Notes under the pieces: model-generated | Database searches by the model: none | What the model saw: only the letters and a program-made list of their open reading frames with translations | Told to the model about the DNA's origin: nothing | Position numbers and translations under genes: made by a program | In this document: positions 1 to 58,989 of the stretch, piece by piece | Layout: the number at the start of each line of letters is the position of its first letter | Position numbering within the stretch: position 1 is the stretch's first letter | Assembly (NCBI GenBank): GCA_023144895.1 | Contig: JAGLEV010000073.1 | Span: forward strand, 1-58,989 | Direction: 5' to 3' | DNA from: Thiotrichaceae bacterium | GTDB lineage: Bacteria; Pseudomonadota; Gammaproteobacteria; Thiotrichales; Thiotrichaceae | DNA length: 58,989 nucleotides

Positions 1-558
1 TATGCCTTTGTGCAACACATGCTACACCACCTTGATGACAGCGGCACAATGGCGGTGATATTGCCTCATGGTGTGCTGTTTCGTGGTGCAGCCGAAGGGC
101 ATATTCGTCGTTATCTGATTGAAGAACGCAATTGGTTGGATGCGGTGATTGGCTTGCCTGCTAATATTTTTTATGGCACGAGTATTCCTACCTGTATTTT
201 AGTCTTTAAAAAATGCCGTGAAAATCCCAAGGATGTCCTTTTTATCGATGCCAGTGCCCATTTTGAAAAAGTTAAAAATCAAAATCATTTGCGTGGGGAG
301 GATATTGATAAAATTATCCAAACCTATCAACAACGTAATAGCGAAGATAAATACAGCCATGTTGCGGCATTAAGTGAGATCGCTGAAAACGACTATAACC
401 TCAATATCCCGCGCTATGTCGATACTTTTGAAGAAGAAGCACCGATTGATTTAGCTGTGGTGACTAAAGAGCTTAAAGGGTTGGAAGATGACATGGGTGA
501 GGTTGATGACGTTATTCGTGGGTTTTGTGATGAATTGGGGATTGAAGCACCGTGTTAA
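1..558 (+). CDS. hsdM: Type I restriction-modification DNA methyltransferase subunit (C-terminal part, cut by window edge)
   Basis: This is the C-terminal 185 residues of an HsdM-type N6-adenine methyltransferase; the reading frame is open through base 1, so the start and the SAM-binding and NPPY-type catalytic motifs lie outside the window. Visible family features are the 'ILPHGVLFRG' segment, the 'AVIGLPANIFYGT' block and 'IPTCILVFKK', which follow the catalytic core in HsdM. HsdM methylates host DNA at the site chosen by HsdS and is part of the M2S core of the restriction complex. Its stop codon overlaps the hsdS start by a few bases, so translation is probably coupled. An internal GTG at base 10 is not a real start. 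Confidence 0.93.
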   Translation, partial: YAFVQHMLHHLDDSGTMAVILPHGVLFRGAAEGHIRRYLIEERNWLDAVIGLPANIFYGTSIPTCILVFKKCRENPKDVLFIDASAHFEKVKNQNHLRGEDIDKIIQTYQQRNSEDKYSHVAALSEIAENDYNLNIPRYVDTFEEEAPIDLAVVTKELKGLEDDMGEVDDVIRGFCDELGIEAPC

Positions 559-1757
559 TTGTTAATGTGCCTGAGTTGCGGTTTTCTGAGTTTAGTGGGG
601 AGTGGGAGAGTTCCGCTTTAATTGGTTTACTAGATAAAGTCATTGATTATCGAGGTATCGCTCCACCAAAAAGCCCACAGGGAGTAACTTTAATAACAGC
701 AAAAAATATAAGGCAAGGGCATTTAGACTTTAATATACAAGAGTTTGTAGCCACTGAAGATTATGATGATTGGATGACCCGAGGCATACCAGAAAGAGGG
801 GATATACTTTTTACCACAGAGGCACCGTTAGGAAATGTTTGTATGTTTCCAGAAAAGGGTGTTTTTGCTCTTGGTCAAAGGACAATTACACTAAGAACGA
901 AGAAAAATATTAATGATGGACAATTTCTTTTTCATTTACTTCAAGCACCTAAAAGCCAAGCAATAATTGTAAAGAAATCTACAGGGACGACAGCGAAAGG
1001 AATTAAATCAAGTGAGTTTAAAAAACTAAACTTTAATGTCCCTGCTTATAAAGAACAACAAAAAATAGCCACCTTCCTAAGCACCGTTGATAAAAAGCTG
1101 GGGCATCTACGCCGTAAGAACGCACTTTTAGAAACCTATAAGCGCGGGATCATGCAAAAAATATTCCCTTCAACAAGCTCAGAACAAACTCGCCCAGAAC
1201 TTCGCTTTAAACAAGACAATGGTGCTGACTTTCCTGATTGGGAGGAGAAGCGGTTGGGGGAAATATCTGTATTTCACGATAACCAAAGAGTCCCATTAAA
1301 AGAAGGAGATAGGAAGAATAAACAAGGAAAGTATCCTTACTATGGAGCGTCGGGAATTATTGATTATATTGATGAATATATTTTTGATGGCGAATATATT
1401 TTGTTAGGAGAAGATGGTGCTAATATAGTAAGTCGTTCTACGAGGCTTGCTTTTTTAGTTTCTGGGAAGTTTTGGGTTAATAATCATGCTCATGTCATTG
1501 AATCAAAAACTTTAAATAAATTTTTAGAAGAGGCACTAGAGAGAATTAATTATGAAAAATACAATACAGGTACAGCTCAGCCTAAACTAAATGCAGAAAT
1601 TTGTAAAAAAATACCTATTGGGATCCCTTCACTTCTAGAACAACAAAAAATAGCCAACTTCCTAAGCACCCTAGACAAAAAACTACAAGCCGTACAAAAC
1701 CAAATAGACCAAACCGAGACGTTTAAGAAAGGTCTTTTACAAAAAATGTTTGTTTAA
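552..1757 (+). CDS. hsdS: Type I restriction-modification specificity subunit
   Basis: HsdS of 401 residues, the DNA-recognition subunit of the type I complex. It shows the usual duplicated plan: target-recognition domain 1 (about residues 8-165), a central helical spacer beginning 'EQQKIATFLSTVDKKL', recognition domain 2 (about 215-355) and a C-terminal spacer 'EQQKIANFLSTLDKKL' ending 'KKGLLQKMF'. The two spacers are clear repeats of each other. Both recognition domains are more AT-rich than the spacers, as expected for exchangeable specificity modules. The GTG start at 552 overlaps the hsdM stop; a second GTG at 567 would give a start at MPELRF, equally typical of the family. The bipartite target cannot be read from sequence. 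Confidence 0.93.
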   Translation: MLIVNVPELRFSEFSGEWESSALIGLLDKVIDYRGIAPPKSPQGVTLITAKNIRQGHLDFNIQEFVATEDYDDWMTRGIPERGDILFTTEAPLGNVCMFPEKGVFALGQRTITLRTKKNINDGQFLFHLLQAPKSQAIIVKKSTGTTAKGIKSSEFKKLNFNVPAYKEQQKIATFLSTVDKKLGHLRRKNALLETYKRGIMQKIFPSTSSEQTRPELRFKQDNGADFPDWEEKRLGEISVFHDNQRVPLKEGDRKNKQGKYPYYGASGIIDYIDEYIFDGEYILLGEDGANIVSRSTRLAFLVSGKFWVNNHAHVIESKTLNKFLEEALERINYEKYNTGTAQPKLNAEICKKIPIGIPSLLEQQKIANFLSTLDKKLQAVQNQIDQTETFKKGLLQKMFV

Positions 1758-1767
1758 AGGAGTACCT

Positions 1768-2418
1768 GTGGATAGCTTAAATGAACTTATAAATCGCCAT
1801 TTGAATGATTTTCCAGAGTTTTCTTACTATCAGTCAATTATTAAAAAAGCCAAAAATAACAAAGCCCAACATCCTGATATTTCTATAGAGTGCTGTAACT
1901 CACTAATTCAGGGGATTTGTAAAACAATTATTTTAAGGCTTGATTCTTCAAAAACAGAAAAAGACTTTAAAAGAAAAGACACGCAAGATTTAATAAAACC
2001 TGCATTGAAGTTATTAAGAGTTAATGATGATGTATTTGAAAATGATTTTATTACTCGCTCTGCTTCAATAGCTCTAGCTGTTTCAACTTTACGTAATGCT
2101 AGAGGTGATATTTCTCATGGTAGAGCTGTCCCTAAGAAATTAGAAAGTGATAGAAACCTTGCTCGTGTAGTAATGGAAATGACTGGAAGCTTATTGCGTT
2201 ATACTTTAGCAAGCTTCTATGCCATTGAGCTTGTTGATAGGGAAGATGATATTACCTATGAAAAAAATGAAGAATTTAATAACTATCTTGATGAATTAAA
2301 TCCACTAAATGGGAAGCCTCTATATAGCCTAGCTTTATACCAACAATATAATGAAGATTACAAAATTCAGTTAAGTGATTACTTGTATGAAGTAGAACAA
2401 GATGAAGAAGAGTCATGA
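1768..2418 (+). CDS. Abi_C-type abortive-infection-like protein inside the hsd operon
   Basis: Protein of 216 residues resembling the C-terminal domain of abortive infection proteins (Abi_C). It is mostly helical, with the diagnostic 'LRNARGDISHGR' stretch near residues 110-121, the R-N...G...HG pattern conserved in that family, preceded by an 'IECCNSLIQGICKTII' helix. I chose GTG at 1768 because AAAGGAG lies five bases upstream; an upstream TTG at 1750 in the same frame lacks this. It begins 10 bases after hsdS and its stop overlaps the hsdR ATG (ATGA), so it is a genuine operon member. It may act as a phage-triggered toxin or accessory factor to the restriction system; that role is inferred. 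Confidence 0.72.
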   Translation: MDSLNELINRHLNDFPEFSYYQSIIKKAKNNKAQHPDISIECCNSLIQGICKTIILRLDSSKTEKDFKRKDTQDLIKPALKLLRVNDDVFENDFITRSASIALAVSTLRNARGDISHGRAVPKKLESDRNLARVVMEMTGSLLRYTLASFYAIELVDREDDITYEKNEEFNNYLDELNPLNGKPLYSLALYQQYNEDYKIQLSDYLYEVEQDEEES

Positions 2419-5303
2419 GCCAATCAGAGCAACAATTAGAAGACAATCTTATCAAACGCCTAAACCGCTTAGGCTATGATTCCGTCAAGATCAGTACAGC
2501 GGATGAGCTACGCGCCAATCTAAAAACACAACTCAATATTCACAATGCCGATGCGCTAAAAAGTACGAATTTAAGCGATGCCGAGTTTGCCAAAGTACTA
2601 AATCATTTAGACAAAGGCAATGTCTTTGCACGGGCGAAAACCCTGCGAGATCGTTTTCAGCTAAGCCGTGATGATGGCTCATCGTGTTATTTACGTTTTT
2701 TAAATACTGAGCATTGGTGTCAAAACCAATATCAAGTCACTCACCAAGTCAGCATTGAAGGTGTGCGCCAAAACCGTTATGACGTAACGCTATTAATCAA
2801 TGGTTTGCCCTTGGTACAGGTTGAGTTAAAGCGTCGCGGGGTAGAGATTAAAGAGGCGTTTAATCAAATCAATCGGTATCAACGTGATACCTTTTGGGCG
2901 GAGAATGGCTTATTCCAATATGTGCAGTTATTTGTGATTTCTAATGGGGTCAATAGTAAATATTTTGCTAATAATCGCCATCAGGAATTTAAGCAGACGT
3001 TCTACTGGGCGCAGGAAGACAATGAACTAGTCACGCAGTTGGATGATTTTGCCGATGTATTTTTAGAGAAATGTCATTTATCCAAAATGATTTGTAAGTA
3101 CATTGTGTTGCATGAGTCGGATAAGATTTTAATGGTATTGCGTCCGTATCAATTTTACGCGGTTGAGGCAATTGTTGAGCGAGTAAAGGAAACTGATAAG
3201 AACGGTTATATCTGGCATACCACAGGATCGGGTAAGACGCTTACTAGCTATAAAGCAGCACAAATTCTCACCGCTTTGCCAACCGTGCATAAAGTGGTGT
3301 TTGTGGTCGATAGGGCAGACCTTGATTATCAAACCACGCGTGAATTTAACTTTTTTAGCGATGGTTGTGTCGATGGCACCAATAATACCAAAGCACTGGT
3401 TAAGCAAATGGCGGGAGACAGTCAACTCATTGTTACCACCATCCAAAAATTGAATACCGCCATTTCAAAAGACCGTCACGAATCATCAATGAAAGGCTTA
3501 AAAGATAAGCGCGTGGTGTTTATCTTTGATGAGTGTCATCGCTCCCAATTTGGTGAAACACACCAACGGATTGTTGCCTTTTTTAATCAGGCACAAATGT
3601 TTGGTTTTACGGGTACACCGATTTTTGAAGAGAATGCGATTAGTCATGCTGGACGTAAGCGCACTACTAAAGATTTATTTACCCAATGTTTACACCAATA
3701 CCTGATTACCCATGCGATTGCAGATGATAATGTTTTAAAGTTTTCGATTGAATATTGGGGCAAGCTCAAACGCAAAGATGGCTCACTGATTGATGAAAAA
3801 GTCCCTGCCATCAATATCAAAGAATTTTTTGAAAGCGAACAGCGTATTGAAGGTATTGTCGACTGGGTGATCGAGCATCATAAACGCAAAACACATAATA
3901 AACAGTTTTCGGCAATGATGTGCGTTAGCTCCGTAGATGTGTTAAATACCTACTACGATTGTTTTAAACAGAAAAAAGCAGCGGGCGAGCATAATTTACG
4001 CGTGGTGACTATTTTTACCTATAACCCGAATGAAGCCGATGTGGAAGCCACAGGCGAGACAGGCGACCCCAGCATGGAGCTGAACGATGACGATAGCCAA
4101 AAGGCAAAGCAAAGCCGCGAAAAACTAGAAGCCTGTGTGGAAGATTACAATGTGATGTATCAAACCCAGCAAACGGTAAAGGACAGCAAGGGATTTTATA
4201 CCTACTACAAAGACATCGCCAAACGCATGAAAGAGCGGGATAAAAAAGGTTTTAAAGATAAAGACCGTGCTGATATTTTACTGGTAGTGAATATGTTTTT
4301 AACAGGCTTTGATGCCAAAAAACTGAATACGCTGTATGTGGATAAGAACCTGCAATACCACGGACTGATTCAAGCCTTTTCACGCACTAATCGTATTTTG
4401 GGTGAGCTAAAATCACAGGGTAATATTGTTTGTTTTCGTAATTTAAAGCAAAAAACCGATGAAGCGATTGCCTTATTTTCAGATATAAACGCTAAAGAAA
4501 CCATTTTGATGGAGCCGTATGATGTTCATGTGGCTGATTTTAATGATGCGGTGAAAGTGTTACGCGAGATTGCAGAAACGCCCAATGATGTGAATGAGTT
4601 GATAAGTGAAGATGATCAACTTGAGTTTGTAAAAGCATTTCGTCGTCTTATGCGGATCTTAAATAAGTTACAATCCTTTACCGAATTTTCTTGGCGGGAC
4701 TTAGACATATCTAACCAAGAGTTTGAGGATTACAAAAGCAAATATCTGGATATTTATGAACGTTCACGCAAAGAAGATGAAGGCGTATCCATCATTGAAG
4801 AAGTCGATTTTGAGCTAGAGCTAATCCACAAAGATGAGATTAATGTTGCTTATATTTTGCAATTATTGGCTAATTTGCAAAACTTACATGAGCAAGATAA
4901 AGAGGGAGCTGATAATGAGGACTATGAAAAAGCCAAGAATAATATCCTTGATCTATTAGGCAAAGAAACCCAACTACGCAGCAAGCGTGAGCTAATCGAA
5001 CAGTTTATTAATGATTACATGACAACATTGGATGCTGATGCGAGTGTTGAAGACAGTTTTAATGACTATTGGGATGATCAAAAAGAAAAGGCAATAAAAG
5101 CCTTGTGTATAGAGCAAAAAATGGATCAGCAAGCGGTGAGGACGATGATTTATGACTATATCTTTTCTGGTAAATACCCCTTGCGTGGTACGGTCTTTTC
5201 AGCATTAGAACAAAAACCAAAGCTAATGCAACGTAAAACAATATTTGAGACATTTGTTTCCAAGCTTAAAGGCTTTATTCGTACGTTTGAAGATGATAGA
5301 TAA
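2415..5303 (+). CDS. hsdR: Type I restriction enzyme motor/endonuclease subunit
   Basis: HsdR of 962 residues, which translocates and cleaves DNA lacking the HsdM mark. The N-terminal PD-(D/E)XK nuclease is visible as 'RYDVTLLINGLPLVQVELKR' (D, then ExK, about residues 120-140). Superfamily 2 motor motifs follow: Walker A 'TTGSGKT' (about 269-275), the 'DECHRSQFGE' box (about 372), 'GFTGTP' (about 400) and a late helicase motif around 'QAFSRTNRI' (about 657). A helical C-terminal region for assembly with HsdM/HsdS completes it. Length is normal and no frameshift is seen. The ATG overlaps the preceding stop, which places it last in the operon. Confidence 0.96.
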   Translation: MSQSEQQLEDNLIKRLNRLGYDSVKISTADELRANLKTQLNIHNADALKSTNLSDAEFAKVLNHLDKGNVFARAKTLRDRFQLSRDDGSSCYLRFLNTEHWCQNQYQVTHQVSIEGVRQNRYDVTLLINGLPLVQVELKRRGVEIKEAFNQINRYQRDTFWAENGLFQYVQLFVISNGVNSKYFANNRHQEFKQTFYWAQEDNELVTQLDDFADVFLEKCHLSKMICKYIVLHESDKILMVLRPYQFYAVEAIVERVKETDKNGYIWHTTGSGKTLTSYKAAQILTALPTVHKVVFVVDRADLDYQTTREFNFFSDGCVDGTNNTKALVKQMAGDSQLIVTTIQKLNTAISKDRHESSMKGLKDKRVVFIFDECHRSQFGETHQRIVAFFNQAQMFGFTGTPIFEENAISHAGRKRTTKDLFTQCLHQYLITHAIADDNVLKFSIEYWGKLKRKDGSLIDEKVPAINIKEFFESEQRIEGIVDWVIEHHKRKTHNKQFSAMMCVSSVDVLNTYYDCFKQKKAAGEHNLRVVTIFTYNPNEADVEATGETGDPSMELNDDDSQKAKQSREKLEACVEDYNVMYQTQQTVKDSKGFYTYYKDIAKRMKERDKKGFKDKDRADILLVVNMFLTGFDAKKLNTLYVDKNLQYHGLIQAFSRTNRILGELKSQGNIVCFRNLKQKTDEAIALFSDINAKETILMEPYDVHVADFNDAVKVLREIAETPNDVNELISEDDQLEFVKAFRRLMRILNKLQSFTEFSWRDLDISNQEFEDYKSKYLDIYERSRKEDEGVSIIEEVDFELELIHKDEINVAYILQLLANLQNLHEQDKEGADNEDYEKAKNNILDLLGKETQLRSKRELIEQFINDYMTTLDADASVEDSFNDYWDDQKEKAIKALCIEQKMDQQAVRTMIYDYIFSGKYPLRGTVFSALEQKPKLMQRKTIFETFVSKLKGFIRTFEDDR

Positions 5304-5370
5304 TCGGTAGTGAGTCAGGTCTGTGATTTTAAAAAAAGAACAGGGTCTATTTTGTCCAATGACTAACATA

Positions 5371-5410
5371 AAAAAGAGCCATGCCTTATAGAAAAGGAAT
5401 GGCTCTTTTT
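5371..5410. terminator. Bidirectional intrinsic terminator (hsdR / small secreted gene)
   Basis: Arms 5371-5382 (AAAAAGAGCCAT) and 5399-5410 (ATGGCTCTTTTT) are perfectly complementary, with T-runs on either strand. It lies after hsdR on the plus strand and after the convergent small gene on the minus strand. Equivalent hairpins with altered stems stand at 6054 and 12404. Confidence 0.8.
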
Positions 5411-5413
5411 TGG

Positions 5414-5464
5414 AGCACCTAAACATTAAGTTTAGGTCTAGATTATTGAGAATAATCTGAGTTA
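5414..5464 (-). other. Conserved 3' UTR with two additional stem-loops
   Basis: Between the stop of the small gene and its terminator are two further hairpins: AGATTATT/AATAATCT around 5441-5459 and CTAAAC/GTTTAG around 5419-5435. Both recur in the other two cassette copies. In the diverged middle copy the second stem becomes CTGAA/TTCAG, a compensated change. The transcript therefore ends in three consecutive hairpins, which looks like a selected RNA structure. Confidence 0.6.
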
Positions 5465-5746
5465 TTACTCACAGTCACAACCGACGGTAGCAACGCTTAC
5501 TTTTTGTTTGTTAAGTAAACCTGTTTGAGTTTGAAGTAAGCTATTACCGTTTGCTCTGATCGTTACATCAGCATCAACATCAGCAGCAATAACCGCTAAG
5601 TTCATGTCTTGCTCATTTAACAAACCTGTTTGTATTTGAGTCGTAATATTTGCATTAGCCGTGATATCAAAATCATTAGCTGCCATTGCAGAAGAAGAAA
5701 CTGCTAGAACTAAAGAAGCAAGTGCCATTTTTGAAAACATGTTCAT
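5465..5746 (-). CDS. Small secreted protein with two curlin-like repeats (copy 1)
   Basis: Unrecognised 93-residue protein. A Sec signal peptide is clear (residues 1-22, 'ALASLVLAVSSSAMA', cleavage likely after AMA). The mature ~70 residues hold two repeats with a 35-residue period, each centred on QTGLLNxQ: 'QIQTGLLNEQDMNLAVI' and 'QTQTGLLNKQKVSVATV'. The Q-x-G-x-x-N spacing and flanking Asn/Ala resemble curlin amyloid repeats, but only two units are present and the usual Ala after N-x is missing. It ends in VGCDCE, with the only two cysteines. Two paralogues lie nearby. Export to the envelope or surface is well supported; amyloid or structural function is inference. Confidence 0.78.
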   Translation of the reverse strand: MNMFSKMALASLVLAVSSSAMAANDFDITANANITTQIQTGLLNEQDMNLAVIAADVDADVTIRANGNSLLQTQTGLLNKQKVSVATVGCDCE

Positions 5747-5749
5747 AAT

Positions 5750-5905
5750 AAAATATCCATTAGTTAATTAAGTATTTCGTGTGCAAGACCTTGTAACTAC
5801 TTAGGTATTGCGTGTTGGTGAAATGAATATTATGGACAAATGCTATTAATTTATACCGTACCTAGCATGAGCAATAATTATTTGCTGATAAAGGTCATTA
5901 AAGGT
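5750..5905 (-). promoter_or_regulatory. Conserved leader/promoter region of the small secreted gene
   Basis: The block upstream of the start is shared by all three copies, including the diverged one. On the minus strand it contains GTATAAATTAATAG (a possible -10 region), then CACCAACACGCAATACCTAA and a CAAG..CTTG inverted pair about 35-45 bases before the start. Conservation of this non-coding stretch in the middle copy suggests a regulatory or 5' UTR role. No transcription start can be assigned. Confidence 0.45.
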
Positions 5906-6053
5906 ATTTTTAGTAGGTATGAATGGTTGTTTTTTTATGTAAATGATTCTATGCCTATCTGGTCAAGGTCATTTGAAAATAGTTGTTAGAGAATGATATT
6001 GATAAAGTATCAGTACTCGGTATAGGAGGGATGTTTTCATTGTTCTCTACATA

Positions 6054-6091
6054 AAAAGAGCGATTGCTTATAGAAAAAGAATCGCTCTTTT
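6054..6091. terminator. Intrinsic terminator of small gene copy 2
   Basis: Arms AAAAGAGCGATT (6054-6065) and AATCGCTCTTTT (6080-6091). Compared with copy 1 (GAGCCAT/ATGGCTC), a C-G pair has become G-C, a compensatory change that preserves the stem. Confidence 0.78.
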
Positions 6092-6153
6092 GTAGAGACC
6101 TGAATGCTAAGTTCAGTATCTACTGGCTAGATTATGGGGAATAATCTGAATAA

Positions 6154-6438
6154 TTATTTACAGTTACAACCGACTGTAGCAATATTTATGGACTGCTTGT
6201 TTAGTAAGCCACTTTGAGTTTGTAATAAATTGTTACGGTTTGCTGTGATCGTCACATCACTATCGACATCACTAGCAATCACTGCTAATTTTATATTTTG
6301 CTCATTTAATAACCCAATTTGGATTTGAGTCGTAATATTTTCATTGGCAGTGATATCAAAGTTATTAGCAGCCATCGCAACAGAAGAGGAAAGCGCTAGA
6401 ACCAAAGAAGCCAGTGCCATTGTTGAAAGCATTTTCAT
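6154..6438 (-). CDS. Small secreted protein with two curlin-like repeats (copy 2, diverged)
   Basis: A 94-residue paralogue of the genes at 5465 and 12499. Signal peptide 'ALASLVLALSSSVAMA' (residues 1-23). The mature part again has two units, 'QIQIGLLNEQNIKLAVI' and 'QTQSGLLNKQSINIATV', and ends VGCNCK, keeping the C-x-C tail although the acidic end is now Lys. Most differences from copy 1 are conservative and outside the Q-x-G-L-L-N cores, which argues that the protein is under selection. An in-frame longer start is unlikely because the signal peptide begins here. The function is unknown. Confidence 0.75.
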   Translation of the reverse strand: MKMLSTMALASLVLALSSSVAMAANNFDITANENITTQIQIGLLNEQNIKLAVIASDVDSDVTITANRNNLLQTQSGLLNKQSINIATVGCNCK

Positions 6439-6625
6439 AGTAAATATCCATTAAGTTTAAACATTTCATTTGCAAGACCTTGTAAACTATTAGGTATTGC
6501 GTGTTGGTGAAATGAATGTTATGGATAAAATCTATTAATTTATACTGCACTTAGTATAAGCAATAATTATTCACTGATAATAGCCATTAGTGGTATTTTC
6601 AATCACTATGAACGGTTTATTAAGA

Positions 6626-6942
6626 GTCGATGATTAAATTTTAATACTATTATAATCCCTTTACCTATTTTTATTTGAGCCAAAAATAGAATTTTCTGAC
6701 GCATATAAATCAATTAAAATAGTAAAGTTATCAAAAACGAGATGTTTTCATTTTGGTAAAATTATTGTTAATTTAAAGGGCATTATTGCATAATGAAACG
6801 GTTTAAATTTGATCGTATCGGTCATATTATAAGCTTCAAATTAAATGGCTGTTTTTCATTTTATTGATAACCTTTATCTCCTCAAAGACTTAATTGATAG
6901 CAATTTTATTGCTATCAATGATACAACAATGCCAATTTAAAA
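6626..6942. other. AT-rich intergenic region
   Basis: About 320 bp of AT-rich DNA between cassette copy 2 and the 3' end of phoH. Apart from the phoH-proximal hairpin at 6893-6919, I see no open frame or motif I can support. Confidence 0.5.
6893..6919 (-). terminator. Hairpin downstream of phoH
   Basis: Perfect 12-bp arms ATTGATAGCAAT (6893-6904) and ATTGCTATCAAT (6908-6919) around a 3-base loop, 24 bases past the phoH stop. There is no strong U-run on the minus strand, so it may be a 3' stabiliser or a weak terminator. Confidence 0.55.
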
Positions 6943-8346
6943 TTATAAAGTGCTCTCAGCAAAGCCAGCTAAACGTGAACGTTCTCCTGTCTGTAAGGTG
7001 ATGTGTCCACTGTGCTTCCAATTTTTAAAGCGATCAACGACATAAGTCAGCCCTGATGAGGTTTCAGTAAGATAAGGCGTATCAATCTGAGCAACATTAC
7101 CTAAACAAACCACCTTAGTCCCTGGTCCAGCACGAGTAATTAATGTTTTCATTTGTTTTGGTGTGAGGTTTTGTGCCTCATCAACAATCAAGAACCGATT
7201 TAAAAAAGTACGACCTCGCATAAAGTTTAGTGAGCGTAGTTTAATCTTACTCATTAAAAACTCATCGGTTGCATTTCGTCCCCATGTACCGCCACTATTG
7301 GGTTGGGTGAGAACTTCAAGATTATCCATGAGCGCACCCATCCATGGTGCCATTTTTTCTTCCTCTGTTCCAGGTAAGAAACCAATATCTTCACCCACAG
7401 GGATGGTGACACGGGTCATGATGATTTCAGTGAACCGTTTTGTTTCTAAGGTCTGTGCAAGCCCTGCGGCAAGTGTGAGTAAAGTTTTCCCCGTACCTGC
7501 TGCGCCGAGCAGGGTAACAAAGTCAACTTCAGGATCGGTCAGCAGATTTAGGGCAAGATTTTGCTCAATATTAAGTGCATTGATCCCCCATATTGCATGT
7601 CCAGGCTCCATAAAATCCTGACACATTTCGATAAGTGCCGTATCCTCTTCAATGTCACGTACAATCGCTTCAAAGGGTTGCTGTACATTATCAAGAATAA
7701 TAAACTCACCCATTTTCCATTCAGAAACCAATGGCCCTGTTAGGCGATAAAAAGTTTTTCCTGATTCCTGCCATGAGTCCATATTTTTACTGTGAGCTTC
7801 CCAAAAGCCATCTTCCAGCATATGAAAACCACGAGAAAGCAAATCAACATCTTCCAGTACTTTATCGTTGAAATAATCCTCAGCATGTAGTTTGACAACA
7901 TTTGCTTTGATTCGTAGATTAATATCTTTAGAAACTAGCGTAATTTTACGTTCAGGATAATTATCTTGTAGGGCAAGAGCGATTCCCAAAATATTATTAT
8001 CTGCTGTGTCACCAGGAAGGTCAGCAGGGAGCTGTTGGTTTAGTGATTGAGTTTGAAAAAATAAACGTCCACTCGCCTGAATTTTGTGCTCAAAATGAGC
8101 ACCCATAGCCACAGGAATACCTTGTTCTATATTACTATCAAACTGCTCAATCATCGCATCAATAAAACGACTCACTTGGCGCACATTGCGTGCAACTTCA
8201 GAGAGCCCTTTTTTACCTCTATCCAGCTCCTCTAGTACTGTCATCGGGAGAAAAATATCATGTTCCTGAAAGCGAAATAAAGCCGTTGGATCATGCATTA
8301 ATACGTTAGTGTCAATGACAAAAAGACGCTGGTTAGAATTTTCCAT
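6943..8346 (-). CDS. phoH: PhoH family protein with N-terminal PIN domain (PhoH2-like)
   Basis: Protein of 467 residues combining a PIN ribonuclease-like domain with a PhoH ATPase/helicase domain. The PIN part opens with 'LFVIDTNVLMHDP' (first acidic residue D) and 'VLEELDRGKKG' (E). The ATPase has Walker A 'GAAGTGKTLL' (about 279-288) and Walker B 'LIVDEAQNLTP'. Such PIN-PhoH fusions are proposed RNA-unwinding/cleaving enzymes in the cytoplasm. I chose the ATG at 8346 (MENSNQRLFV) rather than one 48 bases earlier: it follows an AGAG-like ribosome site and lies 10 bases after the upstream peroxiredoxin gene, while the longer form would overlap that gene. Confidence 0.93.
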   Translation of the reverse strand: MENSNQRLFVIDTNVLMHDPTALFRFQEHDIFLPMTVLEELDRGKKGLSEVARNVRQVSRFIDAMIEQFDSNIEQGIPVAMGAHFEHKIQASGRLFFQTQSLNQQLPADLPGDTADNNILGIALALQDNYPERKITLVSKDINLRIKANVVKLHAEDYFNDKVLEDVDLLSRGFHMLEDGFWEAHSKNMDSWQESGKTFYRLTGPLVSEWKMGEFIILDNVQQPFEAIVRDIEEDTALIEMCQDFMEPGHAIWGINALNIEQNLALNLLTDPEVDFVTLLGAAGTGKTLLTLAAGLAQTLETKRFTEIIMTRVTIPVGEDIGFLPGTEEEKMAPWMGALMDNLEVLTQPNSGGTWGRNATDEFLMSKIKLRSLNFMRGRTFLNRFLIVDEAQNLTPKQMKTLITRAGPGTKVVCLGNVAQIDTPYLTETSSGLTYVVDRFKNWKHSGHITLQTGERSRLAGFAESTL

Positions 8347-8356
8347 AAATGAATCT

Positions 8357-8827
8357 CTAGATAGATTGAACAGCAAGCAGAACCTCATCAACATGCCCTT
8401 TAACGCGGACGTTATTCCATTGTTGACGTAAAATACCTTTTTTATCGATCAAAAAAGTGCTTCTAACGATTCCCATATACTCTTTACCGTAGTTCTTTTT
8501 TAGCTTAATCACATCAAATAAGGTGCAAATGGCTTCATTTTCATCAGAAATTAATTCAAAAGGGAATTCCTGTTTAGTTTTAAAGTTTTCATGGCGTTTC
8601 ATACTGTCGCGAGAAACCCCAAAAATTTCAGTATCGCTCGCCTGAAAGTTGGCGTAAAGGTCACGGAAATTCTGTCCTTCTGTAGTGCAACCTGATGTAT
8701 TATCTTTAGGGTAAAAATAGATAATTAGATTAGATTTTCCTTTGTAATCAGAAAGGTTAAAGGTCGTTTCTGATGTAGCAGGTGCCGAGAAGTTAGGGAC
8801 GGTTTGATCAATAGCTAGGCTGGTCAT
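8357..8827 (-). CDS. bcp: Thiol peroxidase of the BCP/PrxQ family
   Basis: A 156-residue peroxiredoxin that reduces hydroperoxides in the cytoplasm using thioredoxin-like donors. The peroxidatic motif is 'YPKDNTSGCTTEGQNFRD' with Cys near residue 47. The second cysteine five residues later, seen in many BCPs, is replaced here, so it may work as a 1-Cys type or use the later Cys in 'AICTLFD'. It is upstream of phoH with a 10-base gap, and the two are probably co-transcribed. A second BCP-type gene with a signal peptide lies at 52657. Confidence 0.92.
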   Translation of the reverse strand: MTSLAIDQTVPNFSAPATSETTFNLSDYKGKSNLIIYFYPKDNTSGCTTEGQNFRDLYANFQASDTEIFGVSRDSMKRHENFKTKQEFPFELISDENEAICTLFDVIKLKKNYGKEYMGIVRSTFLIDKKGILRQQWNNVRVKGHVDEVLLAVQSI

Positions 8828-8940
8828 TATTATGTGATTCCTGTGGTAAAATTAGCCTATGAGTATAGCCTGCTCATTTTAAGAATTATAGAAGGCTCAA
8901 AGTCAAAAGGTTAAGGTTGAAAACATCAGCCATTTCCAGT

Positions 8941-8987
8941 AGATTTTAGCTAGAGCTTGATAGTACGCGATTCTTCTAAAAAAGCCC
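8941..8987. repeat. Dispersed ~45-nt repeat (member 1)
   Basis: AGATTTTAGC...GCTTGAT followed by a variable tetranucleotide and ATTCTTCTAAAAAAG is repeated in the same orientation at 58176-58221, near the IS end. It lies in the intergenic region between bcp and nrdA and has no coding context. Confidence 0.7.
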
Positions 8988-9006
8988 CAGATCACAAAAT
9001 TTTAAA

Positions 9007-9033
9007 GCCTCCTGTAATACGGCTCACAGAGGC
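9007..9033. other. Hairpin in the nrdA upstream region, related to one before nrdB
   Basis: Arms GCCT-C-CTGT (9007-9015) and ACAG-AGGC (9026-9033) around the loop AATACGGCTC. A related hairpin with the same CTGTAATAC...TCACAG core occurs at 13121-13155, upstream of nrdB. Confidence 0.5.
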
Positions 9034-9176
9034 AATGGGAGCGATTGTTAAAACATAGGTAAATTTAATATCCTAATTAAAAAAAACGATTATAATTTTA
9101 GGTGGGGCTTTTCGTAAGCTAAGAGCCGATAAATCCATAGATAGTTATAAGTTCTCCACAACATTTATAGACAGAA

Positions 9177-9224
9177 ACACAATATATAGTGGTTGACGTG
9201 TTGATATAACACAATCTATAGTAA
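9177..9224. promoter_or_regulatory. Paired NrdR boxes upstream of nrdA
   Basis: Two copies of the NrdR-box pattern, ACACAATATATAGTGG (9177-9192) and ACACAATCTATAGTAA (9209-9224), lie 32 bp apart start to start, three helical turns, which is the known arrangement for NrdR repression of ribonucleotide reductase genes. They are about 235 bp before the nrdA start. The rest of the 8828-9458 gap holds the repeat at 8941, the hairpin at 9007 and AT-rich DNA. Confidence 0.82.
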
Positions 9225-9458
9225 GTGACAGTTTTTCATTGCACATAGGATAGTGAGTGTTCTAGTGTGATCTACCTTGATGTCATATTTTAGAAAAAGC
9301 ACTAAAAAACCCTTTAGGTAGAGTAAAAATTTCAAATACTAGAATGCCCAATTCTGGTTTAAAAACAATCAAAAGTGTAGAGATACACAATTATAACTAA
9401 GTTTTATAAAGCATCCATTCATCGCGAGTGGCTGTCTTTAATTACCGAAGGAATATCA

Positions 9459-12308
9459 ATGCACACAGAAGTTAGTAAGTCGCCCGACAATGTTAGTTAT
9501 GCTAGTCCTCTACAGAATATAGAGAGTAAAGAAGGAGGTCAGCCTCTTAATGATTACAAGGTTATCCGTCGTAATGGCAAAGTAACCCCCTTTGATTCTA
9601 ATAAAATTGCAGTGGCTATGACTAAAGCCTTTCTTGATGTTGAAGGCAATACTGCCGCGGCTTCTGCCAGTGTGCGTGATAAAGTTGAGCAGATGACAGC
9701 TATCGTCATGCATGCCTTAATGCGTCGTTTAGAACATGGTGGAATTGTTAATATTGAAGATATTCAAGATAATGTAGAGCTTGCGTTGATGCGCTCAGGT
9801 GAACATCAAGTTGCACGTCGTTATGTGATTTATCGTGAACACCAAGCAACAAAGCGTGCACGTAAGACTTCAAGCAATACTAAAAAACCAGCAAAAAAAG
9901 AAACGATTAATGTTGTGGCGAGCAATGGTGAATCTAAGCCTCTTGATGAGTCCCGCCTCAAAGCGGTCATTAAAGAATCTGTTAGCAAGCTAAAAGGAGT
10001 GAGTTCAAGGGCTGTGCTAGAAGGCACAATGCGAAGCTTATTTGATGGAATGCCAGAGGCAGAATTAGGTAATGCCTTAGTGATGTCAGCACGAATCCTT
10101 ATCGATAAAGACCCGAGTTATTCAACGGTTGCTGCACGTTTATTAATGGATTCCATTCGTTCAGAAGGCTTGAGTTTTATTAACGGTAAGCCTAGTGAGG
10201 CGACTCAGGCTGAAGTCGCTAAGCAATATCCAGAGTATTTTAAAACCTATATTCACAAGGCGATTGAACTTGAGCATCTTGATGCAGAGTTAGGACAATA
10301 TAATTTAGATCATCTCGCTAAGGCAATCAAGCCAGAGCGTGATCTTGATTTCACTTATCTTGGTTTACAAACACTTTATGACCGTTACTTTATTCATCAC
10401 CAAAAGACCCGTTTTGAACTACCACAGGCTTTCTTTATGCGTGTAGCGATGGGTTTAGCGATGAATGAAGTCGAGCGTGAAAAACGCACAATCGAGTTCT
10501 ATGATTTGTTGTCTTCATTTCACTTTATGAGTAGCACACCGACTTTATTTAATTCAGGTACTTTACGTCCACAATTATCATCTTGTTACTTAACAACTGT
10601 ACCTGATGATCTTGCTGGGATTTATGATGCGATTAAAGATAATGCTTTATTATCAAAGTTTGCAGGGGGTTTAGGCAATGACTGGACTCCAGTTCGTGGA
10701 TTGGGCGCACATATCAAAGGCACTAATGGACAGTCACAAGGTGTCGTGCCTTTCCTTAAAGTGGCGAATGATACTGCGGTTGCCGTTAACCAAGGCGGAA
10801 AGCGTAAAGGTGCTGTTTGTGCCTATTTAGAAACATGGCATATTGATATTGAAGAGTTTTTAGATTTGCGCAAAAACACAGGAGATGAACGTCGTCGTAC
10901 TCATGATATGAATACGGCTAACTGGATTCCTGATTTGTTTATGAAACGTGTGGCAGAAGAGGGGGAGTGGACGTTATTTTCTCCTGAAGATGCCAGTGAC
11001 CTGCATGACTTATTTGGTACTGAATTTGAAACAGCTTATTGTGCCTATGAGAAAAAAGCAGCGAAAGGTGAAATTAAATTATCTAAAACACTGCCCGCAC
11101 AGAAGTTATGGCGCAAGATGTTAAGTATGCTGTTTGAGACAGGGCACCCTTGGATTACTTTTAAAGATCCTTGCAATATTCGCTATACTAATCAACATCA
11201 AGGTATTGTACATAGTTCAAATTTGTGTACAGAAATTACTTTACATACGAATAAAGATGAGATCGCTGTGTGTAATCTTGGCTCAGTTAACTTGCCTGCG
11301 CATGTGACTAAGCGTGGCATTGATATGAAGAAGTTAAAGAAGACAATAACAACGGCTATGCGTATGTTGGATAATGTCATCGATTATAATTTCTACAGTG
11401 TGCCACAAGCACGTCATTCTAATTTACAACATCGTCCAGTGGGTTTGGGTTTGATGGGCTTTCAAGATGCACTTTACAAGCAGAATATTGCTTATGCTTC
11501 ACCAGAAGCAGTAGAGTTTGCTGATGTCAGTATGGAGGCAGTCTCTTATTTTGCTATTCAAAGTTCTAGTGAGCTAGCAAAAGAGCGTGGTAAGTACCCC
11601 AGTTATGATGGGTCATTATGGAGTCAGGGTATATTACCTATTGATTCTTTAGAGTTACTGGATAATATTCGTGGTGAATATTTGAATGTTGATAAAAGTA
11701 CCACTTTAGATTGGGTGGCTTTGCGTGAAGAGGTAACGACTAATGGAATGCGTAATTCTAATGTGATGGCGATTGCTCCAACAGCAACGATTTCAAATAT
11801 CTCTGGAGTGAGCCAATCGATTGAACCAACGTATCAAAACCTTTATGTTAAATCGAATTTGTCAGGTGAATTTACAGTGGTAAATCCTTATTTGATTAAT
11901 GACTTAAAACAGTTGGGTATTTGGGATGATGTTATGGCAAATGATCTGAAATATTTTGATGGTAGTGTGCAGCCCATTGACCGTATTCCTGCGGATTTAA
12001 AAGAGAAATATGCTACTGCTTTTGAAATAGATTCTCGTTGGTTAATTGAAGCCGCAAGTCGTCGTCAAAAGTGGATTGATCAAGGTGAATCCCTGAATTT
12101 ATATTTAGCAGAACCATCAGGTAAAAAGCTGGATGATCTGTATAAATTAGCTTGGGTGCGTGGTTTAAAGACAACCTATTATTTGCGTACATTAGGGGCA
12201 ACGCATATGGAGAAAAATAGCACGGATACAGAGGGTAATGAACGAGCGGTCAGTACAGCACCAAAAGTATGTTCGATCCTTGATCCTGATTGTGAAGCGT
12301 GTCAGTAG
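9459..12308 (+). CDS. nrdA: Class Ia ribonucleoside-diphosphate reductase alpha subunit
   Basis: NrdA of 949 residues, which reduces ribonucleoside diphosphates for DNA synthesis with the NrdB radical subunit. Two N-terminal ATP-cone domains are visible: 'VIRRNGKVTPFDSNKIAVAM' (about residue 35) and 'NVVASNGESKPLDESRLKAV' (about 150). The catalytic barrel shows 'SSCYLT' (active-site Cys), 'NLCTEI' and 'CNLGSVNL', and the tail ends 'CSILDPDCEACQ', with the C-terminal redox cysteines. The ATG follows AAGGAAT. nrdB is not adjacent: a 950-bp interval carrying a reverse-oriented small gene separates them. Paired NrdR boxes lie upstream. Confidence 0.97.
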   Translation: MHTEVSKSPDNVSYASPLQNIESKEGGQPLNDYKVIRRNGKVTPFDSNKIAVAMTKAFLDVEGNTAAASASVRDKVEQMTAIVMHALMRRLEHGGIVNIEDIQDNVELALMRSGEHQVARRYVIYREHQATKRARKTSSNTKKPAKKETINVVASNGESKPLDESRLKAVIKESVSKLKGVSSRAVLEGTMRSLFDGMPEAELGNALVMSARILIDKDPSYSTVAARLLMDSIRSEGLSFINGKPSEATQAEVAKQYPEYFKTYIHKAIELEHLDAELGQYNLDHLAKAIKPERDLDFTYLGLQTLYDRYFIHHQKTRFELPQAFFMRVAMGLAMNEVEREKRTIEFYDLLSSFHFMSSTPTLFNSGTLRPQLSSCYLTTVPDDLAGIYDAIKDNALLSKFAGGLGNDWTPVRGLGAHIKGTNGQSQGVVPFLKVANDTAVAVNQGGKRKGAVCAYLETWHIDIEEFLDLRKNTGDERRRTHDMNTANWIPDLFMKRVAEEGEWTLFSPEDASDLHDLFGTEFETAYCAYEKKAAKGEIKLSKTLPAQKLWRKMLSMLFETGHPWITFKDPCNIRYTNQHQGIVHSSNLCTEITLHTNKDEIAVCNLGSVNLPAHVTKRGIDMKKLKKTITTAMRMLDNVIDYNFYSVPQARHSNLQHRPVGLGLMGFQDALYKQNIAYASPEAVEFADVSMEAVSYFAIQSSSELAKERGKYPSYDGSLWSQGILPIDSLELLDNIRGEYLNVDKSTTLDWVALREEVTTNGMRNSNVMAIAPTATISNISGVSQSIEPTYQNLYVKSNLSGEFTVVNPYLINDLKQLGIWDDVMANDLKYFDGSVQPIDRIPADLKEKYATAFEIDSRWLIEAASRRQKWIDQGESLNLYLAEPSGKKLDDLYKLAWVRGLKTTYYLRTLGATHMEKNSTDTEGNERAVSTAPKVCSILDPDCEACQ

Positions 12309-12403
12309 AAACGGACTCTATAGAATCGGTTTTAGCCTGATTGATGTGACTGGCTAAAGTTCGATCTACAATGAGTAGTTAGCTCATTTATAGCGACTGA
12401 CAT

Positions 12404-12445
12404 AAAAAAGAGCCACTCCTTATAGAAAAGGAATTGCTCTTTTTT
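12404..12445. terminator. Bidirectional intrinsic terminator (nrdA / small gene copy 3)
   Basis: Arms AAAAAAGAGC (12404-12413) and GCTCTTTTTT (12436-12445). The inner stem is less perfect than in copy 1. It would end the nrdA transcript and so separate it from nrdB. Confidence 0.75.
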
Positions 12446-12498
12446 TGGCACCTAAACATTAAGTTTAGGGTCTAGATTATTGGGAATAATCTGAGTTA

Positions 12499-12780
12499 TT
12501 ACTCACAGTCACAACCGACGGTAGCAACGCTTAGTTTTTGCTTGTTAAGTAAACCTGTTTGATTTTGGCTTAACTCATTACGGTTTGCTCTGATCGTTAC
12601 ATCTGCATCAACATCAGCAGCAATAACCGCTAAGTTCATGTCTTGCTCATTTAACAAACCTGTTTGTATTTGAGTCGTAATATTTGCATTCGCCGTGATA
12701 TCAAAATCATTAGCTGCCATTGCAGAAGAAGAAACCGCTAGAACTAAAGAAGCAAGTGCAATTTTTGAAAACATGTTCAT
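12499..12780 (-). CDS. Small secreted protein with two curlin-like repeats (copy 3)
   Basis: A 93-residue near-duplicate of the gene at 5465: same signal peptide ('ALASLVLAVSSSAMA'), the same first repeat ('QIQTGLLNEQDMNLAVI') and the same VGCDCE end. Differences concentrate in the second unit, where 'GNSLLQTQTG' is 'RNELSQNQTG'. The gene runs opposite to nrdA and nrdB. Leader and 3' hairpins are the same as in copy 1, so all three genes are probably regulated together. The function is unknown. Confidence 0.77.
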   Translation of the reverse strand: MNMFSKIALASLVLAVSSSAMAANDFDITANANITTQIQTGLLNEQDMNLAVIAADVDADVTIRANRNELSQNQTGLLNKQKLSVATVGCDCE

Positions 12781-12991
12781 AATAAAATATCCATTAGTTA
12801 ATTAAGTATTTCGTATGCAAGACCTTGTAACGGCTTAGGTATTGCGTGTTGGTGAAATGAATATTATGGAGAAATGCTATTAATTTATACCGTACCTAGC
12901 ATGAGCAATAATTATTTGCTGATAAAGGTCATTAAAGGTATTTTTAGGTGGTATGAATGGTGACTCTTTTTTATGTAAATTATTCTATGTA

Positions 12992-13259
12992 GGCTATGCT
13001 GATGATTCCCTATTGTTGAATTTATTTTAATGCCTTTCATTCGCTGTTTAGAATATTTTTCTTGAAAGTTAAGCTAAAACTTTATCACCTGAATTCGTAT
13101 AATAGTCATTGGAAAATAGATGCCTTCTGTAATACAGTTCACAGAAAGAGTGGCAACAGAAACGGCAATCAGATATTAAGTCATTGTGAAGGGTTTGCTT
13201 GACAATGAGTTTCATCAGAACGACTGTCATTACAAAGAATAATTACCAGAGAAAATACT
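12992..13259. other. nrdB upstream region
   Basis: AT-rich DNA with one structural element: hairpin 13121-13155, with arms TTCTGT/ACAGAA plus an outer TGCC/GGCA pairing. Its core matches the hairpin before nrdA. I find no NrdR-box pair here, unlike at nrdA. Confidence 0.45.
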
Positions 13260-14405
13260 ATGTTAGATTGGGATAACCCATTAGCTAATTCAAAAAATGG
13301 TCAAAAAAAGACTGTTGAACCCATTAAGTTAGCTACAGAGGGAGAAGCCTTAGCTTATCAAGCCGTTCAAAAAGCCAACTTAAAAGAGATACCTGAAGGG
13401 CTGGCACCGATTAATGTGGATGATAAGCGTGTCATCAATTCAACCGTGGATATCAATCAACTTGCCCCCTTTAAATATCCGTGGGCATGGGAGTATTTTC
13501 TCAACGCCAATAAAAATCATTGGACACCTTTAGATATTAATATGGCACAGGATGTACATGATTTTACGCATTCTTTGAATGATGATGAACGTCATGTCTA
13601 TACTAATGTCCTCGCTTATTTAACCACTTCTGACATTCTTGCAATGCGTAATATTGGTTTAGCTGTGATGGAGAAAATGACCGCTCCTGAATTGCAGATT
13701 TACCAAGCACGTCAGGTGTACGAAGAAGCGCTACATACATGGACTTACCAACATTGTATTGAGTCGATAGGGCTTGATCAAAGTGAAATTTATAATCGTT
13801 ATCGTGTTGTACCTGCTTTAAATGAAAAAATCCAATTGGCCAATCGACGTTTAAATTCTGTATTGCGCCCAGACATTGATCTACATGACCCTAAAGAACT
13901 AACTAACTTTGTTATGGCGTATATCTTTTTTGCGGGTATTTTTGAAGGTTGTTGGTTTTATAATGGCTTTAGCCCTATATTTTCATTGCAACGTCGTGGC
14001 TTAATGAAAGGGACAGGTGAACAGTTGCAATACATTATGCGTGATGAAGTCATGCATGCCTCTTTTGGTATTCGTGTAGTCAAACAGATTATTCTCGAAA
14101 ATGATGTAGAGCTTGATCCTAAAGCACTACGTGAAATGTGGGATGAAGCAGAGCAAGCTGAGATTGGTTATGCACATTATATTTTGCAAAACCCGATATT
14201 AGGTTATAGCGCCCAAGATCATATCGAGCAATTTCGCTTTATTGCTAACCGTCGAGCGCGTCAGCTGAGTTTAGAAGAGCCATTTCCTGGTGCCAAAGAT
14301 ACTCTACCTTGGTTGGATGAACAGGCTAATATGCGTAAGGAAAAGAACTTTTTTGAAACACGTGTGACAGAGTATCAAACGGGTGGTGGCTTGAGCTGGG
14401 ACTGA
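13260..14405 (+). CDS. nrdB: Class Ia ribonucleoside-diphosphate reductase beta subunit
   Basis: NrdB of 381 residues, the di-iron tyrosyl-radical subunit. Metal ligands and radical site are visible: an Asp in 'TTSDILAMRN', E-x-x-H in 'YEEALHTWTYQHC' with the radical Tyr four residues after that His, a Glu in 'GIFEGCWFYNG', and E-x-x-H in 'RDEVMHASFGIRV'. The C-terminus 'GGGLSWD' lacks the typical extended tail of E. coli NrdB but ends in Trp-Asp, as in other classes of NrdB. It is separated from nrdA by cassette copy 3. The ATG follows an AGAGAAAA ribosome site. Confidence 0.96.
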   Translation: MLDWDNPLANSKNGQKKTVEPIKLATEGEALAYQAVQKANLKEIPEGLAPINVDDKRVINSTVDINQLAPFKYPWAWEYFLNANKNHWTPLDINMAQDVHDFTHSLNDDERHVYTNVLAYLTTSDILAMRNIGLAVMEKMTAPELQIYQARQVYEEALHTWTYQHCIESIGLDQSEIYNRYRVVPALNEKIQLANRRLNSVLRPDIDLHDPKELTNFVMAYIFFAGIFEGCWFYNGFSPIFSLQRRGLMKGTGEQLQYIMRDEVMHASFGIRVVKQIILENDVELDPKALREMWDEAEQAEIGYAHYILQNPILGYSAQDHIEQFRFIANRRARQLSLEEPFPGAKDTLPWLDEQANMRKEKNFFETRVTEYQTGGGLSWD

Positions 14406-14459
14406 TCAATAGAGATGGCTTTGTTGATACATATTCCCTAATTAATGGCAGGTTCAACG

Positions 14460-14484
14460 CTAATTTAGATAAATTAGGATTTTT
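14460..14484 (+). terminator. Intrinsic terminator after nrdB
   Basis: Arms CTAATTT (14460-14466) and AAATTAG (14471-14477) with a 4-base loop, followed by GATTTTTT. Confidence 0.72.
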
Positions 14485-14593
14485 TGCATCTGGCTATTGT
14501 TTATTAGCGTATTTAATCTATCTTAGAGAGCGAGGCTTCTTATAGGTCTTGGTTTGAGCAATTTAATTAAAAAAGTAAACTTAGGAATAAATA

Positions 14594-14932
14594 ATGATTA
14601 CACGTAAAAATCTTCTAGCATTAGCAGTATCAACTTCACTAGCAGCAACATTGGTTGCTTGTGGCGATGATGCAAAGACTGAAATTGATAAAGCTGCTGC
14701 TACTGAAACAACAGCAACAGTTGATAAGTCAAAGATGGAAGGCAAATGTGGTGAAGGCAAATGCGGTGGTGACAAGGCTAAAAACAAGGAAGGCAAGTGT
14801 GGTGGCGACAAGGCTAAAGCTAAAGATAAGGAAGGCAAATGTGGTGAAGGAAAGTGTGGTGGTGACAAGGCTAAAGCTAAAGACAAGGAAGGCAAATGTG
14901 GTGAAGGAAAGTGTGGTGGCGATAAGAGTTAA
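14594..14932 (+). CDS. EGKCG-repeat lipoprotein, HvfA-like
   Basis: A 112-residue predicted lipoprotein. Residues 1-22 form a signal with lipobox L-V-A-C (Cys22), followed by a Thr/Ala-rich linker and, from about residue 49, a low-complexity tail with seven EGKCG pentapeptides in blocks such as 'EGKCGEGKCGGDKAK'. EGKCG repeats characterise HvfA-type precursors, whose cysteines are modified to copper-binding groups by a DUF692 enzyme (HvfB) with a DUF2063 partner (HvfC). Neither partner is adjacent, and a lipid anchor differs from the usual cleaved signal. It may bind copper or other thiophilic metals at the membrane; modification by distant enzymes is possible. Several overlapping frames are open only because the DNA is repetitive. 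Confidence 0.85.
   Translation: MITRKNLLALAVSTSLAATLVACGDDAKTEIDKAAATETTATVDKSKMEGKCGEGKCGGDKAKNKEGKCGGDKAKAKDKEGKCGEGKCGGDKAKAKDKEGKCGEGKCGGDKS
14775..14930 (+). repeat. In-gene tandem repeats encoding EGKCG blocks
   Basis: Near-identical units of about 57-60 bp (AAGGCTAAAGCTAAAG... followed by GGAAAGTGTGGTGG) repeat through the 3' half of the lipoprotein gene, with a shorter degenerate unit first. The unit length is a multiple of three, so changes in copy number keep the frame. Confidence 0.75.
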
Positions 14933-14957
14933 GTAATACCTTAACTTCATCTTGTTA

Positions 14958-14984
14958 GGTGGGCTAGCTTCAAGCTAACCCACC
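14958..14984. terminator. Hairpin between convergent lipoprotein and dioxygenase genes
   Basis: Arms GGTGGG-C-TAGC and GCTA-A-CCCACC form a strong stem with one mismatch between the two convergent stop codons. No U-run follows on either strand, so termination strength is uncertain. Confidence 0.5.
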
Positions 14985-14992
14985 CTCTAGTG

Positions 14993-15874
14993 TTAGTTCT
15001 CTATCCTGATTCGATCAAAATACCTCCCTCTATAGAGTAAGCGTTTCTTAGCACTCTCTTCCCAGTCTTCAAAATTAGAACGGCGATGTAATGAGTTATT
15101 ACAGAAAACACCTTCACCTGCCTGTAATTTGTGACTCACAATATAAGGGCTACCTTCTGACCAAAGCGCATTCAACATATTAACCGCTTCTTGTGTGTCA
15201 GGATCATCTCTCCAAATAATATGACGCTTACGGGCAGAGTATCGCATATGTAACTGTTGTTGTTCATCCAGACTAAAGACGGCAGCACTAATTTCCGCTC
15301 TAATGACTTCACCATTTAATTCATTGTCAGGAATAGTAAATGCCTCTGGATGTTCCAATGCACGAATGCAATCAGGATTGTGGTCACGTAATAAAATATA
15401 AGCAATTTCACTATCCATAATATAACTGATACCGCCATTTTTTGCTGGACGATTGCAGTGTAGAAGAATACCTCTAATTTGCTTGTTATCATCATTATAA
15501 TAACCATCACTATGCCAGCTTAGCTGTCGTGTGGAATAAGGGATGTAGTTATGTTGGTTTGTATGTGTGCAGACTTCAATCGAGGTTAATTTATCCTCGT
15601 CTGCACATAAATTATGATCTAGATTTTTCAAACCCAATTGCAATCCTAAAGCATGAATGGTTGCTTTATTATTAAATGCATTTTGTACTCGATAAAAACA
15701 AAAATTCAAACGGTCAATATTGTATTGAATCTGTGCCTGTTCTTTATCAGAAAGATGATGGGGGTCTGTAATATCAACAAAAAGACCAATAAAATCAATA
15801 GGATAATGAGATAATTTTTGGCTACGCCATTGCTGGTAGGCAGTATCGTTATCCAATGAAAAAGGGGTAGTCAT
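14993..15874 (-). CDS. TauD/TfdA-like Fe(II)/2-oxoglutarate dioxygenase
   Basis: A 293-residue member of the TauD/clavaminate-synthase superfamily. The H-x-D iron ligands are seen in 'QLSWHSDGYYND' and the distal His in 'CNNSLHRRSNF', with a downstream Arg for 2-oxoglutarate in 'KKRLLYRGRYF'. The substrate cannot be told: taurine and alkyl-sulfonate enzymes are relatives, but so are many hydroxylases. It stands alone, convergent with the EGKCG lipoprotein and divergent from the dsr cluster, whose upstream region shares its promoter side. Sequence is complete with an ATG start, although no clear ribosome site is visible. Confidence 0.83.
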   Translation of the reverse strand: MTTPFSLDNDTAYQQWRSQKLSHYPIDFIGLFVDITDPHHLSDKEQAQIQYNIDRLNFCFYRVQNAFNNKATIHALGLQLGLKNLDHNLCADEDKLTSIEVCTHTNQHNYIPYSTRQLSWHSDGYYNDDNKQIRGILLHCNRPAKNGGISYIMDSEIAYILLRDHNPDCIRALEHPEAFTIPDNELNGEVIRAEISAAVFSLDEQQQLHMRYSARKRHIIWRDDPDTQEAVNMLNALWSEGSPYIVSHKLQAGEGVFCNNSLHRRSNFEDWEESAKKRLLYRGRYFDRIRIEN

Positions 15875-16055
15875 AATATATTACTACGTGACGAAAGTTC
15901 GTAGCATTATAGAGACTTTTATTTGTATTGAGAATGATTTTTATTTAACCAAAAGATCATAAAAATAAACACTATTTATGGCTTTCTATTCATCTTAAAA
16001 CAATCACTTAGGTTACTTTCTTGTGATTAATCTGGTTATTATTTCTTTATAAACA

Positions 16056-16069
16056 GTGATTTAGATCAT
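16056..16069. promoter_or_regulatory. Possible Crp/Fnr-family operator upstream of dsrA
   Basis: GTGAT-TTAG-ATCAT at 16056-16069 matches the FNR-type palindrome TTGAT-N4-ATCAA with one mismatch in each arm. It lies about 375 bp before dsrA and 180 bp before the dioxygenase, so it could serve either gene. It is a single weak site. Confidence 0.4.
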
Positions 16070-16129
16070 ATTTAACCAGCGCTTATATTAAATAAGTATC
16101 TGTTGATATACTGTTATAAACACATTAGT

Positions 16130-16442
16130 ATGTGGATTCAATTTTTGGCTCTAGCAGTATGGCTACCTCTATAGGGATAGATGGCTAAGTGGGTAACACC
16201 CCATGGGAGAGATTCTATTAACCTGCGTCAAGGCTTACACTAGACGGCATTAGTAGTACCGAAATTTACTGACTGTATGAAGTGAAAAGAAACCGATGTG
16301 TTTGCTCGTAATTTAGTATTACGCCCTGAAATTTAGGACACGATCCTTAAATGTCAGTATTGATAAGTATAGTTAAAGTTAGTTATTTATGCTCGGTTAC
16401 GTAGAGTGCGAGCAATCGAAGGAATTTTTTAGGAGAAAGTTA
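16130..16442 (+). other. Long dsr leader of higher GC content
   Basis: The 300 bp before dsrA are richer in G and C than the AT-rich DNA at 15875-16130. They contain several local self-complementary segments, for example CCTGAAATTTAGG near 16334 and TAGTACCGAAATTTACTG near 16253. No known riboswitch class is recognised. An in-frame extension of dsrA back to 16389 lacks a ribosome site. A long structured 5' UTR is the simplest reading. Confidence 0.4.
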
Positions 16443-17705
16443 ATGGCTGATATGAAGCGATATCCAACGCCAATGTTGGATGTTCTGGAAGATGGTCCGT
16501 GGCCTAGTTTTATCACTGGCTTCAAGAAGTTACGTGACGAGCATCCAGATGAGAAAATAAACAATGTAATTAACGGCTTAATGGGTCAGTTAGAGCATTC
16601 TTATGAAACTCGCATGGGTTACTGGAAAGGTGGAACAATCTCTGTCTATGGGTATGGTGGTGGTTTAATTCCTCGTTTCTCTGAAGTAGCGGACATGTTC
16701 CCAGAGTCAAAAGAATTCCACACAATGCGTGTACAGCCGACTCCAGGCAACTACTACACGACTGACATGATGCGTCAACTAGCGACTAGCTGGGAAAAGT
16801 ACGGATCAGGTCTACAAACATTCCACGGTCAGACTGGTAACATTATGTTTATCGGTTGTGACAATGACACCTATCAGCATTTCTTCGATGAAATTAACGA
16901 CTACGGTTGGGATATGGGTGGTGCTGGACCTTGTGTTCGTACTGCAATGTCATGTGTTGGTGCTGCACGTTGTGAACAATCTTGTGCTAATGAGCATGGT
17001 ATTCATCGTCACCTTGTGAATAGCTTCACTGATGATGTTCATCGTCCTGCATTACCTTACAAGTTCAAGTTTAAAGTATCAGGCTGTCCTAATGATTGTC
17101 AGAATGCTATTGAACGTGCTGACTTCGCCGTTATTGGTACTTGGAGAGATCACAAGAACATCGACCAAGACGCATGGAAAGCCTATGTTGCAGACAAGGG
17201 TGTTCAACATGTAATGGATAATATCATTACACGCTGTGTATCTAAGTCACTTTCACTAGGTGAAGATAATTCATTAATCGCTGACGAATCGAACTGTGTT
17301 CGTTCAATGCATTGTATGAATGTTGTTCCTAAGGCTATTGGTCCTGGTGATGACAAAGGTGTCACTATCCTTTGTGGTGGTAAGCGTACTCTTAAAATCG
17401 GTGACTTGATGGGAACAGTTTTAGTTCCATTCATGAAGCTTGAGACAGAAGAAGACTACGAAGCCATTGTAGAGCTAGCTGAAGAAATGATCGACTTCTG
17501 GGCTGAGAATGGTCTAGAACATGAGCGTACTGGTGAGATGATTGAGCGTATTGGCTTAGTTAACTACCTTGAAGGTATCGGTGTAGATCCAGATCCAAAC
17601 ATGATCGCTCAGCCACGTAACGTATCTTACGTTCGTACTGACGGTTGGGATGAAGCTGCTGAAGAGTGGTTTAGCCGTAAGCGTGAAGAAAAAGCATCTG
17701 CTTAA
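16443..17705 (+). CDS. dsrA: Dissimilatory sulfite reductase alpha subunit (reverse/oxidative type)
   Basis: DsrA of 420 residues. With DsrB it forms the cytoplasmic siroheme-[4Fe-4S] enzyme that, in sulfur oxidisers, converts sulfur carried by DsrC to sulfite. Cluster and siroheme cysteines appear in 'CVGAARCEQSCAN' (about 175-187) and 'CPNDCQNAIERAD'. The ferredoxin segment reads Cys285-V-R-Ser288-M-H-Cys291; in DsrA proteins the middle position is normally Cys, which makes this copy unusual. The ATG at 16443 (MADMKRYP) has AGGAGAAAGTTA just upstream and is preferred to the longer frame. It is the first gene of the dsr cluster; dsrEFH downstream mark the oxidative type. Confidence 0.97.
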   Translation: MADMKRYPTPMLDVLEDGPWPSFITGFKKLRDEHPDEKINNVINGLMGQLEHSYETRMGYWKGGTISVYGYGGGLIPRFSEVADMFPESKEFHTMRVQPTPGNYYTTDMMRQLATSWEKYGSGLQTFHGQTGNIMFIGCDNDTYQHFFDEINDYGWDMGGAGPCVRTAMSCVGAARCEQSCANEHGIHRHLVNSFTDDVHRPALPYKFKFKVSGCPNDCQNAIERADFAVIGTWRDHKNIDQDAWKAYVADKGVQHVMDNIITRCVSKSLSLGEDNSLIADESNCVRSMHCMNVVPKAIGPGDDKGVTILCGGKRTLKIGDLMGTVLVPFMKLETEEDYEAIVELAEEMIDFWAENGLEHERTGEMIERIGLVNYLEGIGVDPDPNMIAQPRNVSYVRTDGWDEAAEEWFSRKREEKASA

Positions 17706-17731
17706 TTCTTTAACTGCTTAACTTTTACTTG

Positions 17732-17757
17732 GTGGAGCTTTTTAATGAAAGCTCCAC
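17732..17757 (+). other. Intercistronic hairpin dsrA-dsrB
   Basis: Perfect 10-bp arms GTGGAGCTTT (17732-17741) and AAAGCTCCAC (17748-17757) with a TTAATG loop in the 84-bp gap. There is no U-run, so transcription should continue; it could protect or delimit the dsrA message. Confidence 0.65.
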
Positions 17758-17789
17758 TAAAACTAACAGATTTATTTAGGAGGTAAACC

Positions 17790-18866
17790 ATGGCAAAACC
17801 ACAAATGCGTGAGCCGATAGAATCAGGTTGTCCTGATGGTTTCCAATATATGCATCCAGTGATGCGTCGTAACTTCGGTCTTTGGGCTTATCATGAAGAC
17901 CCACAGCCTGGTGTTTTATTACACGTAGCAAAGAACGGCGATAAAGCTTGGACTGTTAAAGCGGGTACTCAGCGTATCCTTGATGTATTCACTCTACGTT
18001 TACTTTGTGACATTGGCGATGAGTATGCTGATGGTTACTTGCGTTTTACTATTCGTAGTAACATCGAATATACCGTTGATACTGAAGCAAAGCTTCAGCC
18101 ATTGGTTGATGAGCTGAAAGACAAAGGTTTTGCTGTTGGTGGAACTCGTAACTCAGTTGCTTCTCTTTCTCATACACAGGGTTGGTTACATTGTGACATT
18201 CCTGGTACAGATGCATCTGGCGTAGTTAAGTCAATGATGGATGAGTTGTACGACGAGTTTACTAACTGGAACATGCCTAATCGTGTACATATCACGACTT
18301 CATGTTGTCAGATTAACTGTGGTGGACAAGGCGATATCGCTATCAACGTTCAACACACTAAGCCACCTAAGATTGATCACAATCTAGTGGGTAATGTTTG
18401 TGAGCGTCCTTCGGTTGTTGCACGTTGTCCTGTAGCGGCGATTCGTCCCGCAATGGTTGATGGCAAGCCTTCATTAGAAGTTGATGAGAAGAAATGTATC
18501 TGTTGTGGTGCATGTTATCCTCCTTGTCCTCCGATGCAGATCAACGATCACGAAGCAACTCAGCTTGCTGTTTGGATCGGTGGTAATCACTCAAATGCTC
18601 GTGGTAAGCCAACATTCCAACGTTTAGTTGCTGCTGGTATTCCAAACAACCCACCACGTTGGCCTGAAGCGACTGCGATTGTTAAGAAAATCCTAGAATG
18701 CTACAAAGAAGGCGCACGTGATTGGGAGCGTATCAACGAGTGGGTTGAGCGTATCGGATGGCCTCGTTTCTTCGAAGTAACAGGTCTTCCATTCACTAAA
18801 TATCACATTGATAACTGGCGTGGTGCTAGAGCGAATCTTAATTCGTCAACACATATCCGCTTTTAA
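17790..18866 (+). CDS. dsrB: Dissimilatory sulfite reductase beta subunit
   Basis: DsrB of 358 residues, the partner of DsrA carrying catalytic siroheme and an added ferredoxin domain. Visible motifs are 'SCCQINCGGQGDIA' (siroheme/[4Fe-4S] ligands, about 170-183) and the ferredoxin cluster 'KCICCGACYPPCPP' (about 233-246), the latter intact in contrast to DsrA. The ATG follows a strong AGGAGG. Length and domain order are normal for the family. Flanking gaps on both sides contain hairpins. Confidence 0.97.
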   Translation: MAKPQMREPIESGCPDGFQYMHPVMRRNFGLWAYHEDPQPGVLLHVAKNGDKAWTVKAGTQRILDVFTLRLLCDIGDEYADGYLRFTIRSNIEYTVDTEAKLQPLVDELKDKGFAVGGTRNSVASLSHTQGWLHCDIPGTDASGVVKSMMDELYDEFTNWNMPNRVHITTSCCQINCGGQGDIAINVQHTKPPKIDHNLVGNVCERPSVVARCPVAAIRPAMVDGKPSLEVDEKKCICCGACYPPCPPMQINDHEATQLAVWIGGNHSNARGKPTFQRLVAAGIPNNPPRWPEATAIVKKILECYKEGARDWERINEWVERIGWPRFFEVTGLPFTKYHIDNWRGARANLNSSTHIRF

Positions 18867-18868
18867 TC

Positions 18869-18910
18869 TCAGTCTGTGAGCTGCTGAAACAATAGTAGCT
18901 CACAGATGAG
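18869..18910 (+). other. Intercistronic hairpin dsrB-dsrE
   Basis: Arms TCTGTGAGCT (18873-18882) and AGCTCACAGA (18897-18906) are perfectly complementary; an outer CTCA/TGAG extends the stem past a one-base bulge. It lies directly after the dsrB stop with no U-run. Confidence 0.65.
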
Positions 18911-18940
18911 TTAATCAATCTTGATGTTTAAGGAATAAAG

Positions 18941-19333
18941 ATGAAATTTACAGTAATGATAAATGAGGGGCCTTATCAGCATCAGTCTTCTGATTCTGCC
19001 CTTCAGTTTTGTCGTGCTGTCTTAGCAGAAGGACACGATATTTTTCGTGTGTTCTTCTACAATGACGGTGTCAATAATGGTACACGCTTAAGTGTTCCAC
19101 CAAAAGATGATCGCCAACTACAGAAAGAGTGGAGTCAGCTTGCAAAGGATCATAGTCTTGATATGGTAATTTGTATTGCAGCTGCACAACGTCGTGGTTT
19201 GATGGATGCTTCTGAAGCTGAAAGACAAGGGTTAGATGCCAATAATATTATAGATGGCTTCCATATCTCAGGTCTAGGTCAGTTAATTGAAGGCAGTATT
19301 CAATCTGATCGTACTGTTATATTTGGAGATTAA
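18941..19333 (+). CDS. dsrE: Sulfur relay protein DsrE
   Basis: DsrE of 130 residues, the active subunit of the cytoplasmic DsrE2F2H2 sulfurtransferase that passes sulfane sulfur to DsrC. The conserved active Cys is in 'LDMVICIAAAQRRG' (about residue 78). The related TusD acts in tRNA thiolation, but dsr context and DsrC downstream support the sulfur-oxidation role. AAGGAAT precedes the ATG; dsrF begins 9 bases after its stop. Confidence 0.95.
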   Translation: MKFTVMINEGPYQHQSSDSALQFCRAVLAEGHDIFRVFFYNDGVNNGTRLSVPPKDDRQLQKEWSQLAKDHSLDMVICIAAAQRRGLMDASEAERQGLDANNIIDGFHISGLGQLIEGSIQSDRTVIFGD

Positions 19334-19342
19334 GGAGAACTC

Positions 19343-19747
19343 ATGGCGACTAAAAAATTCATGTATGTGAATCGTAAAGCTCCTTACGGTACGGTATACG
19401 CACTAGAAGCATTAGAAGTTGTACTTATTGCTGCTGCTTTCGAGCAGGACATAAGCTTAGCTTTTATTGATGATGGCGTTTATCAGATTACAAAAGAGCA
19501 AAGTACTGATGGTATTGGTATGAAAAACTTTTCTGCAACCTATAAGGCACTAGGTGACTATGATATCAACAAAATTTATGTTGAAAAAGAGTCTTTAGAT
19601 GACCGAGGCTTAACAGCAGATGATCTTATGCCACTCGTATGGGAAGACGAAGATGATGATTGGGCAGAAAAGCCTTCTATCAAAATCGTATCTCGTGAAG
19701 AAATGGCAGCAGTTCTTGCTGCTCAAGACGTACATTACAGCTTCTAA
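19343..19747 (+). CDS. dsrF: Sulfur relay protein DsrF
   Basis: DsrF of 134 residues, TusC-like and a structural subunit of DsrEFH. It opens 'KFMYVNRKAPYGTVYALEAL', a characteristic beginning of DsrF/TusC, and contains no cysteine, consistent with a non-catalytic role. The ATG follows AAGGAG. It sits between dsrE and dsrH with short gaps. Confidence 0.94.
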   Translation: MATKKFMYVNRKAPYGTVYALEALEVVLIAAAFEQDISLAFIDDGVYQITKEQSTDGIGMKNFSATYKALGDYDINKIYVEKESLDDRGLTADDLMPLVWEDEDDDWAEKPSIKIVSREEMAAVLAAQDVHYSF

Positions 19748-19764
19748 TTGGAGGGAATGAAAAA

Positions 19765-20073
19765 ATGGCAATGCTACATATTGTAAATAAATCGCCCTTT
19801 GAAAGAGTGGCGTTTAAAAGTTGTTTAGATCATGCCTTAGCGGGTGACTCAATCTTAATGATTGAAGATGCTGCGGTAGGTGCAACAGATGGAACAATTT
19901 TTTCAGAAGAGCTTAAAGCAGCAATGGCTGATAAGTCAGTTTATGTTTTAGGTGGTGATTTAGCCGCTCGCGGTGTAAGTGAAGATCGAATGATTGACGG
20001 TATTAAAGTTGTTGACTACGCAGGTTTTGTAAACTTGACTGTAGAAAATGATACGACTCAAAGTTGGGTTTAA
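19765..20073 (+). CDS. dsrH: Sulfur relay protein DsrH
   Basis: DsrH of 102 residues, TusB-like and the third subunit of DsrEFH. The family Cys is at about residue 20 in 'RVAFKSCLDHALAGDSIL', and the 'MIEDAAVGA' segment follows. TTGGAGGG precedes the start. Its neighbours are dsrF (17-bp gap) and dsrC. Confidence 0.94.
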   Translation: MAMLHIVNKSPFERVAFKSCLDHALAGDSILMIEDAAVGATDGTIFSEELKAAMADKSVYVLGGDLAARGVSEDRMIDGIKVVDYAGFVNLTVENDTTQSWV

Positions 20074-20112
20074 TTTAACCGTATTAATGTTAATAAATAT
20101 AGGAGATAAGCT

Positions 20113-20448
20113 ATGGGCATGTTAGACGTAAATGGCACTAGTGTTGAAGTTGATGAAGAAGGATACTTAGAAGATTTAAGTGAATGGACTGAAGAAATTG
20201 CTACGGCAATGGCTGCAGCTGAAGATGTTGATTTAAGTGAAGAGCATTGGGACATCATTAACTTCCTTCGTGAATATTATGAAGAATACCAAATCGCTCC
20301 TGCGGTACGTGTACTAACTAAAGCAGTTGGTAAGCGTTTGGGTAAAGCAAAAGGTAACTCTAAGTACCTTTACAGCCTTTTCCCTTATGGTCCTGGTAAG
20401 CAAGCATGTAAGTATGCTGGACTTCCTAAGCCAACAGGTTGTGTATAG
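20113..20448 (+). CDS. dsrC: DsrC sulfur carrier
   Basis: DsrC of 111 residues. Its mobile C-terminal arm 'ACKYAGLPKPTGCV' carries both conserved cysteines, Cys99 and the penultimate Cys110, which form the trisulfide or disulfide exchanged with DsrAB and DsrK; TusE and other DsrC-like proteins lack one of them. It is therefore a functional sulfur-oxidation DsrC. Strong AGGAGA ribosome site. Two strong hairpins follow, setting this gene apart from dsrM. Confidence 0.97.
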   Translation: MGMLDVNGTSVEVDEEGYLEDLSEWTEEIATAMAAAEDVDLSEEHWDIINFLREYYEEYQIAPAVRVLTKAVGKRLGKAKGNSKYLYSLFPYGPGKQACKYAGLPKPTGCV

Positions 20449-20490
20449 TTAATTAATTGCTTAGGCAATTGATTACTATTTGTTAGAGGT

Positions 20491-20555
20491 CTGAGAGCAA
20501 TAAGCTCTCAGGCTTCTTGTAAAATAGAGTTAAATAAAGTCTATTTTACAAGAAG
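20491..20555 (+). other. Double hairpin between dsrC and dsrM
   Basis: Hairpin A has arms CTGAGAGC (20491-20498) and GCTCTCAG (20504-20511). Hairpin B has perfect 16-bp arms CTTCTTGTAAAATAGA (20513-20528) and TCTATTTTACAAGAAG (20540-20555). They are almost contiguous. U-runs are short, so this may be partial termination, RNA processing or 3' protection that allows more dsrABEFHC than dsrMKLJOP product. Confidence 0.72.
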
Positions 20556-20582
20556 TGATCCTGAGATTCGGAGTGAGATTAA

Positions 20583-21350
20583 GTGAACGCATTAGGTTTA
20601 ATTTATGGTGTGATTTTTTGGGCAGCTACCATTGCGATTGTCGCAGGTGTTGCATATAAAATTCGCCTGTACTGGACAATACCAGCACCATTGAAAATCC
20701 CAACTATGCCAGCTCCTCGTACTAAAGGTGGTGTAGTTTTTCGTATGTTCAAAGAAGTGGCTTTTTTCCACAGCTTATTTAGGTCAGACAAGCTGCTATG
20801 GCTTTTTGCTATTCTTTTTCATTATGGATTGGCATTAGTTCTAATTCGTCATAGTCGTTATTTTATGGAAGGCATGGGAGGTGTTTTACTTTTCTTACAG
20901 CCTTTTGGTAAATATGCGGCTTTTGCAATGATTATCGGTTTAATTGCACTACTTGCTCGTCGCTTTATGATTGATCGTGTACGTTATATATCAGCACCTT
21001 CAGATTTCTTAATGCTGGTGTTACTGTTAGTGATCGGTATTAGTGGCGCATTAATGACGTTTGTATCACATGTTGATGTAACCGCAGTGAATAGCTTCTT
21101 TATTAGTCTTAGAACATTCAACTTTAGTGGTTGGAATCTTCCAGGCGATCCATTGGTAATCTTTCATCTTACAGCGGTGGCTTTTTTGATGATCATATTT
21201 CCTATCAGTAAATTAATGCATGCACCTGGCGTATTCTTTAGTCCTACTAGAAATCAAGTAGATGACTCACGTGAGAAACGACATATTGCACCTTGGGCAG
21301 CAGAGCTCGATAAGCAAGGTGTTGATTACTTGCACGAATTAAAGAAATAA
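20583..21350 (+). CDS. dsrM: DsrM, membrane cytochrome b subunit of DsrMKJOP
   Basis: DsrM of 255 residues, a NarI-like integral membrane diheme b protein moving electrons between the quinone pool and DsrK. About five or six hydrophobic helices are visible, starting 'LIYGVIFWAATIAIVAGVAY', with conserved histidines in 'LFHYGLALVLIRHSR' and further helices such as 'LMLVLLLVIGISGAL'. The start is GTG at 20583 after CGGAGTGAGAT. dsrK follows 38 bp later. Confidence 0.94.
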   Translation: MNALGLIYGVIFWAATIAIVAGVAYKIRLYWTIPAPLKIPTMPAPRTKGGVVFRMFKEVAFFHSLFRSDKLLWLFAILFHYGLALVLIRHSRYFMEGMGGVLLFLQPFGKYAAFAMIIGLIALLARRFMIDRVRYISAPSDFLMLVLLLVIGISGALMTFVSHVDVTAVNSFFISLRTFNFSGWNLPGDPLVIFHLTAVAFLMIIFPISKLMHAPGVFFSPTRNQVDDSREKRHIAPWAAELDKQGVDYLHELKK

Positions 21351-21388
21351 TCTTGTTTGAAATAGCAGTCATTTAAGAGGTTTAACTA

Positions 21389-23038
21389 GTGGCAGATTAC
21401 GAAATACCAAAAATTACTGGCGAAGACGGCATCGTAGATGTTCCTAAAATCGTCAAAGATACCATGGTCGGCAGTGGGCCGTGGATATCCGCACCAAAAT
21501 TTCAAAAAGATATGCACTTTGCAACAGAGATAGAGCAGAGTGAAGATGGCAAGTGGACATTAATTCCTAACTGGAAAGAAGCCGCTTTGGAAAAAATGGA
21601 TGACCTACGTGGGCGTTACCGTTCATTGCAGTTATTCCTTGATATTTGTGTTAAATGTGGTTCTTGTACTGATAAATGTCATTATTTTATTGGTACGAAA
21701 GATCCTAAAAACATGCCAGTAGCACGACAGGACTTACTACGAAAAGTCTATCGCCGTTACTTTACCTTTGCGGGTAAATATTTTCCTAAGTTAGTTGGAG
21801 CAACTGATCTAACAGAAGAAGTGATTGATGATTGGTATAACTATTATCATCAGTGTTCACAGTGTCGTCGTTGTTCAGTTTTCTGCCCTTATGGCATCGA
21901 TACTGCTGAAATATCAATGGCGGCAAGAGAGATTTTAAATCATATTGGTCGTGGACAAAAATACTGTACTCAGATTATGGGTAAAGTCTATACGATTGGT
22001 AATAACTTAGGTCTTCCTCAGCGTGCATTAGAGGATACTTTGGAAGGGCTAGAAGAAGACGTTGAAGAAGAGACAGGTGTAAAAGTTGCCTTCCCTTTAG
22101 ATAAGAAGGGTGCTGAAGTCTTATTGATTACGCCATCTGCTGACTTCTTTGCAGAACCTCATGTTGATGGCTTGATGGGCTACGCAAAAGTATTCCACGA
22201 GTTAGAGCTTGACTGGACATTAAGTTCATATGCATCAGAAGGTGCGAACTTTGGTATGTTTATCGGTAGTTATGAGAATATGCGTAAAATTGCATTGCGT
22301 ATTCGTCATGCTGCTCTCGATTTAGGTGTTAAGCGTATTGTCTTTGGTGAATGTGGACATGCATGGCGTGTTGCTTATAGCTTCTTAAACACATTGGCAG
22401 GGCCTTTTGACTTCTTAGATCCAAAGTATCCCGTACCACAGCATGTATTAGAAATTACATGGCCAGCACTACAGGAAGGCAAGTTAACTATAGATAAGTC
22501 ATTAAATGATGATATGACCTTAACTTTCCATGACTCTTGTAATATTGCTCGTGGTACGAACATCGGTACAGAAGTCGGTGGTCAGTTTGATCTACCAAGA
22601 AATGTAATCAAAGCTGTTTGTAATAACTATGTTGATATGAATCAAGACGCAATTAAAGATGTTACTTTCTGTTGTGGTGGCGGTGGTGGTATCTTAACTG
22701 ATGACTTGATGGAAATTCGTATTAAAGGTGCTCAACCAAGAATGGAAGCACTAAAAGAAGTGACTGAAAATAATGGTGTCACACACATGGCGGCTATTTG
22801 TGCCATTTGTAAATCACAGTTTACTAAAGTCATTCCTTATTATGGCTTTAGTATGGATCAGATTGTTAGTGTGCATCAACTAGTAAGTAATGCCATTGTT
22901 CTTAAAGGTCAATTGACTGAAGAAGAATTGGAAGCGCGTGATGCCGCTGAAGAAGCTGAACGTGTTGCAGAAATGGAAGCACGGAAAAAAGCAGCAGCAG
23001 AGAAGAAGGCCGCTAAAGACGCAGCTGAGAAAAAATAG
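21389..23038 (+). CDS. dsrK: DsrK, HdrD-like catalytic iron-sulfur subunit
   Basis: DsrK of 549 residues, the cytoplasm-facing subunit thought to handle the DsrC disulfide. Two [4Fe-4S] motifs, 'CVKCGSCTDKC' (about 88-98) and 'CSQCRRCSVFCPYG' (about 156-169), are followed by HdrB/D-type CCG motifs, including 'FCCGGGGGI' and a late C-x-x-C 'AAICAICKSQ'. An Ala/Glu/Lys-rich tail of about 40 residues ('AEEAERVAEMEARKKAAAEK') likely forms a charged helix beyond the usual domain end. The start is GTG at 21389. It is co-transcribed with dsrM. Confidence 0.96.
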   Translation: MADYEIPKITGEDGIVDVPKIVKDTMVGSGPWISAPKFQKDMHFATEIEQSEDGKWTLIPNWKEAALEKMDDLRGRYRSLQLFLDICVKCGSCTDKCHYFIGTKDPKNMPVARQDLLRKVYRRYFTFAGKYFPKLVGATDLTEEVIDDWYNYYHQCSQCRRCSVFCPYGIDTAEISMAAREILNHIGRGQKYCTQIMGKVYTIGNNLGLPQRALEDTLEGLEEDVEEETGVKVAFPLDKKGAEVLLITPSADFFAEPHVDGLMGYAKVFHELELDWTLSSYASEGANFGMFIGSYENMRKIALRIRHAALDLGVKRIVFGECGHAWRVAYSFLNTLAGPFDFLDPKYPVPQHVLEITWPALQEGKLTIDKSLNDDMTLTFHDSCNIARGTNIGTEVGGQFDLPRNVIKAVCNNYVDMNQDAIKDVTFCCGGGGGILTDDLMEIRIKGAQPRMEALKEVTENNGVTHMAAICAICKSQFTKVIPYYGFSMDQIVSVHQLVSNAIVLKGQLTEEELEARDAAEEAERVAEMEARKKAAAEKKAAKDAAEKK

Positions 23039-23078
23039 AGATTCTTGTAGTAATACAGGAATAAGAAAATTATCGAAG

Positions 23079-23096
23079 GCTTAAATTATTTTAAGC
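23079..23096 (+). other. Small hairpin between dsrK and dsrL
   Basis: GCTTAAA (23079-23085) pairs with TTTAAGC (23090-23096) across a 4-base loop in the 120-bp gap. It is weaker than the other dsr intercistronic hairpins and AT-rich, so chance is possible. Confidence 0.35.
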
Positions 23097-23158
23097 TTAG
23101 TTACGGAATTTAAAACTTAACTTATAGTCCTTGTTGGATTGTGTAAGGAGAATAGATC

Positions 23159-25162
23159 ATGGCAACATCACCAGACGATAAGACAATGTCAAATACCTTT
23201 CGTCGCTATAAAGAAGGCGACGATACTTGGGGTAATATGGCAGAACATATCTTCCAAGAAGATACTTCTTATAAATGTCCAACATACATCCAGAAAACAC
23301 CTCCTTGTCAAGGTGGTTGTCCAGCAGGAGAGGACATTCGTGGTTGGCTACAGATCGTTCGTGGCATAGAAAAGCCATTAGGTTTTGAAGCTATTGATAA
23401 GTCACTCAGCAAAGAAGAAAAAGCTGAAATGACTCAAGCACAAATGCAGGAATATGCATTCCGTCGTTCAACTGATGCGAATCCATTCCCTTCAATGATG
23501 GGTCGTGTTTGTCCTGCGCCTTGTCAAGATAGCTGTAATCGTAATGATGTTGATGACTTTGTTGGTATCAATGCAATCGAGCAATATATTGGTGATACAG
23601 CGATTGAGAATGGTTATTCATTTGATAACTCTGCAACATTGACGGGTAAGAAAATCGCTATTATTGGTGGTGGACCTGCTGGAATGGCAGCGGCTTATCA
23701 GCTTCGTCGTATGGGTCATGCATCAACAATTTTTGATGATCACGATAAGCTAGGTGGCATGATGCGTTATGGTATTCCTAACTATCGTACACCTCGTAAG
23801 CACTTGAATGCTGAGTGTGATCGTATTCTTGCAATGGGTGATATCGAATTCAAAGCCAATACACGTGTGGGCAGAGATATTAGTGTTGCTGATGTTGAAG
23901 CTGAATATGATGCTGTACTCTGGGCGCTAGGTTGTAAGAAAGGTCGTGGTCTATTCCTTGATAACTGGAATGATGTTCCTAACTGTGTAACGGCTGTTGA
24001 TTTCCTTGAGCAATTCAATAAAGGCGAGATGAAATATACTGCCTCTAAGATTGTTTGTGTTGGTGGTGGTGATACTTCTATTGATGTGGTGTCGGTTTCT
24101 CGTCGTATTGGTACATTAACTAATTATACTGAAAAGCCAGAAGATTCAGCAGAAGGTCGCATTGTTCATGATGATGTCGCCGATGCAGATCGTACTTCTT
24201 GTGATAACGTGGTTTTAACGGCTTTATTCAAAGAAGAAGAAATGACGGCAACAGATCACGAAGTTGAAGATGCAAAGCGTGAAGGCGTTGTGTTAATGAA
24301 CGAAGTGATGCCTGTTGAGATTATTACAGATGAAAACGGACGTGCAACGGCTCTTAAGCTTGTTGAGTGTAAGTTTGAAGGTAATATGCCTGTTGCTATT
24401 GAAGGTGGCAAAGAGACGATTGTTGAAGCAGACTTAATTGTTTCAGCGATTGGTCAGTTTGGTGACCTTGATGGTGTTGAAGAGTATGGTAATGACCGTG
24501 GTCTAATGGATGCTGATAAGTTCTACCAAGTACCTGGAAAAGAAGGTCACTTTGTAGCAGGTGATATTATTCGTCCACATCTTCTGACGACAGCGATTGG
24601 TCAAGGCTCTATTGCAGCAGAGACAATCAATGATTACTTAAAGCAAGAAAAAATGGAAAAGCGTCCTAAAGTGGATAAGCATCACTTTGAGATTCTTGAA
24701 AATTTGGCAATGGTTGGTCATTCTCCAGAAGGGGAAGAGGCAGAGGATTTACGGGGCACTGATACACTAGCCTTTGCTGTTCATAACTATGATGATCGTT
24801 CTGAGCATGAGATTGTAGAATCTTCTGAATTATTCCTTGGTCACTTTGAGGCGGTTGCTCGTAATATTCGTGGCGAAGATGCGCCTAGTGCTGCGGAAGT
24901 ACTCGGTCACTTTAATGAGCGTCTCGTTGGCATGAATAACGATGTGGCTAGAGATGAAGCAGATCGTTGTATGAGTTGTGGTATGTGTTTTGAGTGTGAT
25001 AACTGTGTTATCTATTGTCCTCAAGATGCAGTATTTAAAGTTCCACCTGCAAAATCTTCTACGGGTCGTTATGTTGCTACTGACTACGATAAGTGTGTTG
25101 GTTGTCACGTTTGTGCTGATGTATGTCCTACGGGCTACATTGAAATGGGACTTGGCGGTTAA
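23159..25162 (+). CDS. dsrL: DsrL, iron-sulfur flavoprotein NAD(P)H oxidoreductase
   Basis: DsrL of 667 residues, related to the glutamate synthase small subunit and proposed electron partner of reverse DsrAB. The N-terminal cysteine region 'CQGGCPAGEDIRGW' and 'CPAPCQDSCNRN' binds iron-sulfur clusters. FAD binding is shown by 'IAIIGGGPAGMAAAYQLRR' (about 162-180), the NAD(P)H site by 'IVCVGGGDTSIDVVSVSRR', and a C-terminal ferredoxin by 'CMSCGMCFECDNCVIYCP' and 'CVGCHVCADVCPTG'. AAGGAG precedes the ATG. dsrL without dsrD agrees with an oxidative pathway. Confidence 0.96.
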   Translation: MATSPDDKTMSNTFRRYKEGDDTWGNMAEHIFQEDTSYKCPTYIQKTPPCQGGCPAGEDIRGWLQIVRGIEKPLGFEAIDKSLSKEEKAEMTQAQMQEYAFRRSTDANPFPSMMGRVCPAPCQDSCNRNDVDDFVGINAIEQYIGDTAIENGYSFDNSATLTGKKIAIIGGGPAGMAAAYQLRRMGHASTIFDDHDKLGGMMRYGIPNYRTPRKHLNAECDRILAMGDIEFKANTRVGRDISVADVEAEYDAVLWALGCKKGRGLFLDNWNDVPNCVTAVDFLEQFNKGEMKYTASKIVCVGGGDTSIDVVSVSRRIGTLTNYTEKPEDSAEGRIVHDDVADADRTSCDNVVLTALFKEEEMTATDHEVEDAKREGVVLMNEVMPVEIITDENGRATALKLVECKFEGNMPVAIEGGKETIVEADLIVSAIGQFGDLDGVEEYGNDRGLMDADKFYQVPGKEGHFVAGDIIRPHLLTTAIGQGSIAAETINDYLKQEKMEKRPKVDKHHFEILENLAMVGHSPEGEEAEDLRGTDTLAFAVHNYDDRSEHEIVESSELFLGHFEAVARNIRGEDAPSAAEVLGHFNERLVGMNNDVARDEADRCMSCGMCFECDNCVIYCPQDAVFKVPPAKSSTGRYVATDYDKCVGCHVCADVCPTGYIEMGLGG

Positions 25163-25186
25163 TAGAAGATTATAGAGGAAGTTGCT

Positions 25187-25630
25187 ATGACGAGCAGAGT
25201 CAATGGCACCTTAGCTACATTGCTCCTACTGTTTACCACAATGGTATTCAGTGGGTGTGAAGATACTGCTCCTAAGCCACGCTTGGAGACTGCTAAGGCC
25301 AAATCGGAATCCTGTGTTGAACCTACGGGTGTAATGCGTAGAACTCACATGGATTTTATAAAGCATCAGCGCGATGAAACTATGTACAAAGGTATCCGTA
25401 CCCAAAAGCATAGTTTTAAAGAGTGTATTAACTGTCATGTTCCTGATAAGAAGGATGGCAAGCCAGTTAACTATTTAGATAGTAATCATAATCTAAATCC
25501 CGATCACTTCTGTGCAACATGTCATGCCTATGTTGGTGTTAAGATTGACTGTTTTGAATGTCATTCTGATAATCCAGCAGGTGCAGCACCTGTTGATGCA
25601 AATCATGCAGTAGGAGGCTCTCATGAGTAA
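25187..25630 (+). CDS. dsrJ: DsrJ, periplasmic triheme cytochrome c
   Basis: DsrJ of 147 residues with three haem-binding motifs: CINCH (about 84-88), CATCH (about 110-114) and CFECH (about 122-126). The N-terminal hydrophobic stretch 'TLATLLLLFTTMVFSGCED' includes a possible lipobox (F-S-G-C), hinting at a lipid anchor. A further Cys in 'SESCVEPTGVMRR' matches the position known in DsrJ to act as an unusual haem ligand. The protein is the periplasmic part of DsrMKJOP. The dsrO start overlaps its stop. Confidence 0.94.
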   Translation: MTSRVNGTLATLLLLFTTMVFSGCEDTAPKPRLETAKAKSESCVEPTGVMRRTHMDFIKHQRDETMYKGIRTQKHSFKECINCHVPDKKDGKPVNYLDSNHNLNPDHFCATCHAYVGVKIDCFECHSDNPAGAAPVDANHAVGGSHE

Positions 25631-26348
25631 TATTGATGCTTATCGTCGTCGCTTCCTTCTGGGTGCTGGTATTGCTAGTGTCGCAACGGTTGCTCCAGGG
25701 TTGGTGTTGCGTCAGGTCAATGCAAAACCTGCTGATGAAGCGGTTACTGATCAAAAACGTTGGGGTATGCTAATTGATGTTGATAAGCTACCTAATGGCG
25801 GACAGGGTGTTGTTGATGCTTGTAAAGCAGAACATGGCTGGGGTCATGAAGAGCACTCTAATGCAGAACAGAAGACACAATGGGTACGAACAGTAAAAGT
25901 GACTGAGAAGTTAACTAAACACGAGTTCAAGTTACCTGTAATGTGTCAGCATTGTGAAACAGCTCCTTGTGCTGATGTCTGTCCAACGGGTGCTTCTTTT
26001 AAGCGAGTGGATGGTATCGTGTTGGTCAATAAGCATATTTGTATTGGTTGCCGTTACTGTATGATGGCATGCCCTTATAAGGCACGTAGTCTAGTACATG
26101 AAGCCATTTTTGATCAAAAACCAGACACACCACGTGGTAAAGGTACGGTTGAAGCTTGTACTCTGTGCGTCCACAAAATAGATGCAGGCGAACAGCCAGC
26201 ATGTGTTGCTTCATCTAATGGAGCGATTGTCTTTGGTGACCTTAAGGATGAATCTAGCGAGATTAGCAAGCAGTTAAAAGCTCGTGGTGGTAAACAGATT
26301 CGTGCAGACTTAGGTTTAAATACTGGTGTACGTTATCAAGGCATCTGA
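25623..26348 (+). CDS. dsrO: DsrO, periplasmic iron-sulfur protein
   Basis: DsrO of 241 residues. A twin-arginine signal 'YRRRFLLGAGIASVA' directs the folded protein to the periplasm. Ferredoxin-like cysteine clusters follow: 'CQHCETAPCADVCPTG', 'CIGCRYCMMACPYKAR' and 'CTLCVHKIDAGEQPACV', as in NrfC/HybA-type proteins. With NrfD-like DsrP it forms the periplasmic half of DsrMKJOP. AGGAGG lies within the end of dsrJ and the genes overlap by eight bases. Confidence 0.95.
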   Translation: MSNIDAYRRRFLLGAGIASVATVAPGLVLRQVNAKPADEAVTDQKRWGMLIDVDKLPNGGQGVVDACKAEHGWGHEEHSNAEQKTQWVRTVKVTEKLTKHEFKLPVMCQHCETAPCADVCPTGASFKRVDGIVLVNKHICIGCRYCMMACPYKARSLVHEAIFDQKPDTPRGKGTVEACTLCVHKIDAGEQPACVASSNGAIVFGDLKDESSEISKQLKARGGKQIRADLGLNTGVRYQGI

Positions 26349-26375
26349 TTCCTCTTGCAAAAGTAGATAATTATT

Positions 26376-27599
26376 ATGAGCAGTAAAAAAATAACTTATA
26401 CTGAAATCGAAAATAAGGGTATAGGGTTCTATGGTCTACTCGGTTTACTAGGGTTTTTCTTGCTAGCAGGCGGTTATGCTTTCCTTGCAGCAGAGCATAG
26501 TGGTCACTATATTACTGGAATGAACAATCAGATTGTTTGGGGCTTGCCTCATATCTTTGCAATCTTTTTAATTGTTGCCGCTTCAGGTGCACTCAATATC
26601 GGTTCTATTGGTACCGTTTTTGGTAAGAAAATTTACCAACCTTTGGGGCGTTTATCTGGACTAGTCGCCATTGCTTTATTAGTGGGTGGTTTGATTATCT
26701 TGCTTTTAGACTTAGGTCGTATTGATCATGTTATTGAGATGGCAAAAGGTAACTTAAACTTCAAATCAATCTTTGCATGGAATATGATCTTGTACGGTGG
26801 TTTCATTGCTTTGGTTAGCTTCTATTTGTGGACGATGATGGCACGCTCTAAGCTAGCTAAAAGACTCTATAAGCCCGCAGGATTTAGTGCCTTTACTTGG
26901 CGCTTAATGTTGACAACAGGTACTGGTTCAATCTTTGGATTTCTTGTTGCACGACAGGCATTTGATGCAGCAATACTCGCACCTTTATTTATTATTTTGT
27001 CATTTGCAATAGGCTTGGCATTCTTTCTTATGCTACTAATCTTCACCTATAAGTGTACTCAGCGTGAGATTGGTGATGTTTTATTGAATAAACTACGTTA
27101 CTTGTTGGGTGTATTTATTCTTGCAACATTATTATTTGAAGTCACTCGTCATTTAACCAACCTCTATGCAACAGAGCATCATGCTGTTGAGAGCTTTATT
27201 CTTGGTGGTGGAAACTTCTACTCTAACTTGTTCTGGTTTGGTTATGTTGTCCTTGGTGCTTTAGCTCCACTTGTATTAATCTTCTGTCGTTTATTGAAAA
27301 ATAATCGTGCCGCTTTATTGCTTGCAGCTTTTTTAACAGTGGTTGGTGGGTTTAGCTTATTGTATGTCATTATTATTGGTGGACAGGCTTTTCCATTAGT
27401 TTTATTCCCTAATGCTGAAGTGAGTAGCTCTTACTTTGATGGTGTTAATAATAGTTACTCTGCAAATATTGGAGAATACATGCTGGGAATGGCAGGTGTC
27501 GCAGTCACACTCTTAATTGTATTAGTGGGTGTGAAAGTATTAAGATTCTTACCGACCTCATTAGCTGATTCAGTTATTGATCCTCATGCAAAAAAATAA
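26376..27599 (+). CDS. dsrP: DsrP, NrfD-like membrane quinone-interacting subunit
   Basis: DsrP of 407 residues with about ten predicted membrane helices, for example 'YGLLGLLGFFLLAGGYAFL', 'IFAIFLIVAASGALNIGSI' and 'LAPLVLIFCRLL'. It is NrfD/PsrC-like and exchanges electrons with the quinone pool, partnered with DsrO. It lies 27 bp after dsrO and is followed by a clear terminator, so it probably ends the main dsr transcript. Confidence 0.94.
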   Translation: MSSKKITYTEIENKGIGFYGLLGLLGFFLLAGGYAFLAAEHSGHYITGMNNQIVWGLPHIFAIFLIVAASGALNIGSIGTVFGKKIYQPLGRLSGLVAIALLVGGLIILLLDLGRIDHVIEMAKGNLNFKSIFAWNMILYGGFIALVSFYLWTMMARSKLAKRLYKPAGFSAFTWRLMLTTGTGSIFGFLVARQAFDAAILAPLFIILSFAIGLAFFLMLLIFTYKCTQREIGDVLLNKLRYLLGVFILATLLFEVTRHLTNLYATEHHAVESFILGGGNFYSNLFWFGYVVLGALAPLVLIFCRLLKNNRAALLLAAFLTVVGGFSLLYVIIIGGQAFPLVLFPNAEVSSSYFDGVNNSYSANIGEYMLGMAGVAVTLLIVLVGVKVLRFLPTSLADSVIDPHAKK

Positions 27600-27620
27600 T
27601 TGATGAATAACATCTTTTAA

Positions 27621-27649
27621 AAAACAGCCAGCTTTTGCTGGCTGTTTTT
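27621..27649 (+). terminator. Intrinsic terminator after dsrP
   Basis: Perfect 12-bp arms AAAACAGCCAGC (27621-27632) and GCTGGCTGTTTT (27637-27648) with a TTTT loop, followed by more T. It separates dsrP from dsrN by 26 bp, so dsrN depends on readthrough or its own promoter. Confidence 0.85.
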
Positions 27650-27674
27650 GTTTGTGCCCATTATGATATTAACT

Positions 27675-29060
27675 ATGAAACTACCCCGCATCTATATCTC
27701 CGCAGCACACAAATCATCAGGAAAAACGACGCTATCCTTAGGTATCTGTCGGGCGCTGAGCAGGATGGGCAATACCGTACAGCCTTTTAAAAAAGGTCCT
27801 GACTATATTGATCCACTCTGGCTAGGTGCCGCTAGTCATCGTCACTGTTACAACTTCGATTTTAACACAATGACTGAACAGGAAATAACCATGTTACTGG
27901 CGAGTCGAGGGCGGGGTGCTGACATTGCCATTATTGAAGGAAATAAAGGTTTATATGATGGTTTAGAGCTTGATGGCAGTACTTCCAATGCTGCGATGGC
28001 GAAGCTAACAAAAACTCCTGTCATACTCGTGATCGATGCACAAGGAACAACACGAGGAGTTGCACCTTTATTGTTAGGCTATCAAGCTTTTGATAAAGCC
28101 GTGGATATCGCAGGAGTTATCTTTAACAAAGTCGGTGGTGAACGTCATGAAAATAAACTCACAGAAATAACCCAATATTATACCGATATTCCCATACTAG
28201 GTTGTGTGCAACGTAGCAATAGCATGTTGTTAACAGAGCGTCATTTGGGCTTGATGCCATATAATGAAATATCACAAGCGAATCGTTTAATCGATGGTAT
28301 TGCCTCACAGGTTGCAGACCAAGTTGACCTAGGTAAGCTACTAGAATATGCCAAAAAAGCACAAACGATCACCGAGCCACAAAATAGTATTACCGCTCAA
28401 GGAACAAAACTAAAGATTGCAGTATTTCGTGATACTTCTTTTGGTTTTTATTATGAAGATGACTTAGAGGCTTTTGAGAATGCAGGAGCAGAGCTTCTCT
28501 TTGTTAATGCAATAGATGATGAATGTCTGCCTGATGTTGATGGTGTCTTTATTGGTGGAGGGTTTCCTGAGACCAAAATAGAAGCACTTGCAGCCAATAC
28601 CCGTATGCGCCAATCATTGTTTGATGCAATTGAATCGGGTCTGCCAGTCTATGCTGAGTGTGGCGGGCTAATGTATCTCAGTGAGTCGATTACATGGCAA
28701 GGTATTACTAAACCCATGGTGGGGATAATACCTGCACCCATTACACTTTCCGAACGCCCACAAGGTCGTGGTTATGTTAGTCTAGCACCTCGAGAAACAA
28801 TGCCTTGGTTGCTTCAAGAGCCAACCAAGATAATAGCAGGTCATGAGTTTCATTATTCACAACTCAATGATCCTGAGCAAAAACTTCTTAAGAAAGGGGC
28901 TTTTGCTTATGATGTTGTACGCGGTTATGGTATTGATGGTCAGCATGATGGCTGGGTGTATAAAAACCTTTTAGCATCCTACGCACATATGCGTGATACC
29001 CAACAATTTCACTGGGTTGCCAATTTTTTACAATTCATAAAAGATAGAGATAAAGCCTAG
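27675..29060 (+). CDS. dsrN: DsrN, siroheme amide synthase (CobB/CbiA-like)
   Basis: A protein of 461 residues related to cobyrinic acid a,c-diamide synthase. In dsr clusters it is DsrN, which amidates siroheme for DsrAB. The N-terminal ATPase opens 'IYISAAHKSSGKTTLSLGIC' (P-loop), and the C-terminal class I amidotransferase shows the nucleophile in 'VYAECGGLMYLSES' and a His in 'GHEFHYSQL'. I favour ATG 27675 (MKLPRIYISAAH); ATG 27663 is also possible, while a TTG at 27648 falls inside the terminator. No clear ribosome site precedes either. A cobalamin role cannot be excluded, but no cobalamin genes are nearby. Confidence 0.92.
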   Translation: MKLPRIYISAAHKSSGKTTLSLGICRALSRMGNTVQPFKKGPDYIDPLWLGAASHRHCYNFDFNTMTEQEITMLLASRGRGADIAIIEGNKGLYDGLELDGSTSNAAMAKLTKTPVILVIDAQGTTRGVAPLLLGYQAFDKAVDIAGVIFNKVGGERHENKLTEITQYYTDIPILGCVQRSNSMLLTERHLGLMPYNEISQANRLIDGIASQVADQVDLGKLLEYAKKAQTITEPQNSITAQGTKLKIAVFRDTSFGFYYEDDLEAFENAGAELLFVNAIDDECLPDVDGVFIGGGFPETKIEALAANTRMRQSLFDAIESGLPVYAECGGLMYLSESITWQGITKPMVGIIPAPITLSERPQGRGYVSLAPRETMPWLLQEPTKIIAGHEFHYSQLNDPEQKLLKKGAFAYDVVRGYGIDGQHDGWVYKNLLASYAHMRDTQQFHWVANFLQFIKDRDKA

Positions 29061-29244
29061 TACACATCTGCTAAAAATATCGGTATCAATGAATTTTTAA
29101 GCCATCATCTCATGAGTCATAATGGTTCTATTGCCAGTAAAAATAACCCTGTGGATGACAATGCTTCGTCGTTAATGGCTTTAAGCGATATTTTGAATAG
29201 ATTGATGTACTAATTTTCAGATTTAATAAGAGGATATGAAAGGA

Positions 29245-29550
29245 ATGATCACTGTAACAGAAAGCGCAAGCGATCAGATAGCCGTTTCACGTGCTGAAAC
29301 TAATTTAGCAGAACTACCTTTAAGAATAGAGATTCAAGTGCAAAAAGATGGGGGTTTCCACTATGTTATGGGCTTTGATGATAATATCGATGCAGGGGAT
29401 AGCAAGGTTGAAAAAGCAAATATTATTTATAATGCTGCTAGTAAGCCATTAATCGAAGGTATGACACTCGACTTTGTCGAAATAGAGGGTAAAAAACAGT
29501 TTATCTTTTTAAACCCTAATGACCCTAGTTATAAAGCACCTGGTGAATAA
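29245..29550 (+). CDS. dsrR: DsrR, A-type (IscA-like) scaffold homologue without cysteines
   Basis: A protein of 101 residues, beginning MITVTESASDQI as IscA/HesB proteins do. All cysteines of iron-sulfur A-type carriers are absent, as known for DsrR, which acts post-transcriptionally on dsr gene expression in purple sulfur bacteria. The start at 29245 gives better spacing to AAGAGG than an in-frame ATG nine bases earlier. A 6-base gap leads to the histidine kinase. Confidence 0.88.
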   Translation: MITVTESASDQIAVSRAETNLAELPLRIEIQVQKDGGFHYVMGFDDNIDAGDSKVEKANIIYNAASKPLIEGMTLDFVEIEGKKQFIFLNPNDPSYKAPGE

Positions 29551-29555
29551 AATTT

Positions 29556-30983
29556 ATGCCTAGAGCAATCATTCCCGTTATTTGTTTTCCATTGTTAGCG
29601 AAAATTGCTTTGGTCGCATTAATGCTACTTTTTGTTGTTATTGGTGCGACCTATTACTGGGTTGAAACCTTGGAAAGTCGACCTGCTTGGGCAGGTGTGG
29701 TAATGAGTGTACTCTGGTTGTTTTCTGGCATAGGTAGTGGTTTATTGATGTTCTGGGGGTGGCGACATTTTTACCGCTTTGGTCATGATTTATCAGGCTG
29801 GGTTAACTCGCTCTATGAAGGTAAACTGACTGAGCGTATGCCCTTGGGGCATAGTTCTAACCCTTCTTATGAATTACGACGACATTTAAATTTTATTACC
29901 GAAGACTACCAGCGTCTTTCCAACAGCATGGAAAAACGTATCGCTGAGCAAACCGAGAATATAGAACAAAAGAAATACTATTTACGTGTTTTGCATCAAG
30001 TCGCCTTAGCCATTAATAACTCCAATAGCATGGATGGTTTATTGTGCCGTTTTCTTGAAACATTACAAGGTTTTAGTGGTGTTCGTTCGGTATCCATACA
30101 GATATTTCAAGATAATATTTTTAAAGAAGTCACTAATGATCAGTCGCAAGCCGATGAAGTCACCGTTGATATTGAGATTCCTGTTGAATATCGTGATAAG
30201 GCATTAGGTGTTTTTCATATTTCAGTCCCTAAGAATCTGCACCCAAAAATAGAAGAGCAACATGAATTATTGCTCAGTATTGGTCAGCACCTAGGTATGG
30301 CAGTAGAAAAAGCCAACCTTGATAATGAAGCAAAATTACTATCGATCATGCAAGAACGAACACGGATGGCACATGAGTTACATGATTCATTAGCTCAAAC
30401 CTTGGCAAGTATGCGTTATAGAGTTCGCTTGTTAGATGAATCTTTTAATACCTCTGATGATGAACAAATTTCTAGTGAGCTAGATGATCTTGAGGGGATT
30501 ATTGAAAATGCCAATACAGAATTAAGAAGTTTAATCACTAACTTTAGAGCGCCCATTGATGGTAAGGGCTTGGTACGTTCTATTGAAAAATTGAGTAAGC
30601 GCTTTGAAGTCGAAACGGGTTTGGAAGTCTTTTTCTATCAAAACTGGATTGCTGAAAATATTAGCCATACGGTTGAAATTGAAGTCACACGTATTGTGCA
30701 AGAAGCCCTAGCGAATGTGCGTAAACACAGTCAAGCTAAAACGGTACGTATTTTAATGTATAGTGCGGAGGGTGGTGAGTGTCGAATTTTAGTTGAGGAT
30801 GATGGTGTTGGCTTCGATAGCAATGCAAAACTCTTACCTCAAGATGTTGACTCTGTAGATAAAAAGGGTGAACATATTGGGCTTGCCATTATGCATGAGC
30901 GGGCAGAGAGAATTGGTGGGGATATTCAGTATGAAAGTGATCCTGGTGAGGGAACTTTAGTGCAATTGAATTTTTCTTCTTGA
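29556..30983 (+). CDS. NarX-like sensor histidine kinase
   Basis: A 475-residue membrane sensor kinase. Two helices ('IALVALMLLFVVIGATYYWV' and 'VVMSVLWLFSGIGSGLLMFW') enclose only a very short periplasmic stretch, so the input is probably sensed in or near the membrane or in the cytoplasm. A coiled/HAMP-like linker and a GAF-like region (about 155-265) follow. The phospho-acceptor is in 'MAHELHDSLAQTLASMR' (HisKA_3 type) and the ATPase shows 'VQEALANVRKHSQA' and 'VEDDGVGFDS'. It is placed 5 bp after dsrR and upstream of its response regulator. Confidence 0.93.
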   Translation: MPRAIIPVICFPLLAKIALVALMLLFVVIGATYYWVETLESRPAWAGVVMSVLWLFSGIGSGLLMFWGWRHFYRFGHDLSGWVNSLYEGKLTERMPLGHSSNPSYELRRHLNFITEDYQRLSNSMEKRIAEQTENIEQKKYYLRVLHQVALAINNSNSMDGLLCRFLETLQGFSGVRSVSIQIFQDNIFKEVTNDQSQADEVTVDIEIPVEYRDKALGVFHISVPKNLHPKIEEQHELLLSIGQHLGMAVEKANLDNEAKLLSIMQERTRMAHELHDSLAQTLASMRYRVRLLDESFNTSDDEQISSELDDLEGIIENANTELRSLITNFRAPIDGKGLVRSIEKLSKRFEVETGLEVFFYQNWIAENISHTVEIEVTRIVQEALANVRKHSQAKTVRILMYSAEGGECRILVEDDGVGFDSNAKLLPQDVDSVDKKGEHIGLAIMHERAERIGGDIQYESDPGEGTLVQLNFSS

Positions 30984-31025
30984 TTTTCAAACCGCCATAT
31001 CAGACCACAAACAATGGAATTTTGT

Positions 31026-31691
31026 ATGAAAGCTAAAGTATTACTGATTGATGATCACACTTTGTTCCGTGTTGGTTTACAAGACTTATTGACACGTCGT
31101 GGTATTGACGTTATTGCTGCTATTGGTAATGGCAAAGAAGGCTTGATACAGGTAGAAAAGCTACGTCCTGATGTGGTTTTGTTGGATATGCGTATGCCTG
31201 AGATGGATGGTAACACTGTTCTTAAAGCGATTAAAAAGCAACGCCCCGATCAACGTGTTGCCATGTTAACAACCAGTGCTGTCGAACAAGATCTCGTTGA
31301 ATCACTCCGTAATGGAGCGCAAGGCTACTTATTGAAAGACATGGAGCCTGATGATTTAGTCGTTGCTTTGCGCGATATTATTGCTGGGAAAATGATTGTT
31401 GCTAATGAATTATCACATGTTTTAGCACGAGTTGTTCAAGGTGAGACAATTGTTCCTGAAGAAGAAAACGATCCATTTTCTGAACTAACACCTCGTGAAT
31501 ATGAAATTTTAGGGCTACTGGCTGAAGGGCAAACGAATAAAGTGATTGCCCGCAATCTAGGTATCTCTGATGGCACAGTAAAGTTACATGTTAAAGCTAT
31601 ATTGCGGAAGTTAAAAATTAACTCACGTATTACTGCTGCCGTTATGGCGGTTGAACATGGTCTGAAAAAATCCAATAAAAACCAGTATTAA
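31026..31691 (+). CDS. NarL/LuxR-family response regulator
   Basis: A 221-residue two-component regulator. The receiver has 'VLLIDDHTLFRVGL', the phospho-acceptor Asp in 'VVLLDMRMPEMDG' and Lys in 'YLLKDMEPDD'. The C-terminal LuxR helix-turn-helix reads 'LTPREYEILGLLAEGQTNKV' and 'LGISDGTVKLHVKAILRKL'. I chose the second ATG (31026, MKAKVLLIDD), with GGA seven bases upstream, over the ATG at 31014. It is probably phosphorylated by the adjacent kinase. Targets are unknown; the dsr cluster and rhodanese are obvious candidates by position. Confidence 0.93.
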   Translation: MKAKVLLIDDHTLFRVGLQDLLTRRGIDVIAAIGNGKEGLIQVEKLRPDVVLLDMRMPEMDGNTVLKAIKKQRPDQRVAMLTTSAVEQDLVESLRNGAQGYLLKDMEPDDLVVALRDIIAGKMIVANELSHVLARVVQGETIVPEEENDPFSELTPREYEILGLLAEGQTNKVIARNLGISDGTVKLHVKAILRKLKINSRITAAVMAVEHGLKKSNKNQY

Positions 31692-31696
31692 AACAA

Positions 31697-32170
31697 ATGA
31701 TGACAAAAACATTTAAAGAACTAGTCGCTGACAGTTTGCCTGTTATTGAAGAGCTATTCCCATGGGATGTTGAAGAGCTTATCGATGCAGAAAAAAAAGT
31801 ATTTCTGGTTGATATTCGTGAAAAAGAAGAGTTTGACTCCCTACACATTAAAGGCAGTATTTTTGCTTCAAGGGGTATTCTAGAAGCATGTTGTGACTGG
31901 GGTTATGCAGAAACTATCCCTGAACTAGTGCAGGCACGTGATGAAAAAGTGATACTTATTTGTCGCTCAGGTAATCGTAGTGCATTAGCGGCATTAACTC
32001 TGCAAGCAATGGGTTATACCGATATCTTTTCAATGAAAACAGGTATCAAGGGTTGGAATGATTCTGATTATTCACTGCATAATGCTCAGGGTGAATTAGT
32101 GGATGCGGATTGGGCTGATCGGTTTTTATCCCCTGTGGTTGCTGATGATCAAATGGAACCATCAATATAG
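31697..32170 (+). CDS. Rhodanese-domain sulfurtransferase
   Basis: A single-domain rhodanese of 157 residues. The core 'VFLVDIREKEEFDSLHIKGS' and the active-site loop 'ICRSGNRSALAA' (catalytic Cys about residue 97) are intact. An N-terminal helical segment and an acidic C-terminal tail extend the domain. No signal peptide, so cytoplasmic. It lies 5 bp after the response regulator and is likely part of the dsrR-kinase-regulator unit. It could provide persulfide sulfur to DsrEFH or TusA-like carriers; that partner is inferred. Confidence 0.88.
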   Translation: MMTKTFKELVADSLPVIEELFPWDVEELIDAEKKVFLVDIREKEEFDSLHIKGSIFASRGILEACCDWGYAETIPELVQARDEKVILICRSGNRSALAALTLQAMGYTDIFSMKTGIKGWNDSDYSLHNAQGELVDADWADRFLSPVVADDQMEPSI

Positions 32171-32570
32171 TCGTTATCCCTCTTTATGATTACTGTTGCT
32201 AGTTTAATATACAATATATAGGTCTATTTTTAGACTTATATTATTAGCCTTTAAAATATTAGTTATATCCTTATAACAAATCTGGTAAAAATAGGCTAAA
32301 ATGTTAACTTACCCCTATAAGCGGTGTATTTTCTTTGGCTTGCCCCTTTTTAATGAAAATACATTCACCTGCTAAGGAGTGGAAATAAATTAACCCCCTA
32401 ATATAAAAGCCTTTTTAGTATAATTTAGATCATTGCATCCTAAGGTGCTTACTATAACGTGTAAAATAACGATACCTTCTGATCTTATTTAATTTTAACT
32501 AAAATCCAGAGGCTCTTTGGGTTATTTAATTTCCATTCCTTGGTTTTCTAAAAATTAAGAAGGAAGAACT
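32171..32570. other. Intergenic region, 400 bp
   Basis: AT-rich DNA between the rhodanese and the OmpA-like gene. I see no supported ORF, RNA or terminator. A TTTAGATCATT near 32425 resembles half of a Crp/Fnr-like site only weakly. Confidence 0.4.
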
Positions 32571-33779
32571 GTGAAGAAACTACTCATTATTCTCATTGCT
32601 CTTGGCTTGCTTTGGCTGATTGCCTATTTCTGTGCGTACAAGCGTCATGCTCCTGCTATTCAGGGTGATTTATCAACGAAGGTTGAGAATGTGTTGATGG
32701 AAAAAGGCTTGGTCAATGTTGATGTTGATGTTAATGGTCGCGATGTGACCTTAACTGGCACGGTAAGCTCACTTGAGCAAAAACAGCTTGCTGGAAAGTT
32801 AGCTGCCGTTGATGGTCATAATTTTGTTGATAACAGTATTAGTATTGCCGGTGAAACTTCACCTTTTCCTTTATCTCGCAATAGTTTTGCTGGAGGTGAC
32901 ACCCAACTTGAGTCGTCTGGAAGGAGCTCAGATGCTGCTAATCCAAACTTTAATACCAATGCAAAAGAGAGCGAGAGCCCATGGAAGAGTGGTAGCAATG
33001 AAAATGCTGACAAGCCTCTGAGTACTAATAAAAAACTAGCCACCCTAATGAATGATCAAGGGAAAGTGACACTCACAGGCTCAGTCACTAAGAAATCACG
33101 CCGTCGTCTATTAGCTTCAGCTCATGGTGCCTTTGGTAAAGCGAATGTGATTAATGACTATAGTGTGGTTGCTAAGGATGATGCCGAGGCTGTTAAGCTG
33201 ATGGATATGGCACTCGGTGAAATGGATCAAGTGACTAAGAGTCAGATTAGTGTTGATGATGGTGCGCTGACAGTCAGTGTGGCAAGTCCATTTAAAGACG
33301 TGCTAGCAAGGATTGAAGAGAACTTACTCGAAGACTTGCCAGAAGGAACCCTATTAAACTTTAATGCCGAAAAACAAACCTTAGGAAAGTTAGCTTCTGC
33401 GAGTCAGTTAACACGTTGCCAAAAGCTATTTACTCCCTTTGCTCGAAAGCAGATTATTTTTTCTCCGTCCAGCTCACGAATACAAAAGCGTAGTTTTAAA
33501 GTATTAAATAAGATTTCTACTTTATCAAAGCAGTGTGCTGGCATGATGATAGAAGTTCATGGGCATACTGACTCCTTAGGTCGAAACTCTATTAATAAGG
33601 CTTTGAGTAAACAGCGCGCCTTGTCTGTTAAACAATATCTTGTTGATAAAGGTGTGGCTCATTACTTTGTTAAAACGATAGGACATGGTGAAGCAAATCC
33701 TATTTCTAGTAATAGAACGAAAAAAGGTCGTGCTAGAAACCGTCGGATTGAATTTAATGTAGAAAAAGTAACTAAGTAG
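32571..33779 (+). CDS. BON- and OmpA-domain envelope protein
   Basis: A 402-residue protein with an N-terminal hydrophobic helix ('LLIILIALGLLWLIAYFCA'), one or two BON-like units (about 35-85 'VDVNGRDVTLTGTVSSLEQK' and about 150-200 'GKVTLTGSVTKKSRR') and a C-terminal OmpA peptidoglycan-binding domain (about 290-400) with 'IEVHGHTDSLGRNSINKALS' and 'GRARNRRIEFNV'. It is probably inner-membrane anchored with the OmpA domain gripping the cell wall. The start is GTG after AAGGAAGA. The following gene starts 18 bp later, also with an N-terminal membrane helix, so the two may form an envelope complex. Confidence 0.85.
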   Translation: MKKLLIILIALGLLWLIAYFCAYKRHAPAIQGDLSTKVENVLMEKGLVNVDVDVNGRDVTLTGTVSSLEQKQLAGKLAAVDGHNFVDNSISIAGETSPFPLSRNSFAGGDTQLESSGRSSDAANPNFNTNAKESESPWKSGSNENADKPLSTNKKLATLMNDQGKVTLTGSVTKKSRRRLLASAHGAFGKANVINDYSVVAKDDAEAVKLMDMALGEMDQVTKSQISVDDGALTVSVASPFKDVLARIEENLLEDLPEGTLLNFNAEKQTLGKLASASQLTRCQKLFTPFARKQIIFSPSSSRIQKRSFKVLNKISTLSKQCAGMMIEVHGHTDSLGRNSINKALSKQRALSVKQYLVDKGVAHYFVKTIGHGEANPISSNRTKKGRARNRRIEFNVEKVTK

Positions 33780-33797
33780 TTACAAGGATGTACGTGA

Positions 33798-34820
33798 ATG
33801 AGTTATTTATTATCACAAATTTGGGTATGCCTGTTTCTAACTGCACTGGTTGCAGGTATTGCAGGTTGGTTATTGGCACGTAGTAATAACAAAGAGCTAC
33901 GTGATTCATTACAGGTTTCTAAAGCCGATAATGCCAGTTTAAAAAAGGAGTGCGATTATTATATTTCAGAGCTAGAAAATAAGGATGATAGCCCTGAGCT
34001 CTTTTATAAATCCAATAGCCTTGTTGACAATATTGATGCCTCTGAAAAAGTTGATACCTTAGAGGTTGATGCCAGTCATACTGATTTAGTCCATGAGTTG
34101 GATGCTCAGAAAAAGATAAATACATCATTGCAGAATAAGGTTGAAGAGCAGCAAGAATTCTTTATTCAACGTACGTCAGAATTGGAAGCAGGTTCACGAC
34201 TGGCTAATGCTGAAAAGGATGAGTACAGCAAGCAATTAATGGCTTTACGTTCAGAAATAAAGGAGGTAGGAGAAGAGCTTCAACCGCCTATTGAAAGTCA
34301 TAGTTTACCTGAATTGACGGTAGGGCAGGATTGCTTAAAAAAGAATGTGGATTTATCTTCTGCTCCCGTTGTTTCTATGGAAAAGGGAACAAATGATGGA
34401 GATTATTCAATGGCCGATCTATCAACACCTTCTAGTAAAGTCTTGAAGAAACTGAGCAAAAACGGTATTAAAATGACTTCTGATCTATTAGTCAAAGCCT
34501 ATGATTTTAAAAGTATTACGGTACTAGCTAAAAAGATCGATAAAGAACCGTGGAATATACGCTCTTTAGTTAGTGTGTCAGATTTGTTGCGCATTGAAGG
34601 GCTAAGCCCTGTTAATGCTGAATTATTAGAATTAGCAGGTATTGGGCGAGTTCAGGACTTACGACGACTGAATGCAAGTAAGTTACTTGAAAGTATTAAT
34701 GTTATTAATCGTCATGAGAATAAAACTGATAAGTTACCATCACAAGAAGAGGTGAGTCAGTGGATGGCTTTGGCTGAAAAGTTAGAACCTGCTGTTTCAA
34801 CAGATATAGATCGAATCTAA
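33798..34820 (+). CDS. Membrane-anchored coiled-coil protein with DUF4332-type HhH domain
   Basis: A 340-residue protein: one N-terminal membrane helix ('WVCLFLTALVAGIAGWLLA'), a long Glu/Lys/Gln-rich, likely coiled-coil region (about 30-170) and a C-terminal domain (about 205-325) of helix-hairpin-helix type resembling DUF4332, seen as 'LLRIEGLSPVNAELLELAGI' and 'RVQDLRRLNASKLLESIN'. Such HhH domains usually contact nucleic acid or protein. It is translated just after the BON/OmpA gene. Its role is unknown. Confidence 0.72.
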   Translation: MSYLLSQIWVCLFLTALVAGIAGWLLARSNNKELRDSLQVSKADNASLKKECDYYISELENKDDSPELFYKSNSLVDNIDASEKVDTLEVDASHTDLVHELDAQKKINTSLQNKVEEQQEFFIQRTSELEAGSRLANAEKDEYSKQLMALRSEIKEVGEELQPPIESHSLPELTVGQDCLKKNVDLSSAPVVSMEKGTNDGDYSMADLSTPSSKVLKKLSKNGIKMTSDLLVKAYDFKSITVLAKKIDKEPWNIRSLVSVSDLLRIEGLSPVNAELLELAGIGRVQDLRRLNASKLLESINVINRHENKTDKLPSQEEVSQWMALAEKLEPAVSTDIDRI

Positions 34821-34903
34821 TTGCCAGAAGGTGCTTGCTTGCACGTTAACAATCTGGTATTTTACATCGCCTTTGGTTTTACAGAATTTTTACGGAGAAC
34901 AAC

Positions 34904-35140
34904 ATGTCTCGTGTATGTCAAGTAACAGGAAAACGTCCTGTGGCAGGTAATAACGTATCGCATGCTAAGAATAGAACGCGCCGTCGTTTTTTACCGAATT
35001 TACACTCTCATCGCTTTTGGGTCGAGAGTGAAAACCGTTGGATAAAACTTCGTGTTTCTGTTAAAGGTATGCGTATTATCGATAAAAAAGGTATCGATAC
35101 AGTACTTGTGGATATGCGCAAGAATGGCGAAAAAGTATAA
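34904..35140 (+). CDS. rpmB: 50S ribosomal protein L28
   Basis: A 78-residue L28 beginning '[20 protein letters not shown]', with '[20 protein letters not shown]' typical of the family. It precedes rpmG by 11 bases, the standard rpmBG operon. ACGGAGAAC precedes the ATG. Confidence 0.97.
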
Positions 35141-35151
35141 AGGAATAAATT

Positions 35152-35307
35152 ATGCCTGATAAGATTAAAATGGTGTCATCAGCTAAGACTGGTTACTACT
35201 ATACAACAACTAAAAATAAACGTACCACGCCTGGAAAATTGGAAATGAAGCGTTATGATCCAGTGGTTCGTAAGCATGTTATGTTTAAAGAAGCGAAAAT
35301 TAAGTAA
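35152..35307 (+). CDS. rpmG: 50S ribosomal protein L33
   Basis: A 51-residue L33: starts [20 protein letters not shown] and ends '[13 protein letters not shown]'. It is the cysteine-free, zinc-independent form. AAGGAAT precedes the ATG and the gene follows rpmB directly. It is complete, with a terminator 60 bp downstream. Confidence 0.96.
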
Positions 35308-35367
35308 TAAACTGAAGCTTTAGTTTAAATACTATTCGCTCTATTTATTATCAATAGCTCATAAAAG

Positions 35368-35390
35368 ACCTGACTCGTTCAGGTTTTTTA
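35368..35390 (+). terminator. Intrinsic terminator of rpmBG
   Basis: Arms ACCTGA (35368-35373) and TCAGGT (35379-35384) with a 5-base loop, then TTTTTTA. Confidence 0.8.
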
Positions 35391-35462
35391 TTGCCTGTCA
35401 TTTATAGCGGGCTAATTAAAGTTGAACTTAGCAAGGCTAATCGGTATTCTTTGTACTTTTGA

Positions 35463-35876
<414 letters not shown>

Positions 35877-35888
35877 GTGGGGATAGTG

Positions 35889-37184
35889 ATGAGAAATAAA
35901 ATATACCTAGGTTTCATGCTATTACTTTTTCCGCTAACAAGCTTTGCAGGTGGAGATACTTCAACAGGTGCTAATACAGCATGGATTTTAACAGCAACAG
36001 CCCTTGTTTTATTAATGACCTTGCCAGGTCTTGCCATGTTTTATGGTGGCTTGGTTCGTAGTAAAAATGTACTGTCTATTTTCCTGCAGTGTTTTGCGAT
36101 AGCGGCGCTAGCGTCTATTTTGTGGGTAGTGGTGGGCTATAGTATTGCCTTTGATGCGGGAAATCCTTATTTTGGTGGCTTTAGCAAAGTTTTATTTAGT
36201 GGTGTAACGGAAGAGTCCATGTTTAATGGCATTCCAGAACCACTCTTTGCCTTATTTCAAATGACCTTTGTCATTATTACTCCTGCCCTAATCGTTGGTG
36301 CTTTTGCTGAGCGCATTAAGTTTTCAGCCGTATTATTATTTACTGGATTTTGGATTGTCTTAGTTTATGCTCCAGTAACACACTGGGTATGGGCTGAAGG
36401 CGGTTGGTTATATGAAATGGGCTTGCTTGACTTTGCGGGTGGCACCGTGGTTCATGTGACTGCGGGTGTGGCTGCTTTAGTGGCTGCTCTAATGATTGGG
36501 CCTCGGAAAAGTTTTCTACGTTCTGCAATTATACCACATAACATGACAATGACGGTTGCGGGGGCTGCAATGCTTTGGGTCGGTTGGTTTGGCTTTAATG
36601 GTGGTAGTGCATTAGCTGCGGATGGTAATGCCTCAATGGCGATGTTAGTGACTCATATCTCAGCCGCTACAGGTGCTTTTACTTGGATGGCGATTGAGTG
36701 GATTAAATATGGTAAACCAACAGCGTTAGGTACTGTTACAGGAATGGTGGCAGGTCTAGGTACTATTACTCCTGCTTCGGGCTTTGTTGGCCCTGGTGGT
36801 GCGCTTGTGATTGGTTTATTGGCGGGTCTGGTTTGTTTCAATGCAACGCTTTATATTAAGCAAGTATTAAAAATAGATGATTCTCTGGATGTCTTTCCTG
36901 TTCATGGTGTGGGGGGGATTTTAGGCACTATGCTCGCAGGTGTCTTTGCTTCGGCTGAGCTTGGTGTCTTTAGTGGTCAAGGTTATGCAGAGGGCATGAC
37001 AATGAGCAAGCAATTAGGCGTTCAGGCGATTGGTGTTGCCGCAACTTTTGCTTATACCGCAGTGATCACCTATCTCTTATTTAAGCTGGTTAGCTTTCTT
37101 ACTGGTGGACTACGTGTGACTGAGGATGAAGAGTCACAAGGGCTTGATATTACTGATCATGAAGAACGTGGTTATGATCTTTAA
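35889..37184 (+). CDS. amtB: Ammonium transporter
   Basis: AmtB of 431 residues with a cleavable signal ('KIYLGFMLLLFPLTSFAGG') and eleven predicted membrane helices. Family segments are 'TLPGLAMFYGGLVRSKN', 'FAERIKFSAVLLFTGFW', 'APVTHWVWAEGGWL' and 'FPVHGVGGILGTMLAG', the latter two carrying the pore histidines. I chose ATG 35889 (MRNKIYLG), which has GGGGA about five bases upstream, over GTG 35877. It is coupled to glnK. Confidence 0.95.
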   Translation: MRNKIYLGFMLLLFPLTSFAGGDTSTGANTAWILTATALVLLMTLPGLAMFYGGLVRSKNVLSIFLQCFAIAALASILWVVVGYSIAFDAGNPYFGGFSKVLFSGVTEESMFNGIPEPLFALFQMTFVIITPALIVGAFAERIKFSAVLLFTGFWIVLVYAPVTHWVWAEGGWLYEMGLLDFAGGTVVHVTAGVAALVAALMIGPRKSFLRSAIIPHNMTMTVAGAAMLWVGWFGFNGGSALAADGNASMAMLVTHISAATGAFTWMAIEWIKYGKPTALGTVTGMVAGLGTITPASGFVGPGGALVIGLLAGLVCFNATLYIKQVLKIDDSLDVFPVHGVGGILGTMLAGVFASAELGVFSGQGYAEGMTMSKQLGVQAIGVAATFAYTAVITYLLFKLVSFLTGGLRVTEDEESQGLDITDHEERGYDL

Positions 37185-37303
37185 AGTATCAACTAGGAGA
37201 GCCACTTGATTTAGTTTTGTTCGACCACATCCTTTAGGATTGTGGCTAAGCATATTTAATGCTAGCCCAATCCTAATTAGTAAAATGAATAATCAGGTAA
37301 ATA

Positions 37304-37624
37304 ATGATGACAAAAGATGAACAGACCCAAATAGAAGCGGCTGCATTTCGTGGTTTAATTGCACATTTACAAGAACGTAAAGATGTGCAAAATATTGACT
37401 TGATGAACTTGGCTGGTTTTTGTCGTAACTGTCTTAGTAAATGGTATCTACAAGGTGCTAAAGATCTGAAAGTAGATTTAGATTATGATCAGGCTTGTGA
37501 GACTGTTTATGGTATGTCGTATGCCGATTGGAAAGCAAACCATCAAACGAAAGCAACGACAGAACAGATTGAAACATTTGAAAAGACTAAACCTATTCAT
37601 GCCAAAATTAGTGGGCATAACTAG
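37304..37624 (+). CDS. DUF1244 protein
   Basis: A 106-residue cytoplasmic protein of the conserved DUF1244 family, recognisable from 'AAAFRGLIAHLQERKDVQNI' and 'GFCRNCLSKWYLQGAKDL'. The two cysteines and the 'YGMSYADWKANHQTKAT' end are typical. The function is unknown. The start has a double ATG; the second, three bases later, is equally good. Confidence 0.87.
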   Translation: MMTKDEQTQIEAAAFRGLIAHLQERKDVQNIDLMNLAGFCRNCLSKWYLQGAKDLKVDLDYDQACETVYGMSYADWKANHQTKATTEQIETFEKTKPIHAKISGHN

Positions 37625-37669
37625 TCTTCACAGTATTTAAAGAAAATTTTATAAAATAAGGAAGTTATT

Positions 37670-37951
37670 ATGGCATCAGCCGCAGCAAGACATTTATTAG
37701 TCAGCTCAGAAGAGCAATGTGCAGAACTTAAAGCTCAAATTGAAGGCGGAGCAGATTTTGCTGCCGTTGCAAAAGAGCATTCAAGTTGTCCTTCATCAGC
37801 AACAGGTGGTGATCTGGGTTCTTTTGGTCCAGGTCAAATGGTACCTGAATTTGATGCAGTTGTTTTCAAGGCACCACTTAATGAAGTGCAAGGCCCTGTA
37901 AAAACACAATTTGGTTATCATTTACTTGAAGTTACTAGCCGCGAAGACTAG
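37670..37951 (+). CDS. ppiC: Parvulin-type peptidyl-prolyl isomerase
   Basis: A 93-residue single-domain parvulin (PpiC), cytoplasmic. It shows 'AARHLLVSSEEQCAELKAQI', 'DFAAVAKEHSSCPSSATGGD', 'LGSFGPGQMVPEFDAVVF' and 'TQFGYHLLEVTSR', covering the whole fold. It catalyses proline cis-trans isomerisation. AAGGAAG lies upstream of the ATG. A paralogous parvulin fold occurs in surA at 43578. Confidence 0.95.
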   Translation: MASAAARHLLVSSEEQCAELKAQIEGGADFAAVAKEHSSCPSSATGGDLGSFGPGQMVPEFDAVVFKAPLNEVQGPVKTQFGYHLLEVTSRED

Positions 37952-37963
37952 GTAAGATCAGAC

Positions 37964-38036
37964 TTTAGTTTGTTATTTTGACAGGCTGAAGTCTGACCAA
38001 CACGTTTTCCTCTTACTTTGAAAGTAGAGGAAATCT
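37964..38036 (+). other. Two hairpins between ppiC and the CvfB-like gene
   Basis: TCAGACTT and AAGTCTGA near 37964-37997 pair across a 20-base loop; directly after, TTTCCTCT-ACTT and AAAGT-GAGGAAA form a second stem near 38008-38032. The second is close to the ribosome site of the next gene. Confidence 0.45.
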
Positions 38037-38081
38037 TTGCTTTCTAATTTTCAACCTCTACCTACTTCTCAGGAGTATTTC

Positions 38082-38906
38082 ATGCAAATTGGTAATATGA
38101 ATCGAATGACAGTCCTGAAAAGGCTAGATTTTGGTGTCTATCTTGATGGTAAAGAGTTGGGTGAAATCCTTCTACCTATTCGTTATGTACCTATTCCTTG
38201 TGATATTGGTTCAGAGATCGCTATTTTTCTCTATCGAGATTCTGATGATCGTTTAATTGCCACAACAGAAACCCCCAAAGTGATGGTTGGTGAATGTGCT
38301 TCACTTAAAGCGGTTGATGTCAATAGAGTCGGTGCTTTTATGGATTGGGGATTGCCTAAAGATTTGCTGGTTCCCCATTGTGAACAAAATGGTCGGATGA
38401 CAGAAGGGCATAACTATATTGTTAATGTTTATCTTGATGATGAAGATCGTATTGTTGGAACGGCAAAACTTGATGGTTGGCTCAGTGAAACAGGGGTTTA
38501 TTTCAAGCCACTACAACCCGTTCGGTTACTGATTTTTGGTGAAACAGATCTTGGTTATAAAGCCGTTGTGAATCATACTCATATTGGTTTGATTTATAAA
38601 AATGAAGTCTTTCAAAAGCTTAATTATGGTCGTCGAGTGGAAGGTTATATTAAAGAGATTCGGGAAGATGGCAAGATTGATCTCATGTTACAGCTTCCTG
38701 CTAACGATACACGTGATGAGTTAATGGAAAAAATATTGACCCATCTAAAAGATAATAATGGTACTTCAACTTTGGTTGATAAAAGTAGCCCTGAAGATAT
38801 TTCTAATCAATATTCTGTGAGCAAGAAAAATTATAAAAAAGCCCTCAGTAGTTTATATAAACAACGTTTAATTACGATTACAAAGACCACTATTCATCTT
38901 AATTAA
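38082..38906 (+). CDS. CvfB-like S1-domain RNA-binding protein
   Basis: A 274-residue protein of the CvfB family, with tandem S1/OB-like domains ('NRMTVLKRLDFGVYLDGKEL', 'VDVNRVGAFMDWGLPKDLLV', 'VEGYIKEIREDGKIDLMLQL') and a C-terminal winged-helix-like part ('YSVSKKNYKKALSSLYKQRL'). Relatives bind RNA and affect virulence or stress genes in Firmicutes; in this genus the role is unknown. I chose ATG 38082 because AGGAG lies eight bases upstream. An earlier TTG at 38037 lacks this. Confidence 0.87.
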   Translation: MQIGNMNRMTVLKRLDFGVYLDGKELGEILLPIRYVPIPCDIGSEIAIFLYRDSDDRLIATTETPKVMVGECASLKAVDVNRVGAFMDWGLPKDLLVPHCEQNGRMTEGHNYIVNVYLDDEDRIVGTAKLDGWLSETGVYFKPLQPVRLLIFGETDLGYKAVVNHTHIGLIYKNEVFQKLNYGRRVEGYIKEIREDGKIDLMLQLPANDTRDELMEKILTHLKDNNGTSTLVDKSSPEDISNQYSVSKKNYKKALSSLYKQRLITITKTTIHLN

Positions 38907-38918
38907 TGGACTAAGAAC

Positions 38919-40292
38919 ATGAGTCAATACCCCTTAATCAAACACCATGGTGCAGTACAGGGCGTAACAGGCTCTTGTCACGAATTAGAGCTTAGTTCAA
39001 AGAGCAGTGTACTCATTGATTGTGGTATTTTTCAAGGGAGTGACCAATCGCCTCATGGCAAAGCAGATGCACATCACCTCGATATTGATTTCTCTATTCA
39101 TCATGTTAAAGCACTGATTATTACTCATTGTCATATTGATCATGCAGGGCGACTGCCTTGGTTGATTGCGGCGGGCTTTGATGGACCGATTTATTGTAGC
39201 CGTCCAACGGCGATGTTGTTGCCACTAATGTTGGAGGATAGTATTCGATTGGCTATTACTCGTGATCGTCGCATGATTGATAAGTTAGTCGATAAAATCA
39301 CCGCTATGCTCAGACCTTTGGATTATAAGCATTGGCAAACGATTATTCCTGAGTTAAAAATACGAATGCAACCTGCTGGGCATATTCTAGGTTCAGCTTA
39401 TATTGAATGTGATACAAAAGATCAACGTGTTGTCTTTTCAGGTGATTTAGGCGCACCTCATGCCGCATTATTGCCTGATCCAAAACCTCCCAGCCGCTGT
39501 GATACCTTGGTGATTGAGAGCACTTATGGGCACAAGCGACATACTAATCGCCAAGGTCGAAAAGATGAGTTAAAGCACATTATTGATCGTTGCTTTAGAG
39601 ATCGGGGTGCGGTGTTAATCCCTGCTTTTAGTTTAGGGCGCACTCAAGAGTTAATGGTGGAGTTAGAGGAGATTATTCATCAAAATCCAGAGCAATGGCA
39701 AGATATTGATGTAGTGATTGACTCCCCGTTAGCAAGTCGCTTTATTAAGGTTTACCGCCAGCTCAAGCCTTTTTGGGATGATGAGGCTCAGGATAAAATT
39801 GAGCAGGGACGTTATCCATTGACCTTTAAGCAACTTTTTACAGTGAATAGTGGGCAAGAGCATCGAAAAATGGTTGAAATGCTCAGTAAAAGTGGTCGTC
39901 CAACGATTATTATTGCCGCTAGTGGTATGTGTTCTGGTGGGCGTATCTTGGGTTATCTTAAAGCACTGATTGAGGATTCACGAACGGATATTCTATTTAG
40001 TGGCTATCAAGCGAGAAATACGATAGGTCGACAAATTTATAAATATGGTAAACAGCGAGCTGGTTGGGTTGAAATTGATGATAAACGTTATGATATTAAG
40101 GCAAAAATACATTCGATTGGTGGCTACTCCGCTCATGCTGACCAGCAGAATTTAATTGATTTTGTGACAGGGATTGCGGAAGAACCTCAACAGGTGCGGA
40201 TTATTCATGGCGATGAGCTAGCAAAACAGACTTTGAAAGAGAAGTTAGAGGATGTATTGTTAAAGAGTGAGGTGGTTATCGCTAAGCGCTAG
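38919..40292 (+). CDS. Beta-CASP metallo-beta-lactamase RNA/DNA-processing hydrolase
   Basis: A 457-residue metallo-hydrolase. The zinc motif is 'IITHCHIDHAGRLPW' (H-x-H-x-D-H), with 'AGHILGSAYIEC', 'FSGDLGAPHA' and 'ESTYGHKRH'; the beta-CASP insert is seen at 'VLIPAFSLGRTQELMVELEE' and 'IIAASGMCSGGRILGYLK', and the C-terminal His at 'GGYSAHADQQNLIDF'. These are CPSF73/Ysh1-like ribonucleases. It follows the CvfB-like RNA-binding gene by 12 bases, so the pair may act together in RNA handling. Confidence 0.92.
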   Translation: MSQYPLIKHHGAVQGVTGSCHELELSSKSSVLIDCGIFQGSDQSPHGKADAHHLDIDFSIHHVKALIITHCHIDHAGRLPWLIAAGFDGPIYCSRPTAMLLPLMLEDSIRLAITRDRRMIDKLVDKITAMLRPLDYKHWQTIIPELKIRMQPAGHILGSAYIECDTKDQRVVFSGDLGAPHAALLPDPKPPSRCDTLVIESTYGHKRHTNRQGRKDELKHIIDRCFRDRGAVLIPAFSLGRTQELMVELEEIIHQNPEQWQDIDVVIDSPLASRFIKVYRQLKPFWDDEAQDKIEQGRYPLTFKQLFTVNSGQEHRKMVEMLSKSGRPTIIIAASGMCSGGRILGYLKALIEDSRTDILFSGYQARNTIGRQIYKYGKQRAGWVEIDDKRYDIKAKIHSIGGYSAHADQQNLIDFVTGIAEEPQQVRIIHGDELAKQTLKEKLEDVLLKSEVVIAKR

Positions 40293-40305
40293 TTGCCACC
40301 TCAAG

Positions 40306-40337
40306 ACGAGAAAGTATTTATTTACTCAATTTCTCGT
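40306..40337. terminator. Terminator between convergent genes
   Basis: ACGAGAAA (40306-40313) pairs with TTTCTCGT (40330-40337), followed by TTT on the plus strand; it overlaps the end of the cytochrome gene. Just before it, GAGGTGG (40269-40275) and CCACCTC (40296-40302) form a second stem near the hydrolase stop. Confidence 0.6.
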
Positions 40338-41134
40338 TTTAAATCATAAGTAATTCGATGACTACCATGGCAATGAGCACAAGCTTCTACCGCAAGAGCA
40401 CCTAGCACTCGACCACTTTTCCCTGTTTCAATCGTTGTTTCTAATTTATCTAATAGCTTACTTGTTTTCGTTCCAAGGTAGTAATTTTTTGCATTGTCAT
40501 TCTTATGGCAGTTATCACAGCTTGAACGAAGTATTGTAATGCCTGTTCTTACCGCTTTTAATGAGTTTTGTGCTTTGACTTTATTATTATCCGATGTGGC
40601 AATTTTAATACGATTAATATCTCGCATAAGAATTTTCATAAAATCTAAATAGTCAGTTTTTTTGCCCTTTAGTGATACATGAATTTTACTAAAGTCTGGT
40701 GCACGGTAGATTGCTGCTACTTGTGCACGGTAATCGTTATGGCATCCTTTACAGCTATTCTTTAGTTTTTTTAAGGCGATATTCAGTGTTTTAAAGTCAC
40801 CCTTTGTCGCGGCAATTTGTAACTTATCAGCCCATTCTAGCTCTAATTCATCTTTCCATTCAGGCACCATATCGGCTATTTTTCTATAGTGAGTGACTAG
40901 TTCAATAGCCCATTTTTTAGTGAGTACTTGATCTTTTTCAGCCATATATTCATTGACTGCCTGTAATTCACGACGTAGCTTAAACATATTATGGTGCCAA
41001 ACATTACGTTTATTAACAGGTTTATACCATTGTTTAAGTGAAGCAGGAGGCTTTTCTAATGTAACAGTAGATTCTTCTTTAGCAAGCAGTGTCGTGGTAA
41101 AAAATAGTAGAATGATGGAGAGAAAAAAGCGCAT
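40322..41134 (-). CDS. Periplasmic triheme cytochrome c
   Basis: A 270-residue secreted cytochrome with a signal peptide ('FFLSIILLFFTTTLLA') and three haem motifs: CKGCH (about residue 133), CDNCH (about 208) and CAHCH (about 253). Between motifs it is helical, and the first two are set like two cytochrome c'/c556-type four-helix units ('LKKLKNSCKGCHNDYR', 'ILRSSCDNCHKNDNA'). A third haem is near the C-terminus. Redox partner and role are unknown; an electron-transfer role in sulfur or respiratory metabolism is plausible. It is convergent with the beta-CASP hydrolase gene. Confidence 0.85.
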   Translation of the reverse strand: MRFFLSIILLFFTTTLLAKEESTVTLEKPPASLKQWYKPVNKRNVWHHNMFKLRRELQAVNEYMAEKDQVLTKKWAIELVTHYRKIADMVPEWKDELELEWADKLQIAATKGDFKTLNIALKKLKNSCKGCHNDYRAQVAAIYRAPDFSKIHVSLKGKKTDYLDFMKILMRDINRIKIATSDNNKVKAQNSLKAVRTGITILRSSCDNCHKNDNAKNYYLGTKTSKLLDKLETTIETGKSGRVLGALAVEACAHCHGSHRITYDLKREIE

Positions 41135-41223
41135 GATTAGGCTCTGGTTGAGAAAGTCATAAAATAACCAGATTGTATTGAATAGATACTTTTTTGTCTT
41201 TGATACCAGTCAAAGCCTGAGTC

Positions 41224-41763
41224 TTATTGCTGTTTGCGATGTTGCCCAGCGAGTTTTTTATAGTGCTTTGCAGAATATTCTAAAAAAATCAGTTCTTTAT
41301 CTGTTAATTTACGTGCTTTCTTAACAGGGCTACCCAGCCATAAATAACCACTGTCCAATACTTTATTCGATGGCACTAAGCTACCCGCACCAACAATCAC
41401 ATTGTCCTGTATGATCGCTCCATCCAATACAATTGCTCCCATGCCAATCAGGCAGTTATTATGAATAGTACAAGCATGGAGAATGGCTTTATGCCCAATA
41501 GTGACTTTATCACCAATATGAAGACAATTACCTTCAGGGGTGAATGAGTACTCACTGCCATGAGTGACGTGAAGTACAGAGCCATCTTGAATATTGGTAT
41601 ATTCTCCAATGGTTATGCTTTGTACGTCCCCTCTAATGGCTGTTAGTGGCCAAACTGAGCTGTATTTACCAATAGTCACCTGTCCAATAATAACAGCGCT
41701 TTCATCAATAAAAACACTCGGATGAATTGAGGGTGGGTGATCGTTGTAAGAGCGAATATTCAT
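41224..41763 (-). CDS. Gamma-carbonic anhydrase-like hexapeptide-repeat protein
   Basis: A 179-residue left-handed beta-helix protein of the YrdA/gamma-CA group. Hexapeptide repeats run through residues 15-140, with metal-ligand histidines in 'VLHVTHGS' and 'TIGHKAILHAC'. Bacterial relatives bind zinc, but many show no carbonic anhydrase activity, so the reaction is uncertain. Its ATG overlaps the folK stop (ATGA), making it the last gene of the lptD-surA-pdxA-folB-folK series. Confidence 0.9.
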   Translation of the reverse strand: MNIRSYNDHPPSIHPSVFIDESAVIIGQVTIGKYSSVWPLTAIRGDVQSITIGEYTNIQDGSVLHVTHGSEYSFTPEGNCLHIGDKVTIGHKAILHACTIHNNCLIGMGAIVLDGAIIQDNVIVGAGSLVPSNKVLDSGYLWLGSPVKKARKLTDKELIFLEYSAKHYKKLAGQHRKQQ

Positions 41764-42239
41764 AGTGTAATAGGCGTTAGTTCAGTACGAGAAAGAGGGG
41801 AGTGTTTAGCAATTTCATCAATACTAATTTTTAATTCAGGATGAATAAGCTCAGGTGCGATTTCTTGCAAGGGAAAGAGTACAAAATTATATTGAGTAAT
41901 TTCTTTACGAGGAATATCGATCTCAGGTTGTAGTATCTGTTGTCCAAAAAGTAGAATATCAACATCTAAGGTACGAGAAGCAAATTTTTTACCATTATGA
42001 GTCCGTTGATGTGTCGCTTCAAGTGCTTTTAAATAGTGTTGTATCTGTCCCAGCTTTAAAGCAGTGGATAAGCTAGCGACTAGATTATAGAAGGGGCGCC
42101 CTTTAAAACCATAAGCAGGAGTCTCATAAGTTTTAGAAAAGATAATATCAGGGTAGTCTAACTGGAGTTGCTTCATACAGGAGCAGATATTTTTATTACG
42201 CTCAATATTGCTGCCAATGCTGAGGTAAACCTGTTCCAT
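41760..42239 (-). CDS. folK: 2-amino-4-hydroxy-6-hydroxymethyldihydropteridine pyrophosphokinase
   Basis: FolK of 159 residues, which adds pyrophosphate to the pterin in folate synthesis. It opens 'VYLSIGSNIERNKNICSCM', with 'YETPAYGFKGRPFYNLVASL' and 'SRTLDVDILLFGQQIL', the diagnostic HPPK region with the D-x-D metal ligands. It overlaps folB by one base (TAATG). Confidence 0.95.
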   Translation of the reverse strand: MEQVYLSIGSNIERNKNICSCMKQLQLDYPDIIFSKTYETPAYGFKGRPFYNLVASLSTALKLGQIQHYLKALEATHQRTHNGKKFASRTLDVDILLFGQQILQPEIDIPRKEITQYNFVLFPLQEIAPELIHPELKISIDEIAKHSPLSRTELTPITL

Positions 42240-42598
42240 TAGCCAATGTCCTGTTGCCGCTCAATACAAACACCCACTTCAGTAGAGCCAGTGACAGCAA
42301 AAGGTTTACCAAGAGTGATTTTGACCCAAGGTAGTGAGAATTCTTTCAGTAGTAATGTCGCTATATTTTCAGCGAGCGTTTCTACTAGTTGAAACTCCGT
42401 CTTTTTAATATAGGCAGTCACCAGTTTAGCCGCTGCCTTATAGTTCATGGTCTGTTTAATATCATCAGATTGAGCGGGGACACGGTTATCCCAACCCATT
42501 TCTAAATCAATACGAACTTGCTGACGAATACGACGCTCCCAGTCATAAATACCAATAAGGGCATCGACACGGAGGTCTTTTACATAAACTATATCCAT
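42239..42598 (-). CDS. folB: Dihydroneopterin aldolase
   Basis: FolB of 119 residues, folate pathway. It starts 'MDIVYVKDLRVDALIGIYDW', with 'TEFQLVETLAENIATLLL' and 'VKITLGKPFAVTGSTEVGV', typical of the family. ATG 42598 has AGGA seven bases upstream and follows the pdxA stop closely; the longer frame from 42628 would overlap pdxA. Confidence 0.94.
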   Translation of the reverse strand: MDIVYVKDLRVDALIGIYDWERRIRQQVRIDLEMGWDNRVPAQSDDIKQTMNYKAAAKLVTAYIKKTEFQLVETLAENIATLLLKEFSLPWVKITLGKPFAVTGSTEVGVCIERQQDIG

Positions 42599-42605
42599 AA
42601 ATTTC

Positions 42606-43571
42606 CTAGTTTGTAAGCTGTTCTGCAAGAGTGATAGCAGCTTCTAGGCTACCTGTTTGTGCTTTTCCTGTTCCCGCAAGATCCAGTGCCGTACCGTGAT
42701 CAACCGAAGTACGAATAATAGGTAGACCCAAGGTGATATTAATCGCTTTACCAAAGCCAACGTATTTTAGCACAGGTAAGCCCTGATCATGATACATCGC
42801 TAATACGGCATCAGCATGTTGTAAATAGCGTGGGGTGAAGAGAGTGTCGGCAGGTAGGGGACCAGTAAGGTTCATTCCTTGGTTACGCAACTCATCTAGT
42901 GCAGGTTCAATAATCTCAATTTCTTCATAACCTAAATGTCCACCTTCACCTGCATGAGGGTTGAGCCCACACACTAAAATATGCGGCTGATCTATTTTAA
43001 ATTGTTCACGTAAATCATGATCTAATATTTGAATAACTTGTTGTAGGCTTTCCTTGGAGATTGCGGCACTGACTTCTGATAGTGGCAGATGGGTTGTTGC
43101 TAGGGCGACTCGTAAACCTTTTGTTGCAAGCATCATTACAGGTAGCTTAGCATCACACAGTGCTGCTAGGTATTCAGTATGACCTGTAAATGGAATACCT
43201 GCATCATTAATCACTCCCTTATGGATGGGAGTTGTGACAACGGCTGAGAACTCTTTAGATAAACAACCTTCAGTTGCTATACGAATAGTGTCTAAGACAT
43301 AGTGTGAATTATGTTTATTTAGCACTCCTGCTTGACTCACCATCTTACAGCGAACAGGGTAGACACATAAGGTATTGGTTCTTTTCTCAAACAATTGATT
43401 AGGCTTATATTCCTGAATAATCAGTGGAATATTCAAGCTTTGTGCTCGCTGTTCCAATAATTCAGGATCACCAATAATGACCTTATCATTAAGTGCTATA
43501 TTATTAGCAAGCTGAATAAGAAGGTCAGGTCCGATACCTGCAGGTTCACCCGCAGTAATTGCAATAGTCAT
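42606..43571 (-). CDS. pdxA: 4-hydroxythreonine-4-phosphate dehydrogenase
   Basis: PdxA of 321 residues, an NAD-dependent enzyme in pyridoxal phosphate synthesis. Family blocks '[13 protein letters not shown]', '[12 protein letters not shown]', '[20 protein letters not shown]', '[20 protein letters not shown]' and '[18 protein letters not shown]' are present, including metal-ligand histidines. It follows surA by six bases; in E. coli the order surA-pdxA is the same, although ksgA/rsmA, usually next, is replaced by folB-folK here. Confidence 0.96.
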
Positions 43572-43577
43572 AGTTTT

Positions 43578-44822
43578 TTAGATTCGATATTCAATAAAGG
43601 CATCATTTCGTAACTGCCTCACCCAACGTTTATAAGCTTTTCTTACTTTCTTCTGATTAATTATAGATTTGGCTTGCTGGCGAAGCATGTCTTCAGTGCG
43701 GTTGCTCTTCTTATGCTCTAGGACTTGTAGTATATGCCATCCATACTGACTTTTAAAAGGTTGGCTTACTTTTCTTAGTGGCATAGATTGAATTACCTTT
43801 GCAAACTGAGGAACATATTTATCACTGGTTGACCAGCCTAAATCTCCTCCTTGTATTCTGGAACCAGGGTCTTGTGAGTGTTTTTTTGCCATGCTAGCAA
43901 AGTCAGCACCTGCCCGAATTTTGTGATAAATTTGTGTTAATTTATTTCTGGCATCTTTAGTTTTAGTTGAGATTAAGATATGGCGTACATGATATTCATG
44001 AAGGAATCGTTGTTTAACACCACGCTTATCAATGAGCTTAATCATATGAAAGCCCATCGGATCTTGAAACACATTGGATATTTGCCCTTTCTCTAGTAGC
44101 GATAAGGTACGTAATTCGCTGCGGCTATAGGTACTGGAAGGTTTCCATTGCGTTGCTTTTGCATGTTTAGAAAATTCTGCACTGGGTGCATTGATTAGCT
44201 TGGAGCGTAAAGCATTCGCTTGGCTTTGTACTTCTAGTATCCTAGAAAGAGGTGTTCCACTAGGGGCGCTAAAGTCAATCTGTTGTACTTTAAAATCAAC
44301 TCCTTGAGAAATACGCCCACTCTCATTGGCAATGAGGTCATTCACTTGTTGCTTTGTAATATGAGTATTTTGGCGATATTGTCTTTTTTGTAATTCCTTT
44401 AGTGTCATATTTTCACGTACTCTTTCACGAAAACTAACAAAGTTTAGACCCTCTCTAATAAGAGCAGCCTGAAATTGCTGCATATTGAGATTATTTTTTT
44501 GTGCTAAAGCCTGTATTGATAGATTAAGAGTACTATCATCAACGGTTAGACCAATCTCTTTGGCTTTTTGTAGTTGCAGCTTTCTTTGAATCAGTTGCTC
44601 TATCGCTTTTTTTATCAATGTTTTTTCAGAGAAATCCTTACTTTTAGGGTCTGCTCTCATCTGTCTAGTGAATTGATAGACTTGGCTAAGCATGATGACA
44701 TCATTATTGACAACGACAGCAATTTTATCCAAAGGTTGTGCACTAGCAATACTTGTTGTGAGTAAGACTAGGCTAAGAATACTACCGCTGAGTTTTAGTA
44801 GAAATGAAGTTGATTTAATCAT
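43578..44822 (-). CDS. surA: Periplasmic chaperone/parvulin SurA
   Basis: SurA of 414 residues, which escorts outer-membrane proteins such as LptD. Signal peptide ('LLKLSGSILSLVLLTTSIAS'), an N-terminal chaperone domain starting 'AVVVNNDVIMLSQVYQFTRQ', one degenerate parvulin unit (about 170-275) and a conserved one (about 285-385: 'HVRHILISTKTKDA', 'GGDLGWSTSDKYVPQFA', 'QYGWHILQVLEHKK'). The ATG at 44822 overlaps the lptD stop (ATGATTAA) with GGATAT upstream; a longer frame lies inside lptD and is rejected. Confidence 0.94.
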   Translation of the reverse strand: MIKSTSFLLKLSGSILSLVLLTTSIASAQPLDKIAVVVNNDVIMLSQVYQFTRQMRADPKSKDFSEKTLIKKAIEQLIQRKLQLQKAKEIGLTVDDSTLNLSIQALAQKNNLNMQQFQAALIREGLNFVSFRERVRENMTLKELQKRQYRQNTHITKQQVNDLIANESGRISQGVDFKVQQIDFSAPSGTPLSRILEVQSQANALRSKLINAPSAEFSKHAKATQWKPSSTYSRSELRTLSLLEKGQISNVFQDPMGFHMIKLIDKRGVKQRFLHEYHVRHILISTKTKDARNKLTQIYHKIRAGADFASMAKKHSQDPGSRIQGGDLGWSTSDKYVPQFAKVIQSMPLRKVSQPFKSQYGWHILQVLEHKKSNRTEDMLRQQAKSIINQKKVRKAYKRWVRQLRNDAFIEYRI

Positions 44823-47025
44823 TTTTATATCCATAAATTTTTTCTTCAAGGAGATTTCTTCCTTGGCTTCCGATACTGCCCATACCCTTCAATTCAAACT
44901 CAATAAAAGGTGTTGTATCGTAAGTCTCATTATCTGCCGTTAGGAAGCGCCTTGTAACGAAACGAGTTTTTACACAGCAATTTGAGTACTCAACACCTGT
45001 TAGGGTTTCAAGTACACGATGATTATTAATGTCATAATCTGTTCTTCCTAGTATCTTCCATTTTTTATTAATGGGAAAAGAGAAAGAAAGCTCTGCTTGT
45101 TCTAATTCATCACTTAAAGAACGATAGCTTAAATTGACTCTGCGTTGCTTTTTATCCGCATAGTGTAGTCGTGTTTCCGATGAATTGACTTTTCCATCTT
45201 CAGGATCCCAATAAGTATTGTTAATGAGTCTTGTATTTTCAGTGACCTTTCCTGTTAGCTCTAGTGCAAATTCTGTACGAGCTACCGTATTGATGGCATT
45301 GTTAGGTAAGGTAACGAGTCGGTCACTAAAATAAAAAGCTTGCCCAAGGCTCATCTTAAATAATTCTTGCCCACGTTGATTATTAATCAGTCGAGAGGTA
45401 AAACCTAGCGTTAACTTTTCGGTATCACCTATTCTATCTTTACCACTGAAGCGATTGGTTGAGAAAAGTTGATTATGGGAGGAGGTGCTGAATTTTGCCG
45501 TATCAAAGACAGGAAAATTACTTTGATCTTTAAAGGGGGTGTAGGTGTAATGTAGGCGAGGCTCTAGAGTTTGCATTATTTTATTATCATGGATATTACG
45601 CTCAAAAAATAGCCCTGTATCAAGACTACTTGTTGCTAATGAACGAGTAAGGTGATTGTTGCTTGTGCTGTCTTCTAGTGCGTACTGGGTATAACGTAGT
45701 TGTACTGAAGGTTTTACATACCAGCCTGAGGTACCAAAGCGGTGTGAAAGATTGGTATTAAGATCAAATCGTAAACCCGTGGTTGCATTGTCTTTATCAA
45801 ACTTGACGAGTTCTGATTCAAAATTAAAGTGATTACGCCTATTTCTAAGTTGAGGGCGATAAGATAGTTTTAACTCTGGTAGTCGTGAGTAAGGAATGCT
45901 ATTACCATCGAGTATTTTATAGTTTTGTATTGAGCCACTAAATTTCCAGTGATTGGCTGATTTAGTAAGGTCTAATCTACGTTCTAAATAGGCAGTAGAT
46001 GTTGTGCTTAGTGAGTTCGCTAGGTCACTAAAATAATGATCATCAGAAACCTTTGTTGCTTTTATGGAGAGCTGAGTATTGTTGTGTAGTTTTGAGCGAT
46101 GGTTAATGGAGACAAGGTGGCGATTAATATCGCCAGCATTATCATCAGAAGGCAGGTAATTTACATTAAGCTCCCCTTGGTGTGTTGCTGTTAAATAGCG
46201 TAGCTCTGTTTCTAACATTGAACCACGCTTAGTCAAGACCTTGGCATGAACTGTCGCATCGATATTAGGTGCAATATTAAAATAATAAGGAATAGAAAAG
46301 ATGCTACCTGAGCGGTCTGTTATTTGATAAGAAGGCATTAAAAGCCCACTTTTTCGTTGACCATTCAAGGGGAAATCAGCATAGGGTGTGTAGAAAATAG
46401 GTATGCCACCTATCTTGAGTGTTAGATGACGTGCAACACCAATTTTCTTATCATGCAGTAAATCAATGCGTTTAGCCTGTATATACCACGAACGAGCATA
46501 AATTGGGCAGGTTGAGAAGGTAGCATTAGCTAAGGTTGATAGATTTTTTCCTTTACGGACTAGGGTTCCGCCACTACCATTTCCAGAGCCATTTTTTAAA
46601 ATATAAACCGCACCTTTGAGTGTACCTTCATCTTTATCTATTTTATAGTTAATATCTTTAGCTTTTATATCAATATCTTGAGTAGAGAGTAATACTTTAC
46701 CAAAAGCAGTGACCGTGCTATTTCTATTATCAAAGTTAAGGTCTTGTCCGTTGATGGTTCGATCTTGGTTTTGTATAACTGCATGACCTTCTAATTTAGA
46801 AACACCCTTTTTTTTAAGTATTGCATTGTCAGCTTCGACCACGGTTGCACCTTCAGGCATATCTGCAATTCTTTGGATATCAACGGGATTGCGTGAAGTG
46901 CTACAGCTTGCCCATTGTATATCTGCAGCATAATTATTCACAGTGATACTAAAGAAAAAAATCAGCCCAACTAGGCTTGCTAAGAGCTGTTGGCGATAGA
47001 GTCGTGGTATTCGGTGTATTCCCAT
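44815..47025 (-). CDS. lptD: LPS-assembly outer-membrane protein LptD
   Basis: LptD of 736 residues, which inserts lipopolysaccharide into the outer leaflet with LptE. A signal-like helix ('LLASLVGLIFFFSITVNNYA') is followed by an OstA jelly-roll domain (about 55-185: 'TVVEADNAILKKKGVSKLEG') and a long beta-barrel ending near 'FIEFELKGMGS'. Disulfide-forming cysteines occur at the mature N-terminus ('WASCSTSRNP'), in 'STCPIYARSW' and in 'YSNCCVKTRF'. The LptD substrate chaperone surA is encoded directly downstream. Confidence 0.95.
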   Translation of the reverse strand: MGIHRIPRLYRQQLLASLVGLIFFFSITVNNYAADIQWASCSTSRNPVDIQRIADMPEGATVVEADNAILKKKGVSKLEGHAVIQNQDRTINGQDLNFDNRNSTVTAFGKVLLSTQDIDIKAKDINYKIDKDEGTLKGAVYILKNGSGNGSGGTLVRKGKNLSTLANATFSTCPIYARSWYIQAKRIDLLHDKKIGVARHLTLKIGGIPIFYTPYADFPLNGQRKSGLLMPSYQITDRSGSIFSIPYYFNIAPNIDATVHAKVLTKRGSMLETELRYLTATHQGELNVNYLPSDDNAGDINRHLVSINHRSKLHNNTQLSIKATKVSDDHYFSDLANSLSTTSTAYLERRLDLTKSANHWKFSGSIQNYKILDGNSIPYSRLPELKLSYRPQLRNRRNHFNFESELVKFDKDNATTGLRFDLNTNLSHRFGTSGWYVKPSVQLRYTQYALEDSTSNNHLTRSLATSSLDTGLFFERNIHDNKIMQTLEPRLHYTYTPFKDQSNFPVFDTAKFSTSSHNQLFSTNRFSGKDRIGDTEKLTLGFTSRLINNQRGQELFKMSLGQAFYFSDRLVTLPNNAINTVARTEFALELTGKVTENTRLINNTYWDPEDGKVNSSETRLHYADKKQRRVNLSYRSLSDELEQAELSFSFPINKKWKILGRTDYDINNHRVLETLTGVEYSNCCVKTRFVTRRFLTADNETYDTTPFIEFELKGMGSIGSQGRNLLEEKIYGYKND

Positions 47026-47120
47026 AGGATGATAAGTTATTAAGTTGTTTTTATTATCTAAAGAAAAACATTATACCTAATAACCTATGCTTCGCTAGCT
47101 GAAAAGATAAGCTTTTATTT

Positions 47121-47154
47121 TACCGCTTGAAAATTTTATCCAAGCGGTATTTTT
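47121..47154. other. Strong hairpin between lptD and the upstream secreted-protein gene
   Basis: Arms TACCGCTTG (47121-47129) and CAAGCGGTA (47141-47149), 9 bp perfect. The T-run follows on the plus strand, but the neighbouring genes are on the minus strand; on that strand the hairpin lies 27 bp after a stop codon without a U-run. It separates the two transcription units. Confidence 0.55.
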
Positions 47155-47175
47155 AGATTGCACTACGATAGAGGC

Positions 47176-48411
47176 TTAATAAGTACGACACTTTGGCTTA
47201 TAGTTTTTCGCATTGATTCCCCAGCGTGCTTCTAGAGGGCCATGTGGATCAGAAACAAGTTGCTTAGCACGAATATTCTGCCATAACTCACGTAGTGGCA
47301 TGTAGTAACCTTCTCCTAAGCTCATTTCTACCATGCAGAAGTCATTCGTTAACTTTGTTTCTTTTGGCGGTGGCGGCGTTTTTCTGAAAATAGTTGCGGC
47401 AATGATTTGTGCTTCATGCTGTGAGTTTAAGCGCCATGTTTTATCAAGATGCTGTTTAACTGAAATAAAGAAAGATCTTAAACGCTTATCACGTGATGGT
47501 GTAGAGAAATTATCATATTCCTGACGAGTCATACACTGACGACCCCCTTTTCTAATTTTCTGTAAGTGCCATAGAGCATCGTAAATGTAAACACTACGAT
47601 CATTAGAGTACATACAAAGTGCAATAAGTAAACGTAGCGTTTTTTCTGCTGTTTTTTCAGGGCGCTTACCTAAACGTCTAGCAATGATATCGGTAAATGC
47701 GACATAGTTATATTTTACATTTGCTGCAATTCTATATTGCTCATCATTATAATGAGGTTGTTTAGCCATTGACTTACGGATATTTTGAGGCTGAATAAAA
47801 CGTCGATAACCATCACTTTTATTTTTTACATCCTCAGGCACATAAAATGGAAATGAGCTAATCCGAGATAAAAAACGAGGAGCCTTGGGTGTGGTTGATG
47901 CCATCACTTCAGCAACACCTGTCTCAGTAATGTTAACGATTTGATAGGAGTGTGTACCAGGAGCAACATAAATATCACCTGCTTTCAAATTATTGAGAGC
48001 AATAGGGTAGGTATCATGGCGAAGTGTTTTAGTACTTGTTGTATCTGAAACATAATCCATAAACTTACGCACACGATGGAATTCAGCTAGGCGATCCCAT
48101 TTTTTCATATTATTTGTCGTTAGTCCTCCTTTTTTATGGGCGTTATGAATAACAAAGGGAAGCTTTTTTTCATAAGAGTAAATGAGACGCATAAGATAAA
48201 CGGCATCAGCACAATCATGTTCTATCTTATAGTATAAGGGTTTCTTCGGATCCATGAAAAACTCTTCAGTCCAATGGGTTTTAACCCAATGTTGATAGTG
48301 TTTTTCTTCTTGTTCGGTCCATTTTTTAGTGGCTTTCCATACCGCTGCTTGTGCAGGCAGTAGGGAGCACAATGAGAGGAGCAATAATAGGCTGAATATT
48401 TTTTTAATCAT
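47176..48411 (-). CDS. Secreted protein with possible papain-like (NlpC/P60-type) core
   Basis: An unrecognised protein of 411 residues with a signal peptide ('FSLLLLLSLCSLLPAQA'). An N-terminal domain shows 'IEHDCADAVYLMRLIYSYEK' with a Cys and, about 80 residues on, 'LKAGDIYVAPGTHSYQIVNI' with a His, in the order and context of NlpC/P60 or CHAP-type enzymes. The following ~200 residues are helical and basic ('RRLGKRPEKTAEKTLRLLIA', 'KIRKGGRQCMTRQEYDNFS'). A cell-wall or amide hydrolase is possible; activity is not shown. It lies upstream of lptD but is divided from it by a hairpin. Confidence 0.6.
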   Translation of the reverse strand: MIKKIFSLLLLLSLCSLLPAQAAVWKATKKWTEQEEKHYQHWVKTHWTEEFFMDPKKPLYYKIEHDCADAVYLMRLIYSYEKKLPFVIHNAHKKGGLTTNNMKKWDRLAEFHRVRKFMDYVSDTTSTKTLRHDTYPIALNNLKAGDIYVAPGTHSYQIVNITETGVAEVMASTTPKAPRFLSRISSFPFYVPEDVKNKSDGYRRFIQPQNIRKSMAKQPHYNDEQYRIAANVKYNYVAFTDIIARRLGKRPEKTAEKTLRLLIALCMYSNDRSVYIYDALWHLQKIRKGGRQCMTRQEYDNFSTPSRDKRLRSFFISVKQHLDKTWRLNSQHEAQIIAATIFRKTPPPPKETKLTNDFCMVEMSLGEGYYMPLRELWQNIRAKQLVSDPHGPLEARWGINAKNYKPKCRTY

Positions 48412-48670
48412 AAGTTTTTCTTGTGGACAATAATGAATGAAGAGACAGTCGGAATCAGGTTAAGTTTAGTCCAAGCTCAAGCTTAGTAGATAAGTAAATT
48501 TTAATTCACTAATAAATTGAGCTTCCCAACATACCATTATAAACAGCATAGTAGACTTTTCAATTAAGTGACTATGGAAAAGCATGTTTCGCTAAACATA
48601 CTATTCTAGCTTATCGTAATGTGCAACCATAAAGGAGAGACAGTATTGCAAAAAAACTTAATTTTAGGAC
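48412..48670. other. Intergenic region with no gene
   Basis: About 260 bp of AT-rich DNA upstream of the secreted-protein gene at 47176. An inverted pair AAGCT/AGCTT near 48474 is too short to interpret. No supported feature other than the terminator next to it. Confidence 0.4.
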
Positions 48671-48709
48671 AAAAAAAAGCATGGGGAGATTGCTCTAACC
48701 CCATGCTTT
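48671..48709 (-). terminator. Intrinsic terminator of the His/Cys-repeat lipoprotein gene
   Basis: Arms GCATGGGG (48679-48686) and CCCCATGC (48699-48706); on the minus strand the hairpin is followed by a run of eight T (A-run 48671-48678). It stands 24 bp after the lipoprotein stop. Confidence 0.85.
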
Positions 48710-48730
48710 ATAGTCATAAATAATAACTAC

Positions 48731-49504
48731 TTATTTTGTCTTCATGTAACGCTGTAATGCAGAACGTGTATCAGGTGTTACCACACCATTGATTGGCCCA
48801 CGGTAATAGCCTTTCGCTTTAAGTTTACGTTGCAATGCATGAACATTGACACGGTTGCCTGGTCTTGTTGCTGGTCTAGCGGGTCTTGTTGTTCTATGAA
48901 CAGGTGCTGGAGCCCCTTTACGACAAGAATACTTGTGTGTGTGGTTACGTGTACCAAACTTATGTGTATGTGTTACTGACTTAGTACAACGTGGAATGGC
49001 GGGATGACGATGCGTCCAACGATTGGCTGTCGGTCTTTTTTGTACAGGGCGACGATATGCTGGACGCTTAACCGCTGGACGTGTTGCACCTTTACAGCTG
49101 TACTTATGGTTATGGTGTTTAGCACCACTTTTATGAACGTGATCCACAGACTTAGTACAACGAGGTACTGCTGGGTGTCGATGTTTATTCGGATTTCTTT
49201 TTACTACTTTTACATGCTTAGGTCTTGATACATGTCTAGGTGGAGGCGCAGGTGCGGGAGTACGAGTAACAGGTCTAGTAACAACGACAGGAGCAGGTTC
49301 AGCCTGTTGTTGCTGTGAGGATCCAGCTTGTTGAGAAGAAGATCCTGCAACCTGTTGGGAAGATGAACCAGCAACTTGCTGAGAAGAACCAGCAACTTGT
49401 GATGGTGATGTTGAACCACCATTAACTTGTTGTTGGCTACAACCCGTTACAAACATGCCAGCGACAACAGCAGCAGCAAGTGATAGTCTAGGATTGGTGT
49501 ACAT
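48731..49504 (-). CDS. Lipoprotein with His/Cys-rich repeats and peptidoglycan-binding domain
   Basis: A 257-residue predicted lipoprotein: signal with lipobox V-T-G-C (Cys22), a Ser/Gln tract with 'QVAGSSQ' repeats, a Pro/Thr linker, two 36-residue units and a C-terminal PG_binding_1 domain ('HALQRKLKAKGYYRGPINGV'). The units follow H-R-H-P-A-x-P-R-C-T-K-S-V, then H-x-H-K and H-x-H-K-Y-S-C, each with about seven His and two Cys, suggesting a metal-binding module. ATG 49504 has GAGGA ten bases upstream; the ATG 15 bases earlier does not. The gene stands alone with its own terminator. Confidence 0.75.
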   Translation of the reverse strand: MYTNPRLSLAAAVVAGMFVTGCSQQQVNGGSTSPSQVAGSSQQVAGSSSQQVAGSSSQQAGSSQQQQAEPAPVVVTRPVTRTPAPAPPPRHVSRPKHVKVVKRNPNKHRHPAVPRCTKSVDHVHKSGAKHHNHKYSCKGATRPAVKRPAYRRPVQKRPTANRWTHRHPAIPRCTKSVTHTHKFGTRNHTHKYSCRKGAPAPVHRTTRPARPATRPGNRVNVHALQRKLKAKGYYRGPINGVVTPDTRSALQRYMKTK

Positions 49505-50056
49505 GGATATTATCCTCATGATTATTAAATTTATGTGTAGATCTATTCTTTGCCCGCAAATAGCAACTTATAAGTATATTTTTAGCCCTATATGTAAAAC
49601 TTGGTGAGCGTATCGTTTGCTCACAAATGCCCTCAAGTTTTAGACAAATGGTAGTTCATTGTATTGATACAAATTTGAGCAAGTCAGCCCTGCAATCCAG
49701 AGAGCTTAAACAGTTTTAAGCTTTTTGGGAAGGGCTAAGTGGAAAATGAAGCACCACTAATTATCGACAACCTCGATAAAAATTAATTATAGCGATATAA
49801 AGTGGACTACTATTTAACCCTGTTTGAAATCAAATAATCCACTAAAAGATATTGATTGCTCAGGTGAATAATCGCATATCTTTTCAGCAAATTCAATTTA
49901 TTAAGTTGCAAATAAGAGACTTTAAGATAGTTGGTAGTTTTTTGTTGTATTTATTTCTCTTTAGCTGGTTGATTAAGCCATTAGTCTGACTTAATCAATA
50001 TTTTTTGATATAAAATAAGTAAAATATCGAACCGCTATAAGGTTTATTCGGTCAAT
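49505..50056. other. Intergenic region with two inverted-repeat structures
   Basis: About 550 bp without a supported ORF. It includes GTGAGC/GCTCAC (49601-49626) and the long hairpin at 49686-49736. The remainder is AT-rich and lies downstream of metG. Confidence 0.5.
49686..49736. other. Long imperfect hairpin, orphan terminator-like element
   Basis: Nested arms AGCCCT/AGGGCT, TCCA/TGGGA and AGAGCTTAAA/TTTAAGCTTT around a CAGT loop give a ~50-nt hairpin with a TTTTT on the plus strand. No plus-strand gene precedes it. It could end a small plus-strand transcript or lie at the 3' end of metG. Confidence 0.5.
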
Positions 50057-52090
50057 TTAACTTATTTTCATTCCTGGCTTAGCCCCTTCATCAGGAGACA
50101 TTAAATACAAGTCATTACCATCACCTGCAGCAAGTACCATGCCTTCAGAAAGACCAAAGCGCATTTTTCGAGCTGCTAAATTTGCCACAACAATGGTTAG
50201 CTTGCCTTCTAAAGCCGATGGCTCGTAAGCTGATTTAATACCTGCAAAGATATTTCGCTCACCCATTTCACCCAAATCAACCGTCAGTTGTAATAACTTA
50301 TCAGCACCTTCGACCTGTTCAGCCTTAATGATTTTAGCAATACGCAAATCAACTTTAGCAAAATCATCAAAGTTAATGATATTGTTTTCATTATCTTTCA
50401 GTGGTTTTACTTTTTTCTTTTGTACAGCTTTCGCTTTAGCGGGTTTTGCTACCTGTTTATTATCGGCTAAAATATTATCAATAGAAGTACTCTCAATACG
50501 CTTAATCAGTGGTTTAAATGTATTCACTTGATGATCCAGTAAAGGTGATGAAACACTTGACCAATTAAGATCACCAGTATTTAGGAATACCTCACTTTGT
50601 GTTGCAATTGCGGGGATAACAGGTTTGAGATAAGTAATAATTATTTTATAAAAATTAATACCCTGACTACAAACAGCATGAGTAGCTTCGCTTTGATCAG
50701 GATCTTTAGCAAGCAACCATGGTTTTTTCTCATCAATATATTGATTGGCTAAATCTGCAAGTCCCATAATTTCGCGTATTGCATGTCCATAGCGGCGGCT
50801 TTCATAATATTCAGCAATAGCCTCAGCCTTATCAGCAAAATTTTGTTGTAGCACAGGGTCAGCGAGCTCGGCAGTTAAGCGGTTATTGAAACGCTTTTTG
50901 ATAAAACCAGCACAACGTGAGGCAATATTGACTACCTTGCCAACTAAATCACTATTCACTCGTTGAGTAAAGTCAGCAAAATTCAAATCAATATCATCAG
51001 CAGAGTGACTTAACTTAGCCGCATAATAATAACGTAAAGGGGAAGCATCAAGGTGCTTACTATAAGATTTTGCTTGAATAAAAGTGCCACGTGACTTCGA
51101 CATTTTTTTACTATCAATCGTTAGAAAACCATGGCAATAGATTCCTGTTGGCAAACGTAAATCTGCTGCTGTTAATAGTGCTGGCCAGAAGAGGGTATGG
51201 AAATAGGCAATATCTTTACCAATAAAGTGATGAACTTCAGCCGTACTGTCTGGCTTCCAAAATTCATCAAAATCAATACCACTTTTGGCACAGAAATTCT
51301 TGAAACTTGCGAGATAGCCTATTGGAGCATCTAACCAAACATAAAAATATTTATCTTCAGTCTCAGGGATTTTAAAGCCCCAATAAGGCTCATCACGGGA
51401 AATATCCCATGCTTTTAAATCCTCATCAAACCATTCAGATATTTTATTGGCAACTTCTTTTTGTACTGCACCACTATTAAGATAGGTTTCAATACTTTCT
51501 TTAAAATCATTAACTTTAAAAAATAAATGTTCTGTTTCTTTACTCACTGGTGTCGCACCAGAGACAACCGATTGAGCATTAACTAGCTCAGTTGTTTCAT
51601 AGGTTGCACCACAAGCCTCACAATTATCACCGTATTGATCATCAGCACCACATTTTGGACATTCACCACGAATAAAACGGTCGGGCAGGAACATACCTGC
51701 TTCTTCATCATAAGCCTGTTGAATCGTGCGACTATCAATATGACCCTTAGCTTTAGCGGCAAGATAAATAGATTCTGCTAACTGACGATTCTCATCAGAA
51801 TGCGTCGAATGATAGTTATCAAAATGAATATCTAATGCGGCAAAATCTGCTTGATGTTCAATGGTCATTGCATCAATAAGTTGTTGTGGTGAAATACCTT
51901 CCTGCTGAGCGCGCAACATAATGGGTGTGCCATGTGCATCATCCGCACAAATATAATAACAATCATGACCTCGCATACGTTGAAAGCGTGCCCAGATATC
52001 TGTTTGAACATATTCAACAAGATGCCCAAGATGAATAGGGCCATTAGCATAAGGTAGGGCGCTGGTTACGAGGATTTTGCGTGGTGTCAT
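50057..52090 (-). CDS. metG: Methionyl-tRNA synthetase
   Basis: MetG of 677 residues, attaching methionine to tRNA. The class I signatures are '[20 protein letters not shown]' (HIGH-type) and '[10 protein letters not shown]' (KMSKS); a zinc knuckle '[18 protein letters not shown]' sits in the connective domain. A C-terminal Trbp111-like tRNA-binding domain begins about residue 575 ('[20 protein letters not shown]'), preceded by a Lys/Ala linker. ATG 52090 ([14 protein letters not shown]) is the family start; the frame extension upstream to 52180 runs into the terminator region and is rejected. Confidence 0.97.
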
Positions 52091-52179
52091 TATAGAGTCG
52101 CTATGTTTGTCTATTAAATTAAAATAAGTATACGAATATTTATTGTCTTGCCCTAGCACTTTAATAAAATGCAGGCACA

Positions 52180-52212
52180 AAAAAGGCTAGTAGAAAGCCT
52201 ACTAGCCTTTTT
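52180..52212. terminator. Bidirectional terminator between the small exported gene and metG
   Basis: Arms AAAAGGCTAGTAG and CTACTAGCCTTTT (52181-52193 and 52199-52211) with a 5-base loop and T-runs both ways. It ends the small gene on the minus strand, leaving about 90 bp for a metG promoter. Confidence 0.83.
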
Positions 52213-52236
52213 AAATAAACTAAATGTAAGAGAAGC

Positions 52237-52545
52237 TTATTTCTTTACTGTTGGCTGTGCAGGTGCTTGCATATGAGGCATCTGTGGTTGAACATTATTA
52301 CCAAAAGTAGGCATGTTGTAGTTCATGTTTGGGCTAAAACCAAAGTTGTTATTATTGCTATCGCCATTGAAATTATCCATCATTTCCTGCATCCAATACA
52401 TTGGAGTCCATTGTGGCCAATCGCTTTCGTCCCAATAAGGTCCACTAGGGCCCATTTTCCATTCGCCATCATTGCCACCAAAAAAGTTAGCACTTGCTGT
52501 GTTAGCTGCGAAAGCCATTACCAATATTACTAATAATTTTTTCAT
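52237..52545 (-). CDS. Small exported Asn/Met/Trp-rich protein, possible sulfur-globule-type protein
   Basis: A 102-residue protein with signal peptide ('KKLLVILVMAFAANTASA'). The mature part is rich in Trp, Asn, Met, Gly and Pro, low in charge and without cysteine: 'WDESDWPQWTPMYWMQEMMD' followed by an Asn/Met/Pro tail. Composition and size recall sulfur-globule envelope proteins of sulfur oxidisers, and the WPxWTPMYWM motif is one I associate with small exported proteins of such bacteria. I cannot confirm family membership. AGGAGAAAG precedes the ATG; its own terminator follows. Confidence 0.65.
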   Translation of the reverse strand: MKKLLVILVMAFAANTASANFFGGNDGEWKMGPSGPYWDESDWPQWTPMYWMQEMMDNFNGDSNNNNFGFSPNMNYNMPTFGNNVQPQMPHMQAPAQPTVKK

Positions 52546-52656
52546 CGTCTTTCTCCTAAACGTAATCTGCTATGAATTTTTCAGTATATTATCATATGCT
52601 AATACATTAGCAAGTGCTAATTTACTTATTTACTGTTTTTTATTCATAGCGTTGCT

Positions 52657-53184
52657 TTAATTTTGGAGTTTTTTCAAATCAGCCAAGATCTCTGCTATAT
52701 GTGATTGTGGCGATACTTTACGATAAATTTTAGCAATCTTTCCCTGTGGGTCGATGATAAAACTATGTCGTTTGGCAACCTTGAAAAATAGTAGGTTTCG
52801 TAATGAACCATAGCGTTTCGCAATACTTCCAGCAGGATCTGCTAATAGGGTAAAGGGGAGTTGATGGTTCTTAGCAAACTGGGCATGACTGTCAGGATTA
52901 TCGACACTGACCCCCCAAACTACCGTATTTTTTGCTTTAAGAGCGGCTATATTATCTCGAAAACTACAGGCTTCTGCCACACATCCTGAGGTTTCATCTT
53001 TAGGGTAAAAGTAAAGTATGACCCATTTGCCCTGCATTTTACTTAAGGTTTGAGCCTTTTTGTCTTGATCTAATAAAGTGAAATCAGGTGCTGGACTCTG
53101 AAGTTTAAGCCGATTATTGGCTGACACAGTACTTGCTCCAATGGAGAATAGAAGTATGATTATTATTTGAATGATAACTTTCAT
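52657..53184 (-). CDS. Periplasmic peroxiredoxin (BCP/PrxQ type)
   Basis: A 175-residue peroxiredoxin with a signal peptide ('IIILLFSIGASTVSA'). The catalytic loop 'YPKDETSGCVAEACSFRD' has both peroxidatic and resolving cysteines five residues apart, unlike the cytoplasmic copy at 8357. It probably removes peroxides in the periplasm, using a periplasmic thiol donor. It is six bases downstream of recJ and likely co-transcribed. Confidence 0.88.
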   Translation of the reverse strand: MKVIIQIIIILLFSIGASTVSANNRLKLQSPAPDFTLLDQDKKAQTLSKMQGKWVILYFYPKDETSGCVAEACSFRDNIAALKAKNTVVWGVSVDNPDSHAQFAKNHQLPFTLLADPAGSIAKRYGSLRNLLFFKVAKRHSFIIDPQGKIAKIYRKVSPQSHIAEILADLKKLQN

Positions 53185-53190
53185 GGTGGA

Positions 53191-54888
53191 CTAGCTTAAT
53201 AGTTGATTAACAATAAGTTGCAGGGTCTGATTACCACGAAAACTATTCACATCATATTCAAATAAAATAGCAATGGTTTGATTGGTTTCAGGCCATTCTG
53301 CGAGGGTGATATTAAAAGCAATCGCATCTATCTTAATCTTAGCTCCATTTAACGGTTGTAGCTCCATTTTTAGATGTTTATCTTTTAGTAATTTTCTACT
53401 GAGCAGTATAAATTCACCATCAAAGACAGGTTTTGGAAAATGTTGCCCCCAAGGAGCGATAGTGCGTAGCTGTTCGGCGGTCTGTAAATTAAAATCAGTA
53501 TTTGCTAGCTGTCCATCAGAGTGGGGAGTGGTATTGAAAGGTTCATCCTTGAGTTTGCTGACTTGATATTGAATGGCTTGGGTGAAAGCCTCAAAATCAT
53601 TTGCTTTGATCGTCAAGCCTGCTGCCATTGCATGACCACCAAAATTTGCTAATAGTTCAGGATTTTGGGTAGCAACAAGATCCAATAAATCACGTATATG
53701 AACACCTTCAATAGAACGGCAAGATCCTTTAATCATCTCCTTTGCAGCATCAGCAAAAATAATGACAGGACAGGCATAGCGTTGTTTAATCCGTGCAGCA
53801 ACAATACCAATCACTCCTTCATGCCAGCTTTTATGATGAAGGCAGATAATACGTGGTGTCTGTCGTTCGCTATCAGGTGGTGTTAGTGTGAGATCAGCTA
53901 GGATTTGTTCTGCTTGCTCCTGCATTCCTACTTCAATCTGTTTGCGTTCATTATTGAGATCATTAAGAGTGTGAGCCAGCTCTGTGGCTTCTTCAGTCGT
54001 ATTGGCTAATAAACATTGAATACCAATAGAAATATCATCCAACCGCCCTGCTGCATTAAGACGAGGTCCACAAACAAAGCCAAGATCTGTAGAGACTGCA
54101 CGAGTAAAATCACGTTTAGCAATAGCAAAAAGAGCCAATATTCCAGCACAGCAACGTCCAGAACGAATGCGCCGTAAACCTTGCTCAACTAAAATACGAT
54201 TATTTTTATCTAGGGGCACAACATCGGCAACAGTACCTAGTGCAACTAGGTCGAGTAAGCTTAATAAGTCAGGTGGGGCTATTTGTTGCTGAGTGAAATA
54301 ATTATTATTTAATAACTGTCGCTTTACTGCCAACATGACATAAAAGATAACCCCCACACCTGCTAATGCTTTTGATTCAAAAGTGTCATTAGGTTGATTG
54401 GGGTTAACAATGACCTTGGCATCAGGAAGCTTTGAAGCAGGCAGGTGATGGTCAGTTACCAGCACTTCAATTCCTAGGGCATTAGCTTCTGCAACACCAG
54501 GTGTACTAGAGATACCATTATCTACAGTAATAATAAGATTAGGTTGAAACTTTCTGGTGACCTGTACAATCTCAGGGGTTAATCCATAACCAAATTCAAA
54601 GCGGTTAGGTACAACGTAGTTGACTCGCTTAGCACCCATTAAAGTCAGTGCTTTATAGCTTAGCGTTGTTGCTGTTGCACCATCAGCATCAAAATCTCCA
54701 ACAATCACTATCGATTTTTGTTGTTGAATCGCATCACATAATAATTCACTGGCGTATTGAATATTTTTGAGTGAAGAAATCGGCAATAAATCTTTAAGGC
54801 TAAATTCTAGCTCTTGTGCTGAAGTAATACCACGTTGTTCTAAGATACGTTGAACGAGAGGAGTCAGTGTAGGGCTTTGTAGTGTCAT
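53191..54888 (-). CDS. recJ: Single-stranded-DNA 5'-3' exonuclease RecJ
   Basis: RecJ of 565 residues, acting in RecF-pathway recombination and mismatch repair. DHH-family motifs are 'VIVGDFDADGATATTLSY' (motif I), 'ITVDNGISS', 'VTDHHLPASKLPDA' (DHH) and a DHHA1 'NFGGHAMAAGLTIKA'. A C-terminal OB fold ends the protein. Length is normal. It is the first of a pair with the downstream peroxiredoxin. Confidence 0.96.
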   Translation of the reverse strand: MTLQSPTLTPLVQRILEQRGITSAQELEFSLKDLLPISSLKNIQYASELLCDAIQQQKSIVIVGDFDADGATATTLSYKALTLMGAKRVNYVVPNRFEFGYGLTPEIVQVTRKFQPNLIITVDNGISSTPGVAEANALGIEVLVTDHHLPASKLPDAKVIVNPNQPNDTFESKALAGVGVIFYVMLAVKRQLLNNNYFTQQQIAPPDLLSLLDLVALGTVADVVPLDKNNRILVEQGLRRIRSGRCCAGILALFAIAKRDFTRAVSTDLGFVCGPRLNAAGRLDDISIGIQCLLANTTEEATELAHTLNDLNNERKQIEVGMQEQAEQILADLTLTPPDSERQTPRIICLHHKSWHEGVIGIVAARIKQRYACPVIIFADAAKEMIKGSCRSIEGVHIRDLLDLVATQNPELLANFGGHAMAAGLTIKANDFEAFTQAIQYQVSKLKDEPFNTTPHSDGQLANTDFNLQTAEQLRTIAPWGQHFPKPVFDGEFILLSRKLLKDKHLKMELQPLNGAKIKIDAIAFNITLAEWPETNQTIAILFEYDVNSFRGNQTLQLIVNQLLS

Positions 54889-54899
54889 GATGTCTCAAT

Positions 54900-55469
54900 C
54901 TAAATGCGAAAAGTAAAAGGGTCAAGAATAACGAGCTCGCCAGTATTTCGACGCATAAGATTATCACCGTGTAAGTCCCATACAATATACTCTTGATATT
55001 GCTGGGAGTAGGTAAATAGCGCTTGTATCTCATGACGTAAAATTTGCCCATGTTTATTGGCTAGTTGTTTAAAGCCTTTTTTACGGGTTGCATCATCAAT
55101 GCTATCTAACTGCTGGATACAATCATCAAAAAATTTAGCTTCTTCTTTGTTGAGATGCTCCATTCTTTCCATTAAATACAAATACCTAAAGTCAGTTTCT
55201 ATAGCAGAAAATAATTTATCTTTAGACTGACTAGGAACTATTTGATCATCTTCATTAATAATTCCAAGCGCTTGGACATCAGGCACACAAATGAGGTTAA
55301 GTTCCTGTGTTGCATGGCAGAAATATTCTAACCCAAGCGTTCTTTTTTCAAGTAAGACATGTGATGGGGAGTAGTCGAAAACCTTGGTCATGAAGGTATT
55401 TAGGCACTGATCACAGATGATCCGTTGATATTGTTCATCAATGAAGTTTTGGACGATTTCTTTGTTCAT
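54900..55469 (-). CDS. Uncharacterised protein with kinase-like catalytic motif
   Basis: A 189-residue protein not assigned to a named family. Its C-terminus reads 'YIVWDLHGDNLMRRNTGELV' followed by I-L-D-P-F, i.e. the H-G-D-N catalytic loop and the D-P-F metal motif of protein-kinase-like and aminoglycoside-phosphotransferase-like folds. It lacks a typical glycine-rich N-lobe, so it may be a trimmed kinase fold or a pseudo-enzyme. It begins nine bases after an HAD-like gene and ends 11 bases before recJ, so the pair may work together. Confidence 0.6.
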   Translation of the reverse strand: MNKEIVQNFIDEQYQRIICDQCLNTFMTKVFDYSPSHVLLEKRTLGLEYFCHATQELNLICVPDVQALGIINEDDQIVPSQSKDKLFSAIETDFRYLYLMERMEHLNKEEAKFFDDCIQQLDSIDDATRKKGFKQLANKHGQILRHEIQALFTYSQQYQEYIVWDLHGDNLMRRNTGELVILDPFTFRI

Positions 55470-55478
55470 AGATACTAC

Positions 55479-55955
55479 CTAATAATCAATGCCATTGCGC
55501 CTGACCAGTTGATTGTTACATTGACAAATTGCGGGGAAAAAATCATCAAGCCAAAGATGGACAGATAGATTTTGTTGCATCATAAACTTGAGCTTGGCGA
55601 TACCATTAGTGAGATGTAAGGGAATAGTCTCATCCTCTAGCTTTTTCCTTATCTCTGTACGATTTTCATTATCATCTTCACGTAGGCTACAGACAATGGG
55701 TTCAAAACCAGCTTTACGCCACTCTTTAATAAGTTGTTGGTATAACTCAATATCAGAGCTAATTGTGTTATCCCAGTCTAGTGCAATAATATTACTTTCT
55801 ATACTATCGAGCAATAAATAAACATCAATATCAAATGCATTGTATTTTGAAATGAGCCAATAGTTATAATCATTGATTGCGGTATTGTGGAATATTTTAA
55901 ACGCAGGTAAGTCACGGCAGTTGTTATAGTAAAAAACAATATCCAACTTACTCAT
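55479..55955 (-). CDS. HAD-like small hydrolase, uncharacterised
   Basis: A 158-residue protein with a HAD-type motif I in 'NIIALDWDNTISSDIELYQQ' (D-x-D-N-T) and a motif II-like 'PIVCSLREDDNENR'; a late 'LWLDDFFPAICQCNN' could supply motif IV acids. A phosphatase or sugar/nucleotide phosphatase of the HAD superfamily is possible. I chose ATG 55955 (MSKLDIVFYY), which overlaps the stop of the DUF3301 gene by eight bases; the frame extending to 56069 lies within that gene. Confidence 0.62.
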   Translation of the reverse strand: MSKLDIVFYYNNCRDLPAFKIFHNTAINDYNYWLISKYNAFDIDVYLLLDSIESNIIALDWDNTISSDIELYQQLIKEWRKAGFEPIVCSLREDDNENRTEIRKKLEDETIPLHLTNGIAKLKFMMQQNLSVHLWLDDFFPAICQCNNQLVRRNGIDY

Positions 55956-56274
55956 GATCAATGACGACACCTTGATGGTCTTCAATAACGACTCGTTTGA
56001 TCTCCATTCCCAGCATAGTTGCACGCCCGATATAGCGTTCATTGCCATCAGCGGTATATTCAAAAGCATAGATACGCATAAAGGTCATTCGACCTTGAGG
56101 CGTGCGTCTAATGCGTATCTTTTCTAGTGCAACGGTTTGATCTAATAACTGAACATTATTTTGTTGGCATAATAGCCTTGCTACACGCATTGCTGTTTCT
56201 CGTGTATTCATGGAATTAAACCAAAAGTAGAGTACTGCTACGAGGATTAAGAGTACAATGACCAAACTATTCAT
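55948..56274 (-). CDS. DUF3301 membrane-anchored protein
   Basis: A 108-residue protein of the DUF3301 family: one N-terminal helix ('LVIVLLILVAVLYFWFNSMN') and a soluble domain with 'TRETAMRVARLLCQQNNVQL' and 'IRRTPQGRMTFMRIYAFEYT', both typical. The function is unknown. ATG 56274 is chosen over TTG 56277. It is divergent from the phosphatase gene with a 17-bp gap and overlaps the HAD-like gene downstream. Confidence 0.85.
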   Translation of the reverse strand: MNSLVIVLLILVAVLYFWFNSMNTRETAMRVARLLCQQNNVQLLDQTVALEKIRIRRTPQGRMTFMRIYAFEYTADGNERYIGRATMLGMEIKRVVIEDHQGVVIDHE

Positions 56275-56291
56275 CAATAACCTTGAGTGCT

Positions 56292-57089
56292 ATGCCCGTT
56301 AATAAAGATTTTATAGAAGACTTACTAAAACAAGTCAGCAAAGAAGAAATTATGCCGCGTTTTCTAAAAACAGGCTATGAAATTAAAGATGATGGTAGCT
56401 TATTAACAGAAGCTGATCTAGTAACAGATCGACGAATTTGTACCGCATTGAAAAAAGAATATCCCGATATTGCGTTTTTAAGTGAAGAAATGAGCTTGGA
56501 AGAGCAAACCATTTTATTAGAAAATCATACATGGCTTTGGGTCTTAGATCCCTTGGATGGTACGAGTAATTTTGCAGCAGGCATTCCTCTCTTTGCAACT
56601 TCATTAGCTTTATTGCATGAAGGTTCTGTTGTAATGGGATTTACCTATGATCCTGTGCGTGATGAAATGTTTAGTGCGGTTAAAGGAGAGGGTGCAAGGC
56701 TTAATGGGTTCGATCTTAAATGCAAAGAGAGTTCTTTTAGCTTAGATAAAAGTATTGCCATTGTTGATTTCAAACGCTTGCCAATGACTTTGTGTCAACA
56801 ATTATTATTAGATCCTCCCTTTAAATCACAACGTAATTTAGGTAGTTGTGTACTGGAATGGGCTTGGATGGCAAGTAACCGTGGACATGTTTATTTACAT
56901 GGAGGGATGAAGCTCTGGGATTTAGCGGCAGGCACGATTATCTTATCAGAAGCAGGTGGCTATAGTAGTACAATGGAGGGTGAGACAGTGTTTAGAGCAA
57001 AAATGCAACCACGTTCAGTGGTCATTTCTCCTGATAAGAAAATATTTTCTCATTGGCAGGAGTATTTACAAAAGTCATTATCACTTTAG
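56292..57089 (+). CDS. Inositol-monophosphatase-family phosphatase
   Basis: A 265-residue Mg2+-dependent phosphatase of the IMPase/CysQ/histidinol-phosphatase superfamily. Motif 'WVLDPLDGTSNFAAGIPLFA' carries the D-P-L-D-G-T metal site, with an upstream acid in 'IAFLSEEMS' and the C-terminal 'LWDLAAGTIILSEAGGY'. Substrate cannot be told from these motifs; sugar-phosphate, histidinol-phosphate and PAP phosphatases share them. I chose ATG 56292 over the TTG at 56283. Confidence 0.9.
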   Translation: MPVNKDFIEDLLKQVSKEEIMPRFLKTGYEIKDDGSLLTEADLVTDRRICTALKKEYPDIAFLSEEMSLEEQTILLENHTWLWVLDPLDGTSNFAAGIPLFATSLALLHEGSVVMGFTYDPVRDEMFSAVKGEGARLNGFDLKCKESSFSLDKSIAIVDFKRLPMTLCQQLLLDPPFKSQRNLGSCVLEWAWMASNRGHVYLHGGMKLWDLAAGTIILSEAGGYSSTMEGETVFRAKMQPRSVVISPDKKIFSHWQEYLQKSLSL

Positions 57090-57092
57090 GTC

Positions 57093-57125
57093 ATGTCCTC
57101 TGATGTAACTAGAGTCAGAGGACAT
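57093..57125. terminator. Hairpin between convergent phosphatase and DUF3108 genes
   Basis: Arms ATGTCCTCTGA (57093-57103) and TCAGAGGACAT (57115-57125), 11 bp perfect, followed by CGCTTTT on the plus strand. Between convergent stops. Confidence 0.68.
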
Positions 57126-57138
57126 CGCTTTTCTAATG

Positions 57139-57846
57139 TTAGCGGTTCAGTTGATAATGTTTAATCAGGCTAGTGAGGACACTTCCTTTTTCTGTATGAT
57201 CGATACGTGCAGGCATATATCCTAGCTCTTTAGCTAACCAAAATACGGTACTACGTTGGCTATTTTTACGGTTAACTACAAGCTTTTGTACATTGTATTT
57301 AGCGTTACCAATGGTTAGCTGATGGTGTCCAGCACGTTTAATGTTATATGTTTTTATCACACCTTTCTCTGTCACTGTATAGTTTAATTGTGCTTTATTA
57401 GCGCTGACATCACGAGCAAGAGCGAGTTCTAAGCTGGCTCTATCCAAGGTGTTATTAGGTACAGTTACTTTGTAATTCTTGTTCTTATATTGACCAACCA
57501 CTTGCTGTGGTGAATTAAAGTGAAATGAATCTTTACGGTTTTTACGCTTGCTAGTGTGGTGATAGAGGTAATTTTGAGGCTGGAGATGGTTGCCTTGAAA
57601 GCGTCCTTGGACATTTTCAACAACACGGTCACCACTCAATAATGAAGCGATCCCTCTGGCTTTAGAGTTTTTCTCATATCGATAGCTTTGATTGCTATAG
57701 CTTAAAGATACGTTCATATTTCCTAGGCTCATACCTGATTTTGAAACAGAGTAAGTTGCTGTAAAGGCAGGTGGAAGAGCGGAGGCGGTTAAGCTAAATA
57801 GGCTGAGTGTTAACAGTAATACTGCTTGGGTAATCTTTATTTTCAT
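57139..57846 (-). CDS. DUF3108 secreted protein
   Basis: A 235-residue DUF3108 protein with a signal peptide ('ITQAVLLLTLSLFSLTASA', cleavage likely after ASA). The mature part begins 'FTATYSVSKSGMSLGNMNVS', and 'YEKNSKARGIASLLSG' and 'KELGYMPARIDHTEKGS' are family-typical. It is probably periplasmic with a beta-rich fold; its function is unknown. ATG 57846 gives the expected signal peptide; a GTG nine bases earlier adds only three residues. Confidence 0.85.
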   Translation of the reverse strand: MKIKITQAVLLLTLSLFSLTASALPPAFTATYSVSKSGMSLGNMNVSLSYSNQSYRYEKNSKARGIASLLSGDRVVENVQGRFQGNHLQPQNYLYHHTSKRKNRKDSFHFNSPQQVVGQYKNKNYKVTVPNNTLDRASLELALARDVSANKAQLNYTVTEKGVIKTYNIKRAGHHQLTIGNAKYNVQKLVVNRKNSQRSTVFWLAKELGYMPARIDHTEKGSVLTSLIKHYQLNR

Positions 57847-58175
57847 ATGAGCCACTACTTTTTATTATTTAAGAAATATATTTTTGAGTTATTTTAGGGT
57901 AATGCTACCTGCAAATCTACCTTAAAGCACTGCTAGTTTATAGTTTTTTTCTTGTCATCAAACACCCTAACGATAGGATATTAACAAAAGGAATGAGGAT
58001 TCAATCATTTCCTAAGGCAAAACCCTGTGTTATTGTTTGGGTTATTAAAACTTTATCCTAAGCAGGGGTTTAGATTAATAGGTCAACAGGTTGCCTGATA
58101 TTTAAGAGCTATATCTTTTAGTAAAGTTCCATTGATTTGCAATGAAGTCGATGTAATGTGACCGACAGTCCCGCT

Positions 58176-58221
58176 AGATTTTAGCTGAAGCTTGATGGCA
58201 CGCCATTCTTCTAAAAAAGGC
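58176..58221. repeat. Dispersed ~45-nt repeat (member 2)
   Basis: AGATTTTAGCTGAAGCTTGAT...CATTCTTCTAAAAAAGG matches the sequence at 8941-8987 with few changes, in the same orientation. Flanking sequence is unrelated. Confidence 0.7.
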
Positions 58222-58284
58222 AAAGATATATAATGAGACCTTTGTATGATTAGCCTATTTTACCGCTTATGAGGTTTGATCTTA

Positions 58285-58445
58285 ACCGCCTACTATTGGT
58301 GCGCTCGGGCTTCCTATCCACAACACCTCGCGGGTTGCAGTTGCCGTCGGCGAGTTGTTATAATCTTCGCTATCACAGCGATAAGGTGGGTTCTCCTACA
58401 GAGGCTTTCATCTCATTAGTTCACGCCCATGCTGGCGTACCAAGT
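58285..58445. other. GC-richer patch with consecutive stems
   Basis: Stems include AACA-c-CTCGC/GCGAG-t-TGTT (58322-58359), TCGCT/AGCGA (58367-58381) and ACGCC/GGCGT (58423-58438). The composition differs from neighbouring AT-rich DNA. It could be a structured RNA, a degenerate mobile-element end or foreign DNA; I do not recognise it. Confidence 0.4.
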
Positions 58446-58770
58446 TACTCAAGATAAATTTGGCAATACCGTTAGTTTTGAAATGAAAAATGAAAAATCT
58501 TGTTCTTTTTGCAAGTAAATTTAAACATGCATCTTTTTTGCATTTCATTCGTCTTCTAAATCCCAAATCCACATATAGGGTTCTCAATTTCATTCTCAAC
58601 TCTTAAAGGCTGCTTTTTTGACTTACGATTACAAGCCAATAATGATTTTTAATCATTGCGCTTAAATTTATCCTGATTAATGAGGGAAAAACCCTAAATC
58701 TACTAACTTAGCGTTTTTTTAAGCGCACCTATCCCATCAATATCTCAATCGAACCTCCTATATTGGTTAT

Positions 58771-58989
58771 CTAAATTGTCTTGTATTCCAATGTTCGTAT
58801 CCTCTCTAATACTGCCTTGAGTCGTTGGTGGTTTTTGTCTGTCATTTTTATGAATACTTGTCTACCTGTCCTAACCACCTTGGCTGCCATGGCGTAAAGC
58901 TTCCATCGCAGTGTAGTGACACGATGATGTGATAATGTTTCAGGTAACAATAAGCGCATCAGTGCAAAGAGATTAAATGAGAGGGCGCT
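58771..58989 (-). CDS. Transposase, IS1380-like, C-terminal part (cut by window edge)
   Basis: The last 72 residues of a transposase; the frame is open through base 58989, so the N-terminal part and catalytic DDE residues lie outside. The segment 'LFALMRLLLPETLSHHRVTT' followed by 'LRWKLYAMAAKVVRTGRQVF' resembles C-termini of IS1380-type (DDE group 1) transposases. The end at a TAA at 58771 is in-frame, so there is no visible decay. An IS boundary probably lies in 58500-58760; CCTGATTAATGAGGG near 58671 is a possible inverted-repeat start but the partner is outside the window. Confidence 0.7.
   Translation of the reverse strand, partial: SALSFNLFALMRLLLPETLSHHRVTTLRWKLYAMAAKVVRTGRQVFIKMTDKNHQRLKAVLERIRTLEYKTI

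Follow-up and report, generated by a model that had tools for sequence, protein, structure and literature searches.

The EGKCG-repeat protein encoded in the window, the 58,989-nucleotide stretch of Thiotrichaceae DNA analysed here, is very probably a lipid-anchored HvfA-type (oxazolin/captophorin) RiPP that would be modified in trans by HvfBC enzymes before its export and anchoring, and would serve as an envelope copper trap within an ECF stress regulon. Pairs of MNIO and DUF2063 proteins turn EGKCG cysteines into copper-binding 5-thiooxazoles, the assignment that now replaces oxazolone/thioamide for HvfA (PMC12668002, PMC13419390). Whether precursors unlinked to MNIO genes are modified by remotely encoded enzymes, or not at all, was not settled in a published survey of such clusters (PMC12452194). 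The present genome offers a clean natural case for modification in trans: it has a single EGKCG precursor and a single EGKCG-type maturase operon, the latter precursor-less, and these two places alone carry a common promoter dyad.

A lipoprotein-type precursor with seven EGKCG motifs

The features of the locus are given in Table 1. The original prediction of an HvfA-type precursor with seven EGKCG repeats was borne out: its coordinates proved exact, the motifs were counted (starting at residues 49, 54, 66, 80, 85, 99 and 104), and NF050137, the NCBIfam model of the HvfA family, matched in three stretches with 63.7 bits against a cut-off of 19.5. The cysteines of the protein are the lipobox Cys23 and the seven of the motifs. 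In 20,000 residue shuffles of the mature part EGKCG arose on average 0.009 times and at most once. The seven units differ from one another at synonymous sites alone (GGC/GGA, AAA/AAG, TGT/TGC), which argues that the peptide has been kept and that this is not merely a DNA repeat.

Table 1. Positions in the window of the precursor gene, its parts and its flanking elements
Feature	Position	Strand	Basis
Gene for lipoprotein-type EGKCG (HvfA-family) precursor, 112 aa	14594..14932	+	ORF; NF050137 above cut-off; sole NF050137 locus in the genome
Signal peptide MITRKNLLALAVSTSLAATLVA, presumed also to be the RiPP leader	14594..14659	+	Likeness to signal peptides of genus-mates' secreted EGKCG precursors; leader role presumed from the HvfA signal peptide (PMC13419390)
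Lipobox Cys23 (LVA|C), presumed lipidation site, Gly at +2	14660..14662	+	Sequence; lipidation presumed
Seven EGKCG motifs (7 Cys), presumed 5-thiooxazole sites	14738..14917	+	Tandem 57-bp (19-aa) repeat
Putative ECF-type promoter TGCATCT-N16-CGTA (TGCATCTGGCTATTGTTTATTAGCGTA), starting 109 nt before the start codon	14485..14511	+	One of two genome matches; one in the window vs 0.06 expected by chance
Likely ribosome-binding site AGGA	14583..14586	+	Sequence
Strong hairpin between convergent precursor and tauD genes, probable terminator	14957..14984	.	Fold z = -3.5; 0/200 shuffles as stable
TauD-family dioxygenase, convergent neighbour, not proposed as pathway member	14993..15874	-	PF02668; synteny in four genomes

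The score against the HvfA equivalog model NF050188 (67.7 bits) fell under the 95-bit cut-off, and the precursor is not classed as a strict HvfA. This miss carries little weight, because the secreted precursor that lies immediately upstream of hvfX in a genus-mate also falls short of 95 bits (64.5 bits). A Pfam search of the precursor gave zero matches, the bufferin domain DUF2282 included. In lacking DUF2282 the protein differs from the bufferins (DUF2282 or 6/12-Cys), of which a genuine DUF2282 precursor is encoded on contig C36. When the genome was searched with NF050137 at a threshold relaxed to E = 10 and with stops read through, the window gene alone was matched.

The sequence LVAC at residues 20-23 reads as a match to the lipobox consensus, in agreement with the lipobox that had been claimed for the precursor, and its cysteine is retained in six genes from four genomes. 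By the +2 rule of Escherichia coli, a glycine after the lipobox cysteine would route a lipoprotein to the outer membrane. The signal peptide was up to 64% identical to those of the secreted EGKCG precursors of genus-mates, compared with at most 32% for control signal peptides, and a leader of the form [ST]RK-LL-LA is common to the lipidated and secreted EGKCG forms (best matches of the lipidated forms, 64%). The signal peptide of HvfA is its leader, and HvfBC favours HvfA with that peptide still attached (PMC13419390). The similar leaders of the two forms therefore suggest that the same enzyme pair acts on both.

Upstream of the gene lies nrdB; downstream come a TauD-family gene in convergent orientation and then dsrA, the nrd and dsr names having been assigned by reading translations. 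Inspection of these window neighbours revealed no adjoining DUF692 or DUF2063 gene, as the original prediction had stated. The hairpin before tauD suggests that the precursor would be transcribed as a single-gene unit. The proximity of nrdB was dropped as meaningful, since nrdB of relatives has no EGKCG neighbour. A 93-residue secreted protein with CDC close to its C-terminus is encoded between nrdA and nrdB (12499-12780, minus strand); it holds two alike stretches, TQIQTGLLNEQ and SQNQTGLLNKQ, and has no Pfam or NCBIfam match. Elsewhere in the window, a short 24-bp tandem repeat occurs at 49329-49388 (2.5 copies, 77% matches).

A maturase operon without its own precursor

The genome is a draft of 2.64 Mb in 103 contigs, listed as 100% complete, and contains two MNIO and DUF2063 pairs, on contigs C36 and C51. 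The C51 operon has the order hvfX-hvfB-hvfC-msrP-msrQ, and its products exceeded the NCBIfam equivalog cut-offs for HvfX (213 vs 80 bits), HvfB (430 vs 360) and HvfC (274 vs 142). Seven HvfBs used for comparison were 55-78% identical to its HvfB and aligned with it ungapped in every conserved block; the closest solved relative of this HvfB is 3BWW. Reading of the sequence and relaxed family searches found no precursor adjoining this operon and no degenerate precursor between its promoter and hvfX.

The description of the precursor as an orphan was thus correct locally, where no enzyme is adjacent, and failed genome-wide, where the precursor is almost certainly no true orphan. The search for DUF692 and DUF2063 genes that had been proposed as a check recovered both, in a dedicated HvfXBC operon from which a precursor is missing. 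Of the two alternatives originally offered, this precursor-less operon and the promoter dyad that it shares with the window gene favour the first, a membrane-bound form whose modifying enzymes are encoded at a distance.

The second intact MNIO and DUF2063 pair could in principle modify the precursor in place of HvfBC. We regard this as highly unlikely, because the C36 genes form a complete bufferin operon that includes a DUF2282 precursor, a BufB-type MNIO (323 against the BufB cut-off of 310, and under the HvfB cut-off) and a DUF2063 protein. Moreover, the leader of the C36 bufferin is only 32% identical to that of the window precursor, and the TGCATCY-N16-CGTA promoter is absent from the C36 operon. 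HvfBC of C51 remains the preferred pair.

A putative promoter common to the two loci

The 27-nt sequence TGCATCY-N16-CGTA has exactly two matches in the 2.64-Mb genome, one ahead of the precursor (Table 1) and one at C51:23778-23804, 71 nt before hvfX. The dyad, shared by the regions upstream of EGKCG genes in genus-mates, was first spotted by eye across all upstream sequences, those of this genome included, and was then re-derived without this genome: TGCATC-N17-CGTA was the single 6+4 dyad (spacers of 10-25) common to the upstream regions of four relatives, and 0/300 shuffled sets yielded any. The four regions were picked once the motif was known; the test, though fair to the present genome, was therefore not a blind one. 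Matches clearly exceeded those of a reversed control in Thiothrix-like genomes (for example 9 vs 0, 10 vs 1 and 12 vs 0).

Among relatives, genes for secreted EGKCG precursors, hvfB, bufA (the DUF2282 precursor) and an ECF sigma gene with an RskA-type gene behind it all have the dyad upstream. The same holds for DsbC-like and cyclophilin-like (PPIase) genes of the genus-mate G003 and for an MsrA-like gene of G024. The motif is lineage-bound rather than universal: in other families it is missing from most EGKCG genes, and it is missing too from the lipoprotein EGKCG gene at the conserved locus of the genus-mate G004 (C112).

ECF sigma/RskA-type pairs lie behind TGCATCC-N16-CGTA in Thiothrix-like genomes (L226:1037-1579, minus strand; L228:1287-1832, plus strand), and such a pair is found within about 1.2 kb of hvfB in G059. 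The sigma factor of the Thiothrix-like pairs probably governs the regulon, its own gene included. Contig C91 of the present genome encodes a homologous pair, SigK-like and RskA-like, in which the RskA match is under the Pfam cut-off; its sigma gene is preceded only by a version of the motif with two mismatches, TGAGTCT-N16-CGTA. The NrsF anti-sigma factor was sought in the genome and is absent.

Conservation of the locus and co-occurrence with HvfB

Lipoprotein EGKCG genes convergent with tauD beside dsrA, as in the window, were found in the genus-mates G003 (two in tandem), G004 (with one further, unlinked copy) and G005, so that the locus is conserved in four genomes, the window's included. 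The TauD-family dioxygenase is kept beside dsrA in the genus (window, L083, L072 and L074), and tauD homologues are widespread in Thiotrichaceae, also in members without an EGKCG gene.

The conserved position raises the possibility that the dsr linkage is functional and that the main role of the metal peptide lies outside copper detoxification, for instance in thiol or sulfur redox, and the motif-bearing genes for DsbC, PPIase and MsrA in relatives would fit such a role. This is quite unlikely, however, as the precursor is convergent with tauD, is separated from it by the hairpin and has its own putative promoter, while tauD is retained in Thiotrichaceae devoid of EGKCG genes. The characterised EGKCG RiPPs bind copper (PMC12668002), and copper binding is the function that we favour.

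All three genus-mates also hold secreted EGKCG paralogues. That of G003 lies immediately upstream of hvfX-B-C-msrP-msrQ, and those of G004 and G005 lie at contig ends facing hvfX contig ends, where adjacency is presumed. On C51 of the window genome the promoter stands immediately before hvfX with no precursor between them, as if a cis precursor ahead of hvfX had been lost. In G062 some 157 kb separates the EGKCG gene from hvfB, and the promoter motif is present at each of the two.

HvfB scored above its cut-off in 29/29 relatives with EGKCG genes and in 16/115 without (144 genomes; p = 3e-19, uncorrected for phylogeny). This bears on the second alternative of the original prediction, an unmodified cysteine-rich lipoprotein that binds metal by free thiols, on which hvfBC would no longer act. 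No enzyme adjoins the precursor, and the status of stand-alone precursors is uncertain in the literature (PMC12452194), yet no EGKCG gene occurred without HvfB among the 144 relatives. Furthermore, the precursor is the sole EGKCG gene available to an intact hvfBC operon whose rare promoter it carries, and its leader resembles those of cis-encoded substrates. An unmodified protein is therefore unlikely, and modification by HvfBC is preferred.

Proposed pathway

In the proposed pathway, an ECF sigma factor, most likely that of the C91 SigK-like/RskA-like pair, would transcribe the precursor gene as well as the distant hvfX-hvfB-hvfC-msrP-msrQ operon, using promoters of one type. The promoter sequence is common to both loci; its activity and the identity of its sigma factor are predicted. 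The signal peptide would then be the leader to which cytoplasmic HvfC binds, and the EGKCG cysteines would be oxidised to 5-thiooxazoles by HvfB. The enzymes and a matching leader are present and the genome has no other EGKCG substrate; the modification is proposed by analogy with the characterised HvfBC, FonBC and NedBC. Modification before export agrees with the enzymes being cytoplasmic. Export by Sec, lipidation of Cys23 and cleavage by signal peptidase II would tether the peptide within the envelope, most likely at the outer membrane, the +2 residue not being Asp. There the thiooxazoles may bind Cu(I) and buffer envelope copper, alongside repair of oxidised periplasmic methionines by MsrPQ.

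For the genus as a whole, a dispersed pathway is on balance the better bet: one HvfXBC maturase would serve several unlinked precursors, secreted or lipid-anchored, united by a SigK/RskA-like ECF regulon in place of an operon, and the window genome would have lost its secreted cis precursor, leaving the maturase to serve the remote lipoprotein alone. Such an arrangement suggests a route by which one enzyme set makes both lipid-anchored and soluble copper peptides, and the signature TGCATCY-N16-CGTA could be used to find split pathways.

Comparison with known systems

In its predicted anchoring the window precursor resembles NedA of Neisseria dentiae, which has an SPII lipobox and EGKCG repeats and is paired with an MNIO and a DUF2063-type partner; expressed in E. 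coli with its cognate nedBC, NedA was lipidated and lost 4 Da per motif, the NedABC product being a lipidated, -12 Da peptide (PMC12636315). NedA has three motifs, whereas the window precursor has seven in 19-aa repeats and its enzymes are on another contig. The oxazolin system of Haemophilus influenzae shares the EGKCG core, the HvfX-B-C set and a signal peptide, whose leader role is presumed for the window precursor, but HvfA has a Sec, non-lipoprotein signal peptide and its gene lies inside the hvf operon (PMC13419390). Fontiphorin (FonA/FonBC, a captophorin) has seven sites in EGKCG-type repeats and an MNIO enzyme, FonBC being MNIO and PME1 enzymes, and its product is the 5-thiooxazole presumed here; it differs in its compact gene cluster, and the accessible part of the report mentions no lipobox for FonA (PMC12668002).

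Stand-alone Buf_EGKCG precursors are likewise unlinked to MNIO genes, with enzymes elsewhere in the genome, and some surveyed EGKCG clusters hold Oxidored_molyb and ferric-reductase genes, comparable to msrPQ on C51 (PMC12452194). That survey left trans modification open, whereas here the common promoter and the missing cis precursor point to it. Control of MNIO operons and Msr genes by ECF sigma factors is already known (PMC3511200, PMC2893595). In the Caulobacter SigF regulon a YedY/MsrP gene and several MNIO operons at separate loci are governed by an ECF sigma factor that acts through a -35/N16/-10 motif; however, that motif is GTAACC-N16-CGAA, the precursors are DUF2282 bufferins and the anti-sigma factor is of the DUF1109/NrsF type, in contrast to TGCATCY-N16-CGTA and an RskA-like anti-sigma factor without NrsF in the present case (PMC3511200).

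Each element is thus already known by itself: lipidated EGKCG peptides, precursors that stand alone, EGKCG clusters with msrPQ-like genes (PMC12452194), and ECF control. A literature search for a link between RskA, copper and MNIO found neighbouring cases alone. What appears to be new is a putative TGCATCY-N16-CGTA/RskA-like regulon that joins a lipoprotein precursor to a distant hvf operon lacking one; no description of such a regulon was found in the open papers searched.

Other precursor loci in Thiothrix-like genomes

In three Thiothrix-like genomes (G062, G044 and G006; loci L229, L230 and L231) an EGKCG precursor is divergent from nrdA. The hvfBC genes are immediately downstream of this precursor in G006 and far off in G044 and G062, which by gene order is a second apparent instance of separation of precursor and enzymes. 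G062 also encodes a lipoprotein with the lipobox LTAC and six GSCGAKK/GSCGTKK repeats (L227:2910-3188, plus strand). This protein has no NCBIfam or Pfam match; its gene is divergent from hvfBC, carries its own TGCATCT-N16-CGTA promoter sequence and may encode an undescribed Cys-repeat substrate of HvfBC.
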